From: an uncultured Paraprevotella sp. | GTDB taxonomy: Bacteria; Bacteroidota; Bacteroidia; Bacteroidales; Bacteroidaceae | Direction: 5' to 3' | Length of the DNA stretch: 64,000 bases | Assembly: GCA_944321345.1 (NCBI GenBank) | Contig: CALUKY010000001.1 | Coordinates: 1-64,000 of the forward strand | Shown here: one piece after another, positions 1 to 64,000 of the stretch | How positions within the stretch are numbered: position 1 is the stretch's first letter | How the letters are laid out: the number at the start of each line of letters is the position of its first letter | Notes under the pieces: model-generated | The model's input: only the letters and a program-made list of their open reading frames with translations | Databases searched by the model: none | What the model was told of the DNA's origin: nothing | Position numbers and translations under genes: made by a program

Positions 1-209
1 GCTATATGGCCACTTTATAAGAAAGTTCGGCTATATAGCGATCTTCTGTTATAAAGAGGGTATTTTGACACACCCTCAAATAGAGTATACATATAGGCGT
101 GGGCTTTCTGCATTGCTCGTTTTTGGAAAGGGGCAATGCGAAGGCCTGAAATACGAAACGAGTAAGGTTCGGGAACCCACGCTTTTATTATACCACTAAA
201 AGAATCTAT
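1..209 (+). ncRNA. Folded non-coding element upstream of a small HTH gene
   Basis: This stretch has no convincing forward gene but is rich in complementary segments. GCGTGGG (97-103) pairs with CCCACGC (176-182), which is followed by CTTTTATTA, so the outer stem looks like a terminator. Inside it GCATTGC (110-116) pairs with GCAATGC (133-139). CTCGTTT (116-122) can pair with AAACGAG (156-162), and GGTTC (166-170) with GAACC (173-177). The last two helices compete with the others, as in an attenuator or pseudoknot. The first bases hold two near copies of GCTATATNGC (1-10 and 30-39). An open frame on the opposite strand crosses the fold but has no other support. Whether it is an sRNA, a leader of the next gene or a DNA-level element is not known. 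Confidence 0.4.
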
Positions 210-428
210 ATGATACACATCGGAAAACATATCGAAAAAGTAGTTCACGAGCAAGGAAGAAGTGTTACCTGGTTCGCCAACCAGTTATGCTATAATCGCA
301 GTAACGTATACAAAATATTCGAAAAAAACAGTATAGATATTATTTTACTATGGAGAATATCCAGAATTCTCAACCACGATTTCTTTGCTGATTTATCTTT
401 TCATCTGAAAGAAAACAAAGAAGATTAA
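210..428 (+). CDS. Small HTH (XRE-like) DNA-binding protein
   Basis: A 72-residue protein that is essentially one helix-turn-helix. The stretch VTWFANQLCYNRSNVYKIF (about residues 19-37) reads as helix 2-turn-recognition helix, followed by a conserved-looking LLWRISRILNHDFF. It probably binds DNA as a small regulator; no ligand domain is present. It starts with ATG 210, shortly after the folded element at 97-182, and is followed by a hairpin at 440-473, so it is transcribed alone. The pairing of element and small HTH gene suggests the element may control it or be bound by it, which is inference. Family-level call only. Confidence 0.7.
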   Translation: MIHIGKHIEKVVHEQGRSVTWFANQLCYNRSNVYKIFEKNSIDIILLWRISRILNHDFFADLSFHLKENKED

Positions 429-439
429 ATGGATGAGAA

Positions 440-473
440 ATAATTCTGCTGTTACTGAAACCAGCAGAATTAT
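440..473 (+). terminator. Hairpin after the small HTH gene
   Basis: A 12-bp perfect stem, ATAATTCTGCTG (440-451) with CAGCAGAATTAT (462-473), lies 11 bases after the stop codon. The following T-run is weak (TATATT), so termination may be partial. Confidence 0.55.
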
Positions 474-589
474 ATTCCCCGACTGCACCTTGCCCTTTCT
501 GAAGATTGAAGAAAAAAGATGCATTATTGAATATTTGTCGCATTTTATATTTTATCCTATCTTCGCACACAAAATCATATATTATTTCT

Positions 590-1834
590 ATGGCAACAAC
601 CCGAATCGCCATCATCGGCGGAGGAGCTGCCGGATTCTTTCTGGCCGCCAATATCCGGAAAAGCAACCCGGATACCCAAATCATCATCTTTGAAAAAGCG
701 GCCAAAGTCTTGGCCAAGGTAAAGATTTCGGGTGGAGGACGATGTAATCTGACCAACTCTTTTACCGGGATCAAAGATCTGGTGCATGCCTATCCACGCG
801 GACACAGACTGATTAAAAAGCTTTTCAAAAGCTTTGATTACGAAGATACTTATCAATGGTTTGAGGACAGAGGAGTCAGACTGACTACGCAAGAAGACCA
901 ATGTGTGTTTCCGGTATCCCAAGACTCTGAATCGATCATTCTGTGTCTGAAAAGAGAAGCACAAAGAAATGGTGTAGAAATCAGAACAGGCCATGAAGTA
1001 AACCGCATGGAACGTCTGGAAAACGGCACTTTCCGTCTGTCATTCCATTCTGCCGATATCCCTCCATTTTATGCCGACCGTGTGGCAATCACTTCGGGCG
1101 GTGCCCCTCTTCCCAAGAATCTCCATTTCTTACAGGAAATGGCTCATGAAACCGAAGCTCCCGTGCCTTCGCTCTACACTTTCAATATTAAGAATGAAGC
1201 GGCTCACCAGTTGATGGGTATTGTTGTAGAAGAAGCTACAGCCTGGATTCCGGGCACAAAATTCAAAAGCCAGGGCGCCCTGCTATTCACTCACTGGGGA
1301 ATGAGCGGTCCGGCTATTCTGAAATTATCCTCCTACGCCGCACGATGGATTCACGAAAACAATTACCGGTTTCCACTGCAAATATGTTGGATTGAGGAAA
1401 ACAATACAGAACGCGTTACCGAAGAATTAAAAAACATCCAAAACCAGCACGCACAAAAGCAATTGGCCAGTATCCGTCCCTATCAGCTTCCGCAACGTAT
1501 GTGGAATTACCTGATTGAAAAGTCCGGCACTGCTCCCGACAAAAAATGGGGAGAAACAGGCAAGAAAAGCATCAACCGCCTGGTTACTCTACTCACCTCT
1601 GACACGTATGAAGTAAGCGGAAAAGGCAGTTTTCGTGATGAATTCGTTACCTGTGGAGGAATCAGCCTGAATGCCGTATCCCATCAGACACTGGAGAGCA
1701 AGCGCTATCCAGGCCTATTCTTTGCCGGTGAAGTGCTCGACATTGATGCTATAACCGGAGGGTTCAATCTGCAGGCGGCCTGGACTACAGCCTATACGGT
1801 AGCCCAACACATCGGAAGAACAAATCCAGAATAA
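590..1834 (+). CDS. BaiN/YhiN-family NAD(P)/FAD-dependent oxidoreductase
   Basis: A 414-residue flavoprotein of the HI0933/YhiN/BaiN family. The N-terminus has the FAD dinucleotide fold IAIIGGGAAG (residues 6-15), then the family signature KISGGGRCNLTN. The C-terminus has GGISLNAV and GLFFAGEVLDIDAITGGFN, which closes over FAD. The physiological substrate of most members is unknown. ATG 590 was chosen because it sits directly before the Rossmann strand; the frame is open further upstream to 506, but that extension would add a hydrophobic, non-family segment and cross a likely -7 box (TATCTTCG near 559-566). Transcribed alone, ahead of the phosphatase gene. Confidence 0.85.
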   Translation: MATTRIAIIGGGAAGFFLAANIRKSNPDTQIIIFEKAAKVLAKVKISGGGRCNLTNSFTGIKDLVHAYPRGHRLIKKLFKSFDYEDTYQWFEDRGVRLTTQEDQCVFPVSQDSESIILCLKREAQRNGVEIRTGHEVNRMERLENGTFRLSFHSADIPPFYADRVAITSGGAPLPKNLHFLQEMAHETEAPVPSLYTFNIKNEAAHQLMGIVVEEATAWIPGTKFKSQGALLFTHWGMSGPAILKLSSYAARWIHENNYRFPLQICWIEENNTERVTEELKNIQNQHAQKQLASIRPYQLPQRMWNYLIEKSGTAPDKKWGETGKKSINRLVTLLTSDTYEVSGKGSFRDEFVTCGGISLNAVSHQTLESKRYPGLFFAGEVLDIDAITGGFNLQAAWTTAYTVAQHIGRTNPE

Positions 1835-1980
1835 CATTCAGAACCGAATCATTCTGATTGGATAGAAAGCTATTGAAGGAGTTGTTTAAATGGAGAAACA
1901 ATACCGTTACAATATCATTGCAAACACGTTTTTCCAAAAGAAATAAAGAAAAACGAAGAGGCTTCATCTTCATAAAAAAC

Positions 1981-1988
1981 TACCTTTG
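1981..1988 (+). promoter_or_regulatory. -7 promoter box for the phosphatase gene
   Basis: TACCTTTG matches the Bacteroides -7 consensus TAnnTTTG and lies 27 bases before ATG 2016. Confidence 0.5.
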
Positions 1989-2015
1989 TCCATAAGATTC
2001 AAAGGATAACAAAGA

Positions 2016-3287
2016 ATGAGAAAAGCTGTATTACTATTTGCTCTTGCTTGCTACGCCTGGAATGTTTCCGCACAGACAGCACGTGAAGATATCGAAAAAA
2101 ATCCGCTTCTAAGCGCGGGAAAGTATTTTGCCTATCAAGCGCCCACCACGACACAAACAGCGCCTCCAGCGGGCTATAAAGCCTTTTATTTGTCTTCTTT
2201 TGCCCGCCATGGCTCCCGTCATCTTACCAAAGAAAAGAAATATACCGAACCGCTCCAAATTCTGTGGGACGCAGAAAAGGCTCAAATGCTGACTCCGTCA
2301 GGGGAAAAGACTCTGAAAATTGCCACAGAACTTTATGATCGCGCCAAGGGACGTTACGGAGAACTGACCGAAAAGGGAGCGCGTCAGCACCGCGAACTGA
2401 TTCAGAGAATGTTCCGGAACTATCCGGAAGTGTTTGCCGACGGAGTGCACGTCGACGCACGGTCTACCTATAAGACCCGTGCCTTCCTGTCTATGGCTGC
2501 CGCCTGTGTAGAACTGAAAGGGCTGAACCCGAAACTGAATATTACCACAGAAAGCAGCAATGCCGACCTGTATTACATCAAATACGAGAATGAGGCTTAC
2601 GAACAACAGCATCTCGCCGATATGGACTCGGTGTACCATGTAGCGGACAGCATTTATATTCACCCGGAAAGAATCCTGAAAGAACTGTTCCGCAACGCGG
2701 ATTTTGTGCAGAAACATATTCTGGACACCCGCAAGTTTATGGCCGACCTGTTCGAACTGCACGGAATCAGCCAAAGTTATGACAACCAGCAGGGACTGGA
2801 CTTTCTGTTCTCCAAGGAGGAGGCATACGACATGTGGCAACGCAATAACTTTGAATGGTATTACGAAAAAGGACCTTCGCCTTTGAGCGGAGGACATATG
2901 TATTATCTGGAAAAGAATCTACTGAACAACTTTATCGAAACAGCCGATTCGGTGATCAATCATTCCTGCAGACTGGTGAGCCTGCGCTTCGGTCACGACA
3001 CCAATCTGGCTCCGTTGGCCACATTGATGGGACTGAACAGCCTGCGTACGGAAACTGCCGACTGGGAGAAAATTGCAGATACTTACCGCACTTATCAGAT
3101 TATCCCGATGTGCGGAAACATTCAGATGGTATTCTACAGGAACGCAAAAGACAATGTTCTGGTAAAAATCCTGCTGAACGAGCGGGAAGCCACGCTGCCC
3201 ATCCAATCAAAAACGGCTCCTTACTATGAATGGAACGCCGTAAAAGATTACTGGAAAAACACACTGACTCAGATATCGCTGCCGTGA
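2016..3287 (+). CDS. Secreted histidine-type phosphatase (MINPP/phytase-like clade)
   Basis: A 423-residue exported phosphatase of the histidine acid phosphatase superfamily. Residues 1-20 form a signal peptide ending in SAQ. The catalytic RHGSRH lies at residues 64-69, where the first His would be phosphorylated. Near residue 327 FGHDTNL supplies the HD proton donor. Bacteroides homologues of this clade include inositol polyphosphate phosphatases, so phytate or other phosphomonoesters are plausible substrates, but the sequence does not fix the substrate. Likely periplasmic or in outer-membrane vesicles. Transcribed alone from TACCTTTG at 1981 and ended by a hairpin shared with the convergent wbqC-like gene. 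Confidence 0.8.
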   Translation: MRKAVLLFALACYAWNVSAQTAREDIEKNPLLSAGKYFAYQAPTTTQTAPPAGYKAFYLSSFARHGSRHLTKEKKYTEPLQILWDAEKAQMLTPSGEKTLKIATELYDRAKGRYGELTEKGARQHRELIQRMFRNYPEVFADGVHVDARSTYKTRAFLSMAAACVELKGLNPKLNITTESSNADLYYIKYENEAYEQQHLADMDSVYHVADSIYIHPERILKELFRNADFVQKHILDTRKFMADLFELHGISQSYDNQQGLDFLFSKEEAYDMWQRNNFEWYYEKGPSPLSGGHMYYLEKNLLNNFIETADSVINHSCRLVSLRFGHDTNLAPLATLMGLNSLRTETADWEKIADTYRTYQIIPMCGNIQMVFYRNAKDNVLVKILLNEREATLPIQSKTAPYYEWNAVKDYWKNTLTQISLP

Positions 3288-3303
3288 TAATCTGAAACAA
3301 ACG

Positions 3304-3352
3304 AAAATCGCTCCACAAAACAGTTCTGTTGCCTGTTTTCGTGGAGCGATTT
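3304..3352. terminator. Bidirectional terminator between phosphatase and WbqC genes
   Basis: AAAATCGCTCCAC (3304-3316) pairs with GTGGAGCGATTT (3341-3352), with TCTTTTTCT on the plus side. It sits between two convergent genes and probably serves both. Confidence 0.7.
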
Positions 3353-3360
3353 CTTTTTCT

Positions 3361-4005
3361 TTACTGACAGCAGTCGCGAAGCACCAGAAGGCTTTCCGGT
3401 CCCATATTGAAGAGCAGGTCGGCAATACTCAGATTGGGCAGGAAACCGTTTCTTTCGGCGAACACCTGATAATACGGTACGGCTCGGAAATGGACGTCCT
3501 GCTCGACCGGAACACGCGGCTGGATCAGGAACCGGCAATCTTCTGCCGGACCGCAGTTTTCGTCAAGGAACTGGTCGGAACAGCTCATCTGAGGCTGAAG
3601 GTCGATCAGACGGCACACCGTGTCCTGAATAGCCAGATTGAAATCCAACAGGAAATCCCACTTTTTCTCATAGAACGGACGGAAATCATCGGCATAATAC
3701 TCAAAGAACGGACTGTTGCGGTAGGCCGATTCCAGCGCGTTCCAATGCAGATGGCGCCAGTTGCCATGGTCGGAAATGCGGATGTCCTTCATGGGACATT
3801 TCAGTCCGTCGTATTTCACGGTAGGCACCGTCAGTGCCAGCGGTCCGTCGGGTGCGGCAATCACGCAGCGGTTCCGGTAAGTCTGCTTCGTATAATGATC
3901 AAACTGTTCCGTCACCACACGGGGATAACGAAACAGTTTGGTATAATATTGCACCGGGGCCCAATAAGCGGTTGTGAGCCATACGGTGTCGTTTTCTTCG
4001 GTCAT
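3361..4005 (-). CDS. WbqC-like family protein
   Basis: A 214-residue cytoplasmic protein of the WbqC-like family. The N-terminal WLTTAYWAPVQYYTKLF and the later NWRHLHWNALESAYRNSPFFEYY carry the aromatic-rich pattern of that family. WbqC homologues are found in O-antigen loci and near lepB in Bacteroidetes; their biochemical role is not settled. It is the last gene of a dapB-lepB-wbqC operon, starting 15 bases after lepB ends. Family call is good, function unknown. Confidence 0.75.
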   Translation of the reverse strand: MTEENDTVWLTTAYWAPVQYYTKLFRYPRVVTEQFDHYTKQTYRNRCVIAAPDGPLALTVPTVKYDGLKCPMKDIRISDHGNWRHLHWNALESAYRNSPFFEYYADDFRPFYEKKWDFLLDFNLAIQDTVCRLIDLQPQMSCSDQFLDENCGPAEDCRFLIQPRVPVEQDVHFRAVPYYQVFAERNGFLPNLSIADLLFNMGPESLLVLRDCCQ

Positions 4006-4020
4006 AATTCTTGTTTCTGC

Positions 4021-5469
4021 TTATTTGATATTATCTACCAGACGGAAGAGGCGGTTCCAGCGTACATGGCCGTCAAACCATCCGCGGTCTTTGTCGAGCG
4101 ACAGCCAGATGATAATCGGTTTGCCGACTACATGATCCTCGGGCACAAATCCCCAGTAACGGGAGTCTTCGGAGTTGTGACGGTTATCACCCATCATCCA
4201 ATAGTAATCCATCTTGAAGGTATAACTCTTGGCTTCCTTGCCGTTGATATAGATCTTTCCATCTTCCTTTACCTGCAGGTCATTGCCTTCGTACACTCGG
4301 ATCGGGCGCTCATAAACGGCAATATTCTCCGGAGTCAGGTCGATAGACTTGCCTTTGGCAGGAATCCATACCGGACCGTAATTGTCGCTGGTCCATCCGG
4401 TAGCCTGGTTCCAGGGATAGATACCCTCGGTATCGTTGGCCGGCTCGTAAGCGATGCTTTCTACAATATCCTTGCGTTTGGACAGAACGTCATAGGCATG
4501 CTGGGTGAGCGGCATCACGCCACCGCGCTGTGCGGCTCCCTGAAGGTCTTCCTGACTGAGTCCTAATTCACGAACCAGTTCGTCGGGAATATTCTGTTTC
4601 AGGCTGATGCGGTAGTTATACTGCACATTATCGGGCTCTTTATTCGGTTTTCCGTCCAGATAAATAATATGATCCTTAATCTGAAGAGTCTGTCCGGGCA
4701 ATCCCACACAGCGCTTCACATAGTTCTCACGACGGTCCACCGGACGCCAAGTTACCTCACCAAACTCGGCCTGATTCTGCGCCACATACTGGCGTCCCAG
4801 TTCATAGAACTGAAGCAGATAGGAGCGCTGCTGCATCACGGGCAGTGAGTCGAGCACAGGCACCGGAGCAATCATCTGGTCGTAAATCTGACGACCGTAT
4901 CCATAGCACAGACGATAATACACAGCCTGATAATTCGGATTGAGTGACACGGTATCTCCGGCCGGATAGTTGAATACGACGATGTCATTCAACTGCACCT
5001 TGCCTCCCTTGACACGCTTATACTCCCACTGTGGCCACTCGCTGTAGGATTTGGTTCCCAAAACAGGCATAGTGTGCTGGGTAAGCGGCATGGACAACGG
5101 CGTTTGCGGCACGCGCGGTCCGTAACTCATCTTGCTCACAAACAGATAATCGCCCACAAGCAGAGATTTCTCCAGTGAAGAAGAAGGGATGGTATAATTC
5201 TGGAAGAAATAGATATTCACAAAATATACCGCAACCAAAGCAAATACAATGGCATCTACCCAACTCATAACCGTTCTGGTAATGGGATTCTCGGCATCTT
5301 TCCACCAGGTCCATCGTATTTTCTTGGTGATATAGGCATCAAAAATGAACGGCAGGACGATAATCCCCCACCAGCTTCTGATCCAGATCAGAAAAGCAAT
5401 GTAGAGCAGGCACACCACGCTCATTTTGATCCACTGTGCCTTGGTCGGCTTCTGATTCTTTCTTTTCAT
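4021..5469 (-). CDS. lepB: Signal peptidase I
   Basis: A 482-residue membrane-anchored signal peptidase of family S26. It removes signal peptides from exported proteins at the periplasmic face of the inner membrane. Hydrophobic segments at about residues 17-46 and 71-90 anchor it. The catalytic Ser is in YTIPSSSLE (likely Ser98) and the general-base Lys in VKRCVGLPG (Lys251). The C-terminal signature GDNRHNSEDSRYWG lies near residue 430. It is much longer than the roughly 320-residue E. coli enzyme because of insertions between the Ser and Lys motifs and after the Lys motif, as is usual in Bacteroides. Middle gene of the dapB operon, 30 bases after dapB. Confidence 0.93.
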   Translation of the reverse strand: MKRKNQKPTKAQWIKMSVVCLLYIAFLIWIRSWWGIIVLPFIFDAYITKKIRWTWWKDAENPITRTVMSWVDAIVFALVAVYFVNIYFFQNYTIPSSSLEKSLLVGDYLFVSKMSYGPRVPQTPLSMPLTQHTMPVLGTKSYSEWPQWEYKRVKGGKVQLNDIVVFNYPAGDTVSLNPNYQAVYYRLCYGYGRQIYDQMIAPVPVLDSLPVMQQRSYLLQFYELGRQYVAQNQAEFGEVTWRPVDRRENYVKRCVGLPGQTLQIKDHIIYLDGKPNKEPDNVQYNYRISLKQNIPDELVRELGLSQEDLQGAAQRGGVMPLTQHAYDVLSKRKDIVESIAYEPANDTEGIYPWNQATGWTSDNYGPVWIPAKGKSIDLTPENIAVYERPIRVYEGNDLQVKEDGKIYINGKEAKSYTFKMDYYWMMGDNRHNSEDSRYWGFVPEDHVVGKPIIIWLSLDKDRGWFDGHVRWNRLFRLVDNIK

Positions 5470-5499
5470 GATGTTTATCTTCTTGAGGTTAGTTGGCTT

Positions 5500-6261
5500 T
5501 TAGAACTGGAAAAGATCGTCCATCATGAGCAATCCGGTGTGGTTTGCCGTATATTCGGCAGCCAGCACAGCGCCCAAAGCGAATCCCTTGCGGTTGTGGG
5601 CATCGTGCGTGATGGTAATCTTGTCAGCCTCACTGTCGTAAGAAATGGAGTGAATGCCCGGCACCTCATCACGACGGATGCTGTCGATCGGGAACTCGGA
5701 TGGCTGGCACTCGTCACTGCCGCTCAAAGTTCCGTCCGGAGCCAACAGAGTACCTTTCACCCATTTGTCCTTGCGGTCCAATTCACTCAAAATGCCTTCG
5801 GCCAGAGTAATGGCGGTTCCGCTCGGTGCGTCGAGCTTGTGGATATGATGTACTTCTTCCATCTTCACCTCATATTCCGGGAAACGGTTCATAATGCGGG
5901 CCAGATACTTGTTCACAGCGCTGAAGATGGCTACTCCCAGACTGAAGTTGGAACTCCAGAAGAGGGTCTGTCCTTCCTCACGGCACATACGACGCACGTC
6001 ATCTCCGTGCTCCTCAAGCCATCCGGTAGAACCGGAAACCACTTTTACATGATGCTTGAAGGCTTTCAGATAATTATCGTAGGCCACATGGGGCGCGGTA
6101 AACTCTATCGCCACGTCGGCACTACGGAATGCCTCTGAATCGAAATCCTGAGGATTGTCAATATCAATGATGCTTACAATTTCATGTCCTCTGCTCAATG
6201 CAATCTGCTCAATCATACGGCCCATCTTGCCGTAACCAATTAATGCTATTTTCATATTCAT
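5500..6261 (-). CDS. dapB: 4-hydroxy-tetrahydrodipicolinate reductase
   Basis: A 253-residue DapB, which reduces 4-hydroxy-tetrahydrodipicolinate with NAD(P)H in the lysine/diaminopimelate pathway. The N-terminal IALIGYGKMGRMI is the nucleotide-binding turn. HHIHKLDAPSGTA carries the catalytic His and Lys residues of the family. Two in-frame ATGs exist (6261 and 6255); the first is kept. A -7 box at 6278-6285 lies 16 bases upstream, so this is the operon head ahead of lepB and the wbqC-like gene. No other lysine genes are nearby. Confidence 0.93.
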   Translation of the reverse strand: MNMKIALIGYGKMGRMIEQIALSRGHEIVSIIDIDNPQDFDSEAFRSADVAIEFTAPHVAYDNYLKAFKHHVKVVSGSTGWLEEHGDDVRRMCREEGQTLFWSSNFSLGVAIFSAVNKYLARIMNRFPEYEVKMEEVHHIHKLDAPSGTAITLAEGILSELDRKDKWVKGTLLAPDGTLSGSDECQPSEFPIDSIRRDEVPGIHSISYDSEADKITITHDAHNRKGFALGAVLAAEYTANHTGLLMMDDLFQF

Positions 6262-6277
6262 CTATGTTTTTGTAGGG

Positions 6278-6314
6278 CAAAGATAGGGATTTGAATTTAA
6301 ATTCGTTACATTTG
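6278..6314. promoter_or_regulatory. Divergent promoters of dapB and the DUF2851 operon
   Basis: On the minus strand TATCTTTG (complement of 6278-6285) precedes dapB. On the plus strand TACATTTG (6307-6314) precedes ATG 6349. Both fit TAnnTTTG and the boxes are only about 21 bases apart, so the two -33 regions must interleave. Confidence 0.55.
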
Positions 6315-6348
6315 TGTAGAAATAAAATGAATATAAAACCGGCATGCC

Positions 6349-7668
6349 ATGGAAAAACTACTGCAATATATTTGGAAACACAAGATATTTCCACTGACAT
6401 CTTTATGCACAGAAACCGGAGAAAAAGTAGAAGTCATTGATCCGGGAATCCAGAACAGCAATTCAGGTCCGGATTTCTTCAATGCCAAAATAAAAATAGA
6501 AAATACTACCTGGGTAGGCAATGTTGAAGTGCATCGCCATTCATCGGAATGGTTTCAACATGGGCATGACAAAGACCCAGCATACAATAATGTGATTCTA
6601 CATATAACGGAACAGACAGATTGTCCTATAGTTACCTCTGATCACAAGACGGTGCCACAGGTTCTGTTGCCGGTGCCGGAAGAAATTATCCAACAATATA
6701 ACATATTGAAGGCATCGGACGATTATCCGCGCTGTCACGAAATCATCCGCACGTTAAGTGGCTTCATGATACACAGCTGGATGAGCGCCTTGGTTTATGA
6801 AAGGCTTCAAGAACGGTCGGAACTGGTTCTGCAACGCCTCAAACAGCAGAATGGCGACTGGGAACAGGCTTTCTTCATCACACTGGCCCGCAACTTCGGT
6901 TTCGGCCTGAATGGGGATGCCTTCGAGCGCTGGGCAAGACGGATTCCCTTCCAGGCCATCGCCAAGCATCGTGACAGTCTGTTTCAAACAGAAGCTTTCT
7001 TTATAGGACAAGCCGGTTTATTGGATTCCGATGCCATGGATCGTGAGGAACGCGAAGCGGCTCTGAACGACGAATATTTCCTGCGTCTGCAAAAGGAATA
7101 TACCTATCTGCGCCATAAGTTTGAACTGACTCCGCTGCCAGCTGACTGCTGGCGCTTCATGCGCACCCGTCCACAGAATTTTCCGCACATCCGTCTGTCG
7201 CAAATCAGTCGTATGTATCAGGAGGAAAAGCTGAACTTTTCCATTATCCGAAACATCAGCGATATCGACGAACTACGCCGGAAACTGCAATTCCAGACCA
7301 GCGAATATTGGGAAACGCATTTCCTTTTCGGCTATCCGTCTCCGCACAGCATCAAACGGATGGGACGCGGTTCTATTGATTTGATCATCATCAATACCAT
7401 CATTCCTACCCTTTTTGCTTATGGACGCTACCTGGATGACATGCGTTATCAGGAACAGGCCGTAGGACTGCTGGAACAGCTCAAGGCCGAGGAAAATCAC
7501 ATTATCCGCCTGTGGCGGCAATGTGGACTGGAGGTACAGCATGCGGCCGACAGCCAGGCTCTGATCCAGTTGAAAAAAGAATATTGCGACCGGCACGAAT
7601 GCCTGCGCTGCCGCTTTGGTTATGAATTTCTGAAATCAAATAAAAAACAAAATAATCATGGAGGATAA
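6349..7668 (+). CDS. DUF2851 family protein
   Basis: A 439-residue cytoplasmic protein of the DUF2851 family, common in Bacteroidetes and of unknown function. The N-terminus has the charged and aromatic signature GPDFFNAKIKI and WVGNVEVHRHSSEWFQHGHD (about residues 44-76), with several His and Asp residues that could bind metal. The C-terminus has CDRHECLRCRFG, a Cys cluster that may also bind metal. It heads a tight operon with a thioesterase and dprA: its end overlaps the thioesterase start by 11 bases. The link to dprA might hint at nucleic-acid work, but that is only context. Confidence 0.75.
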   Translation: MEKLLQYIWKHKIFPLTSLCTETGEKVEVIDPGIQNSNSGPDFFNAKIKIENTTWVGNVEVHRHSSEWFQHGHDKDPAYNNVILHITEQTDCPIVTSDHKTVPQVLLPVPEEIIQQYNILKASDDYPRCHEIIRTLSGFMIHSWMSALVYERLQERSELVLQRLKQQNGDWEQAFFITLARNFGFGLNGDAFERWARRIPFQAIAKHRDSLFQTEAFFIGQAGLLDSDAMDREEREAALNDEYFLRLQKEYTYLRHKFELTPLPADCWRFMRTRPQNFPHIRLSQISRMYQEEKLNFSIIRNISDIDELRRKLQFQTSEYWETHFLFGYPSPHSIKRMGRGSIDLIIINTIIPTLFAYGRYLDDMRYQEQAVGLLEQLKAEENHIIRLWRQCGLEVQHAADSQALIQLKKEYCDRHECLRCRFGYEFLKSNKKQNNHGG

Positions 7669-8068
7669 ATATTGTTATGAACTGAAAATGAAGGTACGCG
7701 ATTATGAATGTGACCTTCAGGGAATTGTCAACAACGCCAATTACCAACATTATATGGAACACACACGGCATGAGTTTCTGCTTTCTACGGGCGTGAGCTT
7801 TGCCGACCTGCACAACCGGGGCATTGATGCGGTAGTGGCACGACTGAACATCGCTTTCAAGACTCCCTTGAAAAGCGGAGATGAGTTTGTCTGCAAACTG
7901 CGTTTGAAGAAAGAAGGCATCAAGTTCGTGTTCTATCAGGACATTTTCCGACTTCCGGACATGAAATGTGCCATCAAGGCGCAGGTAGACACCGTATGCG
8001 TTGTAAACGGACGACTGGCAGAATCTCCGGAATTGTTTGCGGTTCTTGAAAAATATATCAGCGAATGA
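7658..8068 (+). CDS. Acyl-CoA thioesterase (4HBT, hotdog fold)
   Basis: A 136-residue single hotdog-domain thioesterase. The signature YECDLQGIVNNANYQHYMEHTRHEF (positions 14-38, read as Y-x-C-D-x-x-G-I-V-N-N-A-N-Y) matches the YbgC/FcbC-type active site with the catalytic Asp. It would hydrolyse an acyl-CoA or related thioester; the substrate is not predictable. Translationally coupled on both sides: 11-base overlap with DUF2851 and an ATGA overlap with dprA. Confidence 0.85.
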   Translation: MEDKYCYELKMKVRDYECDLQGIVNNANYQHYMEHTRHEFLLSTGVSFADLHNRGIDAVVARLNIAFKTPLKSGDEFVCKLRLKKEGIKFVFYQDIFRLPDMKCAIKAQVDTVCVVNGRLAESPELFAVLEKYISE

Positions 8069-9183
8069 CCGAACAGGAAATCATCTATACCATGGCTCTC
8101 ACACGGGTGCCCCGGCTGAACCCCACCAACCAGCGTATTCTTTTGCAGGAGTTGGGTAGTGCCACAGCGGTATTCGAAAACCGGAAAGACTTGAAACAAG
8201 TACTTCCGGACGCTTCGGAAAAGCTGGTCGAGGCTGTAGCACACATGGACGAACAAATGGCCCGTGCCGAAGAAGAACTACGTTTTGCTACTGACAAGAA
8301 AGTGGATTGCCTGTGCTTTCACGACGCAACCTATCCGCAAAGGCTGAAGGAATGCCCGGATGCCCCCATCTTGCTTTTCTTCAAAGGTAATGTATCGCTG
8401 AACCAAAGCCGCATCATCAATATCGTGGGCACCCGACACTGCACGGAATACGGAAAGGACATTTGCAATCGTTTTATCCGCGAACTGAGCGAGCTGTGCC
8501 CAGAAGTACTGATTGTCAGCGGTCTGGCTTATGGAGTGGATATTCAGGCACACCGAAGATCCTTGGAAAACGGCCTGTCCACCGTTGGCGTACTGGCGCA
8601 TGGATTGGACCAGATTTATCCGCGTATGCATCGCGATACCGCCATACAGATGATGACTCAAGGCGGACTGCTCACCGAATTTATGAGCGGAACGAATGCG
8701 GACAAGGTGAACTTTGTACGCCGTAACCGCATTGTGGCCGGTATCAGCGATGCCACCATTGTGGTGGAATCAGCCGAGAAAGGCGGGGCTCTGATCACCG
8801 CCGACATTGCTTCCAGTTATCACCGGGATGTATTCGCTTTTCCGGGACGTATCGGAGATCCTTACTCACAAGGTTGCAACCGGCTGATTCGTGACAGCAA
8901 GGCCGCTTTGCTGGAATCGGCTCATGGATTCATGGAAGCGATGGGATGGCCCTGTAAGAAAAAGGAAGAAAAGAACGGTAAAAGCTGTTTCGATTTATTC
9001 CCGGACTTATGCGAGGAAGAACAGCGCATCGTAGACTGCCTGCGCCAGCATGACAAACTTCAGATCAATATGCTGACCGTAGCCACGAACCTGCCCGTAC
9101 ACAAATTGAGCGCCTTTCTGTTCAACCTGGAAATGAAAGGCATCATCAAACAGCTCAGCGGCGGCATGTACCGATTGCTCTGA
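8065..9183 (+). CDS. dprA: DNA-processing protein DprA
   Basis: A 372-residue DprA/Smf protein, which binds single-stranded DNA and loads RecA during natural transformation. The order is an N-terminal helical region with NPTNQRILLQEL, the Rossmann-like DprA domain with IVGTRHCTEYGKD and VSGLAYGVDIQAHRRSL (about residues 115-170), then GRIGDPYSQGCNRLI and a C-terminal winged-helix domain (about 310-372). In Bacteroides, where competence is rarely seen, it may instead serve recombination. Last gene of its operon, followed by a strong terminator. Confidence 0.93.
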   Translation: MTEQEIIYTMALTRVPRLNPTNQRILLQELGSATAVFENRKDLKQVLPDASEKLVEAVAHMDEQMARAEEELRFATDKKVDCLCFHDATYPQRLKECPDAPILLFFKGNVSLNQSRIINIVGTRHCTEYGKDICNRFIRELSELCPEVLIVSGLAYGVDIQAHRRSLENGLSTVGVLAHGLDQIYPRMHRDTAIQMMTQGGLLTEFMSGTNADKVNFVRRNRIVAGISDATIVVESAEKGGALITADIASSYHRDVFAFPGRIGDPYSQGCNRLIRDSKAALLESAHGFMEAMGWPCKKKEEKNGKSCFDLFPDLCEEEQRIVDCLRQHDKLQINMLTVATNLPVHKLSAFLFNLEMKGIIKQLSGGMYRLL

Positions 9184-9207
9184 AGCTTCTATCAAGATAC
9201 TAAAAAG

Positions 9208-9254
9208 AAAATGCAGTTCAAGAGTCACTTTTAATAATCTTGAACTGCATTTTT
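9208..9254 (+). terminator. Terminator of the DUF2851-thioesterase-dprA operon
   Basis: AAATGCAGTTCAAGA (9208-9222) pairs with TCTTGAACTGCATTT (9238-9252) and is followed by T residues. Perfect 15-bp stem. Confidence 0.85.
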
Positions 9255-9563
9255 TCTATTTTAACAGAGTATTTCTATTTGACTTGTTTCTCGTTTCCTT
9301 ATTTTCCTACATAAGGAGCAATATATCAAACATTTACCATCTTTTTAAAGCGCTGAAATTTCATTTTTTACTCGCTTCCCTCCTTCCGTACGAAAATTCT
9401 AAAGTCTGATATTCATTTTTAGAGCATGCCCTTAAAGCCTTCTTCAGAAAAAGAGAAGGACAAAACAAAATCCGTCACAAAAGACCAAGTCTTCCATTCT
9501 ACATCTCTTAAGGGGCCCTTCTTTTCGAAGGTCTTTGAATAGATTCAGATACAACAAAAACAA
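9255..9563. other. Intergenic stretch without a gene
   Basis: AT-rich spacer between two convergent operons, flanked by a terminator at each end. The only pattern seen is AAAGACC near 9480 facing GGTCTTT near 9530, a weak possible stem. No ORF or RNA gene is supported. Confidence 0.6.
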
Positions 9564-9595
9564 AAAGCGGAACCACCATCCGGCAGTTCCGCTTT
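9564..9595 (-). terminator. Terminator of frdCAB
   Basis: AAAGCGGAAC (9564-9573) pairs with GTTCCGCTTT (9586-9595). Read on the minus strand the hairpin is followed by TTTGTTTTTG, so it ends the frd transcript. Confidence 0.75.
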
Positions 9596-9645
9596 CTTCT
9601 TATTTAAACCGTCTATAAGGCATTTTCAGCCCCGTAGAGCGCTTA

Positions 9646-10404
9646 TTAGTCGTTCAACTTAGCCTTGATGAACTCACGGTTCAAACGGGCGATGTTGGCA
9701 ATGCTTTCGTTCTTCGGACAAACAGCCTCACAAGCACGAGTGTTCGTACAGTTACCGAAGCCCAGCTCATCCATCTTGGCGATCATAGCCTTGGCACGAC
9801 GTGCTGCTTCAGGACGTCCCTGTGGCAACAGAGCCAGCTGGCTAACCTTAGAAGAAACGAACAACATAGCTGAACCGTTCTTACATGCAGCGACACAAGC
9901 ACCGCAACCGATACAGCTTGCGCAGTCCATAGCCTCGTCAGCATTCTGCTTCGGAATCAGGATAGCGTTAGCATCCTGTGGCTGTCCGGCACGCAAAGTT
10001 ACATAACCACCGGCCTGAATAATCTTGTCAAATGCTGTACGGTCTACCATACAGTCCTTGATTACCGGGAAACCGGCAGAACGCCATGGCTCAACAGTGA
10101 TGGTATCACCATCGTTGAACTTACGCATATACAACTGACAGGTAGTAGCACCACGCTCAGTTTTTCCGTGTGGAGTACCGTTGATGTACAGAGAGCACAT
10201 ACCGCAGATACCCTCGCGGCAGTCGTGGTCAAATACGAATGGCTCCTTGCCTTCCTCAACCAACTGCTCGTTCAGGATGTCGAGCATTTCCAGGAATGAA
10301 GTATCGCCCGGGATGTCTTTCATCTCGCGCTCGTCGAAGTGACCTTTGTCTTTCGGTCCGTTCTGACGCCAATATCTAAGTTTAAATGAAATATTTTTTT
10401 CCAT
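9646..10404 (-). CDS. frdB: Fumarate reductase/succinate dehydrogenase iron-sulfur subunit
   Basis: A 252-residue iron-sulfur subunit that passes electrons between the flavoprotein and the quinone site. CREGICGMC (Cys62, 67, 70) with Cys89 binds the [2Fe-2S] cluster. [14 protein letters not shown] (Cys161-174) and [11 protein letters not shown] (Cys219, 225, 229) bind the [4Fe-4S] and [3Fe-4S] clusters. In anaerobic Bacteroides this complex reduces fumarate with menaquinol as the end step of primitive respiration. Third gene of the frdCAB operon. The direction of the reaction is assumed from the lifestyle of the group. Confidence 0.93.
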
Positions 10405-10441
10405 TGTTTTTGTCTTTAATAATCGTTGAACACACCGTTAA

Positions 10442-12424
10442 TTAGCTCTTGTAGTTACGAGTCTGTACCTTGATAGCTTCGTAAACCAGAGGCTCTTTGT
10501 ACAATACCGGAGCCTTGTCGTCAGAACCCTGATACTCCCAGCAAGCTACATAGAAGTAGTTCTCGTCATCACGCTTAGCCTCGCCTTCCTCGGTCTGGTA
10601 TTCTTCACGGAAGTGACCACCACAAGACTCGTTACGGTTCAATGCATCGTAAGCGATCAACTCACCCATGGTGATGAAGTCGTTCAAACGGATAGCCTTC
10701 TCCAACTCAACGTTTACGCCTTCCTTAGAACCCGGAACGAACAAGTTAGTTTCGAATTCCTTGCGGATCTCTTTCAGGCGAACCAAAGCTGTCTTCAAGC
10801 CTTCTTCTGTACGGCCCATACCTACGTACTCCCACATGATGTGACCCAGTTCCTTGTGGATAGAATCAACAGAACGCTTACCGTGGATACCCATCAGGTG
10901 ATCGATACGGCTCTGTACGTCTTTCTCTGCAGCTGCGAACTCAGGCAGATCGGTAGAGAAACGAGGAACTGTGATCTGGTCGGCCAGATAGTTCTGGATG
11001 GTGTAAGGCAATACGAAGTAACCGTCAGCCAATCCCTGCATCAATGCAGAAGCACCCAAACGGTTTGCACCGTGGTCAGAGAAGTTACACTCACCGATAG
11101 CGAACAGACCCTTGATAGAAGTCTGCAACTCATAGTCTACCCAGATACCACCCATTGTGTAGTGGATAGCCGGATAAATCATCATTGGGTTGTAGTACTT
11201 CACGCCGTTGATTTCCTTAGCCAACTCACCCGGATTTACGTCGGTAATCTCTTCGTACATATCGAACAGGTTACCATAACGCTGCAATACAACGTCGATA
11301 CCCAAACGCTCGATACTTTCTGAGAAGTCGAGGAATACAGCCAAACCGGTGTTGTTTACGCCGAAGCCCTTGTCGCAACGCTCCTTGGCAGCACGTGAAG
11401 CCACGTCACGTGGAACCAGGTTACCGAATGCCGGATAACGACGCTCCAAGTAGTAGTCACGATCCTCTTCCGGAATATCGCTACCCTTCTTGGTACCAGC
11501 CTGCAATGCCTTGGCATCTTCGATCTTCTTAGGAACCCAGATACGACCGTCGTTACGCAAAGACTCAGACATCAAAGTCAGCTTAGACTGCTTGTCTCCA
11601 TGTACCGGAATACAAGTCGGGTGGATCTGAACGTAAGCAGGGTTAGCGAACCAAGCTCCCTTACGGTAGCACTGCATAGCGGCAGAACAGTTACATCCCA
11701 TAGCGTTAGTAGAAAGGAAGTAAGTGTTTCCATAACCACCGGTTGCGATAACTACTGCGTGAGCAGCGAAACGCTCCAGCTTACCGGTTACCAGATTACG
11801 GGCGATGATACCGCGGGCACGGCCGTCAATCATAACCAGATCCATCATCTCGTAACGGGTATACAACTTAACTGTACCAGCGTTTACCTGGCAGCTCAAT
11901 GAAGAGTAAGCACCCAACAGCAACTGCTGACCGGTCTGACCCTTTGCATAGAAAGTACGAGATACCTGAGCACCACCGAATGAACGGTTAGCCAACATAC
12001 CGCCGTATTCGCGAGCGAAAGGAACACCCTGAGCCACGCACTGGTCGATGATAGCGTTAGAAACCTCAGCCAAACGATAAACGTTAGCTTCACGGGCACG
12101 ATAGTCACCACCCTTTACAGTATCGTAGAACAAACGATAAACAGAGTCACCGTCGTTCTGATAGTTCTTGGCAGCATTGATACCACCCTGAGCAGCGATA
12201 GAGTGAGCACGACGAGGAGAGTCCTGAATACAGAAGTTGAATACACGGAATCCCATCTCACCCAATGAAGCGGCTGCAGAAGCTCCGGCCAGACCGGTAC
12301 CTACTACGATGATGTCCAAGCGACGCTTGTTAGCCGGGTTCACCAATTTCTGATGAGCTTTATAGTTGGTCCATTTCTCAGCTATTGGACCTTCAGGTAT
12401 TTTTGAATCGATTATCTTAGTCAT
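10442..12424 (-). CDS. frdA: Fumarate reductase/succinate dehydrogenase flavoprotein subunit
   Basis: A 660-residue catalytic subunit. [19 protein letters not shown] (about residues 40-58) is the FAD-binding turn, and [11 protein letters not shown] contains His74, the expected site of covalent FAD attachment. The substrate-loop region [12 protein letters not shown] and the capping segments are present, and the length suits the Wolinella/Bacteroides-type (class with a single cytochrome b anchor). It converts fumarate to succinate. Middle gene of the operon, 35 bases after frdC. Codon use is very regular, as expected for a highly expressed gene. Confidence 0.93.
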
Positions 12425-12459
12425 AATACTTTTTCTATTTAATGATTCGTGAAATTTAA

Positions 12460-13137
12460 TTAGCAGCAGCTACCGCAAAAAGAGAAATACAAAGCCACTA
12501 CAAGGAACATCAGCATCACAACTGTTGAATAGATGTTACCGATAACTTTCCAACGGTTGAACCAAACCTTACCGTTCCAACCCAGAGTATGGATAGCACT
12601 CCAGAAACCGTGAGTCAGGTGGAACCAGATAGCGAACAACCAGATTACATACAACACAGTGTAAACCGGATTGCTGAAGGTCTGCACGATGTATCCGTAA
12701 CCGTCAGTTGCATTCAAGCCACCCAGATAATGATCACCGATCAACTCAGCAAACATCATGTTGTACCAGAAGTTGTACAGGTGCAGGAGCATACCCAGAA
12801 CGACGATCACACCCAGAGCCAACATGTTCTGTGAAGCCCACTCTACCTTTTCAGGCTTTGCAGTAACATCGTAACGGTTGTTACCGCGGGCACGACGGTT
12901 CTGGATAGTCAGCCAGAACGCATAAATGATATGAATCACTACCAAGGCAGCCAGACCAATGGTTGCAGCTACTGCATACCAGTTTGCGCCCAGGAATTCA
13001 CAAATCATGTTGTAGCCTTCTGCAGAGAACAGTGCCACAACGTTCATTGACGCATGGAACGTCAAGAACAGGACCAAGGCGATACCAGTTACTGACATCA
13101 CAACCTTACGTCCAATAGATGAATCACATAACCACAT
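12460..13137 (-). CDS. frdC: Fumarate reductase/succinate dehydrogenase cytochrome b subunit
   Basis: A 225-residue membrane anchor of the single-subunit diheme type. About five hydrophobic helices can be seen, starting at residues 13-35 ([21 protein letters not shown]) and ending with [15 protein letters not shown]. His residues within the helices (for example in [21 protein letters not shown] and FHLTHGFW) are candidates for heme ligands. It binds menaquinol and anchors FrdAB on the cytoplasmic face. First gene of the operon, with a -7 box 72 bases upstream. Confidence 0.9.
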
Positions 13138-13209
13138 AAATGATTGAAATTAAATTATTTAAAAATTAAATTAAGAAAATAGTATACTTTGTACACTTAC
13201 TACAAGATG

Positions 13210-13217
13210 CAAATTTA
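13210..13217 (-). promoter_or_regulatory. -7 promoter box of frdCAB
   Basis: TAAATTTG on the minus strand fits TAnnTTTG and leaves a 5' leader of about 65-70 bases before the frdC ATG at 13137. Confidence 0.5.
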
Positions 13218-13271
13218 ATCTAAATCCGTGATTGCACAAAAGAAATATCCAATATATTCCTAAAAATACAT

Positions 13272-13279
13272 TACTTTTG
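13272..13279 (+). promoter_or_regulatory. -7 promoter box of mnmG
   Basis: TACTTTTG fits TAnnTTTG and lies 26 bases before ATG 13306, divergent from the frd promoter. Confidence 0.55.
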
Positions 13280-13305
13280 CAAACAGTAAAAATATCTCTT
13301 TAATA

Positions 13306-15177
13306 ATGGATTTTAAATACGACGTAATTGTTATCGGAGCAGGGCATGCCGGATGTGAAGCTGCTGCCGCTGCCGCCAATATCGGAGCCAAAACCTGTCT
13401 GATCACCATGGACATGAACAAGATCGGACAGATGAGTTGCAATCCGGCTGTGGGCGGTATCGCCAAAGGCCAGATCGTACGCGAAGTGGATGCCTTGGGA
13501 GGATTCATGGGAATCGTGACCGATCGTAGCTCCATTCAGTTCCGCATGCTGAACCGTTCCAAAGGACCGGCCATGTGGAGCCCGCGCGCCCAATGCGACC
13601 GTGGAAAGTTTATCTGGCACTGGAGAGAGATTCTGGAAAACACACCTAATCTGCATATCTGGCAGGACCAGGTAAAAGAACTGATTGTAGAAGATAAAGA
13701 GGTTAAGGGAGTACGCACCTACTTCGACCTGACGATTCAAGCCAAATGTGTCGTGCTGACTGCCGGAACATTTCTCAACGGACTGATGCATATCGGCCAC
13801 ACACAGATACCGGGAGGCCGTGTAGCCGAACCGGCATCTTATCACTTGACCGAATCCATCACACGCCACGGCATTACTGCCGGAAGAATGAAAACCGGAA
13901 CTCCGGTACGTATCGACGGACGCAGTGTGCACTTCGAGGATATGACCATACAGGAAGGCGAGCATGACTTTCACCGATTCTCTTTTATGGAAGAAGAGCG
14001 CCCGCTGAAACAACTGACCTGCTGGACATGCTTCACCAATCCCGAAGTGCATGAGGTACTGCGAAGCGGACTCCCCGACTCTCCTTTATATAATGGACAG
14101 ATTCAAAGTATCGGACCGAGATATTGCCCGAGCATCGAAACCAAACTCGTTACCTTCCCCGAACGGGAACAACATCAGCTTTTCCTCGAACCGGAAGGTG
14201 AAACCACTCAGGAATATTATCTGAACGGATTTTCTTCCAGCTTGCCTCTGGATGTTCAGATCCGGGCCTTGAAAAAGATTCCGGCTTTCCGCGATCTGGT
14301 AGTATACCGACCGGGATATGCCATCGAATACGATTTCTTCGATCCGACTCAATTGGAACACTCTTTGGAGTCAAAGATCGTTTCCGGACTTTTCTTTGCC
14401 GGACAGGTGAACGGAACGACAGGATACGAAGAAGCCGCCGGACAAGGTATCGTGGCTGGTATCAACGCCGCCTTGAAATGTGGCGGATCGGATCCGTTTG
14501 TCATGCACCGCGACGAATCCTATATCGGTGTACTGATCGATGATTTGGTCACCAAGGGTGTGGACGAACCTTACCGTATGTTCACCTCAAGAGCCGAATA
14601 CCGCATTCTGCTCCGTCAGGATGATGCCGACGCCCGACTCACAGAAGTGGCCTACAAGATGGGACTGGCCGGATCAGTACGCTACCAGAACTGGATGCGC
14701 AAGAAAGAGAAAATTGAAGAGATTATCCGTTTCTGCGAAAACTTCTCTCTGAAGCCGGCACTCATCAACGCCGGACTCGAAGCGCTTGGTTCTACTCCAC
14801 TGCGCTACGGTTGCAAGCTGTTTGATGTGATTAACCGACCTCAGATCACTCTGCTCAATATAGCTCCATACATCGAGCCGTTGCAGCATCTGCTCGACAG
14901 CATTACCGAGCGTCGTGAAGAAATCATCGAGGCAGCGGAAATCAAGATGAAGTATCACGGATACATCGCCCGCGAGAAAATCATCGCCGACAAGATGCAA
15001 CGTTTGGAAAGCATCAAGATCCGCGGACGCTTCGACTACGAGAACATGAACTCACTCTCCACCGAAGCCCGCCAGAAGCTGAGTAAGATCAATCCCGAAA
15101 CCCTGGCTCAAGCCGGAAGAATACCGGGCGTTTCTCCGAGCGACATCAATGTCCTGCTCGTCCTTTTAGGTAGATAA
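13306..15177 (+). CDS. mnmG: tRNA uridine-5-carboxymethylaminomethyl synthesis protein MnmG
   Basis: A 623-residue MnmG (GidA), the FAD partner of MnmE that builds the cmnm5 modification on U34 of certain tRNAs. IGAGHAGCEAAAAAANIGAKT (residues 10-30) is read as the FAD turn GAGHAG plus its helix. MSCNPAVGGIAKGQIVREVDALGG and LTAGTFLNG are family signatures, and the C-terminal helical domain is complete. In many bacteria gidA sits close to the chromosome origin; here a parS-like site follows seven bases after its stop codon. Own promoter at 13272. Confidence 0.95.
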   Translation: MDFKYDVIVIGAGHAGCEAAAAAANIGAKTCLITMDMNKIGQMSCNPAVGGIAKGQIVREVDALGGFMGIVTDRSSIQFRMLNRSKGPAMWSPRAQCDRGKFIWHWREILENTPNLHIWQDQVKELIVEDKEVKGVRTYFDLTIQAKCVVLTAGTFLNGLMHIGHTQIPGGRVAEPASYHLTESITRHGITAGRMKTGTPVRIDGRSVHFEDMTIQEGEHDFHRFSFMEEERPLKQLTCWTCFTNPEVHEVLRSGLPDSPLYNGQIQSIGPRYCPSIETKLVTFPEREQHQLFLEPEGETTQEYYLNGFSSSLPLDVQIRALKKIPAFRDLVVYRPGYAIEYDFFDPTQLEHSLESKIVSGLFFAGQVNGTTGYEEAAGQGIVAGINAALKCGGSDPFVMHRDESYIGVLIDDLVTKGVDEPYRMFTSRAEYRILLRQDDADARLTEVAYKMGLAGSVRYQNWMRKKEKIEEIIRFCENFSLKPALINAGLEALGSTPLRYGCKLFDVINRPQITLLNIAPYIEPLQHLLDSITERREEIIEAAEIKMKYHGYIAREKIIADKMQRLESIKIRGRFDYENMNSLSTEARQKLSKINPETLAQAGRIPGVSPSDINVLLVLLGR

Positions 15178-15183
15178 AGGGCA

Positions 15184-15199
15184 GGTTTCACGTGAAACA
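15184..15199. promoter_or_regulatory. parS-like centromere site (ParB/Spo0J binding)
   Basis: GGTTTCACGTGAAACA matches the widely conserved parS 16-mer TGTTTCACGTGAAACA at 15 of 16 bases and keeps the full GTTTCACGTGAAAC palindrome. It lies between mnmG and apt, outside any reading frame. In other bacteria such sites are bound by ParB, cluster near the origin and direct chromosome segregation. parA and parB are not in this window. No second copy was found by eye. Confidence 0.85.
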
Positions 15200-15232
15200 T
15201 TACTTAAACAAACAACACTTAACGTACTGTAT

Positions 15233-15763
15233 ATGAATAACGAAACATTGATAAAAAACCTGAGAAACATTCCAGACTTCCCCATTCCGGGAATCCAGTT
15301 CAAGGATGTTTCCACTCTTTTCAAGAATCCCAAGTGCATGAAGATCATGGTCAACGAAGTATACGATCTTTATAAGGACAAGGGAATTACCAAGGTGGTC
15401 GGTATCGAGTCGCGCGGATTCATTCTGGGTGCCGCCGCTGCCGTAAAATTAAACGCAGGATTTGTGCTCGCACGCAAGCCGGGCAAGCTTCCGGCCGAAA
15501 CCATCAGCGAAAGCTACATGAAAGAATATGGCAAGGACACCATCGAAATCCATAAGGATGCCATCGACGAAAACGATGTGGTTCTGATCCATGACGACCT
15601 GCTTGCAACAGGCGGTTCGATGAAAGCAGTATATAATCTCGTGCAGAAGTTCCACCCCAAAAAGGTATACATCAACTTCATCATCGAGCTTACCGGCGAA
15701 GGACTGAATGGTAGAGAAACCTTCGATCCGGAAACAGAGATTACAACGCTAATCAAAATCTAA
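15233..15763 (+). CDS. apt: Adenine phosphoribosyltransferase
   Basis: A 176-residue Apt, which salvages adenine to AMP with PRPP. The PRPP-binding signature VVLIHDDLLATGGSM (about residues 116-130) and the GIESRGFILGAAAA segment (about 57-70) are clear. ATG 15233 follows the parS site by 33 bases. A strong terminator separates it from uvrC. Confidence 0.95.
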   Translation: MNNETLIKNLRNIPDFPIPGIQFKDVSTLFKNPKCMKIMVNEVYDLYKDKGITKVVGIESRGFILGAAAAVKLNAGFVLARKPGKLPAETISESYMKEYGKDTIEIHKDAIDENDVVLIHDDLLATGGSMKAVYNLVQKFHPKKVYINFIIELTGEGLNGRETFDPETEITTLIKI

Positions 15764-15799
15764 AAACAAAGGCTGTGGCTCTCCACAGCCTTTGTTTTT
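15762..15799 (+). terminator. Terminator after apt
   Basis: A 17-bp perfect stem: AAAAACAAAGGCTGTGG (15762-15778) with CCACAGCCTTTGTTTTT (15783-15799), loop CTCT. It ends 16 bases before the uvrC start. Confidence 0.88.
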
Positions 15800-15815
15800 C
15801 CAGTAGCCTAAATTT

Positions 15816-17681
15816 ATGACGCAAGAAGAAGAAAAAAAAGAGAAAACCGACAGCTATCTGAAGAACATCGTACTGAATCTTCCGGAATGCCCGGGTTGCT
15901 ACCAATACCTAAATGAGCAGAACGAAATCATCTATGTGGGTAAGGCGCGCAACCTGAAAAGAAGAGTGTATTCCTATTTCAGCAAGGAACACGATAACCG
16001 CAAGACAGCCCTACTGGTACAAAAGATACGCGATATCAAATATATTGTAGTCAAGACCGAGGAAGACGCTCTGCTGCTCGAGAACAATCTCATCAAGCGC
16101 TATAAGCCCCGATACAATGTATTGTTGAAGGACGACAAGACTTATCCGTCCATCTGCATCACAAACGAATATTTCCCACGCATCTTCAAAACCCGCCAGC
16201 TGAATCATAAGGGATATACCTACTTCGGTCCTTACAGTCACATTCCCACACTGAACAGTCTGCTCGAAGTGATAGCCAAACTGTATCCGTTACGCACCTG
16301 CTCCTTACCTCTTTCACCCGAATCGATCGAAAAGGGGAAATACAAGGTCTGTCTGGAATATCACATCAAGAACTGTCTGGGACCCTGTGTCGGCAATGTA
16401 TCCGTGGAACAATATATGAAATACATTCAGGAAGCCAAAGAGATTCTGAAAGGCAACACCGCCGAACTTTGCCGGCAGATGCTGGAAGAAATGCAAACTT
16501 TGGCTCAGGAAATGCGCTTTGAAGAAGCACAGGTAATCAAGCAGAAATATATGTTGTTGGAGAATTACCGCAGCAAGAGCGAGATTGTGAGCCGTACCCT
16601 GCACCGCATTGATGTGTTCAGCATCGAAACCGACGAACAGGCGGCCTACATCAATTATCTGCACGTAAGCAACGGAAGCATCAACCAGGCTTTCACCTTT
16701 GAGTTCAAAAAACGGCTTAATGAAACTGAAGAGGAACTGCTGTCACTGGGTATCATTGAAATGAGAGAACGGTATAAGAATGATTCGCGCGAGATTATCG
16801 TACCGTTTGAAATTGACCTGAACCTGGAAAATGTCATCTTTACCGTGCCGCAACGGGGCGAAAAAAGAAAGCTGCTGGACCTGTCTCTGCTCAACGTAAA
16901 GCAATACAAAGCCGACCGCATGAAGCAGGAGGAAAAACTGAATCCTGAACAGAGAAGCATGCGTCTGATGAAGGAAATACAGAACAGCCTGAAACTGCCG
17001 AAACTACCCATGCGCATCGAATGTTTCGATAACTCAAATATTTCCGGAACAGATGCCGTTGCGGCTTGTGTCGTATTTCAGAAGTGCAAGCCCAGCAAAA
17101 AGGATTACCGCAAATATATCATCAAAACCGTAGAAGGACCGGACGATTATGCTTCGATGAAAGAGGTGGTGTTCCGCAGATACCAAAGAGCCGTACAGGA
17201 AGAAACACCCCTGCCCGATCTGATCATTACCGATGGTGGCAAGGGACAGATGGAAGCCGTGCGGCAGGTAATCCAAGACCAGCTGCATCTGGATATTCCG
17301 ATTGCCGGATTGGCCAAAGATGACAAGCACCGCACGAACGAGCTGCTCTACGGCTTTCCGACAGCCACTATCAGTATGAAGGTAGACAGCCCTTTGTTCC
17401 GTCTGCTTACACAAATTCAGGACGAGGTGCACCGCTTTGCCATCACCTTCCACCGAGACAAGCGCAGCAAGCATCAGATTGCCTCGGAACTGGATTCCAT
17501 CAAAGGCATTGGCGAAGCAACAAAAAGTACACTGCTGAAGCATTTCCGTAGCGTGAAGCGCATCAAGGAAGCCGAAGAAAATGAGCTCATCGCCCTAATC
17601 GGAGCCTCTAAAACCCGCATCTTGCGCGAAGCATTCGGTTTAACCCGTGCAAACAGTCAGCCAACTTCATCCGGAGAATGA
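15816..17681 (+). CDS. uvrC: Excinuclease ABC subunit C
   Basis: A 621-residue UvrC, which makes both incisions in nucleotide excision repair. The GIY-YIG nuclease occupies residues 22-105 (CPGCYQYLNEQNEIIYVGKA). A UVR motif lies near residues 225-245 (MRFEEAQVIKQKYMLLENY), followed by the RNase H-like domain with ECFDNSN and LIITDGGKGQ, then a C-terminal HhH pair (IKGIGEATKSTLLKHF). ATG 15816 follows the apt terminator directly, so its own promoter must overlap that hairpin or read-through occurs. Confidence 0.95.
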   Translation: MTQEEEKKEKTDSYLKNIVLNLPECPGCYQYLNEQNEIIYVGKARNLKRRVYSYFSKEHDNRKTALLVQKIRDIKYIVVKTEEDALLLENNLIKRYKPRYNVLLKDDKTYPSICITNEYFPRIFKTRQLNHKGYTYFGPYSHIPTLNSLLEVIAKLYPLRTCSLPLSPESIEKGKYKVCLEYHIKNCLGPCVGNVSVEQYMKYIQEAKEILKGNTAELCRQMLEEMQTLAQEMRFEEAQVIKQKYMLLENYRSKSEIVSRTLHRIDVFSIETDEQAAYINYLHVSNGSINQAFTFEFKKRLNETEEELLSLGIIEMRERYKNDSREIIVPFEIDLNLENVIFTVPQRGEKRKLLDLSLLNVKQYKADRMKQEEKLNPEQRSMRLMKEIQNSLKLPKLPMRIECFDNSNISGTDAVAACVVFQKCKPSKKDYRKYIIKTVEGPDDYASMKEVVFRRYQRAVQEETPLPDLIITDGGKGQMEAVRQVIQDQLHLDIPIAGLAKDDKHRTNELLYGFPTATISMKVDSPLFRLLTQIQDEVHRFAITFHRDKRSKHQIASELDSIKGIGEATKSTLLKHFRSVKRIKEAEENELIALIGASKTRILREAFGLTRANSQPTSSGE

Positions 17682-17963
17682 CACTTTTATAAGGAATAAC
17701 GCTTTCGGAAAAATACTGCCTGCACGGTCCCTCCACCAATCGCAGTAATATATGAAAGGCAGATACAAAAAAGTAAATAGCCTTTCCCCTTCTACAAATA
17801 CACAAGGTGCATCAATGCTCCTATCCCTGCGGACAGAAGTAAAAACGAAGCAAATATTTAAAGGAATATAAAAGGAGAAGCAACGAAACATAAAAGCCGG
17901 AAGGCCGCTTGCATATCTCCTATTTTTTCACGAATATTGTAATTATAAGTTTTTCAAAAACCT

Positions 17964-18416
17964 ATGAGAGTAGTTATACAAAGAGTAAAACATGCGTCGG
18001 TCACCATCGACGGAAACTGCAAATCATCCATCCAGAAAGGCTATCTCATCCTGCTGGGCATTGAGAATGCCGACACACAGGAAGACATCAGCTGGCTCTG
18101 CAAAAAGATCATCGGCCTGCGCGTTTTTGATGACGAAAACGGCGTGATGAACAAAAATATTCTGGATGCTCAGGGCGACATTATCGTGGTGAGTCAGTTC
18201 ACCCTGATGGCCTCTTACAAGAAAGGAAATCGCCCTTCATACATCCGTGCCGCAGGTCACGAAATAGCCATTCCGCTCTACGAACAGTTCTGTACAGTTC
18301 TGAGCGCAGAATTGGGAAAACCGGTTCAAACGGGCGAATTCGGAGCTGATATGAAGGTGGAATTGCTGAATGACGGACCGGTGACCATATGTATGGACAC
18401 TAAAAACAAAGAATAA
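17964..18416 (+). CDS. dtd: D-aminoacyl-tRNA deacylase
   Basis: A 150-residue DTD that removes D-amino acids from mischarged tRNA. The catalytic motifs SQFTLMAS (about residues 78-85) and NDGPVTICMD (near the C-terminus, the Gly-cisPro-like GPVT) are intact. First gene of dtd-MazG-deoC, with a 5-base gap to the next gene. The 282-base stretch before it (17682-17963) shows no gene. Confidence 0.93.
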   Translation: MRVVIQRVKHASVTIDGNCKSSIQKGYLILLGIENADTQEDISWLCKKIIGLRVFDDENGVMNKNILDAQGDIIVVSQFTLMASYKKGNRPSYIRAAGHEIAIPLYEQFCTVLSAELGKPVQTGEFGADMKVELLNDGPVTICMDTKNKE

Positions 18417-18421
18417 TTCCT

Positions 18422-18745
18422 ATGACCATTCAAGAAGCGCAACAAGCCGTAGACCGTTGGATCAAGGAATACGGTGTACGGTATTTCAGTGAGCTGACCA
18501 ATATGGCCTGTCTTACCGAAGAAGTAGGCGAACTGGCTCGGGTCATGGCCCGAAAATATGGCGACCAGTCCTTTAAAGCCGGAGAAAAAGAGAATCTCGA
18601 TGAAGAAATGGCCGATATACTCTGGGTACTGATCTGTCTGGCCAACCAGACCGGAGTAAATTTGGAAGAAGCATTGAAAAAGAGCATCGAGAAGAAAACC
18701 AGCCGTGACAAAGAACGACATAAAAACAATTCCAAACTATATTAG
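18422..18745 (+). CDS. MazG-like nucleotide pyrophosphohydrolase
   Basis: A 107-residue single-domain MazG-type (all-alpha NTP pyrophosphatase) enzyme. The metal-binding pattern EEVGELARV (about residues 36-44) and DEEMADILWVLI (about 60-71) matches the EExxE and ExxD motifs. It would hydrolyse non-canonical or excess (d)NTPs to NMP and PPi. Two bases separate it from deoC, so the three genes dtd, this one and deoC form a small clean-up and salvage operon. Confidence 0.88.
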   Translation: MTIQEAQQAVDRWIKEYGVRYFSELTNMACLTEEVGELARVMARKYGDQSFKAGEKENLDEEMADILWVLICLANQTGVNLEEALKKSIEKKTSRDKERHKNNSKLY

Positions 18746-18747
18746 TT

Positions 18748-19662
18748 ATGAAACCATACGAAGATTTTGAGCAGGATCAGGAAAATAAATACCTGCAGGC
18801 ACTGGAACAGTACAACACCTCTATCAAGGATGAGGATGTGAAAAAGGCGGTAGAGAAACTGATTGCCGAACGAGTGCCGGAAAACGATACCAAAGAAGTA
18901 AAGAAATTCCTTTTGGGAAGTGTAGAGCTCACCACCCTGAAAACAACCGACAGCGACGAAAGCGTCCTGAAGTTCACAGAAAAGGTGAATGAATTTGAAG
19001 AAAAATATCCCGATCTGCCACACGTAGCAACCATCTGCGTATATCCGTGCTTTGCCTCAATCGTAAGCAAATCACTCGAAGTTGAAGGCGTAGAAGTAGC
19101 CTGCGTTTCGGGTAGTTTCCCTTCTTCACAGGCACTCTTAGAGATCAAAATCGCCGAGACAGCACTGGCCCTGAAGGATGGTGCTACAGAGATTGACATG
19201 GTGATGTCGGTAGGCAAATTCCTGAGCGGAGATTACGAAACCGTATGCGACGAAATCAGCGAACTGAAGGCTACCTGCGGCGACCGTAAACTAAAGGTTA
19301 TCCTCGAAACCGGTTGCCTGAAAACTGCGGAAAACATCAAAAAAGCCTCTATCCTGTCTATGTATGCCGGAGCGGACTATATCAAGACCTCTACCGGTAA
19401 AGAATCACCGGCCGCTACTCCTGAAGCAGCATATGTAATGTGCCAGGCCATCAAGGAATATTATGAAAAAACCGGCATTCAGATCGGTTTTAAGCCAGCC
19501 GGAGGTATGAACTGTGTGCATGATGCCTTGGTATATTATACCATCGTAAAAGAGGTTCTCGGTGAAAAATGGCTCACCAATCAGTGGCTCCGTTTAGGTA
19601 CCAGCCGTCTGGCAAACCAGCTGCTGAGTGATATTCTGGACGAAGAAGTGAAGTTCTTCTAA
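18748..19662 (+). CDS. deoC: Deoxyribose-phosphate aldolase
   Basis: A 304-residue DeoC that cleaves 2-deoxyribose-5-phosphate into glyceraldehyde-3-phosphate and acetaldehyde. VILETGCL and YIKTSTGK contain the residues around the Schiff-base Lys (about residue 212), and GFKPAGGM carries the second Lys. It has about 60 extra N-terminal residues rich in Glu and Lys compared with the short bacterial enzymes, as I recall for Bacteroides homologues. Last gene of its operon. Confidence 0.93.
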   Translation: MKPYEDFEQDQENKYLQALEQYNTSIKDEDVKKAVEKLIAERVPENDTKEVKKFLLGSVELTTLKTTDSDESVLKFTEKVNEFEEKYPDLPHVATICVYPCFASIVSKSLEVEGVEVACVSGSFPSSQALLEIKIAETALALKDGATEIDMVMSVGKFLSGDYETVCDEISELKATCGDRKLKVILETGCLKTAENIKKASILSMYAGADYIKTSTGKESPAATPEAAYVMCQAIKEYYEKTGIQIGFKPAGGMNCVHDALVYYTIVKEVLGEKWLTNQWLRLGTSRLANQLLSDILDEEVKFF

Positions 19663-19769
19663 AAACAAAAATCATCCTAAAAGGAAACCATAACAAAAAA
19701 AGGTTCGATATACCAGAAACAGAGTGAAGGAAAATGCATAGCCCTTCGCCGTGAAAATTGAAGTGCGTT

Positions 19770-19870
19770 GCCCGAAGTATCAAATTACTTTGCTCGAAGT
19801 ACTGGATTACTTTGCCTGAAGTAGTGAATTACTTTGCCCAAAGTATTGATCACTTTACGAAAAGTATCCG
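19770..19870. repeat. Tandem 22-bp palindromic repeats after deoC
   Basis: Four tandem units (19770-19791, 19792-19813, 19814-19835, 19836-19856) plus a partial fifth. The unit is about 22 bases with the pattern GCYYGAAGTA-N6-TACTTT, so each unit contains the inverted arms AAGTA and TACTT around a 6-base loop. The loops differ (TCAAAT, CTGGAT, GTGAAT) while the arms are kept, which suggests selection or copying of the arms. It is not a CRISPR: there are no constant repeats with longer spacers. It lies in the convergent deoC/polyprenyl synthase gap. Confidence 0.75.
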
Positions 19871-19902
19871 AAAGAAGGAACCTTCAAGATAATCAAAAAC
19901 AA

Positions 19903-19956
19903 ATAAGAAGTCCCATTACCTTTTGCCTGATGCAATCCGGTAATGGGACTTCTTAT
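19903..19956. terminator. Bidirectional terminator between deoC and polyprenyl synthase genes
   Basis: An 18-bp perfect stem: ATAAGAAGTCCCATTACC (19903-19920) with GGTAATGGGACTTCTTAT (19939-19956). Confidence 0.8.
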
Positions 19957-19992
19957 GTATATTCAGATTCTAATTCGCGATAAAAACATCCG

Positions 19993-20967
19993 TCAGGAAA
20001 CACGTTTCAGGACAAAATCCAGATACAGACGGAGAGCTTCATTTACGGACTCATCACCGTTATTTCCCAACAAACCGAATGCTGTTTGACGGATATTTTC
20101 CATTTTCAGACGGGCATACTCTATTCCACCGGATTCTTTCGTAAACTCTATCAAAGCCGCAATTTCTTCGTCATTTGCCATTAAGGAACGTACCTTATAA
20201 GCCAGCTGTTTCCATCGTTCATCGTCTGATTTCAATACGGAATAAATCACCGGCAGAGTGAGCTTTCCTTCTTTCATGTCATTTCCGGTAGGTTTGCCTA
20301 CTTCCTGATCCGTATAATAATCAAAGATATCATCCCGAATCTGGAAACACAAACCGATATATTCACCAAACAGACGGGCTTTCTCAATATCCTCCTCAGA
20401 CCCACCGGCCAGCATGGCTCCTATCTGGGCGCTGACAGCAAACAAGGATGCCGTTTTTTTACGGATCACCTCAAAATACTGCTCTTCTGAAATCTCTTCC
20501 GACTGGATATTGGCCAACTGCTGCAATTCGCCGTCAGACAAAGCCTGACCTAGCCAGGATATCAGTTCTACCACCCGGATATTTCCGGTCAGCGCGGCGT
20601 GCTTCAGGGCCGTAGAAAGCATATAATCGCCAACCAGCACCGCGGCCTTGTTATCCAATAAGGCGTTTACAGATTTCTGTCCGCGTCGCTCGGCGCTCTC
20701 GTCTACCACGTCATCATGCACCAGACTGGCCGTATGAAGCATTTCCAGACTTACTGCGGCATGCAAAGCCTGGTCGGTAACCGGACCGCACTTTTTGGCG
20801 GCCAGAAACAGTAATATGGGACGCATCATCTTTCCCCTACGCCCCAGAACGTGGCGCAAAGCTGTCTCCAAAAGAGGATTCCGGTGCTGCAAAGTAAAAT
20901 CAAACAGATTCTTGAATGACTCAAGTTCTGCTTCAATCGGTTTTCTGATCTGTGATAAAACGTCCAT
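19993..20967 (-). CDS. All-trans polyprenyl diphosphate synthase
   Basis: A 324-residue trans-prenyltransferase that extends FPP or GPP with IPP, most likely to make the side chain of menaquinone. The first Asp-rich motif is in LVHDDVVDES (about residues 81-90) and the second in QIRDDIFDYY (about 209-218). Both are intact, as is GRRGKMMRPILL near residue 43. Chain length cannot be read with confidence. Transcribed alone and divergently from polA; 91 bases separate the two starts. Confidence 0.88.
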   Translation of the reverse strand: MDVLSQIRKPIEAELESFKNLFDFTLQHRNPLLETALRHVLGRRGKMMRPILLFLAAKKCGPVTDQALHAAVSLEMLHTASLVHDDVVDESAERRGQKSVNALLDNKAAVLVGDYMLSTALKHAALTGNIRVVELISWLGQALSDGELQQLANIQSEEISEEQYFEVIRKKTASLFAVSAQIGAMLAGGSEEDIEKARLFGEYIGLCFQIRDDIFDYYTDQEVGKPTGNDMKEGKLTLPVIYSVLKSDDERWKQLAYKVRSLMANDEEIAALIEFTKESGGIEYARLKMENIRQTAFGLLGNNGDESVNEALRLYLDFVLKRVS

Positions 20968-21058
20968 ATAATCGGCTAATTTATAACCACAAAATTACAT
21001 AAAAATCAAAAGCAACTCATATTTTTTATGTAATTTTACGGAGAAATATATCAATAAT

Positions 21059-23827
21059 ATGGAGAAATTATTCTTATTGGATGCCTATGCTCTAATTTAC
21101 AGAGCATATTACGCTTTTATAAAAAATCCCCGTATCAATTCCAAAGGTCTGAACACATCAGCCATCTTGGGTTTTGTCAATACCCTGGAGGAGGTACTCA
21201 CCAAAGAGCAGCCTTCGCACATCGGCATTGCCTTCGACCCTGCCGGACCTACTTTCCGACACGAAGCCTACGAACAATATAAGGCACAACGCGAAGAAAC
21301 TCCCGAAGGAATACGTACTGCTGTACCGTATATAAAGGATATCATCCGCGCATATCGAATCCCCATTCTGGAGGTGCCGGGCTATGAGGCCGACGATGTT
21401 ATCGGTACGCTGGCACGCCAGGCTGACGCCCGCGGTGTGGATACTTTCATGATGACTCCGGACAAGGACTACGGACAGCTGGTGACAGAGCACGTCAAAA
21501 TGTACCGCCCGAAATACGGCGACAAGGAGTTTGAAGTTTTAGGTGTAGAAGAGGTAAAAGAGAAATACGGGCTCTCCTCGCCCGCTCAGGTCATCGACAT
21601 GCTGGGACTGATGGGTGACTCGGCCGACAACATTCCGGGCTGCCCGGGTGTAGGTGAGAAAACAGCCACCAAACTGATCCAACAGTTCGGAAGCATCGAG
21701 AACCTGCTTGCCGGAACCGATCAGTTGAAGGGAGCACTGAAAAGCAAAATCGAAAACAATAAAGAACAGATAGAGTTTTCAAAATTCCTGGCCACCATCA
21801 AAACAGATGTACCTATCGAACTCGATATGGAACAACTGAAGAAAGAGGATGCCGACGAGGAGAAATTGCGCAGCCTGTTCGAAGAACTGGAATTCCGCAC
21901 CCTGCTCGATCGAAAATTCAAAAAGGAAACCCAACAGCCGGTAACTGACCTTTTTCAGGGCACTCTCTTTGCAGATTTTACGGCCGATTCCCCGGAAGAA
22001 TCCAAAAATTCAAGTCTCACGAAGTATAATAAGGCTGATTTTGACTATCAACTTATTGATACAGAAGAGAAAAGAAAGAAAATTATTGATTTATTCTTGA
22101 CAAATAATTTTCTCAGTCTGGATACGGAAACCACCGGAACGGACCCGATCTCGGCAAAACTCGTGGGTTTGAGCTTCAGCATTCGCGAAAATCAGGCATT
22201 TTATGTGCCGATACCACAAAATTATAAAGAAGCTCAAAAAATCGTTAACGAATTTAAACCGGTTTATGAAAATGAAAATATTCTAAAAATTGGTCAAAAT
22301 ATCAAATACGACCTGTTGGTGCTGCAAAATTATGGTGTGGAACTGAAAGGAAAAATTTTCGACACCATGATTGCCCATTATCTGCTCCAGCCGGAACTGC
22401 ATCATGGCATGGACTATCTGGCAGAAGTTTATCTGAACTACCAGACCATCCACATAGAAGAACTGATCGGCAGCAAGGGAAAGAACCAGAAGAATATGGC
22501 CGACCTCTCTCCTACTGCCGTTTATGAATATGCGTGCGAGGATGCCGACGTGACACTCAAGCTGAAGAATGTACTGGAACCGCTGCTGAAAGAAAACGAC
22601 TGCGACCGCCTGTTTTGGGAAATCGAAATGCCGCTGATGCCGGTACTGGCCTATATGGAACGTAACGGTGTGTGCATCGACCGTGAAGGGTTGAAAGAAA
22701 CGTCACGCCTCTATACCGAGGAGATGAACCGCATAGAAAAGGAAATCCACGAACTGGCCGGAACGGACTTTAATATCGCCTCACCGAAACAGGTAGGCGA
22801 AGTGTTGTTCGACCGTCTGAAGATCGTAGACAAACCCAAGAAAACCAAAACGGGACAATACGTCACTTCGGAGGAGGTTTTGGAAAGCCTGCGCACCAAG
22901 CATCCGGTGGTAGAAAAGATCCTGGAGCACCGTGGCCTTAAAAAACTGTTGGGCACTTATATTGATGCGCTGCCGAAGCTGGTAAATCCGGTCACCGGAC
23001 ATATCCACACCTCATTCAACCAGACCATCACCACCACAGGACGTCTGAGCAGCAGCAATCCGAACCTGCAGAATATTCCAGTACGCAACGAATATGGCAA
23101 GGAAATCCGCAAGGCATTCATTCCCGAAGAAGGCTGTCTGTTCTTCTCGGCAGACTATTCACAGATCGAACTGCGCATCATGGCGCATCTGAGCGGTGAC
23201 GAACACATGATCGAAGCCTTCCGCAACGGACAGGATATCCATACGGCCACCGCAGCGAAAATCTTCAAGAAAGAGCTGGATGAGGTAACTAAAGAAGAAA
23301 GAAGCAAGGCCAAAACAGCCAATTTCGGCATCATATACGGCATCACGGCCTTCGGTCTGGCCGAACGCATGGGAGTGAGCCGTACGGAAGCCAAAGAGCT
23401 CATTGAAGGCTATTTCCAGACCTATCCCAAGGTGAAGGAATACATGAACCGAAGCATTGAGATGGCACGCGAAAAAGGATACACAGAGACCGTATACCAC
23501 CGCAAATGCCATCTGCGCGACATCAACAGCCACAACGCTGTGGTGCGCGGCTATGCAGAACGCAATGCCATCAACTCTCCGATTCAGGGAAGCGCGGCCG
23601 ATATCATCAAGATTGCCATGATCCGCATCTACCGCCGTTTCCGCGAAGAGCAGTTGCGCTCCAAGATGATCCTGCAGGTGCACGACGAATTGAACTTCAG
23701 TGTCTACCCCGAAGAAAAGGAAAAAGTACAACAAATTGTCATCGAGGAAATGGAGAACGCCTACTCCATGCTGGTACCTCTCGAAGCCGACTACGGATGG
23801 GGAAAAAACTGGCTTGAAGCCCATTGA
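21059..23827 (+). CDS. polA: DNA polymerase I
   Basis: A 922-residue family A polymerase for Okazaki fragment processing and repair. An N-terminal 5'-3' exonuclease (about residues 1-290) includes YEADDVIGTLA. A 3'-5' proofreading exonuclease follows, with its Asp-Glu motif intact in LSLDTETTG (about 350). The polymerase has motif A DYSQIELR (about 698), motif B KTANFGIIYG (about 750) and motif C QVHDELNF (about 874). All three activities look functional. Own transcription unit with a terminator directly after the stop. Confidence 0.95.
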   Translation: MEKLFLLDAYALIYRAYYAFIKNPRINSKGLNTSAILGFVNTLEEVLTKEQPSHIGIAFDPAGPTFRHEAYEQYKAQREETPEGIRTAVPYIKDIIRAYRIPILEVPGYEADDVIGTLARQADARGVDTFMMTPDKDYGQLVTEHVKMYRPKYGDKEFEVLGVEEVKEKYGLSSPAQVIDMLGLMGDSADNIPGCPGVGEKTATKLIQQFGSIENLLAGTDQLKGALKSKIENNKEQIEFSKFLATIKTDVPIELDMEQLKKEDADEEKLRSLFEELEFRTLLDRKFKKETQQPVTDLFQGTLFADFTADSPEESKNSSLTKYNKADFDYQLIDTEEKRKKIIDLFLTNNFLSLDTETTGTDPISAKLVGLSFSIRENQAFYVPIPQNYKEAQKIVNEFKPVYENENILKIGQNIKYDLLVLQNYGVELKGKIFDTMIAHYLLQPELHHGMDYLAEVYLNYQTIHIEELIGSKGKNQKNMADLSPTAVYEYACEDADVTLKLKNVLEPLLKENDCDRLFWEIEMPLMPVLAYMERNGVCIDREGLKETSRLYTEEMNRIEKEIHELAGTDFNIASPKQVGEVLFDRLKIVDKPKKTKTGQYVTSEEVLESLRTKHPVVEKILEHRGLKKLLGTYIDALPKLVNPVTGHIHTSFNQTITTTGRLSSSNPNLQNIPVRNEYGKEIRKAFIPEEGCLFFSADYSQIELRIMAHLSGDEHMIEAFRNGQDIHTATAAKIFKKELDEVTKEERSKAKTANFGIIYGITAFGLAERMGVSRTEAKELIEGYFQTYPKVKEYMNRSIEMAREKGYTETVYHRKCHLRDINSHNAVVRGYAERNAINSPIQGSAADIIKIAMIRIYRRFREEQLRSKMILQVHDELNFSVYPEEKEKVQQIVIEEMENAYSMLVPLEADYGWGKNWLEAH

Positions 23828-23830
23828 CAA

Positions 23831-23866
23831 AATGCTTCTCCGGCAGAAATACGGAGAAGCATTTTC
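23831..23866 (+). terminator. Terminator after polA
   Basis: AATGCTTCTCCG (23831-23842) pairs with CGGAGAAGCATT (23852-23863), followed by TTCT. It begins four bases after the stop codon. Confidence 0.8.
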
Positions 23867-23885
23867 TGTATACGGGATTTATTCT

Positions 23886-23893
23886 TAATTTTG
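23886..23893 (+). promoter_or_regulatory. -7 promoter box of ychF-lgt
   Basis: TAATTTTG fits TAnnTTTG and lies 47 bases before the ychF ATG. Confidence 0.5.
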
Positions 23894-23940
23894 CAAATTG
23901 TTTGGAAACAAAAGCATATCATTAAAAACAAAATAACATT

Positions 23941-25044
23941 ATGGCATTAAAAGCAGGTATCGTAGGCCTCCCGAATGTGGGCAAGTCTACCCTATTCAAT
24001 TGCTTGTCCAGCGCAAAGGCACAAGCAGCAAACTTCCCGTTCTGTACCATCGACGCCCAGCTGGGACAGATCTCCGTTCCCGATGAACGACTCACCAAGC
24101 TGGCCGAACTGATCAATCCGGACCGTATCGTACCGGCCACTTGCGAGATTGTAGATATCGCCGGACTGGTAAAGGGTGCCAGCAAGGGCGAAGGACTGGG
24201 TAACCAGTTCTTGGGTAACATCCGCGAAACGGATGCCATCATCCACGTGTTGAGATGTTTTGACAACGATAATATCGTGCATGTAGACGGTTCTGTAGAC
24301 CCGGTGCGCGACAAGGAAATTATCGACACCGAGCTCCAGCTCAAGGATCTGGAAACCGTAGAGAACCGTATCAAGCGTGTAGAAAAGATAGCCAAAGTGG
24401 GTGGCGACAAGCAGGCAAAGATTGAATACGAAGTGTTGCTGAAGTATCAGGAAGCCCTGCTGAAAGGAAAATCAGCCCGTACCGTATCTTTCGACACCGA
24501 GGAAGAAATGGCAGCCGCCAAGAATCTGTTCCTGCTGACAACCAAACCGGTACTTTACGTGTGCAACGTAGACGACAAGTCTGCTGCCAACGGCAATAAA
24601 TATGTAGAGGCAGTACGCGAAGCCATCAAGGACGAGAACGCGGAATTGCTGACCATCTCTGCACAGACAGAAGCGGACATCTCCGAGCTGGAAAGCTATG
24701 AAGAGAAACAGATGTTCCTGGAAGATATCGGTCTGAAAGAGTCCGGTTGCGACCGTCTGATCAAGGCAATTTATCATCTGCTCAACCTGCAGACTTACAT
24801 CACTGCCGGAAAGATGGAGGTGCGCGCCTGGACATTCCGTCGCGGATGGAAGGCTCCTCAGTGCGCCGGTGTGATCCACACAGACTTCGAGAAAGGCTTT
24901 ATCCGCGCCGAAGTCATCAAATATGAGGACTACATCAAGTATGGCTCGGAAACAGCCGTACGAGAGGCCGGAAAGATGAGCGTAGAGGGTAAAGACTACG
25001 TGGTGCAGGACGGCGACATCATGCACTTCCGCTTTAACGTATAA
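23941..25044 (+). CDS. ychF: Redox-regulated ATPase YchF
   Basis: A 367-residue Obg-family nucleotidase (OLA1/YchF) that binds ribosomes and prefers ATP. The P-loop GLPNVGKST is at residues 8-16, [14 protein letters not shown] is the G3 region, and the C-terminal TGS domain ends with [14 protein letters not shown]. Twelve bases separate it from lgt, so the two are cotranscribed. Confidence 0.95.
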
Positions 25045-25055
25045 TCCGTAAGACC

Positions 25056-25901
25056 ATGACTGCCCTCCAGTATATTCTGTGGAATCCTCCGGTGGAGGCA
25101 TTTCACATCGGCGGACTCAGTATCCGCTGGTATTCCATCTGTTGGTGCTTAGGCCTTTTGGCCTGCTATGTGATTGTGCAGAAGCTCTATAAGAAGCAAA
25201 ACATCAAGGAAGAACTGTTTGAGCCTCTCTTCTTTTACTGCTTCTTCGGCATCCTGATCGGTGCCCGTCTGGGCCACTGTCTGTTCTACGAACCGGGATA
25301 TTTCCTGAGTCATCCTTTAGAAATGATTCTGCCCATGCGCCACACCATGAACGGATGGGTGTTTACCGGCTACGAAGGACTGGCCAGCCACGGAGGAACC
25401 CTTGGTCTGATGATAGCCTTGTGGCTTTATGTGCGCAAGACCAAAATCAATCTGATGCGTATTCTGGACAACATTGCCATAGCCACTCCTATCTGTGCCT
25501 TCTTCATCCGTATGGGAAATCTGATGAATTCCGAAATTATCGGAGACCCTACCACAGTTCCTTGGGCTTTTATCTTTGAGCGTGTGGATATGATCCCGCG
25601 CCATCCGGGACAATTGTATGAAGCACTCTGCTATCTGGCCTTTTTCTTCATCGGTCTGTACCTGTATAAGAAACGTCCGGAACAGGTGGGCAGCGGTTTC
25701 TTCTTCGGATTCTGCCTGACCACCATCTTCACCGCACGCTTCCTTCTGGAATTCACCAAAGAAATCCAGGAGGCTTTCGAAGCCAATATGTTGCTGAATA
25801 TGGGACAGTTACTCAGTATCCCATTCGTTATTTTAGGAATATATTGCATGGTGGGCGGTAAGCTTTGCCGCAAACTCGGCGAACCGCAGTTCAGAAAATA
25901 A
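25056..25901 (+). CDS. lgt: Prolipoprotein diacylglyceryl transferase
   Basis: A 281-residue inner-membrane Lgt that moves diacylglycerol from phosphatidylglycerol onto the lipobox Cys of prolipoproteins. About seven hydrophobic segments are visible. Signature segments are [11 protein letters not shown], the HGGTLG loop, the Lgt signature [12 protein letters not shown] and RHPGQLYEA. Bacteroides have many surface lipoproteins, so the enzyme is likely essential. Second gene after ychF, followed by a strong terminator. Confidence 0.94.
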
Positions 25902-25918
25902 CATTAGAAACTATATTC

Positions 25919-25965
25919 ATATAGCCATATCCGGCATTTACGCTTTGGATATGGCTATATTTTTT
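25919..25965 (+). terminator. Terminator after lgt
   Basis: A 14-bp stem, ATATAGCCATATCC (25919-25932) with GGATATGGCTATAT (25947-25960), followed by TTTTT. It may also stop the convergent LysR gene. Confidence 0.85.
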
Positions 25966-25981
25966 ATCAAAAGCTTCTCCC

Positions 25982-26863
25982 CTATCTTGCCGTTATTTCT
26001 TGCAGACAGGAAGCAAAAGCCAAAGCAGAGTTCTTGCGATAAATTCCCTGAGGCCAGAACAAACAAGCCTTGGAAGTCGTCTGATCGGCACATAAAATCG
26101 GAATACAAACCAGATTCGGTTCCCCATGAACCGCCGCTTCACTTGTCATCGTAGCCCATTTTCCTCCGACAAGCATATGCAAAATAGTATGCACATCGTT
26201 GATTTCAATATCGACATGCAGCTCCAAACCGTTACGATGGCATATAGCATCTACTTTCTTGCGCGTGGCAAAACCTTTCTCCGGTAAAATAAAAGCAAGC
26301 TGCTGCAGTTTTTTGAGCGTTATGGAAGAAAGTCCGGCAAAAGGGTGCGTACGATGTACCACTACAAAAAGATGCGAAGTAAACAAAGCCAGACGCTCCA
26401 TCTCCTTCCACTCCTCTTCCGCATCAAAAGACAATACAAAATCCAAAGCATTACTTTTTAAACTCTCCATCATTTGCGCCGAAGTGCCGATGGTAACCAT
26501 TATTTTCACTTTGGGATGGCTTTCTGAAAAACGATTGATGGCCGCAATCAGAAGAGGCACCAGGCTATGCGTGGCACCTATATGCAGAGTACCTGTCTCC
26601 ACTCCTTTCAGGTCACGGATAATCTGCCGGCCGTCCTCGGCATCCTGTATGGATTTGCAGGCAAAAGGCAAGAAAGCCTTTCCGGCTTCCGTAGGTACAA
26701 TTCTTTTGCCGATACGGTCAAAGAGCAACACATCCAGTTCATCCTCTAACTGCTTGATTTGCTGCGAAAGTGTGCTCTGAGAGATATGAAGCACCCGGGC
26801 CGCCTCGGAGAAATTCTGCAACTCACAGGCCTCTTTAAAATATTTCAATTGTCTTAATTCCAT
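25982..26863 (-). CDS. LysR-family regulator, CynR-like, divergent from catalase locus
   Basis: A 293-residue LysR regulator. The N-terminal winged HTH (MELRQLKYFKEACELQNFSE, then AARVLHISQSTLSQQIKQLE) spans residues 1-60 and a periplasmic-binding-like effector domain follows. Its position beside katA invites the name OxyR, but the redox Cys equivalent to OxyR Cys199 is Ala199 here, in EKGFATRKKVDAIC; only Cys208 remains. The segment resembles CynR/CbbR-type LysR proteins, which sense small molecules. Likely regulates the divergent flavodoxin-fold/catalase operon and itself, from the shared 106-base gap. The effector is unknown. Confidence 0.82.
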   Translation of the reverse strand: MELRQLKYFKEACELQNFSEAARVLHISQSTLSQQIKQLEDELDVLLFDRIGKRIVPTEAGKAFLPFACKSIQDAEDGRQIIRDLKGVETGTLHIGATHSLVPLLIAAINRFSESHPKVKIMVTIGTSAQMMESLKSNALDFVLSFDAEEEWKEMERLALFTSHLFVVVHRTHPFAGLSSITLKKLQQLAFILPEKGFATRKKVDAICHRNGLELHVDIEINDVHTILHMLVGGKWATMTSEAAVHGEPNLVCIPILCADQTTSKACLFWPQGIYRKNSALAFASCLQEITAR

Positions 26864-26969
26864 CCCAACTTATCGTTTTCATCAATATGGCTTATCGAAA
26901 AATAGCGGTCTGCAAATATAATATATTTTTTGTACCCATTATACATTTGTGAAATTATCAATTAAAAGG
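26864..26969. promoter_or_regulatory. Divergent control region of LysR and flavodoxin-katA
   Basis: The minus-strand -7 box is TATATTTG (complement of 26913-26920) for the LysR gene. The plus-strand box TACATTTG (26942-26949) serves the flavodoxin-fold gene. CTTATCG occurs twice as a direct repeat (26869-26875 and 26891-26897), 22 bases or two helical turns apart, downstream of the LysR start point, and could be a regulator site. The plus-strand box overlaps a GTG at 26949, which rules that GTG out as a start. Confidence 0.5.
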
Positions 26970-27407
26970 ATGAAAGCAACCGTTGTCTATTATAGTCATA
27001 AAGGAAAAACCGCCGGTTATGCCCGCGAAATCGCCATGTATCTATGGTCTAAAGGATGGAATGTAAGCCTGAGTTCCCTATCCGATCTCAAGCCGGAACG
27101 CATTCGGGACACAGACTTGCTGATTACCGGATGCTGGACTTGTGGTTGGTTTGTCGTGGGACAGCATCCGCACCGCACATGGGTAGATTTAAGCCGACCG
27201 CTTGCCGGTATGGTACCCGCAGAACAGACTCTGTTTTTCACCACTTACAAGATTCATACCGGAAGCATGTTCCGAAAGATGAAGAAAGTGATGCAGATTC
27301 CTCGCAAAAGCCATTCTCCGGAACTGAAATCAAAAACCGGACGACTGACTGAAAAGGATAAACATATTCTGGATCAGTTCATTAGAAATAAGAGATTTAA
27401 CTTTTAA
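26970..27407 (+). CDS. Flavodoxin-fold protein upstream of catalase
   Basis: A 145-residue protein with the flavodoxin fold. ATVVYYSHKGKTAGYAREIAMYL (residues 3-25) contains the phosphate loop SHKGKTAGYA, close to the flavodoxin SxTGxT pattern, and LLITGCWTCGWFV resembles the second flavin loop. It probably binds FMN, or is a degenerate member. ATG 26970 is chosen over GTG 26949 because the promoter -7 box ends at 26949. Only 11 bases separate it from katA, so it is probably cotranscribed and may supply electrons in oxidative stress; that role is inference. Confidence 0.72.
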   Translation: MKATVVYYSHKGKTAGYAREIAMYLWSKGWNVSLSSLSDLKPERIRDTDLLITGCWTCGWFVVGQHPHRTWVDLSRPLAGMVPAEQTLFFTTYKIHTGSMFRKMKKVMQIPRKSHSPELKSKTGRLTEKDKHILDQFIRNKRFNF

Positions 27408-27418
27408 AATAGAGTAAT

Positions 27419-28909
27419 ATGGAGAATAAAAAACTAACAAGCGCTTCTGGAGCACCAATTGCCGACAATCAGAATGTTGCCACTGCCGGACGTCGTGGTC
27501 CGATGCTTCTTCAGGATGTATGGTTTCTCGAAAAATTAGCTCACTTTGACCGTGAAGTCATTCCGGAAAGACGTATGCACGCCAAAGGTTCGGGCGCGTT
27601 CGGAACCTTTACCGTAACACACGACATCACACGTTACACCAAAGCAGCCATTTTCTCGGAAATCAGAAAGAAAACCGAACTCTTTGTCCGCTTCTCTACC
27701 GTGGCCGGAGAACGTGGTGCGGCCGACGCGGAAAGAGACATCCGCGGCTTTGCCATCAAATTCTACACCGAGGAAGGAAACTGGGATCTGGTGGGTAACA
27801 ACACACCGGTATTCTTCCTGCGCGACCCACTGAAATTTCCGGATTTGAATCATGCTGTGAAGCGAGATCCACGCACCAATATGCGCAGCGCACGCAATAA
27901 CTGGGATTTCTGGACCTTATTGCCTGAAGCCCTTCATCAGGTAACCATCACCATGAGCGACCGCGGTATCCCTTATTCTTACCGTCACATGCATGGTTAT
28001 GGCAGTCACACCTTCTCGTTTATCAACGCCGAAGGCGTACGCCATTGGGTAAAATTCCATCTGTTGACGCAACAGGGCATCAAGAATCTCACAGATCAGG
28101 AAGCTGAAGCTCTGATCGGTAAGGATCGTGAAAGTCATCAGCGCGACTTGTTTGAAAGCATCGAAAAGGGAGATTTCCCGAAATGGAAGATGTATGTGCA
28201 GATTATGACCGAGGAGCAAGCCAAACAAATGCCTTACAACCCGTTTGATCTGACTAAGGTATGGTCACAAAAAGAGTTCCCGTTGATCGAAGTAGGTATT
28301 CTGGAACTGAACCGTAACCCGGAGAATTATTTTGCAGATGTAGAGCAGGCGGCTTTCAATCCTGCTAATGTGGTACCGGGAATCGGCTTCTCACCCGACC
28401 GCATGCTGCAAGGCCGACTGTTCTCTTACGGAGATGCCCAGCGTTATCGTCTGGGAGTGAACCACTATCAGATTCCGGTAAACCGCAGCCGTTGCCCCTT
28501 CCTGAATATGTATCACCGCGACGGACAGATGCGTGTAGACGGTAATCATGGTGGCACTTTAGGGTATGAACCGAACAGTTACGGAGAATGGAAAGACCAG
28601 AATGAGTATAAGGAACCGCCATTGGAACTGGATGGCAGCGCTTATCAGTGGGACTACCGTGAAGATGACTGCGACTACTATTCACAGCCGAGAGCCCTGT
28701 TCCGCCTGATGACTCCGGAGCAACAGCAGGTGCTGTTTGAGAACACCGCCCGCGCTATGGGAGATATTCCGGAAGAAATCAAACTCCGCCATATCAGAAA
28801 CTGCATGAAAGCCGATGAAAATTATGGTATGGGAGTGGCCCGTGCCTTGGGATTAGAACATTTAGTGAACGATATCTTGTCCGAATCGGACACTTCAACC
28901 AAACAGTAA
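27419..28909 (+). CDS. katA: Monofunctional heme catalase
   Basis: A 496-residue small-subunit catalase that dismutes hydrogen peroxide to water and oxygen. The distal His54 is in [12 protein letters not shown], the distal Asn in VGNNTPVFF (about 127), and the proximal heme-ligand Tyr in [15 protein letters not shown] (about 338). Bacteroides are anaerobes but many carry such an oxygen-survival catalase. It follows a flavodoxin-fold gene and lies opposite a LysR gene that lacks the OxyR sensor Cys. Confidence 0.94.
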
Positions 28910-28941
28910 AAACTATTCTATTCTTTTAAATAATCATGAAA

Positions 28942-28980
28942 AAAACATATCCTCAGTCTGTCTGACAGGATATGTTTTTT
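28942..28980 (+). terminator. Terminator after katA
   Basis: AAAACATATCCT (28942-28953) pairs with AGGATATGTTTT (28968-28979), followed by TT. Confidence 0.8.
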
Positions 28981-29046
28981 GTATATTTGTAAGTGTATAA
29001 ACTTTCATTAAGAACAAACCTCTATATTTATTAATCTGCTTTTACC

Positions 29047-29081
29047 GTGCGCTTTCGCACGATTTTTGTGCGTTTTCGCAC
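29047..29081. repeat. Two tandem GTGCG palindromes
   Basis: GTGCGCTTTCGCAC (29047-29060) and GTGCGTTTTCGCAC (29068-29081) are near-identical small hairpins 21 bases apart. The arms GTGCG/CGCAC are kept and only one loop base differs. They lie between katA and the broken MG2-type gene. They could be a paired binding site or repeat-element copies. Confidence 0.65.
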
Positions 29082-29192
29082 AATAAAAAGAAAGAAGAAA
29101 AACAACAAAAGCCTAAAAATAAAGTATTTATAGTTTGGCATATTTTTTGTACCGATAACGATAGAATTATATTTATTTTTATAAAAGGAACC

Positions 29193-32150
29193 ATGAAAAA
29201 GATATTAATTATTTTTTCCCTTATACTTGTAAACAATACCATATGGGGACAAAAAACGATTTGATACATTGGACACAAACCGTACAAAACACCGGAAAGG
29301 CGTTCCCCCAAGAAAAAGTATACCTACATCTGGACAACAACTGCTATTTTCTGGGAGATACCATCTGGTACAAGGCATATGTGGTCAGAACGGACCGGAA
29401 AGTGCCTACAGACCTGAGCCGCATTCTGTATGTCGAACTCATGACACCCGACGGATATCTTGTGGAAAGACAGCAGATACCTCTCGAAAACGATACAACA
29501 GGATTCGGAAACTTTGCACTTCAGGACTCCTCTACGGAGGATATTATGAGGTCAGGGCATACACCAGATGGATGCTGAACTGGGGAAGATACCAGACGGA
29601 GTTAGATTGGGGACTCAAAAACATGTATGCCAACGCCTTCTATAACAAGGGAATGATGAAGGACTTCTTCACCGAGTACGAAAAGATTTACAGCAGGGTC
29701 GTGCCCGTTTATGACAAACCTCAGGAGGCAGGAGTGTATGAAAAGAACATGACCATGCGACCCATGAGAAGATATTACAAAAAGAGTGGGGAAAAGAATG
29801 TCCCCATACTCTCCCTATTTCCCGAAGGAGGTAACCTCATACAGGACGTACCCTGCACCCTTGCCTTTGATCTGGCAGACAATCAGGGAAAACATCTGAA
29901 CCTGGAAGTTGTATTCAGAGAAAGCAAAACCGGAAAGGAGATATTACGCACCCAACCGCAATACGTCGGAAGGGGAAGCATCCTGTTGCCACCCTTAAAG
30001 AAAGAAACAGAATATGAGGCGGTTGTACGAAGCGGAGAGGAAGAATACACCTTTCCGCTGCCAGAGATTCAGGAAAGGGGATGCGCCCTTTCTCTGGAGA
30101 GTGCACCGGACAGTATCCGTATCCGTACAAACACGGCAGGACTGCCCGAAAACTTTCCCTTGGGGATACATATCATGCATGATGGGATCATGGAATACAG
30201 CAAGGAAATAACCGTCAGAAAAGGCACATCAGAATATATCAGTCTTCCCACAGAATCGCTACCAGCAGGCGTAAACCAGATTATCCTGTTTGATACTAAA
30301 GGGGAAGTCTTCGCCGACAGACTCTTCTTCGTTTGGCCGGAAGGAAAGGACCTGAATCCGGACAGACAGAACCTGGTGATGGAAGGTATCAAGGAAGAAT
30401 ACAAGTCCTTTGAACCTGTAACCCTAAGTCTGAAAGCACCGGATATTCGAACTACCGCACACCTTTCACTTTCCGTGAAGGATGATGCCGCAGACGAAAG
30501 CATCTACGATGACGGAACCATGCTCACGGAAATGCTGCTGGCAAGCGAAATCAGGGGATTCGTGGAAAGGCCCGGATACTACTTCGAGAAGGATGACTCC
30601 GCGCACCGGAAGGCATTGGATAACCTGCTGCTGGTGCAGGGATGGAGAAGATGGAAATGGAACGATCTCGCCGCAAAAACGGATTTCTCCATACGCTATC
30701 TGCCGGAGAAATATCAGACCATTGCCGGGGCTGTATATCCGTTCCATAAATTAGATGGTAAGTCAAATTATGACAAGGATGAGATTCTGGCTAAATATGC
30801 AAGAATCAAAAAGGAGAACAAGGAAAAAGCCGAAGAATATTACCGGAAGAATTACCCCACTCTCGGCCATGAAGTATGGCTCAGTGCCGACTATGTGCAG
30901 GACACGATCTTAGTGGAAACCCGGCAGAAGACAGAATTCGGATACTTCTATCTGCCCACTCCCCGGTTCTTCGGGCAAGCAATTCTCTTTATGAATGCGT
31001 CAGACAAAACAGAAGAAGAGGAAAAGAAAGAAAAGGAAAAACAGGGAGTCATCAAACGCTTTTTCAATAAACTGGAAAACAAATACAATAATTTCGGGGA
31101 TGAACTGGCTTATCCCGACTATTATGTCAAGCTGGATCATTTCTTTCCCTTGTGGCCTCTGCCCTACAGCTATTACCAGACCTGCAGTCCGGAAGATCCT
31201 TTTGAAAAAGCATCCTTTGACGGAAGTATCAAAAACGGAATATTACCTACACTTACCGTACGCACCAAAAGAGGGGGACCCAGAAAACTGGACAGCAGTA
31301 AACCGGCCTTTGTGGTCCATGCATACGATGTATTAAACCGACAGATTGATCTCGGCATGAATACTGGAAGGTTCGGATTCAACGGGTTATATCGGGATGC
31401 TACCACAGACTCCCTTGAATTAACAGAACTGGCAAGATTCGTCAGACCCAATAATACCAAAGCTGATCTAACCGGATATATCATAGACCGTAAATATCCA
31501 CCAAGTAAAGGTGCGGAAAACGCTATAGCCCGAAGAGGATTTATTCCCAATATAACCTCTTTTTGCTATATAGGAGATATGGGAGTAGAGAAACCGGATT
31601 ACTTCATTCAGGTACGTTATGACGGAAAAGCCATTAACGGGAAACCGGATTATATATTGAAAAGAAGATCCATCCGGATGAAACAAATACAGAGATGTTT
31701 GATCCAGACTTCGGTGGGAAAAAAGAAATTGAAAGCTACCGCACCTTGGCTTATCTGGACAAACTCTATTTCTACACAGATTACTGCCCAAGAGAAAGAA
31801 GAAGCTGGAAATATGAACAGTCCAACATACCAGATATGGTGATTGACCTGCACAAATATCCGAATGGTGCAAAGAGACAGACCTATCGCGACCGGTGGAT
31901 TCTGCTGGACGGATTTGCCGTATGTGACACCTTCTATTCGCCGGATTATTCCAAGCAGCCGTTGCCTGAAGTAAAGGATTACCGACGCACCCTGTACTGG
32001 AATCCAAACATAACGCTGAAACCCGGAGAAATCAAGACCATCCGTTTCTACAATAACTCCAAGACAACCATACTGAGTTATGAAGCTGAAGGAATCACAA
32101 AAGACGGAAAATTTTTAGTTCAAAAAAACGAAAACAACAGGCAAAAATAG
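29193..32150 (+). pseudogene. Frameshifted MG2-domain-type secreted surface protein
   Basis: One gene of about 985 codons split over three frames. It starts with a signal peptide (MKKILIIFSLILVNN...GQ, from 29193). After 29251-29256 the frame moves; one extra A in the run AAAAAA would continue it into KVYLHLDNNCYFLGDTIWYKAYVV, an MG2/macroglobulin-type strand pair seen in Bacteroidetes surface proteins. A second shift at about 29529-29531 joins NFALQDS to LYGGYYEVRAYTRW if one C is restored. A third near 31651-31658 in TATATAT joins the main part to the last 150 codons. All three behave like loss of one base, or a 2-base gain at the last site. The long middle frame (29532-31650) is well kept. 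The biochemical role of the family is unknown. Confidence 0.82.
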
Positions 32151-32191
32151 AAGTCATTTAACAAGGCTGAAAATTCCAACCTCGCAGATAA

Positions 32192-32239
32192 AAACAAATG
32201 GTCCCGACGTTTTTCGAAAAACGTCGGGACCATTTGTTT
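32192..32239. terminator. Strong bidirectional terminator
   Basis: A 23-bp perfect inverted repeat with a CG loop: the left arm is 32192-32214 and the right arm 32217-32239, with GGTCCCGACG near the centre of the left arm. Both ends are A/T-runs, so it can stop transcription from the pseudogene and from mutS. Confidence 0.9.
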
Positions 32240-32285
32240 AAAACCTCTCGATAATTTAAATAAAACGATTTCTGGAGGTTTAGAA

Positions 32286-34901
32286 TTATCTTCCTAACAC
32301 AATTCGCTTGATTTCATTCAGTTTGTTCAAGGCCTCTATCGGAGTCAGATTATTGATATCGAGATGAAGAATCTCATCGCGCACCTGACACAATACCGGA
32401 TCGTCCAACTGGAACAGGCTGAGCTGAACCGGCTGTGCTTTCTTGGGATCTTCTTTCAAGGAAGCAGCCAACTGTTCCTTGCCACTCCCCGACTCCAATT
32501 CCTTCAGAATCACATTGGCACGCTTCACGATACTCTTAGGCATACCGGCCAGTTTGGCAACATGAATACCGAATGAATGCTCGCTTCCGCCACGCTCCAG
32601 TTTACGCAGGAAGATCACCTTGCCGTCTACCTCGCGCACGGAAACATTATAGTTCTTGATGCGGGGGAATATCTGCTCCATCTCATTCAGTTCGTGATAG
32701 TGAGTGGCAAAAAGCGTACGTGCCCTACCCTTCTTGTTCTCATGGATATACTCCACAATGGCCCAAGCAATGCTGATGCCGTCGTAAGTAGATGTTCCAC
32801 GGCCCAACTCGTCAAATAGTACCAGACTTCTGGACGACAGGTTGTTCAGAATGTTGGATGCTTCGTTCATCTCTACCATAAAGGTACTTTCGCCCAAGGA
32901 AATGTTGTCGCTGGCTCCCACACGTGTAAAAATCTTGTCCACCATACCGATACGGGCACGTTCAGCCGGAACGAAAGAACCGATCTGTGCCATCAGAGTG
33001 ATCAGAGCAGTCTGACGGAGCAAAGCCGATTTACCGGCCATATTCGGACCTGTAATGATGATAATCTGCTGTTGGTCGCAATCCAGATAAACATCATTGG
33101 CCACATAGCGCTCTCCTACCGGTAGCTGCTTCTCGATAACCGGATGACGGCCCTGAATGATTTCCAGCACATCGCTGTCCTCTATTGTGGGACGGATATA
33201 GTTGTTTTCTTGAGCTACCAAAGCAAAAGAAAGCAGACAGTCCAAACGGGCTATCAAATTGGCGTTGATTTGAATGGCAGGAGTAAATTCTGCCAAAGAA
33301 AGAATCAGATCATTGAAAAGTTTCATCTCCAAAGAGAGAATCTTGTCCTCGGCTCCCAAAATCTTTTCCTCGTATTCTTTCAGCTCCTGAGTAATGTAAC
33401 GCTCGGCGTTGACCAAGGTTTGTTTTCTGATCCAACCCTCTGGTACTTTGTCCTTATGAGTATTTCGTACCTCAAGGTAATATCCGTAGACATTATTATA
33501 ACCTATCTTCAAACTGGGGATTCCGGTTTCTTCGGTTTCGCGCTGCTGAATCTGCAACAGATAATCCTTGCCTTCGTAGGCTATGTGACGCAACTCATCA
33601 AGCTCGGCATTCACTCCTTCGGCGATTACCCCACCCTTATTGACCAGCAAAGGCGGATCGGCCTTGATTTCACGGGCTATACGGTCGCGGATGGAAGCGC
33701 ACAGATTAAGCTGTTCGCCAATACGTTTCAAAGTCGGGTCCTCGGCCTGCTCGCAGACGGCCTTGATTGGTTCGATGGCCTGAAGCGCCACACGCAACTG
33801 AACCACATCACGGGGAGAAACTCTTCCCACGGAAACTTTGGAAATGATACGCTCCAAATCTCCGATCAGATGCAACTGCTCTTCTATAATTTCTCTGAAA
33901 TCCAGATCTTTAAAGAAATATTCCACCACATCCAGACGCTCGTTGATAGGCTTTTCATCCTTCAAAGGAAAAATGAGCCACCGCTTGAGCAAACGGGCTC
34001 CCATCGGAGTAATCGTGCGGTCAATGACATTCAGCAAGGAATTTCCGCCTTCGTTCATTGAACCCAATAACTCCAAGTTGCGCACCGTAAACTTATCCAG
34101 GCGCACATAGCGCTCTTCCTCGATGCGGGAAAGCGAAGTGATATGCCCGATCTGGCTGTGCTGCGTCATTTCCAGATATTGCAGAATGGCTCCCGAAGCA
34201 ATGATTCCGGATTTGAGATGATCTACGCCGAAACCTTTCAGGTTTTTTACCTCAAAATGCTTCAGCAACTTCTCGTTGGCAGTCATCTCGGTAAATACCC
34301 AGTCCTCCAACTCGAATGTAAGATATTTTGTTCCGAAATTTCCTTCAAACATTCCTCGCTTACCTCTTTCATAAAGCACCTCTTTAGGAGAGAAATTGGC
34401 AAGCAGTTTGTCGATATATTCAAAGGTTCCTTCAGCGGTCAGGAACTCACCGGTACTGATATCCAGGAAAGAAACGCCACAGTTGTTCTTTCCGAAATGA
34501 ACTGCGGCCAAGAAATTGTTTTCCTTATAATTCAGCACATTATCTCCCATAGCCACACCGGGAGTAACCAATTCCGTAATGCCGCGCTTGACCAATGTCT
34601 TGGTCAGCTTCGGATCTTCCAGCTGATCACAAATAGCGACACGCTTTCCGGCACGGATCAGTTTGGGCAGATAAGTATCCAAGGCATGATGCGGGAAACC
34701 GGCCATTTCAATAGGTTCCCCACCCTTGCCTCCGTTATTTCTTTTTGTAAGAGTTATTCCTAATATTTCCGAAGCAGAAACGGCATCGCTGCTGTAGGTT
34801 TCATAAAAGTCGCCACAGCGAAAAAGCAGCACCGCATCGGGATGCTTTGCCTTCAAATCGTAAAACTGCTTCATCATGGGGGTGAGCCCGTCTTTTGCCA
34901 T
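32286..34901 (-). CDS. mutS: DNA mismatch repair protein MutS
   Basis: An 871-residue MutS that recognises mismatches and starts repair. The mismatch-reading motif GDFYETY is near the N-terminus, the P-loop [13 protein letters not shown] near residue 617, and the Walker [13 protein letters not shown] follows. ATG 34901 ([17 protein letters not shown]) was chosen. The frame is open to 35021, but the extra 40 residues are hydrophobic and unlike MutS, and the -7 box at 34931-34938 lies inside that extension. Confidence 0.95.
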
Positions 34902-34930
34902 AACCAAATGATTTATAAAATAAGTTCGCG

Positions 34931-34938
34931 CAAAATTA
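34931..34938 (-). promoter_or_regulatory. -7 promoter box of mutS
   Basis: TAATTTTG on the minus strand fits TAnnTTTG, 29 bases before ATG 34901. It decides the mutS start. Confidence 0.6.
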
Positions 34939-35353
34939 CAAAAAAATACTCTTCCCAAAACCAGGAAGAGCCAAGTTGTAGCTTTTTTACACAGATTGAT
35001 AAAATAAAAAAACGGGACCACTTTAAAAGCGCCCCGACAATCAATCCTAAATCTCTCAATTTCTATCTAAAACCCTAAACATTAAAAACATTGTATCCCT
35101 ACAATGACAAATTACTAATTATCAACTTACTAACAATCTTTTTACTTATATTTTCCTGTTGTTCCTTTGAACACTGCAAAGGTATGGCTAAATTCATTTT
35201 CCTGAAAAAAAAGCCGTCGAAATTAGAAAAAAATATACTATTTCTTGACCTATGTCAAGCAAAACTCCATTTTCTGCCCCAATTATAGAATTTTATACAC
35301 GGCAAACATATCGTTTTTAAAGCAATAATACACTCTTGGTCATAGTTTTTTTA
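34939..35353. other. Intergenic stretch without a gene
   Basis: AT-rich divergent spacer between mutS and the flavin reductase gene. No ORF, hairpin or repeat stands out. Confidence 0.5.
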
Positions 35354-35361
35354 TATCTTTG
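35354..35361 (+). promoter_or_regulatory. -7 promoter box of flavin reductase gene
   Basis: TATCTTTG fits TAnnTTTG, 24 bases before ATG 35386. Because of this box the upstream TTG at 35359 in the same frame cannot be the start. Confidence 0.6.
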
Positions 35362-35385
35362 CACCTTATTATAATAGAAAGAAAA

Positions 35386-35901
35386 ATGAAACAGATAGAA
35401 GTCTCTGCATTCAAAGAAAATATCTTTGAAACAATCGGTAAAGAATGGATGCTGGTTACCGGCGGCACCAAAGAAGATTTTAACATGATGACCGCCTCAT
35501 GGGGTGGAATAGGATGGCTGTGGAACAAACCTGTAGCCTTCATCTTTGTCCGCCCGGAGAGATATACTTATGAGTTTCTGAAAAAGAACCGCAAATTGTC
35601 GCTTTCTTTCTTAGGTAAGGAAGAAGAGGCACGGAAAATTTATTCTTTCTGCGGTTCAAAATCGGGTAGGGACCTGGATAAGGTAAAGGAAACCGGACTG
35701 AAACCGGTATTCACGGAAACCGACGGCATCACTTACGAACAGGCACGCATGACTCTGGAATGCCAACAACTCTATGAAGGAGAAATGCGCGAATCGGATT
35801 TTCTGGATCCGGAAATCCTGAAAAACTGGTACGGAGAAAAGAAAGGTAACCTGCATAAAGTGATCGTTGCCGAAATTGAGCATATCTGGATCAACGGGTA
35901 G
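35386..35901 (+). CDS. Flavin reductase-like (FMN-binding split barrel) protein
   Basis: A 171-residue flavoprotein of the flavin reductase-like family. NMMTASWGGIGWLWNKPVAFIFVRPERYTYEFL (residues 28-60) follows the family pattern in which the early strand binds FMN and RPxRYT follows. It may reduce free flavin or be a small redox partner. Its own promoter lies at 35354; leuS starts 56 bases after its end, so read-through is possible. Confidence 0.85.
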   Translation: MKQIEVSAFKENIFETIGKEWMLVTGGTKEDFNMMTASWGGIGWLWNKPVAFIFVRPERYTYEFLKKNRKLSLSFLGKEEEARKIYSFCGSKSGRDLDKVKETGLKPVFTETDGITYEQARMTLECQQLYEGEMRESDFLDPEILKNWYGEKKGNLHKVIVAEIEHIWING

Positions 35902-35957
35902 GGGAGTTATCCTAATATTTGCAGACAACATAATAATTATCATAAACAAAACTCACA

Positions 35958-38795
35958 ATGGAATACAATTTCAGAGAAATTGAAAAGAAATGGCATCAAC
36001 GTTGGGTTGAGAACCATACGTACAAAGTGACAGAAGATGAATCGAAAAAGAAATTCTATGTACTGAACATGTTTCCTTATCCAAGTGGAGCGGGTCTTCA
36101 TGTAGGACATCCGCTGGGATACATCGCTTCGGACATTTATGCCAGATATAAAAGACTACAGGGCTTTAACGTACTGAACCCGATGGGATATGATGCCTAC
36201 GGACTGCCGGCAGAACAGTATGCCATCCAGACCGGACAGCATCCGGCCATCACAACAGCCGCCAACATCAACCGTTATCGCGAGCAGTTGGACAAAATCG
36301 GTTTCTGCTTTGACTGGGACCGTGAGATCAGAACCTGCGAACCGAACTATTATCATTGGACGCAGTGGGCCTTCCAGAAGATGTTCGGAAGCTTCTATTG
36401 CAATGACAGCCAGAAGGCACAACCTATCGAAAAACTGATTGCTCACTTCGAACAGCAGGGTACAGAAGGCTTGAATGTGGCTTGCAGTGAGGAACTCACC
36501 TTTACTGCCGACGAGTGGAAAGCCATGAGCGAAAAGCAGCAGCAGGAAACTTTGATGAATTACCGTATAGCCTATCTGGGCGAGACTATGGTTAACTGGT
36601 GCCCGAAACTGGGAACCGTATTGGCCAACGATGAGGTAGTGGACGGCGTTTCTGAGCGTGGAGGTTATCCGGTAGTCCAGAAAAAGATGCGCCAGTGGTG
36701 TCTGCGTGTCAGCGCTTATGCACAGAGGCTGCTCGACGGACTGGATACCATCGACTGGACCGACTCTCTGAAAGAGACTCAGCGTAACTGGATCGGCCGC
36801 TCAGAGGGTACTGAAGTGGAGTTCAAGATCAAGGACAGCGACCGTTCATTCACCATCTTTACCACCCGTGCGGATACCATGTTCGGTGTGACCTTCATGG
36901 TATTGGCTCCGGAAAGCGAACTGGTTCCATTGGTTACTACAGCCGAGCAGAAGGCCGAAGTGGAGGCTTATCTCGAGGCAACCAAGAAGCGTACCGAGCG
37001 TGAGCGTATTGCCGACCGCCGTGTTACCGGTGTGTTCTCCGGTTCTTACGCCATCAATCCGTTTACAGGAGAGGCCAACCCGATCTGGATCAGCGACTAT
37101 GTATTGGCCGGTTATGGTACCGGTGCCATCATGGCCGTTCCGGCACACGACAGCCGCGACTATGCTTTCGCCAAGCATTTCAACCTGCCGATTGTTCCGT
37201 TGGTTGAGGGATGCGATGTGAGCGAAGAGAGCTTCGATGCCAAGGAAGGTATCGTAACCAACTCACCGAAAGAGGGAGTGACTCCTTATATCGACTTCTC
37301 TCTGAACGGTCTGACCGTGAAAGAGGCTATCGCTGCTACCAAGAAATATGTAAAGGAACACAACTTAGGACGCGTGAAGGTTAACTTCCGTCTGCGTGAT
37401 GCCATCTTCAGCCGCCAGCGCTATTGGGGTGAGCCGTTCCCGGTATATTACAAGGACAACATGCCTTATATGATTCCGGAAAGCTGTCTGCCTCTGGAAT
37501 TGCCGGAAGTTAGCAAATTCCTGCCTACCGAAACCGGTGAGCCTCCATTGGGACACGCTACAAACTGGGCTTGGGACACCGTAAACAACAAGGTGGTAGC
37601 CAACGAACTGATCGACAACAAGACCATCTTCCCGTTGGAATTGAACACCATGCCGGGATTCGCCGGAAGTTCGGCTTATTACCTGCGCTATATGGATCCG
37701 AAGAACGACAAGGCACTTGTTGATCCGAAAGTTGACGCTTACTGGCAGAATGTAGATCTTTATGTAGGCGGTACAGAGCATGCTACCGGTCACTTGATCT
37801 ACAGCCGTTTCTGGAACAAATTCCTCTATGACTGCGGTTACAGTGTGAAGGACGAGCCGTTCCAGAAACTGGTAAACCAGGGTATGATTCAGGGACGAAG
37901 CAACTTTGTATATCGTATCAAGGACACCAACACCTTCGTTTCTCTGGGTCTGAAAGATCAGTATGACACCACACCGCTTCACGTAGATGTAAACATTGTC
38001 AGCAATGATGTTCTGGATGTAGAAGCCTTTAAGAACTGGCGTCCGGAATACAACAACGCCGAGTTCATCCTCGAAGACGGCAAGTACATCTGCGGATGGG
38101 CCATCGAGAAGATGAGTAAGAGTATGTTCAATGTGGTGAACCCGGATATGATTGTCGAGAAGTTCGGCGCCGATACCCTGCGTCTGTACGAAATGTTCCT
38201 GGGTCCGGTAGAGCAGAGCAAGCCTTGGGACACCAACGGTATTGACGGTTGCCACCGCTTCCTGAAGAAATTCTGGTCACTCTACTTCAGCCGCGACGGC
38301 AAGTTCCTGCCGGAAGAAGGCGAGGCTACCAAAGAAGAACTGAAATCGCTGCACAAGCTGATCAAAAAGGTAAGCGCCGACATTGAGGCCTTCTCATACA
38401 ACACTTCAATCAGTGCATTCATGATCTGTGTGAACGAACTGGGACAGCTGAAGTGCAAGAACAAGCAGGTATTGGAGCAGCTCGTGGTGCTGATTGCTCC
38501 ATTCGCTCCGCACATCGCCGAAGAACTGTGGGAGCAGTTGGGCCATAGCACTACGGTTTGCGACGCACAGTGGCCGGAATTCAACGAGAAATATCTGGTA
38601 GAAGACAATATGCGCCTGAGTATTTCGTTTAATGGTAAGACACGCTTTACCATGGACTTCCCGGCCGATGCCGACCAGAAGACCATCGAGGAAACCGTTC
38701 TTGCAGACGAACAGACTCAGAAATATATCGACGGCAAGCAGATTGTGAAAGTGATCATTGTTCCGAAACGAATTGTAAACATCGTAATCAAATAG
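35958..38795 (+). CDS. leuS: Leucyl-tRNA synthetase
   Basis: A 945-residue class I synthetase. The HIGH signature is in [16 protein letters not shown] (about residues 41-56) and KMSKS in [10 protein letters not shown] (about 717). A CP1 editing domain lies between, with [12 protein letters not shown] and the [12 protein letters not shown] editing motif. An insert around residues 150-190 (rich in Gln and Glu) lies before the editing domain. Two bases separate it from the first YitT gene, so leuS leads a long operon. Confidence 0.95.
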
Positions 38796-38797
38796 CA

Positions 38798-39721
38798 ATG
38801 TTCAACGACATAAAAAAGCTAAAGCCGAAAAAATTGACCAAAGCGGCTGTAATGACCGAAGCCAAAGACTTCGTAGCCATTAACTTTGGATTGATTTGTT
38901 ACGCCATCGGTTGGGCAGCATTCTTGCTGCCCTACAAGATGACAACAGGTGACTTGACGGGTATGTGTGCCATCTTGTATTACTTGACAGGCATTCCCAT
39001 TCAGTTATCCTATTGTGTCGCCAACGTGTTCCTTTTGGTATTTGCCATCAAGGAACTGGGATATCGCTTTGTACTGAAAACTACGTATGCCATCTTTGCC
39101 TTGTCATTCTTCCTGGATGTGGCGCAAAACATCATGAAAGACGATCAGGGACAATTCCTGCAACTGCTTGGTCCAGGCCAGGATTCCATGGCCTGTGTAT
39201 TGGGAGCCATTATCTGCGGATTCGGTATCGGTACGGTATTTGTCAACAATGGTAGTACCGGTGGACTGGATATCGTTGCGGCTATCGTAACCAAATACCG
39301 CAATATCAGTTTGGGCCGTGTGATGATCTACATCAACATTCTGACCATTTCTTCCTGCTACTTTTTCTTTGACAGCTGGAGAATGGTGGTGTTCGGCTAC
39401 GTAGTTCTGGTTATCTGCAACTACACGCTCGACATGATTGTCAACAGTTCACGGCAAGATGTGCAGTTTATCATCTTTACGAAAGACCATGTTCAGTTAA
39501 GCGAACGCATTATCAACGAAACGAGTCACTCGGTAACGGTAATTGACAGCGAAGGCTATTATAGTCATACGCCGACTAAAATATTGATTACCATCGTACA
39601 CAAGAATGAATCCATTCATATCTTGCGCATGATTCACGAAGTAGATCCGAATGCATTTGTTTCAACAAGTAGGGCAGAGGGTGTTTACGGAAACGGATTT
39701 AACCAAATAAAATTAAAATGA
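38798..39721 (+). CDS. YitT family membrane protein (first of a tandem pair)
   Basis: A 307-residue membrane protein with the YitT (DUF161) domain of about six hydrophobic segments (residues about 30-210), including the signature NNGSTGGLDIVAAIVTKY. A soluble DUF2179 domain follows (about 220-300, RQDVQFIIFTKDH...VTVIDSEGYYSH). The transport or signalling role is unknown. Its stop overlaps the start of the next gene (ATGA), and the two products are clearly paralogous. Confidence 0.88.
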   Translation: MFNDIKKLKPKKLTKAAVMTEAKDFVAINFGLICYAIGWAAFLLPYKMTTGDLTGMCAILYYLTGIPIQLSYCVANVFLLVFAIKELGYRFVLKTTYAIFALSFFLDVAQNIMKDDQGQFLQLLGPGQDSMACVLGAIICGFGIGTVFVNNGSTGGLDIVAAIVTKYRNISLGRVMIYINILTISSCYFFFDSWRMVVFGYVVLVICNYTLDMIVNSSRQDVQFIIFTKDHVQLSERIINETSHSVTVIDSEGYYSHTPTKILITIVHKNESIHILRMIHEVDPNAFVSTSRAEGVYGNGFNQIKLK

Positions 39722-40608
39722 AACACTTTAAGATTAATGCATGGCAAGAAACTAAAGACTATGCGCTCATTATGATCGGGCTTCTTTGTTATGCCCTGGG
39801 AGTTACCATTTTTTTGCTTCCCTATGAAGTGACCACAGGAGGTGTGGCAGGTATTTCATCATTGATTTACTTTGCTACCGGTATCAAGGTACAATATTCT
39901 TATCTGATCATCAACTCTATTTTGCTCATAGCTGCAATCAAAGTGCTGGGTTTTAAGTTCTGCGTCAAAAGCATCTATGCCATCATTGCTCTTACCCTAT
40001 TACTCGCAGGCTTTCAGGAACTGATTGCCGATGAACAAGGAAACTTGCCTCGTATCATCGGTGATCAGGCCTTTATGGCCACAATAATCGGTGGTGCTCT
40101 GGAAGGATTCGGATTGGCTATCGTATTCCTGAACAACGGAAGTACCGGAGGAACGGATATTATTGCCGCTATCGTAAACAAATACAGAGACATCACCATG
40201 GGGCGTATTCTGATGATATGTGACTTTATCATTGTTTCCTCCAGCTACATTCTTTTCCATGATTGGGAAAAGGTTGTATGCGGTTTCTTTACATTGCTTG
40301 TAGCCAATCTCATGCTGGATTACGTTATGAACTCTTCCAAACAGTCTGTCCAGTTCCTGATTTTCTCCAATAAGTATGATGAAATAGCAGCAGCTATCAG
40401 CCATGATGTATCACGCGGAGTAACCGTACTTAACGGCGAAGGCTGGTATAGTAAAGAACCAAAGAAAGTTTTGGTCATTCTGGCTAAAAGAAGAGAAAGT
40501 GTATTGATCTTCAGATTAATCAATCAGATTGATCCCAAAGCCTTTGTATCCCAAAGCAATGTAGTAGGCGTTTACGGCGAAGGATTCGATCAAATTAAAG
40601 TAAAATAA
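39718..40608 (+). CDS. YitT family membrane protein (second of a tandem pair)
   Basis: A 296-residue paralogue of the gene just before it, with the same order: DUF161 membrane part containing NNGSTGGTDIIAAIVNKYRDI, then DUF2179 with VTVLNGEGWYSKEPKKVLVIL. Tight translational coupling suggests that the two make a heteromer. The N-terminus lacks the Lys-rich stretch seen in the first copy. Followed by rdgB after three bases. Confidence 0.88.
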   Translation: MKHFKINAWQETKDYALIMIGLLCYALGVTIFLLPYEVTTGGVAGISSLIYFATGIKVQYSYLIINSILLIAAIKVLGFKFCVKSIYAIIALTLLLAGFQELIADEQGNLPRIIGDQAFMATIIGGALEGFGLAIVFLNNGSTGGTDIIAAIVNKYRDITMGRILMICDFIIVSSSYILFHDWEKVVCGFFTLLVANLMLDYVMNSSKQSVQFLIFSNKYDEIAAAISHDVSRGVTVLNGEGWYSKEPKKVLVILAKRRESVLIFRLINQIDPKAFVSQSNVVGVYGEGFDQIKVK

Positions 40609-40611
40609 TCT

Positions 40612-41196
40612 ATGGAAAAAAGAAAATTAGTCTTTGCCACAAACAATAAGCACAAACTGGAAGAAATCCGTGCTATCCTCGGATCTGAAATGGATATCCT
40701 TTCTTTGGATGATATCCATTGCCATGAAGATATTCCAGAAACAGCTGATACCCTGGAAGGAAACGCGCAAATCAAAGCGCAATTTGTATATGACCACTAT
40801 CATTTGGACTGTTTTGCCGATGATACCGGACTTGAAGTAGAAGTCTTGAACGGAGCTCCAGGAGTTTTTTCTGCACGTTATGCCGGAGGTGAAGGCCATG
40901 ATTCAGAAGCCAACATGAAGAAACTCCTTTCAGAAATGCAGGATAAAACCAATCGGAAAGCCCGTTTCAGAACCGTTATAGCCTTTATTGAACAGGGAGA
41001 AATTCACCTGTTTGAAGGTATTGTCAAAGGATGTATTACAGAAGGAAAGCATGGTGACAGCGGATTTGGATATGATCCTGTTTTCCGCCCAGAAGGTTTT
41101 TCGGAAACATTTGCCGAAATGGGTAATGAAGCCAAAAACAAAATAAGCCATCGCGCCAACGCCGTAAAAAAACTTTGTGAATATCTATCCAAATAA
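40612..41196 (+). CDS. rdgB: Non-canonical purine NTP pyrophosphatase (RdgB/HAM1)
   Basis: A 194-residue HAM1-family enzyme that removes ITP, XTP and dITP from the nucleotide pool. [16 protein letters not shown] (residues 8-23) is the N-terminal nucleotide-binding motif, [22 protein letters not shown] (about residues 67-88) holds the catalytic Asp pair, and [10 protein letters not shown] completes the site. In the leuS-yitT-yitT-rdgB operon. Confidence 0.94.
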
Positions 41197-41214
41197 AATC
41201 TTAAAACCGTTGTT

Positions 41215-43506
41215 ATGAACAGACTACTTATCCATTTCTTTTTGATAATCGGATGCCTGCATTTACTCCCTGCTGCAGCTCAGAGAATGTATCAATGGGA
41301 GATTTATCCATCTTATCATAACTCATTGAAAAATGTATCCAGCAAAGAAAAGGTTTTTTCTCTTTGTAACAACGACCTGATCTCCTACAAACCTGCCGAT
41401 CAGGAACTTTATCTGTATGACAAAACAAACCTGTTGAATGAATTTCAGATATCCTTCATCAAATATAATGAGGAAGTGAAAAAGCTAATCATTGTCTACT
41501 CTGATGGAAATATAGACATTCTGAGAGATAATGAGACTGTAATCAACTTACCTCAATATAAAGATAAAAACATCAGCAATAAGGATATCAATGGCGTGAA
41601 TATCAGTGGAAAGTATGCTTTACTTTCTACAGGATTTGGTATTGTCATGCTGGATATGGATAAAGAAATCATCACCAATACTTATATTCTGGACATAAAG
41701 ACACGCACTGCCACTGTATTTGAAAACAGTGTTTATGCGTCTACATCTTCAGGAGTATATAAGGGAGATCTGACTTTAAATTTGTTAGATAAGAAAAACT
41801 GGAAAAAAATATCCGGATATTATCTGACCGATCTTCTGGTGTTTGACAACAAGCTTTACGGAAACAACAGTTCCGCATCTTTATTCCGTCTAAATGCCCA
41901 AGGTACAAATTTTGATGTAATGGATGAAAAGAACATCAACATATTCCAGGTATCTAACGGTATCATGATTGCTGCCAACAGTTCCCAAATTCACCTTTTC
42001 CAAAAGTCGGACCAGAAAACTGTGATCACACAAAAGAATACATTTACAGATCTCAGCTACAGTAACGGAACCTATTGGGCCAGTATGGGATATGAAGGCC
42101 TGCAACCTTACAGACTCAACAGCCAGAATCAACTGGAAGCAACCGGCGAGGCTATTATACCCAACAGTCCGGTGCGGAACTATTTCAATTTCATCAATTA
42201 CACAGGCAACCGATTATTGGCTGTGGGAGGTAATCTGAACTACAATAACGTAAAATACGATGGTACTGTTATGTACTACGATGCTGGAAAATGGACGAAT
42301 TTTCAGGATGGTAGTGACATTGTATCTGCAACCAAACTGCCTTATGTCAACACGGTAAATATAGCTCAGGATCCGAAAGATCCGAATCACCATTTTGTAA
42401 CCTCAGCCCGTATGGGTTTATATGAGTTTCAGGATGGAAAACTGCTGAAACATTATTCTTATGACAACAGCCGTCTGAATTCCATAATTCCCAACAATAA
42501 AGAATATGTCAGCACTGCAGGTGCCATTTATGATGAAAACAATAATCTTTGGCTGATCAACAATCAGGTGGATACCATTATCAATATTATCAAAAGCGAT
42601 GGTACATGGACAAAAATTTATGATGAAAAAATAAAAGGATTTCCTACTTTGGATTTTATTCTTTTTGACAAAAAAGGAAGAGTGTGGATTAATTCCCGAA
42701 GATATTATCCGGGACTATACATGTTGGATTACAACAAAACAATCCATGAATCTTCTGATGACCAGTCTATCTTCAGAAGTACCATTACCAATCAGGACGG
42801 TACTACTTACTCACCAGACTTCTTCTATTGCATGGCCGAAGATCATAATGGAGAAATTTGGGTAGGTACGAGTTTGGGACTTTTCGTTATTTCCAATCCG
42901 GATGAGTTCATGAGTGATAATTTCCACTATACACAAATCAAGGTTCCAAGAAATGACGGAACCAATTATGCGGACTATCTGCTGAACAATGTAAGCATAA
43001 CCTGTATTACGGTAGACGGTGCCAATAGAAAATGGATCGGTACAACAAGTGGAGTATATCTGGTCAGCGCAGATGGCCTGGAAACCATCTATCACTTTAC
43101 CACAGACAATTCTCCATTAATATCCAATAATATCAATTCCATAGCCATTGATCCGAAAACAGGAAGAGTCATGATCGCTACAGACAAAGGTCTGGTTGCC
43201 TATAACAATGACGCTTCCGAACCGGAAGAAAGTTTAGAGAAAAATAATGTATTGGCCTATCCGAATCCGGTAAGACCAGACTACAACGGCTATATTACCA
43301 TCAAGGGACTGACTGCGAACAGCAGTGTAAAAATCACCTCTTCGAACGGACAACTTATCACTTCGGGTACTTCCAACGGCGGAATCTTTACCTGGAACGG
43401 ACGCAATAAACAAGGTAAACGCGTAGCCAGTGGCACATATAGTGTTATGGCTACTGACGAAGAAGGTAAAGAGAGTGTGGTAATCAAAATAATAATAATC
43501 CGATAA
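41215..43506 (+). CDS. PorZ-like two-propeller secreted protein with T9SS-type C-terminal domain
   Basis: A 763-residue exported protein. Residues 1-22 are a signal peptide (ending AAAQ). Many propeller blades follow (two-component-regulator propeller type, for example LWLINNQVDTI, VWINSRRYYPGLYML, IWVGTSLGLFVIS, KWIGTTSGVYLVS). The C-terminus starting LAYPNPVRPDYNG and ending VASGTYSVMATDEEGK reads as a type IX secretion A-type sorting domain. Length and layout match PorZ of Porphyromonas, which delivers anionic LPS to T9SS cargo. No other T9SS gene is in the window, so here its partner is unclear. Part of the rdgB operon. Confidence 0.72.
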   Translation: MNRLLIHFFLIIGCLHLLPAAAQRMYQWEIYPSYHNSLKNVSSKEKVFSLCNNDLISYKPADQELYLYDKTNLLNEFQISFIKYNEEVKKLIIVYSDGNIDILRDNETVINLPQYKDKNISNKDINGVNISGKYALLSTGFGIVMLDMDKEIITNTYILDIKTRTATVFENSVYASTSSGVYKGDLTLNLLDKKNWKKISGYYLTDLLVFDNKLYGNNSSASLFRLNAQGTNFDVMDEKNINIFQVSNGIMIAANSSQIHLFQKSDQKTVITQKNTFTDLSYSNGTYWASMGYEGLQPYRLNSQNQLEATGEAIIPNSPVRNYFNFINYTGNRLLAVGGNLNYNNVKYDGTVMYYDAGKWTNFQDGSDIVSATKLPYVNTVNIAQDPKDPNHHFVTSARMGLYEFQDGKLLKHYSYDNSRLNSIIPNNKEYVSTAGAIYDENNNLWLINNQVDTIINIIKSDGTWTKIYDEKIKGFPTLDFILFDKKGRVWINSRRYYPGLYMLDYNKTIHESSDDQSIFRSTITNQDGTTYSPDFFYCMAEDHNGEIWVGTSLGLFVISNPDEFMSDNFHYTQIKVPRNDGTNYADYLLNNVSITCITVDGANRKWIGTTSGVYLVSADGLETIYHFTTDNSPLISNNINSIAIDPKTGRVMIATDKGLVAYNNDASEPEESLEKNNVLAYPNPVRPDYNGYITIKGLTANSSVKITSSNGQLITSGTSNGGIFTWNGRNKQGKRVASGTYSVMATDEEGKESVVIKIIIIR

Positions 43507-44514
43507 ATGATAAACAAGAATCTCGTCATCCCCCGAAAAAACGGAGTAAATTTTATTCGTTACGTCTTTGCTTACGCATTGATTATCTTTCATTATAATA
43601 TACTGTCGGGGCATGATGTGTTCTGGCTACTTCAAGGAGGATACCGTATCAAGGCATTCTTTATCCTGACCGGATTCCTCACTTTTTATAGCTATTTCAA
43701 ACATCCGGGAGCCAAAGAATTTGCCAAAAGACGCTTCAAACGTTTGGTTCCGTCATATGTTTTTGTGGTATTATTATGCTTTTTAGGATGCTCACTACTC
43801 AGTACATATTCTTTTTCTGAATATTTCACGTCGTTGCACAGTTACAAATATCTTGTATCCAATCTGCTGTTTCTGAACTTCGTCTGCCCGGATCTTCCTG
43901 GAGTATTTACAGAAAATCAAAGTACAGCAATCAATGGTTCTCTATGGACCATGAAAATAGATATCATGTTCTATGTCACCGTTCCCTTACTTTATTATTT
44001 ATTTAGAAAACACCATAAACGATGGGTTCTTTTAGGAATCCTGATAACCACGATCATTTATAACGAAACTTTTGAATATCTTTATATACAATCAGGAAAT
44101 GATCTGTATCAGATGCTGAAAAGACAACTCGGCGGACAATATATCTATTTTCTGGCTGGTATGTGCATTTACTTTTATTACCTGCAGATACATAGTCAGG
44201 TAAAATGGCTGCTACCATTATCCGTAGTTATTTTTCTCACCGGTTCTTATTATCAGTCCTGGGAATATCTTACAGCCTTCTGTTATGCGGTAATTATCAT
44301 GGAGCTGTCGCTCAATGCAAAAGTATTGAGTCGTTTCAGCGAAGTCCCCAACATAACCTATGGTCTTTATCTATATCATTTTCCGGTGATACAGATTCTT
44401 TTATATTACAAAATCAATGAATGGAGTCATACGGGATGTTGCCTGCTCTGTTTAGGTATTGTAACTCTTTTATCCATCATGAACTATCAATTCATTGAGA
44501 AACGTATCAAATAA
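43507..44514 (+). CDS. Acyltransferase-3 family membrane protein
   Basis: A 335-residue integral membrane acyltransferase of the OafA/YrhL type, with about ten hydrophobic segments. The family pattern of an early FHYN plus RIKAFFILTGFLTFYSY (about residues 52-68) and KRRFKRLVPSYVF is present. Such enzymes O-acetylate surface glycans. It starts right at the stop of the PorZ-like gene (ATG two bases after TAA), so surface glycan modification and the PorZ-like protein may be linked, which is inference. Confidence 0.85.
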   Translation: MINKNLVIPRKNGVNFIRYVFAYALIIFHYNILSGHDVFWLLQGGYRIKAFFILTGFLTFYSYFKHPGAKEFAKRRFKRLVPSYVFVVLLCFLGCSLLSTYSFSEYFTSLHSYKYLVSNLLFLNFVCPDLPGVFTENQSTAINGSLWTMKIDIMFYVTVPLLYYLFRKHHKRWVLLGILITTIIYNETFEYLYIQSGNDLYQMLKRQLGGQYIYFLAGMCIYFYYLQIHSQVKWLLPLSVVIFLTGSYYQSWEYLTAFCYAVIIMELSLNAKVLSRFSEVPNITYGLYLYHFPVIQILLYYKINEWSHTGCCLLCLGIVTLLSIMNYQFIEKRIK

Positions 44515-44524
44515 TCTCTCTGTT

Positions 44525-45157
44525 ATGGATGTCATTATCTTAGATAAGCAACAGATCACGCGCGAAGGCTTGAAAAGCATCCTGATCAGTCAGCCGGAAA
44601 CAGGACAAATCTGTCTGCCGGAAGAAGACCGGCAACTGATACAGGAGCTGATCCGTTTTCCACAAGCGGCGGTTTTTTTGGACTATACCCTGGTAAACTT
44701 TACCGCCGAACAACTTCTGGTACTCAATCAGCGTTTTCCCAAGGCACATTTTATACTGTTCTGCGACAATCTCAGTAAAAAATTTGCCCGACGCATGTTA
44801 CTTACCAGCAAACGTTTTCACATTCTTCTCAAAGACTCAACTCTAGATGAAGTCAAACAGGCATATGGTGATCTACAAAACAATCGGCAATTTGCCAATC
44901 AAAAACTATTAGTATGGATGGAGGCTGAAGAAAAAGCCGAAAAATCAGCACTCACGACGACAGAAAAAGAAATACTGAAAGCTATGTCGCTAGGGAAAAC
45001 AACCAAAGAGATTGCTGCCGAACGCTATTCCAGTGTCTATACCATCATGACGCACCGCAAGAATATCTTTCGCAAACTCGACGTCAATAATGCCCAGGAA
45101 GCTATCCGATATGCCGTTCAAGCCGGCATTGTAGATGTAATGGAATATTATATTTAA
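44525..45157 (+). CDS. LuxR-type response regulator
   Basis: A 210-residue protein with a receiver-like N-terminus (residues 1-120) and a LuxR HTH at the C-terminus (LTTTEKEILKAMSLGKTTKEI, then AAERYSSVYTIMTHRKNIFRKL, about 142-185). The phospho-acceptor Asp is in AVFLDYTLVNF and the conserved Lys in HILLKDSTL, but the usual acidic pair before the first loop is D-K (VIILDKQQ), so the Mg2+ pocket is altered. ATG 44525 was chosen over the upstream TTG at 44495. No sensor kinase is nearby. Last gene of the operon that began with leuS. Confidence 0.85.
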   Translation: MDVIILDKQQITREGLKSILISQPETGQICLPEEDRQLIQELIRFPQAAVFLDYTLVNFTAEQLLVLNQRFPKAHFILFCDNLSKKFARRMLLTSKRFHILLKDSTLDEVKQAYGDLQNNRQFANQKLLVWMEAEEKAEKSALTTTEKEILKAMSLGKTTKEIAAERYSSVYTIMTHRKNIFRKLDVNNAQEAIRYAVQAGIVDVMEYYI

Positions 45158-45178
45158 CAACATTGGATTTACAAAATG

Positions 45179-45229
45179 TCCGCTTTAATCCATTTCTCTT
45201 GACTGGATATGGATTAAAGCGGATTTTTT
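45179..45229 (+). terminator. Terminator of the leuS-LuxR operon
   Basis: TCCGCTTTAATCCAT (45179-45193) pairs with ATGGATTAAAGCGGA (45209-45223), followed by TTTTTT. Confidence 0.9.
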
Positions 45230-45286
45230 GTCGTACTATCACAGCACAACAGCATCTGTAAAAATTAAGTATGGGTTAAGTTAGTA

Positions 45287-46573
45287 TTAGATGCGTGTAA
45301 AGGCCTGTTCCAGATCGGCAATCAGATCATCAATATGCTCTGTTCCGATAGAAAGACGGATGGTTCCCGAAGTGATATGCTGTTCGGCCAGTTCCTCAGG
45401 CGTCAATTGAGAATGGGTTGTCGTTTCCGGATGAATAACCAGAGACTTCACATCAGCCACATTGGCCAATAGCGAGAATATCTGCAATGAATCGATAAAT
45501 CGGTGTGCTTCGGCTGTTCCACCTGCAATCTCAAAGGTAAAGATAGATCCGGCTCCTTTCGGAAAATAACGCTGGTAAAGCGCATGATCAGGATGCGACG
45601 GCAACGAAGGATGATTTACGGTCTTTACCTTAGGATGCTGCTGCAGGAAAGCAACAATCTTCAGCGCATTTTCCACCTGACGCTCCACACGCAGAGACAA
45701 AGTTTCCACGCCCTGCAACAACAGGAAGGCGTTGAACGGGCTGATGGCTGCACCGGTATCGCGCAGCAGAATGGCACGGATACGGGTGATATAGGCCAGT
45801 CCCGGAGCGGCATCTACAAAGCGGACTCCATGATAGCTCGGATCCGGTTCGGTGAATTGCGGAAACTTTCCGGATGCCTTCCAGTCAAAACGACCGGAAT
45901 CTACAATGATACCTCCCAAACTGGTACCATGACCACCGATAAACTTGGTAGCCGAATGCACCACAATGTCTGCTCCGTGTTCCAACGGACGGATCAGATA
46001 AGGAGTACCGAAAGTATTGTCTACTACCAAAGGAATTCCATATTTATGGGCCACAGCCGCCACAGCTTCCATATCAATGATATTGGAATTCGGATTCCCC
46101 AAAGTCTCGATGAAGATCAGCTTTGTGTTCTTCTGAATGGCCTGCTCGAAATTATTGATATCCGAAGGGTCGACAAAAGTAGTGGTCACTCCCGACAAAG
46201 GCAGGGTATTGGCCAGCAGATTATAAGTACCTCCATAAATGGTATTGGCCGAAACCACATGATCGCCTGCCAAAGCCAGATTCTGAATGGCATAGGCAAT
46301 GGCTGCCGCTCCGGAAGCTACTGCCAGGGCCGCTGCACCGCCTTCCAAAGCCGCTACACGCTCTTCGAGCACGCTTTGGGTAGAATTGGTCAACCGGCCG
46401 TAGATATTGCCGGATTCGGTCAGATTAAAGCGGGCGGCTGCCGACGCGCAATTATCAAATACATACGAAGTGGTCTGATAAATAGGTACGGCACGCGCTC
46501 CGGTTGCCGGATCGGCCTGCTCCTGGCCCACATGAAGCTGAAGCGTCTCAAAATGCAGTTTTCTTCTTTCCAT
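45287..46573 (-). CDS. metY: O-acetylhomoserine aminocarboxypropyltransferase/cysteine synthase-type enzyme
   Basis: A 428-residue PLP enzyme of the Cys/Met metabolism family. The PLP Lys is in [15 protein letters not shown] (about residue 215), and [26 protein letters not shown] opens the protein as in O-acetylhomoserine sulfhydrylases. It would fix sulfide onto O-acetyl-homoserine to give homocysteine. The frame is open far upstream, but the -7 box at 46592-46599 limits it to the ATGs at 46579 or 46573; 46573 ([17 protein letters not shown]) is preferred. The 5' leader is then only about 10-15 bases. Confidence 0.9.
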
Positions 46574-46591
46574 AAGCATTATCTTTTTTTG

Positions 46592-46599
46592 CAAAGGTA
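46592..46599 (-). promoter_or_regulatory. -7 promoter box of metY
   Basis: TACCTTTG on the minus strand fits TAnnTTTG and lies only 18 bases before the preferred ATG at 46573, so the leader is very short. Confidence 0.6.
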
Positions 46600-46641
46600 A
46601 GAAGAGATTTCCCCCACAACAATACCCTATATAGGGTATAT

Positions 46642-47124
46642 TTAGAAATCCGACTGATAGGCCAGCCGCTCCGTTCCGTTTGCCACACGGATTATCCCGC
46701 AATATCGGAATCCGTTCTTTTGCAGAATGTGCTGCATGGTCTTGTTGTCCTGATGGGTGTCCACACGCAGGGAACGACAATGCCGGCAGCACCAGTTCAG
46801 ACAAAAATCAGCAGTACCCTTTATTTTACCGTTGGAAGCGATACGATGCACTACATAATAAGGTGTATCAGAAAGCCATTCTCCTTCTATATGCGCATAT
46901 GTAGGGTCCGGTCCCGGAATAAAACAGAATGTAGACACAACTTCACCATTTTCTTCGCACACATAGCACCATTCCTGCTTTATCTGTTGCGAAATCAGTT
47001 CGGCCGAAGGATATCCCTGAATCCACTGATTGGGATTACCGTGGGCCACCATATATTGTTTGGCTATTTCAAAAAGTTCCATTAGAGTATTCAGATCCTC
47101 CTGAGTCGCTTTTCTAACTTTCAT
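46642..47124 (-). CDS. GNAT family N-acetyltransferase
   Basis: A 160-residue GNAT enzyme. The N-terminus [22 protein letters not shown] is a typical GNAT opening strand and helix. The acetyl-CoA region is [20 protein letters not shown] with [21 protein letters not shown], which closes the fold. Substrate unknown. It lies between nadA and metY on the same strand; a hairpin at 47160-47188 separates it from nadA. Confidence 0.85.
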
Positions 47125-47159
47125 GGATTGTATTCCTCTTTAATAAGTACATTATAAAA

Positions 47160-47188
47160 AAGGAGAGGGGTAAGCAACCCTTCTCCTT
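47160..47188 (-). terminator. Terminator after nadA
   Basis: AAGGAGAGGGGT (47160-47171) pairs imperfectly with ACCCTTCTCCTT (47177-47188). On the minus strand it is followed by TTTTTATAATG. It ends nadA transcription before the GNAT gene. Confidence 0.78.
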
Positions 47189-47204
47189 CATTTGCATTGA
47201 ATTA

Positions 47205-48197
47205 TTATAATCCGAGTTTTTCGGAGATTTCCAACATTTTGTTTATCGGTTTGATAGCCTTCTCCGCAACCGCAGGATCCACCTCTATTTCAGGCCATTC
47301 ATATTTCAACGTGTTGTACAGCTTTTCGAGAGTGATCAGGCGCATGTAGTTGCATTCGTTGCAGGCACAGTTGCTGTCCGACGGAGGAGCCGGTATAAAG
47401 GTCTTTTCCGGACAGGATTTCTGCATCTCGTGCAGGATACCGCTCTCTGTAGCCACGATATACTCTTTTGCGGGCTGTTCGATGGCATATTTTAGCAAAG
47501 CGGCCGTAGAGCCTACTTTGTCTGCCAGCTTGGCCACAGCTCCCTTACACTCCGGATGCACCAGAATTTTGGCTTCCGGATGCTGTTTCTTCAGTTCGAT
47601 GATCTTTTCTACGGAAAAACGCTCGTGTACATGGCAGGCACCGTCCCAAAGCAACATGTTCCGTCCGGTCACAGAATTGATATAACCGCCCAGATTCTTG
47701 TCCGGTCCGAAAATGATCGGTGTGTCCTCGCTAAAGCTTTCTACAATCTGCTTGGCATTGCTGGAAGTAACCACCACATCGGTCAGTGCCTTCGTGGCTG
47801 CCGTGGTGTTTACATAAGAAATTACGGTATGTCCCGGATGAGCCTTGACAAATTCTTCAAAACGATCGGCCGGGCAGCTTTCTGCCAGAGAACAAGTGGC
47901 ATTGAGATCCGGAACCAGCACTTTCTTGTCCGGACAAAGAATCTTATTAGTTTCGCCCATAAAATGCACGCCACACATCACGATAATATCTGCAGTGGTA
48001 TTTGCTGCCTTTTGAGCCAGTGCCAAACTATCCCCCACAAAGTCCGCCAAATCCTGTACGGCACCGTCGGTGTAATAGTGCGCCATAATCACAGCATTCT
48101 TCTGCCGGCACAAATTTCGGATTTTCTGCTTCAGATCCAGTGTTGCATCCACCGATTCATCCACATAACCTTTTTTCAACCAATCTTCTTTAATCAT
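47205..48197 (-). CDS. nadA: Quinolinate synthase A
   Basis: A 330-residue [4Fe-4S] enzyme that condenses iminoaspartate with DHAP to quinolinate in NAD synthesis. MAHYYTDGAVQDLADFVGDSL (residues 40-60) is the first family signature; cluster Cys candidates lie in VMCGVHFMGET, LLWDGACHVHERF and NCACNECNYMRL. Its partner NadB (L-aspartate oxidase) is at 57.4-59.0 kb, about 9 kb away on the same strand, on the other side of the candidate origin. Confidence 0.94.
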   Translation of the reverse strand: MIKEDWLKKGYVDESVDATLDLKQKIRNLCRQKNAVIMAHYYTDGAVQDLADFVGDSLALAQKAANTTADIIVMCGVHFMGETNKILCPDKKVLVPDLNATCSLAESCPADRFEEFVKAHPGHTVISYVNTTAATKALTDVVVTSSNAKQIVESFSEDTPIIFGPDKNLGGYINSVTGRNMLLWDGACHVHERFSVEKIIELKKQHPEAKILVHPECKGAVAKLADKVGSTAALLKYAIEQPAKEYIVATESGILHEMQKSCPEKTFIPAPPSDSNCACNECNYMRLITLEKLYNTLKYEWPEIEVDPAVAEKAIKPINKMLEISEKLGL

Positions 48198-48597
48198 ATT
48201 ATTAATATATTTATTCTTTTATTTTTTAGAAAAACCTTATGATGATATGTATTGCTTGTTGAAAGTGTTCAGAAAAAAAAGTCCGATTATTTGCTTTTTA
48301 CGTTATAATCTGTAGAGAATAAGTAATGAACATTTTATCGACAATTTTATTTTTTGCTTAGTCTTTGATTTTTATGCTTGTATCTGACACTTTATATCTG
48401 TTTTCAACGATCTGTTGATAAAGTGCAAAGTTAAAAACTTTAATAGAAAAAAGAGGTGAAAATCAGATGAAAATCTCGTTCAAATTCTGTTTTAAGTTTT
48501 TGATAACTAATTTGTCCATATCCTGAAAAAATATATTAACCAATTGATTATTAGGATGCAAATTTATTTTTTTAATTGTATCGTTTATTTATAAACG

Positions 48598-48618
48598 GGT
48601 TTTAAACAGGTTTTAAAC
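48598..48618. repeat. Direct repeat GGTTTTAAAC
   Basis: Two copies, 48598-48607 and 48609-48618, 11 bases apart (one helical turn), immediately upstream of the -7 box at 48629. The spacing suits a protein-binding site in the -33 region or origin. Confidence 0.5.
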
Positions 48619-48628
48619 GCGTTATTAT

Positions 48629-48636
48629 TATCTTTG
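48629..48636 (+). promoter_or_regulatory. -7 promoter box of SPOUT methyltransferase gene
   Basis: TATCTTTG fits TAnnTTTG and overlaps the GTG at 48636, so translation must start at ATG 48660. Confidence 0.6.
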
Positions 48637-48659
48637 TGAACAATTTATTGATAACTGTC

Positions 48660-49193
48660 ATGAGAAAGCTAAAAATTACGGAGTTGAACCGTGTTTCCAA
48701 GGAAGAGTTCAAGAATATCGACAAGCTTCCGTTGGTCGTGGTGCTCGATGAGGTGCGAAGTTTATATAATGTTGGATCGGTGTTCCGTTCTTCTGATGCC
48801 TTTGCCGTTTCGGCTGTTTATCTGTGCGGCATCACGGCGGTACCGCCTAATGCGGAGATTCATAAAACGGCTCTGGGAGCCGAGGATTCGGTGGACTGGA
48901 AGTATTTCAAGCATACGCAAGATGCTGTGAATGAACTGAAAGCTGATGGTTATGAGGTGCTTGCCATCGAACAGGTGGAACACAGCACCATGTTGCAGAA
49001 TATGACTCTGGATCCACAGAAGAAATATGCCATTATTTTGGGAAATGAGGTGAAAGGAGTGCAGCAGGAGGTTGTGGATATGTGTGACGGCTGTATCGAG
49101 ATCCCTCAGTTCGGAACCAAACATTCATTGAACGTATCCGTTACCGCCGGAATTCTTATCTGGGAATTTGCGCGACTGCTCAAACTCGGTTGA
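48660..49193 (+). CDS. SpoU/TrmH-family RNA methyltransferase
   Basis: A 177-residue SPOUT-class 2'-O-methyltransferase using SAM. The motifs are in order: LDEVRSLYNVGSVFRSSDAF (about residues 28-47), IILGNEVKGVQQEVVDMCD (about 125-143) and IPQFGTKHSLNVSVTAGI (about 148-165), which form the trefoil knot. The target is tRNA or rRNA, not resolvable. It lacks an N-terminal L30e-like domain, so it resembles TrmH/TrmL-type minimal enzymes. It sits inside the cluster of DnaA-box-like sites. Confidence 0.9.
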   Translation: MRKLKITELNRVSKEEFKNIDKLPLVVVLDEVRSLYNVGSVFRSSDAFAVSAVYLCGITAVPPNAEIHKTALGAEDSVDWKYFKHTQDAVNELKADGYEVLAIEQVEHSTMLQNMTLDPQKKYAIILGNEVKGVQQEVVDMCDGCIEIPQFGTKHSLNVSVTAGILIWEFARLLKLG

Positions 49194-49439
49194 TAACTGT
49201 TGATAATTCTGGAATGAATTTATTTGTTTAACTTGTAATAATTTGTATATTAGTATTTTATAATATCAGATACTATTATTGATAGCTGTTGATAACTTCT
49301 GTTGATAATTTATTTTTTATAGATTCTATATGAGAAATAATTCCTTTGGAATTTTCTTTAGAAGGTAGAAACAGGAATCATTTAATTACAAAATGACTTG
49401 TAATCGGTTGACAGGAATTTTTTCTGGTAAAATATAATG

Positions 49440-49492
49440 ATCCCCATCTTTATGAACAGATATTGTTGATAACTGCTTCAAAAGATGGGGAT
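49440..49492. terminator. Bidirectional terminator with a DnaA-box-like loop
   Basis: ATCCCCATCTTT (49440-49451) pairs with AAAGATGGGGAT (49481-49492), between the convergent methyltransferase and DUF4294 genes. The loop contains TGTTGATAA (49464-49472). The remaining spacer 49194-49439 holds four further TGTTGATAA or near copies and no gene. Confidence 0.7.
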
Positions 49493-49518
49493 TTATATTT
49501 TAATCGGTTTATGAATCA

Positions 49519-50145
49519 TTAAATGGAACCGGATTCCACCAATTTGACTACACGTTCCACCATGCGGTCATCGTATTCCGGATCATATTCTTTTTTCAAG
49601 CTGGCACCAAAAAGCCAGGCAAAGCTTTGATAAAAGCCTGCTTTAAAACTACCGAAGAAAGCCTGTACGATATGAAATGAGGATTGGTTACATTCTCGGT
49701 CTATCAGTTTTATGAGCAGTTTACCTTGAGCATAAGTCAGCTTTTTCATTACTGGAGTATATTCGGCTTTAAGCTCCTTTTCCACTTTTTTCATGTAGGC
49801 ATCCCTTTGCTTTTTGGTCGGTAATTTTTCCAACTCTTCATAAGTTTCCATAATCTTTCGATTCACTAATTTTGCATAAGGCAAAGTGCGTTTTACATTT
49901 CTCACCAGTTTGTTGTAACGGACTATTTCTCTTTTGTTTTTGAATTTCAGCGGAGGATAGACCGGAAGTTCCGGCATGACAATGACTTCGATGGAATCGC
50001 CTTTATAGAATTCTTTCTGTATTTTTTTGTAAAAGACCACACGCAATTCTAACTCAGGAGCATTTCCTAAGTCATCTTCTTCGTTTTGTGCATAAGCAGA
50101 AATCGAAGGTATCAGCAGCCATATCAGAGGAAGAATCCATTTCAT
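49519..50145 (-). CDS. DUF4294 family exported protein
   Basis: A 208-residue protein with a signal peptide (residues 1-19, ending AYAQ) and the DUF4294 domain, recognisable by IEVIVMPELPVYPPLKFKNKRE and VRNVKRTLPYAKLVNRKI with many Lys and Glu. The C-terminal NQSSFHIVQAFFGSFKAGFYQSFAWLFG segment is typical. Function unknown; periplasmic. A -7 box at 50156-50163 lies 10 bases upstream. Confidence 0.82.
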   Translation of the reverse strand: MKWILPLIWLLIPSISAYAQNEEDDLGNAPELELRVVFYKKIQKEFYKGDSIEVIVMPELPVYPPLKFKNKREIVRYNKLVRNVKRTLPYAKLVNRKIMETYEELEKLPTKKQRDAYMKKVEKELKAEYTPVMKKLTYAQGKLLIKLIDRECNQSSFHIVQAFFGSFKAGFYQSFAWLFGASLKKEYDPEYDDRMVERVVKLVESGSI

Positions 50146-50155
50146 AATCTCATTG

Positions 50156-50163
50156 CAAATTTA
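50156..50163 (-). promoter_or_regulatory. -7 promoter box of the DUF4294 gene
   Basis: TAAATTTG on the minus strand fits TAnnTTTG. It ends 10 bases before the ATG at 50145, so the leader is only a few bases long. Confidence 0.5.
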
Positions 50164-50238
50164 TAAATTTAATTGTTTGGTAGACATATGTTTTTGTGAA
50201 TATCTTTTTTGTTATGGATTTTAAAGACATCTGATGAT

Positions 50239-52293
50239 ATGAAGTGTTGGTTCGTTACCATATCAAGTTATCAACAGCACTTGTTGAAAATGTTGGTAAT
50301 TATTTGTTTATCAATATTATACTTTGTTGATAACTTGTCGGCACAATCTCTTTCCTGGGATTATTATCTAGAAAAATTCTCTCAGGAAGATTTATATGAA
50401 CATTCCGTTTCCCATGAAGATATAGTCGATTTGTATGATATCCGCGAGCACCCTTTACCGATTAATACGGCAACTAAAAATGATTTGGAGCGTTTGTTTT
50501 TTCTGGAATCAGTCCAAATAGAAGATATTTTAGCTTATCTGTATCAGTATGGACCTATGAAATCCTTAGGAGAACTGCAGTTTATCGAGAGTTTGGACTA
50601 TGATACCCGTGAATTCCTCAAATTCTTTTTTTATATTGATGATAACCCTGTTGAAAAATCACCAATAACGTTGAAAAACTTGTTGAAAGAAGGAAGGTAT
50701 TCGTTCACAACTCGTTTGGACATTCCTCTTTATCAGAGAGATGGATATAAGAATTATCCGGATAGTGTTCTGTTGAAAACTCCTGATAAAAAGTATTTGG
50801 GAAATGCCCTTTATCACTATATCAAACTGCAGTATGATTACCGTAACCGTCTGTATTGGGGACTGACAGCGGTGAAGGATGCCGGAGAACCTTTTGCCAA
50901 TAATCTGAACAAGGGATATGATTCATACAGTTTTCATCTGCTGTTGAAAAACTGGGCGTTTTTTGAAACCTTAGCTCTTGGAGATTATCGGGTGCGTACA
51001 GGCGAAGGATTGGTTTTCGGTTCCGGTTTTTCCATGGGAAAGGAGTTTGATATCACTATGAGCCGACAGGTTATCAACAAGCATACTTCTACAGATGAAT
51101 ATTACTTTATGCGTGGGGCGGCGGCTACGATGAAATGGGGAGATCTGTGTTTTTCTCCTTTTGTATCCTTCCGGAAAACGGATGCCTCGCTCGATGATAA
51201 TGGTAGGATTGAAACCTTGAAAACAGACGGTTATCACCGTACGTGGACGGAATATTTCCGCAAGAGAAATGTTTTCAACGGTCTGTATGGAGCGCATCTT
51301 TCCTATAACCGTCCTCATTACAAAGCGGGAATGACGGGGTATTATCAGCATTGGGATCATGAGTTTTCAACAGGTACCCAACTTTATAAACGCTATGCCC
51401 CTAAAGGAAGAACCTTTTGGGGGCTTTCTGTCGATTACGGGGTTGCTTTTGGAGATTGGGCTTTCTCGGGAGAATCGGCACATAGCGGACTTTATCACGG
51501 TTGGGCCACGGTAAACAAGCTTCTTTACCGTCCTTTGCCGGATTTGAAACTGTTTGCCCTGTATCGCTTGTATTCCTATCGGTATTATGCCCAGTATGCC
51601 TCTGCTTTCTCCGAAGGAAGCAAAACACAGAACGAAAGCGGTTTTTATTTGGGTACGGAATATCAGCCCTGGCGGTTTGTCCAATTGAAAGCGGCATTTG
51701 ATTATTACTATTTCCCATGGCCAAAGTATGGATTGGATCATAGCAGTGACGGATACCAGATCCGCCTGCAGAGTGACATCAGGCAAAACGACCGGATGCG
51801 TTATTCGGCAACATATTCTTTCAAGAAGAAAGAGAAGTTCAATGTGTTTCATTATACGCACCGTCTACGTCTGAAATACATATATCAGCCGGATGAACGT
51901 ATGGTACTGCAAACCGAATGCTCGGGAGTGGGAGCCAATAAAGCCGGCGGAAAACGGAAATATGGTGCGTTGGTAGGCGAATCATTTTCATGGGTTATCA
52001 ACAATCTGTTGAAAACTACGCTGACCTGTGCCTATATCCATGCCGACGGCAGTCTGTGCAGTCTGTCGCTTTATGAACCCGGTTTGCTGTATTCCTTCTC
52101 TTTCAACAACTATTATGATCCGGTGTTACGGCTTTCGGGCATGCTTCGTCTGGATTTAGGTCCGCGTTATCTTCTGTTGTTCAAATACGGCATGAGCCGT
52201 TATTTTGGAGTGTCTGAAATATCTTCGGGCCGTCAGCGGATTTCCGGTTCCCTCAAGCAGGACCTTTATTTGCAGTTGCGCGTCAAAATCTAA
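50239..52293 (+). CDS. Helix-hairpin-helix plus outer-membrane barrel-like protein
   Basis: A 684-residue exported protein. The start is at ATG 50239 or 50290; both give a signal peptide ending at NLSAQ. An HhH-like segment follows (LPINTATKNDLERLFFLESVQIEDILAYLYQYGPMKSLGELQFI, read as two hairpins), similar to ComEA-type DNA-binding repeats. The rest is rich in alternating aromatic strands (YYFMRGAAATMKWGDLCF, FYLGTEYQPWRFVQLKAAFDYYYF) and ends as an outer-membrane barrel. HhH next to a barrel hints at DNA or glycan handling at the outer membrane, but the function is unknown. The gene's 5' end overlaps two DnaA-box-like sites. Confidence 0.78.
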   Translation: MKCWFVTISSYQQHLLKMLVIICLSILYFVDNLSAQSLSWDYYLEKFSQEDLYEHSVSHEDIVDLYDIREHPLPINTATKNDLERLFFLESVQIEDILAYLYQYGPMKSLGELQFIESLDYDTREFLKFFFYIDDNPVEKSPITLKNLLKEGRYSFTTRLDIPLYQRDGYKNYPDSVLLKTPDKKYLGNALYHYIKLQYDYRNRLYWGLTAVKDAGEPFANNLNKGYDSYSFHLLLKNWAFFETLALGDYRVRTGEGLVFGSGFSMGKEFDITMSRQVINKHTSTDEYYFMRGAAATMKWGDLCFSPFVSFRKTDASLDDNGRIETLKTDGYHRTWTEYFRKRNVFNGLYGAHLSYNRPHYKAGMTGYYQHWDHEFSTGTQLYKRYAPKGRTFWGLSVDYGVAFGDWAFSGESAHSGLYHGWATVNKLLYRPLPDLKLFALYRLYSYRYYAQYASAFSEGSKTQNESGFYLGTEYQPWRFVQLKAAFDYYYFPWPKYGLDHSSDGYQIRLQSDIRQNDRMRYSATYSFKKKEKFNVFHYTHRLRLKYIYQPDERMVLQTECSGVGANKAGGKRKYGALVGESFSWVINNLLKTTLTCAYIHADGSLCSLSLYEPGLLYSFSFNNYYDPVLRLSGMLRLDLGPRYLLLFKYGMSRYFGVSEISSGRQRISGSLKQDLYLQLRVKI

Positions 52294-52333
52294 ATTAATA
52301 AGAGTATTCATCTGCAAGAAGAAAATAAATCAT

Positions 52334-52341
52334 TAATTTTG
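52334..52341 (+). promoter_or_regulatory. -7 promoter box of the radical SAM gene
   Basis: TAATTTTG fits TAnnTTTG, 29 bases before ATG 52371. Confidence 0.5.
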
Positions 52342-52370
52342 CGAGATTGATTAACAAAACAAGGATTGCT

Positions 52371-53147
52371 ATGTCTACAATTATTTACCCTTCACCGGTG
52401 TTCGGGCCGGTTCACAGCCGCAGGCTGGGAGTTTCTTTGGGTATAAATCTGTTGCCCGAAGATGGAAAATTCTGCACTTTCGACTGTGTTTATTGTGAAT
52501 GTGGCTTTAATAAGGACCATAGGCCTCACCGTCCGCTTCCCACTCGTGAGGAAGTATGTGCTGTGCTTGAAGAGCGCTTGAAAGATATGCATGAAAACGG
52601 TCCGCATCCCGATGTGTTGACTTTTGCCGGCAACGGAGAGCCTACTTTGCATCCGGAGTTTGCCGGAATCATTGATGATGTGGTGCGTCTGCGCAACCAT
52701 TATTTTCCGGAAGCGAAGATCAGTGTGCTGAGTAATGCCACGCAAGTGTTGAAACCCGAAGTTTTCAACGCTCTGTTGAAAGTGGATAATAATATCCAGA
52801 AGCTCGACACGGTGAATATGTCTTATATCGAACTTGTGGATCGTCCTACCGGGCATTATGACGTACAGCAGATTATCGACCAGCTGAAAGCCTTCTCCGG
52901 TCATGTGATTATTCAAACCATGTTTATGACGGGCAGTACGCAGGGATATTCAGTGGATAATACCACTCCGGAATTTGTGGAGCCTTGGTTGGAAGCAGTT
53001 AAGGAAATCAATCCACGGCAAGTGATGATTTATACCATTGACCGTGAGACTCCGGATCATGAACTCCGCAAGGCCGGAAAGGAAGTGCTCGACCGTATCG
53101 GACAACAGGTGCGTGAGGCGGGCTTCGAAGTTTCCGTATCTTATTGA
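52371..53147 (+). CDS. Radical SAM protein
   Basis: A 258-residue radical SAM enzyme. The [4Fe-4S] motif CxxxCxxC is in FCTFDCVYCECG (about residues 34-45), and TFAGNGEPTLHPEF contains the GGE-like SAM-binding strand. The short C-terminus suggests a small single-domain member with an unresolved substrate. ATG 52371 (MSTIIYPSPVFGPVHSRRLG) is chosen; the frame is open a few codons further upstream to 52347. Confidence 0.88.
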   Translation: MSTIIYPSPVFGPVHSRRLGVSLGINLLPEDGKFCTFDCVYCECGFNKDHRPHRPLPTREEVCAVLEERLKDMHENGPHPDVLTFAGNGEPTLHPEFAGIIDDVVRLRNHYFPEAKISVLSNATQVLKPEVFNALLKVDNNIQKLDTVNMSYIELVDRPTGHYDVQQIIDQLKAFSGHVIIQTMFMTGSTQGYSVDNTTPEFVEPWLEAVKEINPRQVMIYTIDRETPDHELRKAGKEVLDRIGQQVREAGFEVSVSY

Positions 53148-53193
53148 TGTCATGATTTCCTTATAAGAATATAAAGAAGAAAAAAACTATTCT

Positions 53194-54693
53194 ATGAAAT
53201 CGAAGATTTTTGGAATTCTTATTCTGATGGAAGCGGTCTTTATGCTGCTTTCTTCGGGAGTGTCTTTATTTTATAAGCATCGTTGTGGCGATCAGGATCT
53301 GGAAGCATTGTTGTATTCCACATTGATTACTTTTGTGATCGGAGCCGGACTTTTTCTGATCGGAAGGCGAAGTCCGAAAACCAAACTGACGCGTAAGGAC
53401 AGTTTCTTGATCGTGGCTCTGGTATGGGTGATTTTCTCGTTTCTGGGTATGTTGCCTTTTCTGTTCTACGGAACGACCACAACTATAGAAGATGCTTTCT
53501 TTGAAACGATGTCCGGTTTTACCACTACGGGAGCTTCGGTGCTGAATAATATCAATGATCAGCCGCATGGTATTCTTTTTTGGCGAAGCATCATACAGTG
53601 GTTGGGAGGTTTGGGTATCGTGGTTTTTTCGTTTGCTCTGATTCCTGTGTATGAGTTGAAGAATACGCAGATCTTTTCTGCCGAGGTTACAGGATTGGAT
53701 GTAGATAAACTCCGGCCCAAAATTGGAGATACGGCCCGCAGGCTGCTTGTGATTTATATGCTCATTACAGCTTTGTGTACGTTCTGTTATTGGATTGGTC
53801 CCATGAATTTCTTTGATGCGATTTGCCATGCCATGACTACCATAGCCACGGGTGGATATGGTACGCATCAGAACAGTTTGGCCTATTTCAACTCTCCTTA
53901 CATAGAGTATATGTGCAGTTTCTTTATGTTTATTGCGGGAGTGAACTTTTCACTTTACTATTACTTGAGTATCGGAAAGAGAAAGGTGTTCTATCGTAAT
54001 GAAGAGTTACGCTGGTACACATGCTTCACTTTGGCTGCTGTGGCTGTGTTTGCTGGACTGTTCTATTACACCCGCTATCAGATGTCCACCACACCCGAGC
54101 AGTTGGCTTCGCTTCCCGAAGGTTTTGAGGACACGTTCCGTACTTCGCTCTTTCAGGTGACCACTCTGCTCACCTCCACCGGATTTCAGGCGTCCAATTA
54201 TGATTATGTGGCATGGGGCCAGGTGTTCTGGATGCCTACACTCATTATTCTTTTCATTGGAGCCTGTGCCGGATCGACAAGTGGTGGATTTAAGGTTATC
54301 CGCATGCTGGTGTGTCTTAAAGATGCCAAGAATGAATTCAAGCAACAATTGCATCCCCGTGCCGTGATTCCTGTGCGTCTTTCCGGCTACGTGCTTCCGG
54401 AAAATAAGGTGCTTCGTGCGTTGGCTTTCCTGTTTCTTTATCTGGTTATCATTGTGATCGGAACTTGCTTGCTCACGATGATGGGACTGGATATGGATTC
54501 GGCTCTCGGTTCGTGCATCACGAGTTTGAGCAATGCCGGTCCGGGATTAGGATCAACTGGTCCGGCTTCGAACTTTTCTGCTGTGCCGGCCTTTGGAAAA
54601 TGGTTGCTCAGCTTTTTGATGCTGGTAGGTCGTTTGGAGATCTTTACGGTGCTGTTCCTCTTCATGCCAGACTTCTGGCGTGAGAAAGCATAA
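53194..54693 (+). CDS. trkH: TrkH-type potassium uptake protein
   Basis: A 499-residue polytopic Trk/Ktr transporter. Repeated P-loop signatures occur: MSGFTTTGASVLNN (about residues 108-121), TIATGGYGTHQNS, LLTSTGFQASNYD and SLSNAGPGLGSTGP near the end, each with a selectivity-filter Gly. It imports K+ (or Na+). Its usual regulator TrkA is not in this window. Followed by a terminator. Confidence 0.92.
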   Translation: MKSKIFGILILMEAVFMLLSSGVSLFYKHRCGDQDLEALLYSTLITFVIGAGLFLIGRRSPKTKLTRKDSFLIVALVWVIFSFLGMLPFLFYGTTTTIEDAFFETMSGFTTTGASVLNNINDQPHGILFWRSIIQWLGGLGIVVFSFALIPVYELKNTQIFSAEVTGLDVDKLRPKIGDTARRLLVIYMLITALCTFCYWIGPMNFFDAICHAMTTIATGGYGTHQNSLAYFNSPYIEYMCSFFMFIAGVNFSLYYYLSIGKRKVFYRNEELRWYTCFTLAAVAVFAGLFYYTRYQMSTTPEQLASLPEGFEDTFRTSLFQVTTLLTSTGFQASNYDYVAWGQVFWMPTLIILFIGACAGSTSGGFKVIRMLVCLKDAKNEFKQQLHPRAVIPVRLSGYVLPENKVLRALAFLFLYLVIIVIGTCLLTMMGLDMDSALGSCITSLSNAGPGLGSTGPASNFSAVPAFGKWLLSFLMLVGRLEIFTVLFLFMPDFWREKA

Positions 54694-54802
54694 AAACTTT
54701 CTATGGTAATGATTTTTACTTTGCAAATTATTATAAATTAGTGGACATTTATGGACACAAAAGCGTTAATTTGTAAAATTAATAAATTGAAACTATGACA
54801 TT

Positions 54803-54855
54803 TAAAATGGTCGTATCAGGCTCAATTCTTTTGAGAAATGATCGACCATTTTTTG
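54803..54855 (+). terminator. Terminator after trkH
   Basis: AAAATGGTCG (54804-54813) pairs with CGACCATTTT (54843-54852) with a nested hairpin CTCAATTCTTTTGAG, then TTG. The rest of the 352-base spacer (54694-55045) is AT-rich with no gene seen. Confidence 0.75.
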
Positions 54856-55015
54856 TTACTTGAATTCAAATCTAAAACTTATATTATTTGTTATTTGGAT
54901 TTTTGATTTCATCTATGTTTTACATATTTTTAGAAAGTAAAAACTGGTTTTCTATTTTAATAGAAGATATTACTAATTTTATTAAGAAAATTGATTGTTA
55001 GATTTTATTTTTGAC

Positions 55016-55023
55016 TATATTTG
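55016..55023 (+). promoter_or_regulatory. -7 promoter box of the AT-rich membrane protein
   Basis: TATATTTG fits TAnnTTTG, with TTG at 54995-54997 about 18 bases upstream as a possible -33 element. ATG 55046 follows 22 bases later. Confidence 0.55.
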
Positions 55024-55045
55024 TTTTTCATAAATACTTATCGTT

Positions 55046-55684
55046 ATGGGATATAATGGAGGTACAAATAAAAGAGGGTATTATAGACGTAATCATGGGA
55101 TGAATTCTAAGTCTTCGATGAAATATGGTTCTAATTTTTTAGCCAATATTTTTTCAGGAGGTTTAGAATTAGTGGATGCTTTAGGAAGAAGTTCATTAGG
55201 ATTTTCATCTGAAATTCCTAATTTAGAGGATATAAAGATAAAACATTTTAATCCCATTCATCAAAGGATTAAATATATAATATTCGGTATTATTGCTATA
55301 TTATGTCCAATTTTAGGTTGTATACTCTTTGAGTTTTTTAATTGGTGGATATTCTTTTCAGTGTTGATTTGTGGATTTATCGAAACTTGTATTTGTTTAC
55401 CTATGACGTTTACTAATAGAAAAAATAATTATATATATAAAGATGAAGAACAATATGTAAAAAAAATATGTAGAGGTAATTTGAACATTCTTAGAGTATT
55501 ATTTATAATACTTTTTATATTGAATTTATATCCATTTCTTTCACATGATTTGTATCTAATATCTTATATTTTTGTATGTTTGAAATTATGGGTTAATATG
55601 GACCTAATTAGGGCATCATTTAAGAATGAAATAAATACAGAAGTATATGCTAATGTAGTAATGAATCGTCCGGCTACAACATAA
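55046..55684 (+). CDS. AT-rich hypothetical membrane protein
   Basis: A 212-residue protein with no family that I recognise. The N-terminus is Gly/Asn/Arg-rich (MGYNGGTNKRGYYRRNHG). Four hydrophobic segments follow at about residues 78-95, 98-119, 147-164 and 166-185, so it is an integral membrane protein with polar ends. Its codon use is far more AT-rich than all neighbours (long runs of A/T third positions), a sign of recent gene transfer. It has its own promoter box. Confidence 0.6.
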   Translation: MGYNGGTNKRGYYRRNHGMNSKSSMKYGSNFLANIFSGGLELVDALGRSSLGFSSEIPNLEDIKIKHFNPIHQRIKYIIFGIIAILCPILGCILFEFFNWWIFFSVLICGFIETCICLPMTFTNRKNNYIYKDEEQYVKKICRGNLNILRVLFIILFILNLYPFLSHDLYLISYIFVCLKLWVNMDLIRASFKNEINTEVYANVVMNRPATT

Positions 55685-55846
55685 AATTAGCTTTTTGGAT
55701 ATGAAATACAAAATTGTCTATTAATTTTTGTATCATCACTTCTAAGGCAAATTGGCCTCAGATATACTCTGTGAAACACTACCCGCTAGCTTGTTGCTTT
55801 CTGGAAATTAATCTTAAAAAAGATAATCTTTCATATATCAGGAAGC

Positions 55847-57205
55847 CTACTGAGGACTCAGTTGTTTTTGATTGCTCCGGTTGGCCAGTTTATGATGTAC
55901 TAAGATAAAGGCCGGAATGAGGAAAACATCGGCTGCCAGCCATGCTGAAGGATCGCCGTAGCACACTCCGGTATAGCCCAACATCGGCACCAGGAAGAGA
56001 CTCACGGCTACTCGGTCTACCATCTCAAATACGCCGGAAAGCATGGCCAGACGGCTGAATCCCAATCCCTGGATACTGTATCGCAGAATGCAGAGCAGTC
56101 CGAGCGGAATGTAATACGTGCTGGATATTCTCAGAAATTGAGAAGCCTTGCTGATGATTTCAGTTTCATCGGGCGATACAAACATCAGCAGCAGGGTTTT
56201 GTCCACACTGTGTAAAATCACCAGACATACCAGACAGTAGGCGATAATCATGGAGAAACTGGCCCGCACACCCCAGTTGATACGTTTCAGCTGTCCGGCT
56301 CCCAGATTCTGTCCGCAATAAGTAGCCATGGCTATACCCATATTCTCCAACGGGCAGATAAAGAACATTTTGATGCGCACAGCCGCAGTAAAGGCGGCCA
56401 CACAGGTGGTGCCCAGCGCATTGTTCGCGCTTTGCAGCATGATGCTTCCGATGGCGGTTATGGAAACCTGCAGGCCCATAGGAAGTCCCATTGCCAACAG
56501 TCCTTTGGCATAGTGCCAGTCATACCGTTTGTCCTCGGCATCCATTTTCAGGAGCGGAAACTTACGGAACATATAGATGAAGCACAACACGGCAGACACG
56601 GCCTGAGAGAAGACGGTGGCGATAGAGGCACCCATTACACCCCAGTCGAGCACCAGAATGCAGAACAGATCCAACAGAATGTTCAGTATGGCTGCCAGAA
56701 TCAGAAAGTTGAATGGGGTGCGGCTGTCGCCTAATGCCCGGATGATGCTTGAGAGCAGGTTGTAGAAGAACGTGAACGGGATGCCGATAAATGTTACCAA
56801 CAGGTACAGATACGCGTCGCGGAAGATTTCATCAGGTGTCTGCATATGCTCCAGAATGGTGTGACACAGCAATGAAGTGACAATCATCAGGAAAACAGAT
56901 ATGCCCAATGCCAGCCACAGACTGTTACAGATATAGCGCCGCATGATTTTGTAGTCGCGCGCTCCGAAAGTCTGTGCCACGGGGATACCGAAGCCGCAGC
57001 AGCATCCCAGACAGAATCCGATGATGAGAAACACTACCGAGGTGCTGGCACCTACGGCTGCCAATGAGTTAATGCCCAGATATTTTCCTACAATGGCTGC
57101 ATCGATGAGGCTGTAGGTCTGTTGCAGGATACTGCCTAAAATCAGCGGGAGGGCGAAATTGAAGATCAGTTTGAAGGGCGAGCCTTCAGTCATTTCCTTT
57201 ACCAT
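55847..57205 (-). CDS. MATE family efflux transporter
   Basis: A 452-residue MATE exporter with about twelve membrane segments. It opens with MVKEMTEGSPFKLIFNFALP, typical of the DinF/NorM group, and contains LQQTYSLIDAAIVGKYLG and a second half of similar pattern. It couples Na+ or H+ to drug or metabolite export. ATG 57205 is chosen over the upstream TTG (57232). Confidence 0.9.
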   Translation of the reverse strand: MVKEMTEGSPFKLIFNFALPLILGSILQQTYSLIDAAIVGKYLGINSLAAVGASTSVVFLIIGFCLGCCCGFGIPVAQTFGARDYKIMRRYICNSLWLALGISVFLMIVTSLLCHTILEHMQTPDEIFRDAYLYLLVTFIGIPFTFFYNLLSSIIRALGDSRTPFNFLILAAILNILLDLFCILVLDWGVMGASIATVFSQAVSAVLCFIYMFRKFPLLKMDAEDKRYDWHYAKGLLAMGLPMGLQVSITAIGSIMLQSANNALGTTCVAAFTAAVRIKMFFICPLENMGIAMATYCGQNLGAGQLKRINWGVRASFSMIIAYCLVCLVILHSVDKTLLLMFVSPDETEIISKASQFLRISSTYYIPLGLLCILRYSIQGLGFSRLAMLSGVFEMVDRVAVSLFLVPMLGYTGVCYGDPSAWLAADVFLIPAFILVHHKLANRSNQKQLSPQ

Positions 57206-57243
57206 AAAAAAACTGTTATACCTTGAAAACAATATAAGAACCG

Positions 57244-57283
57244 AAAGACTATCCCGGTTCCTCCCGGATCCGGAATAGTCTTT
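57244..57283 (-). terminator. Terminator after nadB
   Basis: AAAGACTATCCCGG (57244-57257) pairs with CCGGAATAGTCTTT (57270-57283), one base out of register. It lies after the nadB stop and before the MATE gene on the minus strand; the T-run is weak. Confidence 0.6.
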
Positions 57284-57376
57284 CAGTTTATCTTATCTAT
57301 ATCATGTCTTGAAGTCGGGATAAGTTCATGTCGTTATCTCCTTTACTTCGTTAAATTTCAGTTTTGTGATTGTGTC

Positions 57377-58966
57377 CTATTTCTGGTCGTAAGCGTGCTT
57401 CGGATAGTCGATGGTGTAGTGTAGTCCGCGACTTTCCTTCCGCTCGATGGCCTGACGGGTAATGAGATAACCCACATTGATCATGTTGCGCAATTCGCAG
57501 ATGTCCTTAGTGGCTTTAACCCGTTTGAAGAGTTCTTCGGTTTCTTCGTAGAGCAGGTCCAGACGGGTCCATGCACGTTTCAGACGCAGGTCGCTGCGCA
57601 CGATGCCCACATAGTTGCTCATAATCTGTCCCACTTCTCTCATATCCTGGGCGATGAGCACCTTTTCTTCGTTGCTCATTGTGCCCTCGTCGTTCCATTC
57701 CGGAACCTGTTCGTTGAAGGTATATCCGTCGATATTTTCCAGACTGTGTTTGGCTGCCGCATCAGCATAGACCACAGCCTCGATGAGCGAGTTGCTGGCC
57801 AGACGGTTACCGCCATGCAGGCCGGTGCAGGAACATTCGCCCACGGCATACAGACGGTGAATGCTTGATTCGGCATTCAGGTCCACTTTGATTCCACCAC
57901 ACATATAGTGGGCGCACGGAACTACCGGAATATATTGCTTGGTGATGTCGATACCGATGCTGAGGCACTTGGCGTAGATATTCGGGAAGTGCTTCTTGGT
58001 TTCTTCGGGATCCTTGTGGGTTACGTCCAGACAGACATGATCCAGACCGTGGATTTTCATTTCCTTATCGATGGCGCGCGCCACGATGTCGCGCGGAGCC
58101 AGACTGAGCCGCTTGTCATACTTCTGCATGAACTCCTCGCCGTTAGGCAGACGCAGAATGCCTCCGTAACCACGCATGGCCTCGGTAATGAGGTAGGCCG
58201 GATGAGTTTCTCCCGGGTGATACAGGGCGGTAGGGTGGAACTGTACGAATTCCATGCCCTCTACCGTACCTTTTGCACGGTAAACCATGGCGATACCGTC
58301 GCCTGTAGAGATATTCGGGTTGGTGGTTGTGGTGTAAACGGCTCCTGTTCCTCCGGTGGCAATCAGAGTCACTTTAGACAGGAAGGTGTCGATCTTCTGG
58401 GTGTCTGGATCGAGAATATACGCACCGTAGCACTCAATGTCCGGAGTACGGCGGGTCACCTCTATGCCCAGATGATGCTGCGTGATGATTTCTACGGCAA
58501 AATGGTTTTCCAGAATCGTGATGTTCGGTTCGTTGCGTACCGCCTCCATCAGTCCGCGCTGGATCTCAAAACCCGTGTCATCGGCATGGTGCAGGATGCG
58601 GAATTCAGAGTGTCCTCCCTCGCGGTGCAGGTCAAACTCGCCGTTTTCCTTCTTGTCGAAGTTCACACCCCATTTCAGCAGGTCCTTGATACCCTGCGGA
58701 GCATTCTTCACGACCATTTCCACTGCTTTCGGGTCGCTGATGTAATCACCTGCGATCATGGTGTCCTGGATATGTTTCTGGAAATCGTCTACTTTCAGAT
58801 TTGTTACCGAAGCGATTCCACCCTGCGCTTTGGCCGTATTGGCCTCGTCGAGCGTTGTTTTACATACTAAGGCTACTTTGCCTTTTCCGGAACGGGCCAC
58901 TTTCAAGGCATAACTCATGCCGGCTACACCCGAACCGATAATCAAGAAATCAAATTTGCGTATCAT
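57377..58966 (-). CDS. nadB: L-aspartate oxidase
   Basis: A 529-residue FAD enzyme that oxidises L-aspartate to iminoaspartate, the substrate of NadA. The FAD turn is in LIIGSGVAGMSYALKVA (about residues 8-24), followed by AKAQGGIASV and HREGGHSEFRILH, and GGNRLASNSLIEAVVYA closes the active site. In anaerobes it can use fumarate instead of oxygen as acceptor, which fits the frd genes in this window. Transcribed alone on the minus strand. Confidence 0.94.
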   Translation of the reverse strand: MIRKFDFLIIGSGVAGMSYALKVARSGKGKVALVCKTTLDEANTAKAQGGIASVTNLKVDDFQKHIQDTMIAGDYISDPKAVEMVVKNAPQGIKDLLKWGVNFDKKENGEFDLHREGGHSEFRILHHADDTGFEIQRGLMEAVRNEPNITILENHFAVEIITQHHLGIEVTRRTPDIECYGAYILDPDTQKIDTFLSKVTLIATGGTGAVYTTTTNPNISTGDGIAMVYRAKGTVEGMEFVQFHPTALYHPGETHPAYLITEAMRGYGGILRLPNGEEFMQKYDKRLSLAPRDIVARAIDKEMKIHGLDHVCLDVTHKDPEETKKHFPNIYAKCLSIGIDITKQYIPVVPCAHYMCGGIKVDLNAESSIHRLYAVGECSCTGLHGGNRLASNSLIEAVVYADAAAKHSLENIDGYTFNEQVPEWNDEGTMSNEEKVLIAQDMREVGQIMSNYVGIVRSDLRLKRAWTRLDLLYEETEELFKRVKATKDICELRNMINVGYLITRQAIERKESRGLHYTIDYPKHAYDQK

Positions 58967-59083
58967 GTCTGTTAGCGTTTACGACTGCAAAGCTACAGAA
59001 AAACTCGCTTCGTTGTGCCGCCGGACTTCCGGTTTTTTGTAAAATCCTTTGTCGGAGTTCCCAAAAGGGCAGATTTTGCGGTC

Positions 59084-59479
59084 TTAGTGCAGTCGGTTGA
59101 TCCATTCCGCAATGTCTTGCATCACCTCCGGTGCGAGCGTTTCCTCTATCTGATGATATTCGGCAGGCGAACTGCTTTGGCAGTGTTGGAACAGGTGATT
59201 CAAGCCGGGATATTCCTTAAAGGGTGGTGATTGCAGTTCTACAAGTGTATCGTTCAGTTGTGTGATATGTATCCGGAAGTCTTTGAGGCTTTGTTGGGGA
59301 ACATCCATCGTGCAGATTCTTTCTCCGTTTACTTCTTTAAATTTAAAGATCAACTCGAGTTTCTGTCCTCCTACATAAAGAGCTCCATGCCAGGAGCCGT
59401 CCAGATGTTGGGCATATACGGAACAGAGTGCCGAAAGGGCACAAAACAGGGAATATATTCTCTTCAGATTCATAGGCAT
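59084..59479 (-). pseudogene. Internally deleted secreted alpha/beta-hydrolase-type gene
   Basis: A 131-codon ORF with a signal peptide (about residues 1-23, ending VYAQ). Residues 24-80 (HLDGSWHGALYVGGQKLELIF) match the N-terminal beta domain of Bacteroides secreted alpha/beta hydrolases. Directly afterwards, PPFKEYPGLNHLFQHCQ and EETLAPEVMQDIAEWI (residues about 84-128) match the extreme C-terminus of the same proteins, including the catalytic-His region. About 300 residues that should lie between, with the Ser nucleophile, are missing. The frame stays open, so a short product may still be made, but it cannot be a working hydrolase. Confidence 0.62.
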
Positions 59480-60455
59480 GGTTTGGATTTACAGGTGAAC
59501 TTGTGGTTTATAATAACTGTTTACAATATTAGTAAAAATATATGATTATTACAACTCCCTTTTGACATTCTGTCATTTTGCTTTTTATACTGTCCGAGAA
59601 TCCGGTTTTTCTAACCCAAAGGACAGCTGACTGAAAAATAAAGATTCTCAGACGGTGTTTTTAGAAGTAAGTGTTTGATTCTTAATTGTCTATACGGAGA
59701 AATAAGTCTTTTCTCGGACTTCCATCCAGCTGAAAACAAGGCAAGAAAAGAGGGCTTTTCATCATTATTCTGAAAACTCCCTGATGTCTTTCAAAAGACA
59801 ACAGGGAGTTTTTTAGAAAACATCACGGTGTTTTTTTACTTTTTTGCTTTCGTAACTCTTAATTTTTGAAGCTCTATTTTGCATAAATACTGCATATATA
59901 CCATTTTTATTCCTGTTTTATATGTATATATATGCATTTTCTTTTCTAGATTGCATTTTCTTATTAAAAATATATTTTGTAATTCTGCTAATAATTGATC
60001 TTTTTTTAAGTAAAACTTTGATTTTACTTTCATTTTGTCTTTTGGTAAAGTGCTTGATAAGGGTGCTTTTGTGTATTTTCCTAGTGTATTTTTGTTTTCA
60101 TAAGATGATTTGATGTGAGGTTTGGTGAATGGGCAGTCGTTAGAGCATCTGTATTAGTTTTTTAATTTTGTTCTATATAAAATAATAATATACTAAGATA
60201 TATTTATAATATTCTGTATTACACTTTATTATTGTAGTTGTATTTTAAATAAATCATTTTTTATTTTGTTTTTATAAATAAAATGATTTATATTAGCATG
60301 TGAATCATAGACGTTTCTATGTCTGTTTTTATAGATTACATAAATCAGTAATTCTGTCTTGGTATGTTTTGAGGATCACTGATTTTTGCCTTTTCAAAAG
60401 CCAACATCGCACTTTTGGTGAATGACTACTTTAATAAAAAGAGAGGATAAAATAT
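59480..60455. other. AT-rich gap with an orphan plus-strand terminator
   Basis: No convincing gene. 59586-59700 has GTCCGAGAATC facing GATTCTCAGAC and TGTCC facing GGACA, so a folded RNA is possible. The stretch ends in a strong hairpin at 59773-59814. From 59820 to 60450 the sequence is extremely AT-rich without ORFs of weight. Confidence 0.45.
59773..59816 (+). terminator. Orphan rho-independent terminator
   Basis: AAAACTCCCTGATGTCTTT (59773-59791) pairs with AAAGACAACAGGGAGTTTT, one mismatch, then TTTT. No plus-strand gene lies in the preceding 2.5 kb, so it must end a transcript that is not an obvious mRNA. Confidence 0.75.
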
Positions 60456-61307
60456 ATGAGAAAAAGTCTTATTTTATTTTTGCTGTTTTCTTTAGGGCTA
60501 CAGGCACAACAGAAGCAAGGACATGTTAATCGTCCTGCTTCAAAAGGAGTAGGAGAATTAACGGAAATCGGTCGGGCACAAGTGGAAGTCATGTATGCAC
60601 TCAATGCTGAGGATATTCATGACGAAAGCACTTATATTGATCTTCAAGTGCTCCGTGCTGGGATGGGGATCAGCAAGTACTGTAGCCGTTTTCTGGAGTT
60701 GAATGACTCGCTTTATGATGATTTCTGCAAACGCAATCCGAATGCTCAAAGCAGACCGAAAGTTTTTTATTCAGGAGGTCGTGAACGAGACTGTTGGAGT
60801 GAATATCAGTTTACCGATATCTATACGGAGAATGACCAACGTACATGCTATGTATGGATGCCCCGATACTTGGAGCGGTATAATGCTTATTATACAGAGC
60901 CGGTTCAATATCAGCAATGGACATTGGAGGATAAATATCAGGTGATACTTGGCTATAAGTGCCAGTTGGCTACATGTCATTGGCGGGGGCGCGATTTTGA
61001 GGCGTGGTTTGCAGCTGATATTCCCGTGCGTCTTGGACCTTGGACATTTGGTGGCCTGCCAGGTTTGATATTGAAACTCAATGACACACAGAATCTTTAC
61101 ACTTGGGAAGCTGTAGAGTTGCGTTCCGGCGATTTTCCCATTACCAAACGCAAATATGAAGGCTTTCGTAAGAACAGCCGTAAAAACATATATAGTCTGC
61201 AAGTGGCTGTCAATCGTAACTATCTGAAGTTCGGAGGGGCGCGTGACCGAACAACCGGACTTCTAAAATCGAAAAACTACCCTTATGATCCGTTGGAGTT
61301 AGAATAG
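60456..61307 (+). CDS. GLPGLI family exported protein
   Basis: A 283-residue secreted protein with a signal peptide (residues 1-18, ending LQAQ). The hallmark GPWTFGGLPGLILKLND (about residues 191-207) defines the GLPGLI family of Bacteroidetes. Before it lies CYVWMPRYLERYNAYY and YQVILGYKCQLATCHWRGRDFEAWFA, also typical. The function of the family is unknown, but members usually sit beside a TonB-type outer-membrane protein, as here. A purine-rich GAGAGGA lies upstream of the ATG. Confidence 0.88.
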   Translation: MRKSLILFLLFSLGLQAQQKQGHVNRPASKGVGELTEIGRAQVEVMYALNAEDIHDESTYIDLQVLRAGMGISKYCSRFLELNDSLYDDFCKRNPNAQSRPKVFYSGGRERDCWSEYQFTDIYTENDQRTCYVWMPRYLERYNAYYTEPVQYQQWTLEDKYQVILGYKCQLATCHWRGRDFEAWFAADIPVRLGPWTFGGLPGLILKLNDTQNLYTWEAVELRSGDFPITKRKYEGFRKNSRKNIYSLQVAVNRNYLKFGGARDRTTGLLKSKNYPYDPLELE

Positions 61308-61426
61308 AAACAATATAATTGAAGAGCTGTACAGTACTGGTCCTGATTCATTTCATGGTTAATATAATCTGTTTCCTTATGAGCTTATTGAGTTGTAATG
61401 GGGAATCTGCTATATCTATAAGAATT

Positions 61427-64000
61427 ATGGAAAAATTGGTTGTTATTTTCTGTTTCCTTGTGGCCTTGTGTGGAAGATTGGAAACCCAAACTGTTATCAC
61501 GGGAAAAGTAATTGATACTCAGGGTCGGACTGTGGATGCTTATTTAACAGTCTCGTTAAAGGGTAAGAACAGTATTCTTGGCTATGCCGGAACAGATGGC
61601 AAGCGATATTATAAACTGGAATTCAAAGCCTAGGGAGATTCTCTTGTGGTGACTGTGGCCGGACTGGCTATTGGCCAACAGGCAAGAGTCGTAGCCAACC
61701 GTACGCAGCAGTTGGATTTTCATGTAAAGAACAAAGGTATCAAACTGAAAGAAATAAGTGTACGGGCACCGAAAATAAGCGAGCATGGAGACACGTTGAA
61801 TTATAATGTAACCTCCTACCAGCAGCAGGGAGATCGCGTTATCGCCGATGTGCTGAAGCGTATGCCCGGTATCGAGGTGTCCAACAATGGAGCGATTAAG
61901 TTTAATGGTAAGAGTATTTCCAAATTCTATGTGGAAGATATGGATTTGCTGCAAGGCCGTTATGGTTTGGCCACAAATAACGTCAATGCTCAGGATGTGG
62001 CTACGGTACAGGTGCTGCAAAACCATCAGTCCGTGAAAGCACTTCAGGGACGCGTTTTTACCGATGAGGTGGCCATAAACCTGAAGCTGAAGAATTCGGC
62101 AAAAGGCACCATGGCTGTGAACACGATGTTGGGAGCCGGAGGCCAAATGTCGGGCGGATGGGGGATAGGAACCACTCCGCTGTCCGACGGCATGACTGCA
62201 ATAGGGCGCAATCCGTTATGGACTACAGAACTGGTGGGTATGTATTTTGCCAAGCAACGGCAGAACATGACCTTGTACAAAGGAAACAACACGGGTGATG
62301 ATGTATCCAAGGAGCTCATACAGCATTATTCCAGCATCAACGGGGTTGGTCTTAATGCTTTTTGTTCCATGAATGCGGTGATGCCGTCGGGCAGCGGGCT
62401 GCCTCAGAAACGCAGTTTCGACAATCATTCGCATATTCTTACGACGAACCATCTGGAGAAACTGGGTAAAGATTCAGAATTGACCCTAAATGTGGCTTAT
62501 CACAACAATCGCATACGGAGAGAGGGAAAATCGGATGTAGACCGCTTTATTAGCGAAGACCAACGGTTGTTGAGTAGTGAAACGTTGATTTCACAGACCA
62601 ATCAGAACAACCTCAGCACCAATCTGCGCTATTGTCGTAATGCGGCGAATGTTTTCACGGCAAATGTCTTTCAGTTTGACGGTGGATGGAATGATGACAA
62701 CGTGTCCGGCCAACTGTCATCGGGTCTCATGGGGGAATATCCGATGGAATATGGCGACAATAGGGTCAGCCAGCATTTTCACCGTCCGTCGTTTTCGGTG
62801 AGTAATACGCTGAACACCATACGCAATTTCGGCAAGCATACATTAGACCTGAATTTCTCGACAGGTTATGCCCAAAGTCCCAATACCCTTGTGGTGGATG
62901 TTGACAGTCTGCAACAAGGTACGGCCGTACGTTATCAGCAGGATTTGACTTCGCATAACATAGCCGGTAACATTCATACAAGTTACTCATTACACCTTGG
63001 CTCTTTCTCACTGCATTATGGTGTGGTTGCCCATGCCAGCCTGCATGGGATAAAGACAGATCTTGATGGTTTTGTACCTCCCGTAGAAGAGGCTTCTCTG
63101 CAAAATGATCTTTGGTATAATACCTACGAACTGGCTCTGTCTCAGTTATATAAGTTTGAAAAAAGCGGTTGGAGGCTTTCTTTGGGATGTCCGCTTAATC
63201 TTTATACCCAGACATTGGATGACCGTATCCGTCGCGACAGGCAAAGTTATACTCATCTGCTTGTATCTCCATCGGTATCTGCCAGTTACGAGTGGCTGGA
63301 CTGGAGCGGAAATGTCAGTGCTTCCTATTATAGGAGTGTAGGTGACCCCAGTGGTATATACAGTGGTTATATTATGAACAACTATCGTTCGTTCCAGCGT
63401 TCGTATGTGGAGCAGCTGTCTGAAACAGACCGTATGAATGCAGGTGCCACGCTTGCCTACCGCAGTGCTCTTTATGCCACTTTTTTCCGTATCAATGCCA
63501 ACTACACCCATACTCGTGACAATCAGATTTACGATTATGACTATCAAGGAGCCACTAGTGTAGTGCAGGCTGTAGATCAGGAAACTTCTTCCGACCGTTA
63601 TAGTCTCGGTTTCGATGGCAGTAAGGGCTTTGATTGGTTGCAGACTTCCATCCGTGCTTTTGCAGGTTATAGTTACAGTCAAAGCGAACGTCTCATAGCC
63701 AAGGAACTTTATCCTTTCCATGCGCAAACAGTCAGTATAGGTGCAGGCGGTACCATCACTCCCTGGCCGTGGTTCAATATTGTAGTAAGCAGCGGGTATG
63801 CATGGAACGTATCGGCAACGGATCGTAGTAACGAAGATCTGGCACAGACGGTACGTACCGCCACCCAGCGTATCAAACTTAATTTCTATATTACCAAGCA
63901 ACTTACCTTCACAGCTTCTGCCGAGGACAATTATAACAACCTGACGGAAAAGAACCGGCATGCCTGGTTCGGTGATCTGTCTGCCAAATACAAACTGAAG
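61427..64000 (+). pseudogene. TonB-dependent-receptor-type outer-membrane barrel, amber-interrupted, partial
   Basis: Starts at ATG 61427 with a signal peptide (MEKLVVIFCFLVALCG), then a carboxypeptidase-regulatory-like domain (TVITGKVIDTQGRTVDAYLTV). An in-frame TAG at 61631-61633 stops it after 68 residues. The same frame then stays open for 789 codons to the window end: GDSLVVTVAGLAIGQQARVV, a plug-like segment with VIADVLKRMPGIEVSNNG, and long barrel strands up to AWFGDLSAKYKLK. One base change would give an intact gene. It follows the GLPGLI gene by 119 bases. The 3' end lies outside the window. A sequencing error at the TAG cannot be excluded. Confidence 0.82.

Follow-up and report, generated by a model that had tools for sequence, protein, structure and literature searches.

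The stretch of 64,000 nucleotides analysed here (the window) contains a cluster of the DnaA-box-like 9-mer TTATCAACA, and raises the question of whether this cluster marks oriC, the chromosomal replication origin, in a Paraprevotella-like member of Bacteroidales. An earlier note on this DNA had proposed an origin that is split around an RNA methyltransferase gene and does not adjoin dnaA. The latter part holds: in the draft genome (2.90 Mb in 78 contigs) the cluster is located on contig C1 and dnaA on C16, so that a dnaA-linked origin is not what is found. Location of oriC distant from dnaA is common in Bacteroidetes and already published (PMC4755523). No bench study of any Bacteroidales origin was found in the literature searched.

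Arrangement of genes and A+T-rich gaps

The genes and gaps of the region are as follows.

47205-48197, minus strand: nadA (quinolinate synthase; PF02445, E 9.7e-121), left flank of the putative origin
48198-48656, no strand: nadA-methyltransferase gap, 459 bp, 76% A+T, the core candidate oriC, which holds the four-fold-site skew changepoint
48425-48442, no strand: block GCAAAGTTAAAAACTTTA, adjoining the box at 48413 and alike in the aligned Paraprevotella loci and in L027/L033
48657-49193, plus strand: SpoU/SPOUT RNA methyltransferase gene (PF00588, E 3.1e-36), inside the putative origin region
49194-49518, no strand: expanded methyltransferase-DUF4294 gap, 325 bp, 75% A+T

The gene-free, A+T-rich stretch described in the earlier note is thus confirmed as the first of the two gaps, which is alignable among Paraprevotella loci. 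Both gaps, with their predicted unwinding, provide the A+T-rich element beside the boxes that is expected of oriC. The second gap is also long in G311 and G304, but measures only tens of bp in G301 and six aligned Paraprevotella loci. No Rfam element is detected in 47000-52500 at the gathering score. The minus strand of block GCAAAGTTAAAAACTTTA contains TAACTTTG, and this block is possibly the nadA promoter, because TAACTTTG resembles the Bacteroides -7 promoter element.

Clustering of exact boxes

The seven TTATCAACA copies listed in the earlier note are all exact and correctly placed, and two further exact copies, at 51071 and 51995, stretch the cluster to 48413-52003. The boxes are as follows.

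48413-48421, minus strand: exact box, at -244 here and in G311 and at -240 in G304
49188-49206, minus strand: near-box TTATCAACC (49188) and exact box (49198), spacing 10 bp
49287-49308, minus strand: two exact boxes, spacing 13 bp, beside the A+T-rich stretch 49207-49286
49464-49472, minus strand: exact box
50268-50276, plus strand: exact box at the start of the next gene, facing the box at 50325 at a distance of 57 bp; the pair is also present in G304 and G301
50325-50333, minus strand: exact box that completes the facing pair, in the first, signal-peptide-like part of the same gene
51071-51079, plus strand: exact box within the ORF 50209-52293
51995-52003, plus strand: exact box within the same ORF

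Four of the boxes sit in the second A+T-rich gap. The window contains nine copies of TTATCAACA as compared to 0.78 expected, all of them within 48413-52003, and none of 100 shuffled windows contains nine. When 1260 anagram 9-mers are counted in 48198-52003, TTATCAACA is present in nine copies and the runner-up in three. The draft genome contains 45 copies (reversed-pattern control, 24), nine of which are packed in 3.6 kb, by far its densest cluster. The probability of at least seven copies in 1.92 kb at the background density is roughly 1e-15 for a fixed place and 1e-12 genome-wide. Equal density elsewhere, which would have spoken against the earlier note, is not observed in the draft, where the next group consists of only three copies in 1.3 kb at parA/parB-like genes (C3:107610-108906). 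The outstanding DnaA-box cluster of the genome, as expected of oriC, is therefore the one described here. The chance that this cluster is a compositional artefact of A+T-rich DNA is practically negligible: the gaps are A+T-rich and box counts drop with G+C (rho -0.30, 80 loci), but the shuffle, anagram and reversed-pattern controls all speak against this explanation.

Switch of GC skew at the nadA-methyltransferase gap

The all-site skew minimum of C1 is located at 35365, away from the cluster, which counts against oriC at this site. After this result, four-fold sites were used instead. The four-fold cumulative minimum in the first 240 kb of the 300-kb contig is located at 48197, in accordance with the earlier note, for which a distant minimum would have been fatal. 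Within the first 170 kb, the changepoint that fits best is 48197|48636, in the nadA-methyltransferase gap (log-likelihood gain 44.4; skew -0.078 on the left and +0.118 on the right), and the switch has the same sign on both coding strands. Thus, the negative-to-positive switch expected at oriC is present on four-fold sites, as judged from one contig of a draft.

Closed relatives were also analysed. In G189, the 10 stretches sampled on one side all have negative skew, and the 9 on the other all have positive skew. The skew switches inside the stretch in G209, inside the nadA stretch of G161 and in the nadA neighbourhood of G147 and G225, and agrees in G232 only to within about 0.5 Mb. No switch is detected at nadA or at the methyltransferase in G105 and G235, nor at the methyltransferase in G147 and G170. 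Pooled local four-fold skew is modest, being negative on the left and positive on the right in 12 of 22 strong-module, 3 of 6 middling and 7 of 33 module-less loci (19 of the 80 methyltransferase loci had too few sites).

Unwinding-type module in the gap

The gap carries a conserved module, consisting of tandem DnaA-like boxes, a short spacer and (ATC)n trinucleotides. Its copy in the window is weak.

48238-48272, plus strand: weak module copy (two poor boxes in tandem, a short spacer and ATACATATCATCAT, read on the minus strand)

This copy is matched by positions 9-43 of the first profile, at -419 relative to the start of the methyltransferase gene, with an E value of 0.56, a weak match in which poor boxes and a disturbed repeat are visible by eye. 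It scores 8.7 bits in a search restricted to the gap, and the last profile does not report it at E<1 across 3.7 Mb. The 11 best non-seed matches of the first profile lie 385-501 bp upstream of the methyltransferase. The last profile, which was built from 26 of its own matches, gives matches at E<0.01 (3.7 Mb, partly overlapping) that all lie about 380-540 bp upstream of this gene, and its best match to the reversed control has an E value of 0.36.

The consensus of 30 distinct copies from relatives was compared by eye with the rule for the Bacillus subtilis basal unwinding system (BUS, or DnaA-trio module), as given in PMC8287927 (tandem boxes, a spacer of at most 16 bp and at least three NAN trinucleotides), and agrees with it. 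Its boxes are in tandem, its spacer measures 3-4 nt, and three or more trinucleotides with adenine in the middle are present when it is read 3'-5'. It differs from the BUS described there in that its repeat is 3'-TAG-5', while the favoured one is 3'-GAT-5', and in that the module is not at dnaA and is weak in the window itself.

These results bear on the possibility that the cluster is a datA/DARS-like locus for DnaA titration or reactivation, which controls DnaA activity while oriC lies elsewhere. This possibility is consistent with the extension of the boxes into a coding gene (50268-52003) and with the presence of few or no boxes in 9 of 14 genus genomes. It is nevertheless very unlikely, because the four-fold skew switches at the left edge of the cluster, so that the locus is not off oriC, because the gap carries the conserved module, and because the sole other group in the draft is the three copies on C3. 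A datA/DARS-like role may be true of the outlying boxes, and some of the boxes past the methyltransferase may merely titrate DnaA or regulate genes.

The cluster, the skew switch at the gap and the module in the same gap of relatives, some of which also switch there, are demonstrated. The origin claim of the earlier note is supported by the sparser distribution of TTATCAACA elsewhere in the draft, the four-fold minimum and the weak module copy. To judge from these sequence features, the 48-52 kb region at nadA is very probably the oriC of this bacterium.

nadA as the landmark of the probable origin

Among 80 methyltransferase loci, nadA adjoins in 33 of the 35 with some module (at least 8 bits), but in none of the 45 without. 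These 80 loci together contain 42 exact copies of TTATCAACA or TTATCCACA within 500 bp upstream of the methyltransferase, as compared to one for the reversed control. In 6 of the 11 closed genomes, the 600 bp upstream of nadA contain 4-9 near-boxes (one mismatch or none to TTATCAACA or TTATCCACA), as compared to background means of 0.39-0.72, and the other five genomes have none there. One of 24 A+T-matched background windows of G189 equals its count; G161 and G225 have no A+T-matched windows. The distance between dnaA and nadA is 0.6-2.3 Mb in the six closed relatives with near-boxes at nadA.

The methyltransferase was rejected as a landmark: boxes accompany nadA in G232, G161, G225 and G147, in which the methyltransferase is absent from the 20-kb nadA stretch, and the 45 module-less loci lack an adjoining nadA. 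The landmark accompanying the origin is nadA, an NAD-synthesis gene. Thus, the earlier note was correct in that the methyltransferase gene is present amid the region, but not in centring the origin on it, because the landmark is nadA and the boxes beyond the methyltransferase are lineage-specific. Such an association might also be expected if TTATCAACA were an operator, for DnaA or another factor, of nadA or its neighbours and unrelated to replication; boxes and module accompany nadA as a nadA operator would, and one box abuts the promoter-like block. This explanation is extremely unlikely, because the skew switches where near-boxes lie at nadA in G189, G209, G161 and the window, and G105 and G235, which have no near-boxes, show no switch at nadA. 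Replication almost certainly starts just upstream of nadA, and not at dnaA, both here and in several relatives.

Box array beyond the methyltransferase

A strong module goes together with 0-2 exact boxes in nine of the 14 genus genomes, and a weak one with 2-7 in the remaining five, namely the window and four others. Exact TTATCAACA is absent from -370..+1700 in eight of the nine genomes with a strong module, and the ninth has two copies there. The boxes beyond the methyltransferase are, on this sequence comparison, a lineage-specific extension. Module strength and box number correlate with rho -0.80 in the 14 genus genomes, which are few and related, and with rho +0.52 over all 80 loci. Several genus genomes have module scores identical to those of the Paraprevotella loci L024-L030, and therefore the 80 loci and the 14 genomes do not form independent sets. 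A general trade-off fails outside the genus (rho -0.11, p 0.54, 32 other loci with some module). No change in the box-binding domain of DnaA is common to all five weak-module genomes. It is conceivable, though doubtful, that in some Paraprevotella lineages, including that of the window, the module upstream of nadA decayed and its role was assumed by a newly arisen array of boxes with an A+T-rich element on the far side of the methyltransferase gene (49188-49308); oriC would then have hopped by about 1 kb within the genus.

Comparison with known origins and possible mechanism

In E. coli oriC, an A+T-rich unwinding region likewise lies beside a DnaA-box cluster that does not adjoin dnaA, but the box is TTATCCACA and not TTATCAACA, and the cluster described here extends over 3.6 kb and into genes. 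The oriC of Prevotella intermedia OMA14, another member of Bacteroidales, is an Ori-Finder prediction, in which several DnaA boxes accompany a skew transition distant from dnaA (PMC4755523). The boxes were sought there by means of the E. coli motif, one mismatch being allowed. The nadA anchor and the contrast between module and array were not found in the literature searched.

DnaA would bind the TTATCAACA boxes, start on the box side of the gap, grow toward nadA along the trinucleotide strand and melt the A+T-rich DNA, upon which the helicase would be loaded and replication would proceed in both directions. The module is weak here, and the good boxes past the methyltransferase (to 52003) probably compensate for this by gathering DnaA.

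The analysis yields an exact 459-bp candidate, a box (TTATCAACA) and a landmark (upstream of nadA) usable in part of the order. The module profile helps to locate origins in drafts, and growth-rate estimates from ori/ter coverage depend on origins. Among sister species, a strong module with few boxes contrasts with a weak module with many boxes, which offers a natural test of the requirements of an origin, and, if the hop is true, a comparison of these species could catch oriC in the act of moving.

Gene Setting and Box Cluster

The cluster of DnaA-like boxes in the window is very probably located at the origin of replication, oriC. The genes and gaps at this locus are listed below.

Candidate origin and its neighbours, from left to right
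Minus strand, left of the 459-bp gap: nadA (PF02445)
459-bp gap: between nadA and the methyltransferase gene
Plus strand, between the 459-bp and 325-bp gaps: SpoU methyltransferase gene (PF00588)
325-bp gap: between the methyltransferase gene and the DUF4294 gene
Minus strand, right of the 325-bp gap: DUF4294 gene
Plus strand, after the DUF4294 gene: gene with a sub-threshold helix-hairpin-helix match
Next after that gene: radical SAM gene, then TrkH gene

The closest named loci are those of Paraprevotella, with protein identity of up to 81%. All seven copies of the 9-mer box TTATCAACA claimed in the earlier note are found at their positions, and two further exact copies are located at 51071 and 51995; the window contains nine copies versus 0.78 expected. 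Shuffle, anagram and Poisson controls agree on this enrichment. The draft contains 45 copies (24 for the reversed pattern), and nowhere else in it is TTATCAACA equally dense, the next group having only three copies in 1.3 kb (C3:107610-108906, identical to L016:17610-18906). Of these three, one falls inside a gene named parB-like from its translation, and the other two are immediately upstream of a gene likewise named parA-like; these segregation genes may be regulated by DnaA.

The origin does not adjoin dnaA, as had been proposed, since dnaA is found on another contig, C16. An oriC far from dnaA is reported for P. intermedia, and this is said to be common in Bacteroidetes (PMC4755523); Blattabacterium is reported to have no DnaA boxes (PMC2768785), and another reported origin is located between dnaA and dnaN (PMC3534657).

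The block GCAAAGTTAAAAACTTTA at 48425-48442 adjoins a box and is nearly identical in the aligned Paraprevotella loci and in loci L027 and L033. It is possibly the nadA promoter, the transcript of which would then cross the unwinding module. A parS-like palindrome with one mismatch (GGTTTCACGTGAAACA) is located at 15184-15199, in an inter-ORF gap 33 kb from the origin; such palindromes occur at two places in the draft and at one in the reversed control.

GC Skew

The all-site skew of contig C1, which carries the window, changes from weakly negative to positive at around 35-50 kb. The skew minimum expected at 48-50 kb is obtained at four-fold sites (48197; 172 ORFs, 240 kb of C1), but not at all sites (35365). 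The best four-fold-site changepoint is 48197|48636 (first 170 kb of C1). Plus- and minus-strand genes are both negative on the left and both positive on the right. Of the 34 ORFs at 1-48197, 23 are transcribed towards the origin, head-on to the presumed fork, and gene strand therefore does not explain the skew sign. The rival explanation for the TTATCAACA sites, that they represent an operator, is highly improbable, and oriC is the preferred reading. The 170-230 kb region of C1 (L012-L015, outside the window) has a low G+C content of 0.34-0.41 and unusually strong GC skew, and is perhaps a surface-polysaccharide or mobile region.

Conserved Module in Relatives

Exact TTATCAACA or TTATCCACA occurs 42 times within 500 bp upstream of the methyltransferase gene in the best 80 of 566 loci, versus once for the reversed control. 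Alignment of 14 of these upstream gaps reveals a conserved block. A profile built from 13 of them, with the window excluded, detects 11 additional loci with E no higher than 0.0015. Their matches are all on the same strand and begin the list of hits at 385-501 bp upstream of the methyltransferase gene; lesser matches are off-position (L064 at +755, E 0.0096; L090 at -1063, E 0.011). After three rounds, 27 of the 80 loci match at E<0.01, and every such match in a 3.7-Mb set of sequences that overlap in part is located approximately 380-540 bp upstream of a methyltransferase gene, versus a best E of 0.36 for the reversed control. The consensus of 30 distinct copies, on the TTATCAACA strand, is box, box (CTATCAACA), G.C, TATCATCATCATCAT and a T-rich stretch. 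Its element order is identical to that of the basal unwinding system of Bacillus subtilis, described as tandem boxes, a short spacer and central-A trinucleotides, but its repeat is 3'-TAG-5' instead of 3'-GAT-5' (PMC8287927).

nadA as the Landmark

The earlier note placed the origin around the methyltransferase gene, but the landmark of the origin is nadA, which adjoins 33 of 35 module loci and none of the 45 without a module. It is head to head with the methyltransferase gene in 25 of 27 strong-module and all eight middling loci; no adjoining nadA is found for strong-module loci L035 and L050, some of the 80 loci being incomplete in extent. In G232, a closed genome of the same family, the methyltransferase gene is 28 kb from nadA, yet five boxes flank nadA. 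Its nadA gap (L213:13600-14130) contains three exact TTATCAACA mixed with three TTATCCACA, and, by a reading of the translations, the neighbouring genes resemble leuS, rdgB and an acyltransferase gene, matching those in the window.

Among all 11 single-contig genomes of the 296 of the order, six (G189, G209, G232, G147, G161 and G225) have 4-9 near-boxes (at most one mismatch) within 600 bp upstream of nadA, and their dnaA-nadA distance is 0.6-2.3 Mb. No methyltransferase gene is present in the 20-kb nadA stretch of G232, G147, G161 and G225. The skew switch at nadA is clean in G189 and G161, noisy in G209 and coarse in G147 and G225, and the G232 skew fits nadA only to within some 0.5 Mb. No near-boxes are found in these 600 bp in G105, G235, G170, G287 and G240 (the background covers the first three). 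The skew of G105 and G235 does not fit a switch at nadA; for G170, G287 and G240, 6 kb around nadA was examined, and G170 was additionally sampled at the methyltransferase gene.

Variation within the Genus

The methyltransferase gene is present in 14 of 18 genus genomes. Nine of these 14 have a strong module (E<0.01) with 0-2 exact TTATCAACA at -370 to +1700. The module scores 6-13 bits in the window, G311, G304, G301 and G309, where exact TTATCAACA numbers 7, 4, 6, 3 and 2, respectively. The window, G311 and G304 are grouped in the tree at a support of 0.72, and G309 and G301 at 1.0, so that one or several occurrences of the change are possible. In the former three, a long gap separates the methyltransferase and DUF4294 genes, and this gap is short in G301 and six aligned Paraprevotella loci. 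Of the 81 boxes in the G304 genome, 11 fall within 3.2 kb; G302, G303 and G305 have 27, 13 and 22 genome-wide, with no three inside 4 kb. A facing box pair, 57 bp apart, is common to the window, G304 and G301.

E. coli DnaA reads DHTTVLHAC where the DnaA of the draft (L001, contig C16) reads NHATVLHSC. In the basic-loop part SRKQN-VVQVRQ, the N is present in four of the five weak-module genomes (not G301), and is A or P in all nine strong-module genomes; the window, G311 and G304 additionally share S-K for A-R. These genomes are few and related, and the difference is a lead only. L235 and L236 (from G312 and G296) contain a second, weak DnaA C-terminal-domain match in a 103-aa frame.

A link between nadA and Bacteroidales oriC is not found in the titles and abstract beginnings of the papers listed by searches of one open-access library. 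The probable oriC is ordinary in kind; worth following are its anchoring at nadA, the module with its trinucleotides, and the lineage-specific array.
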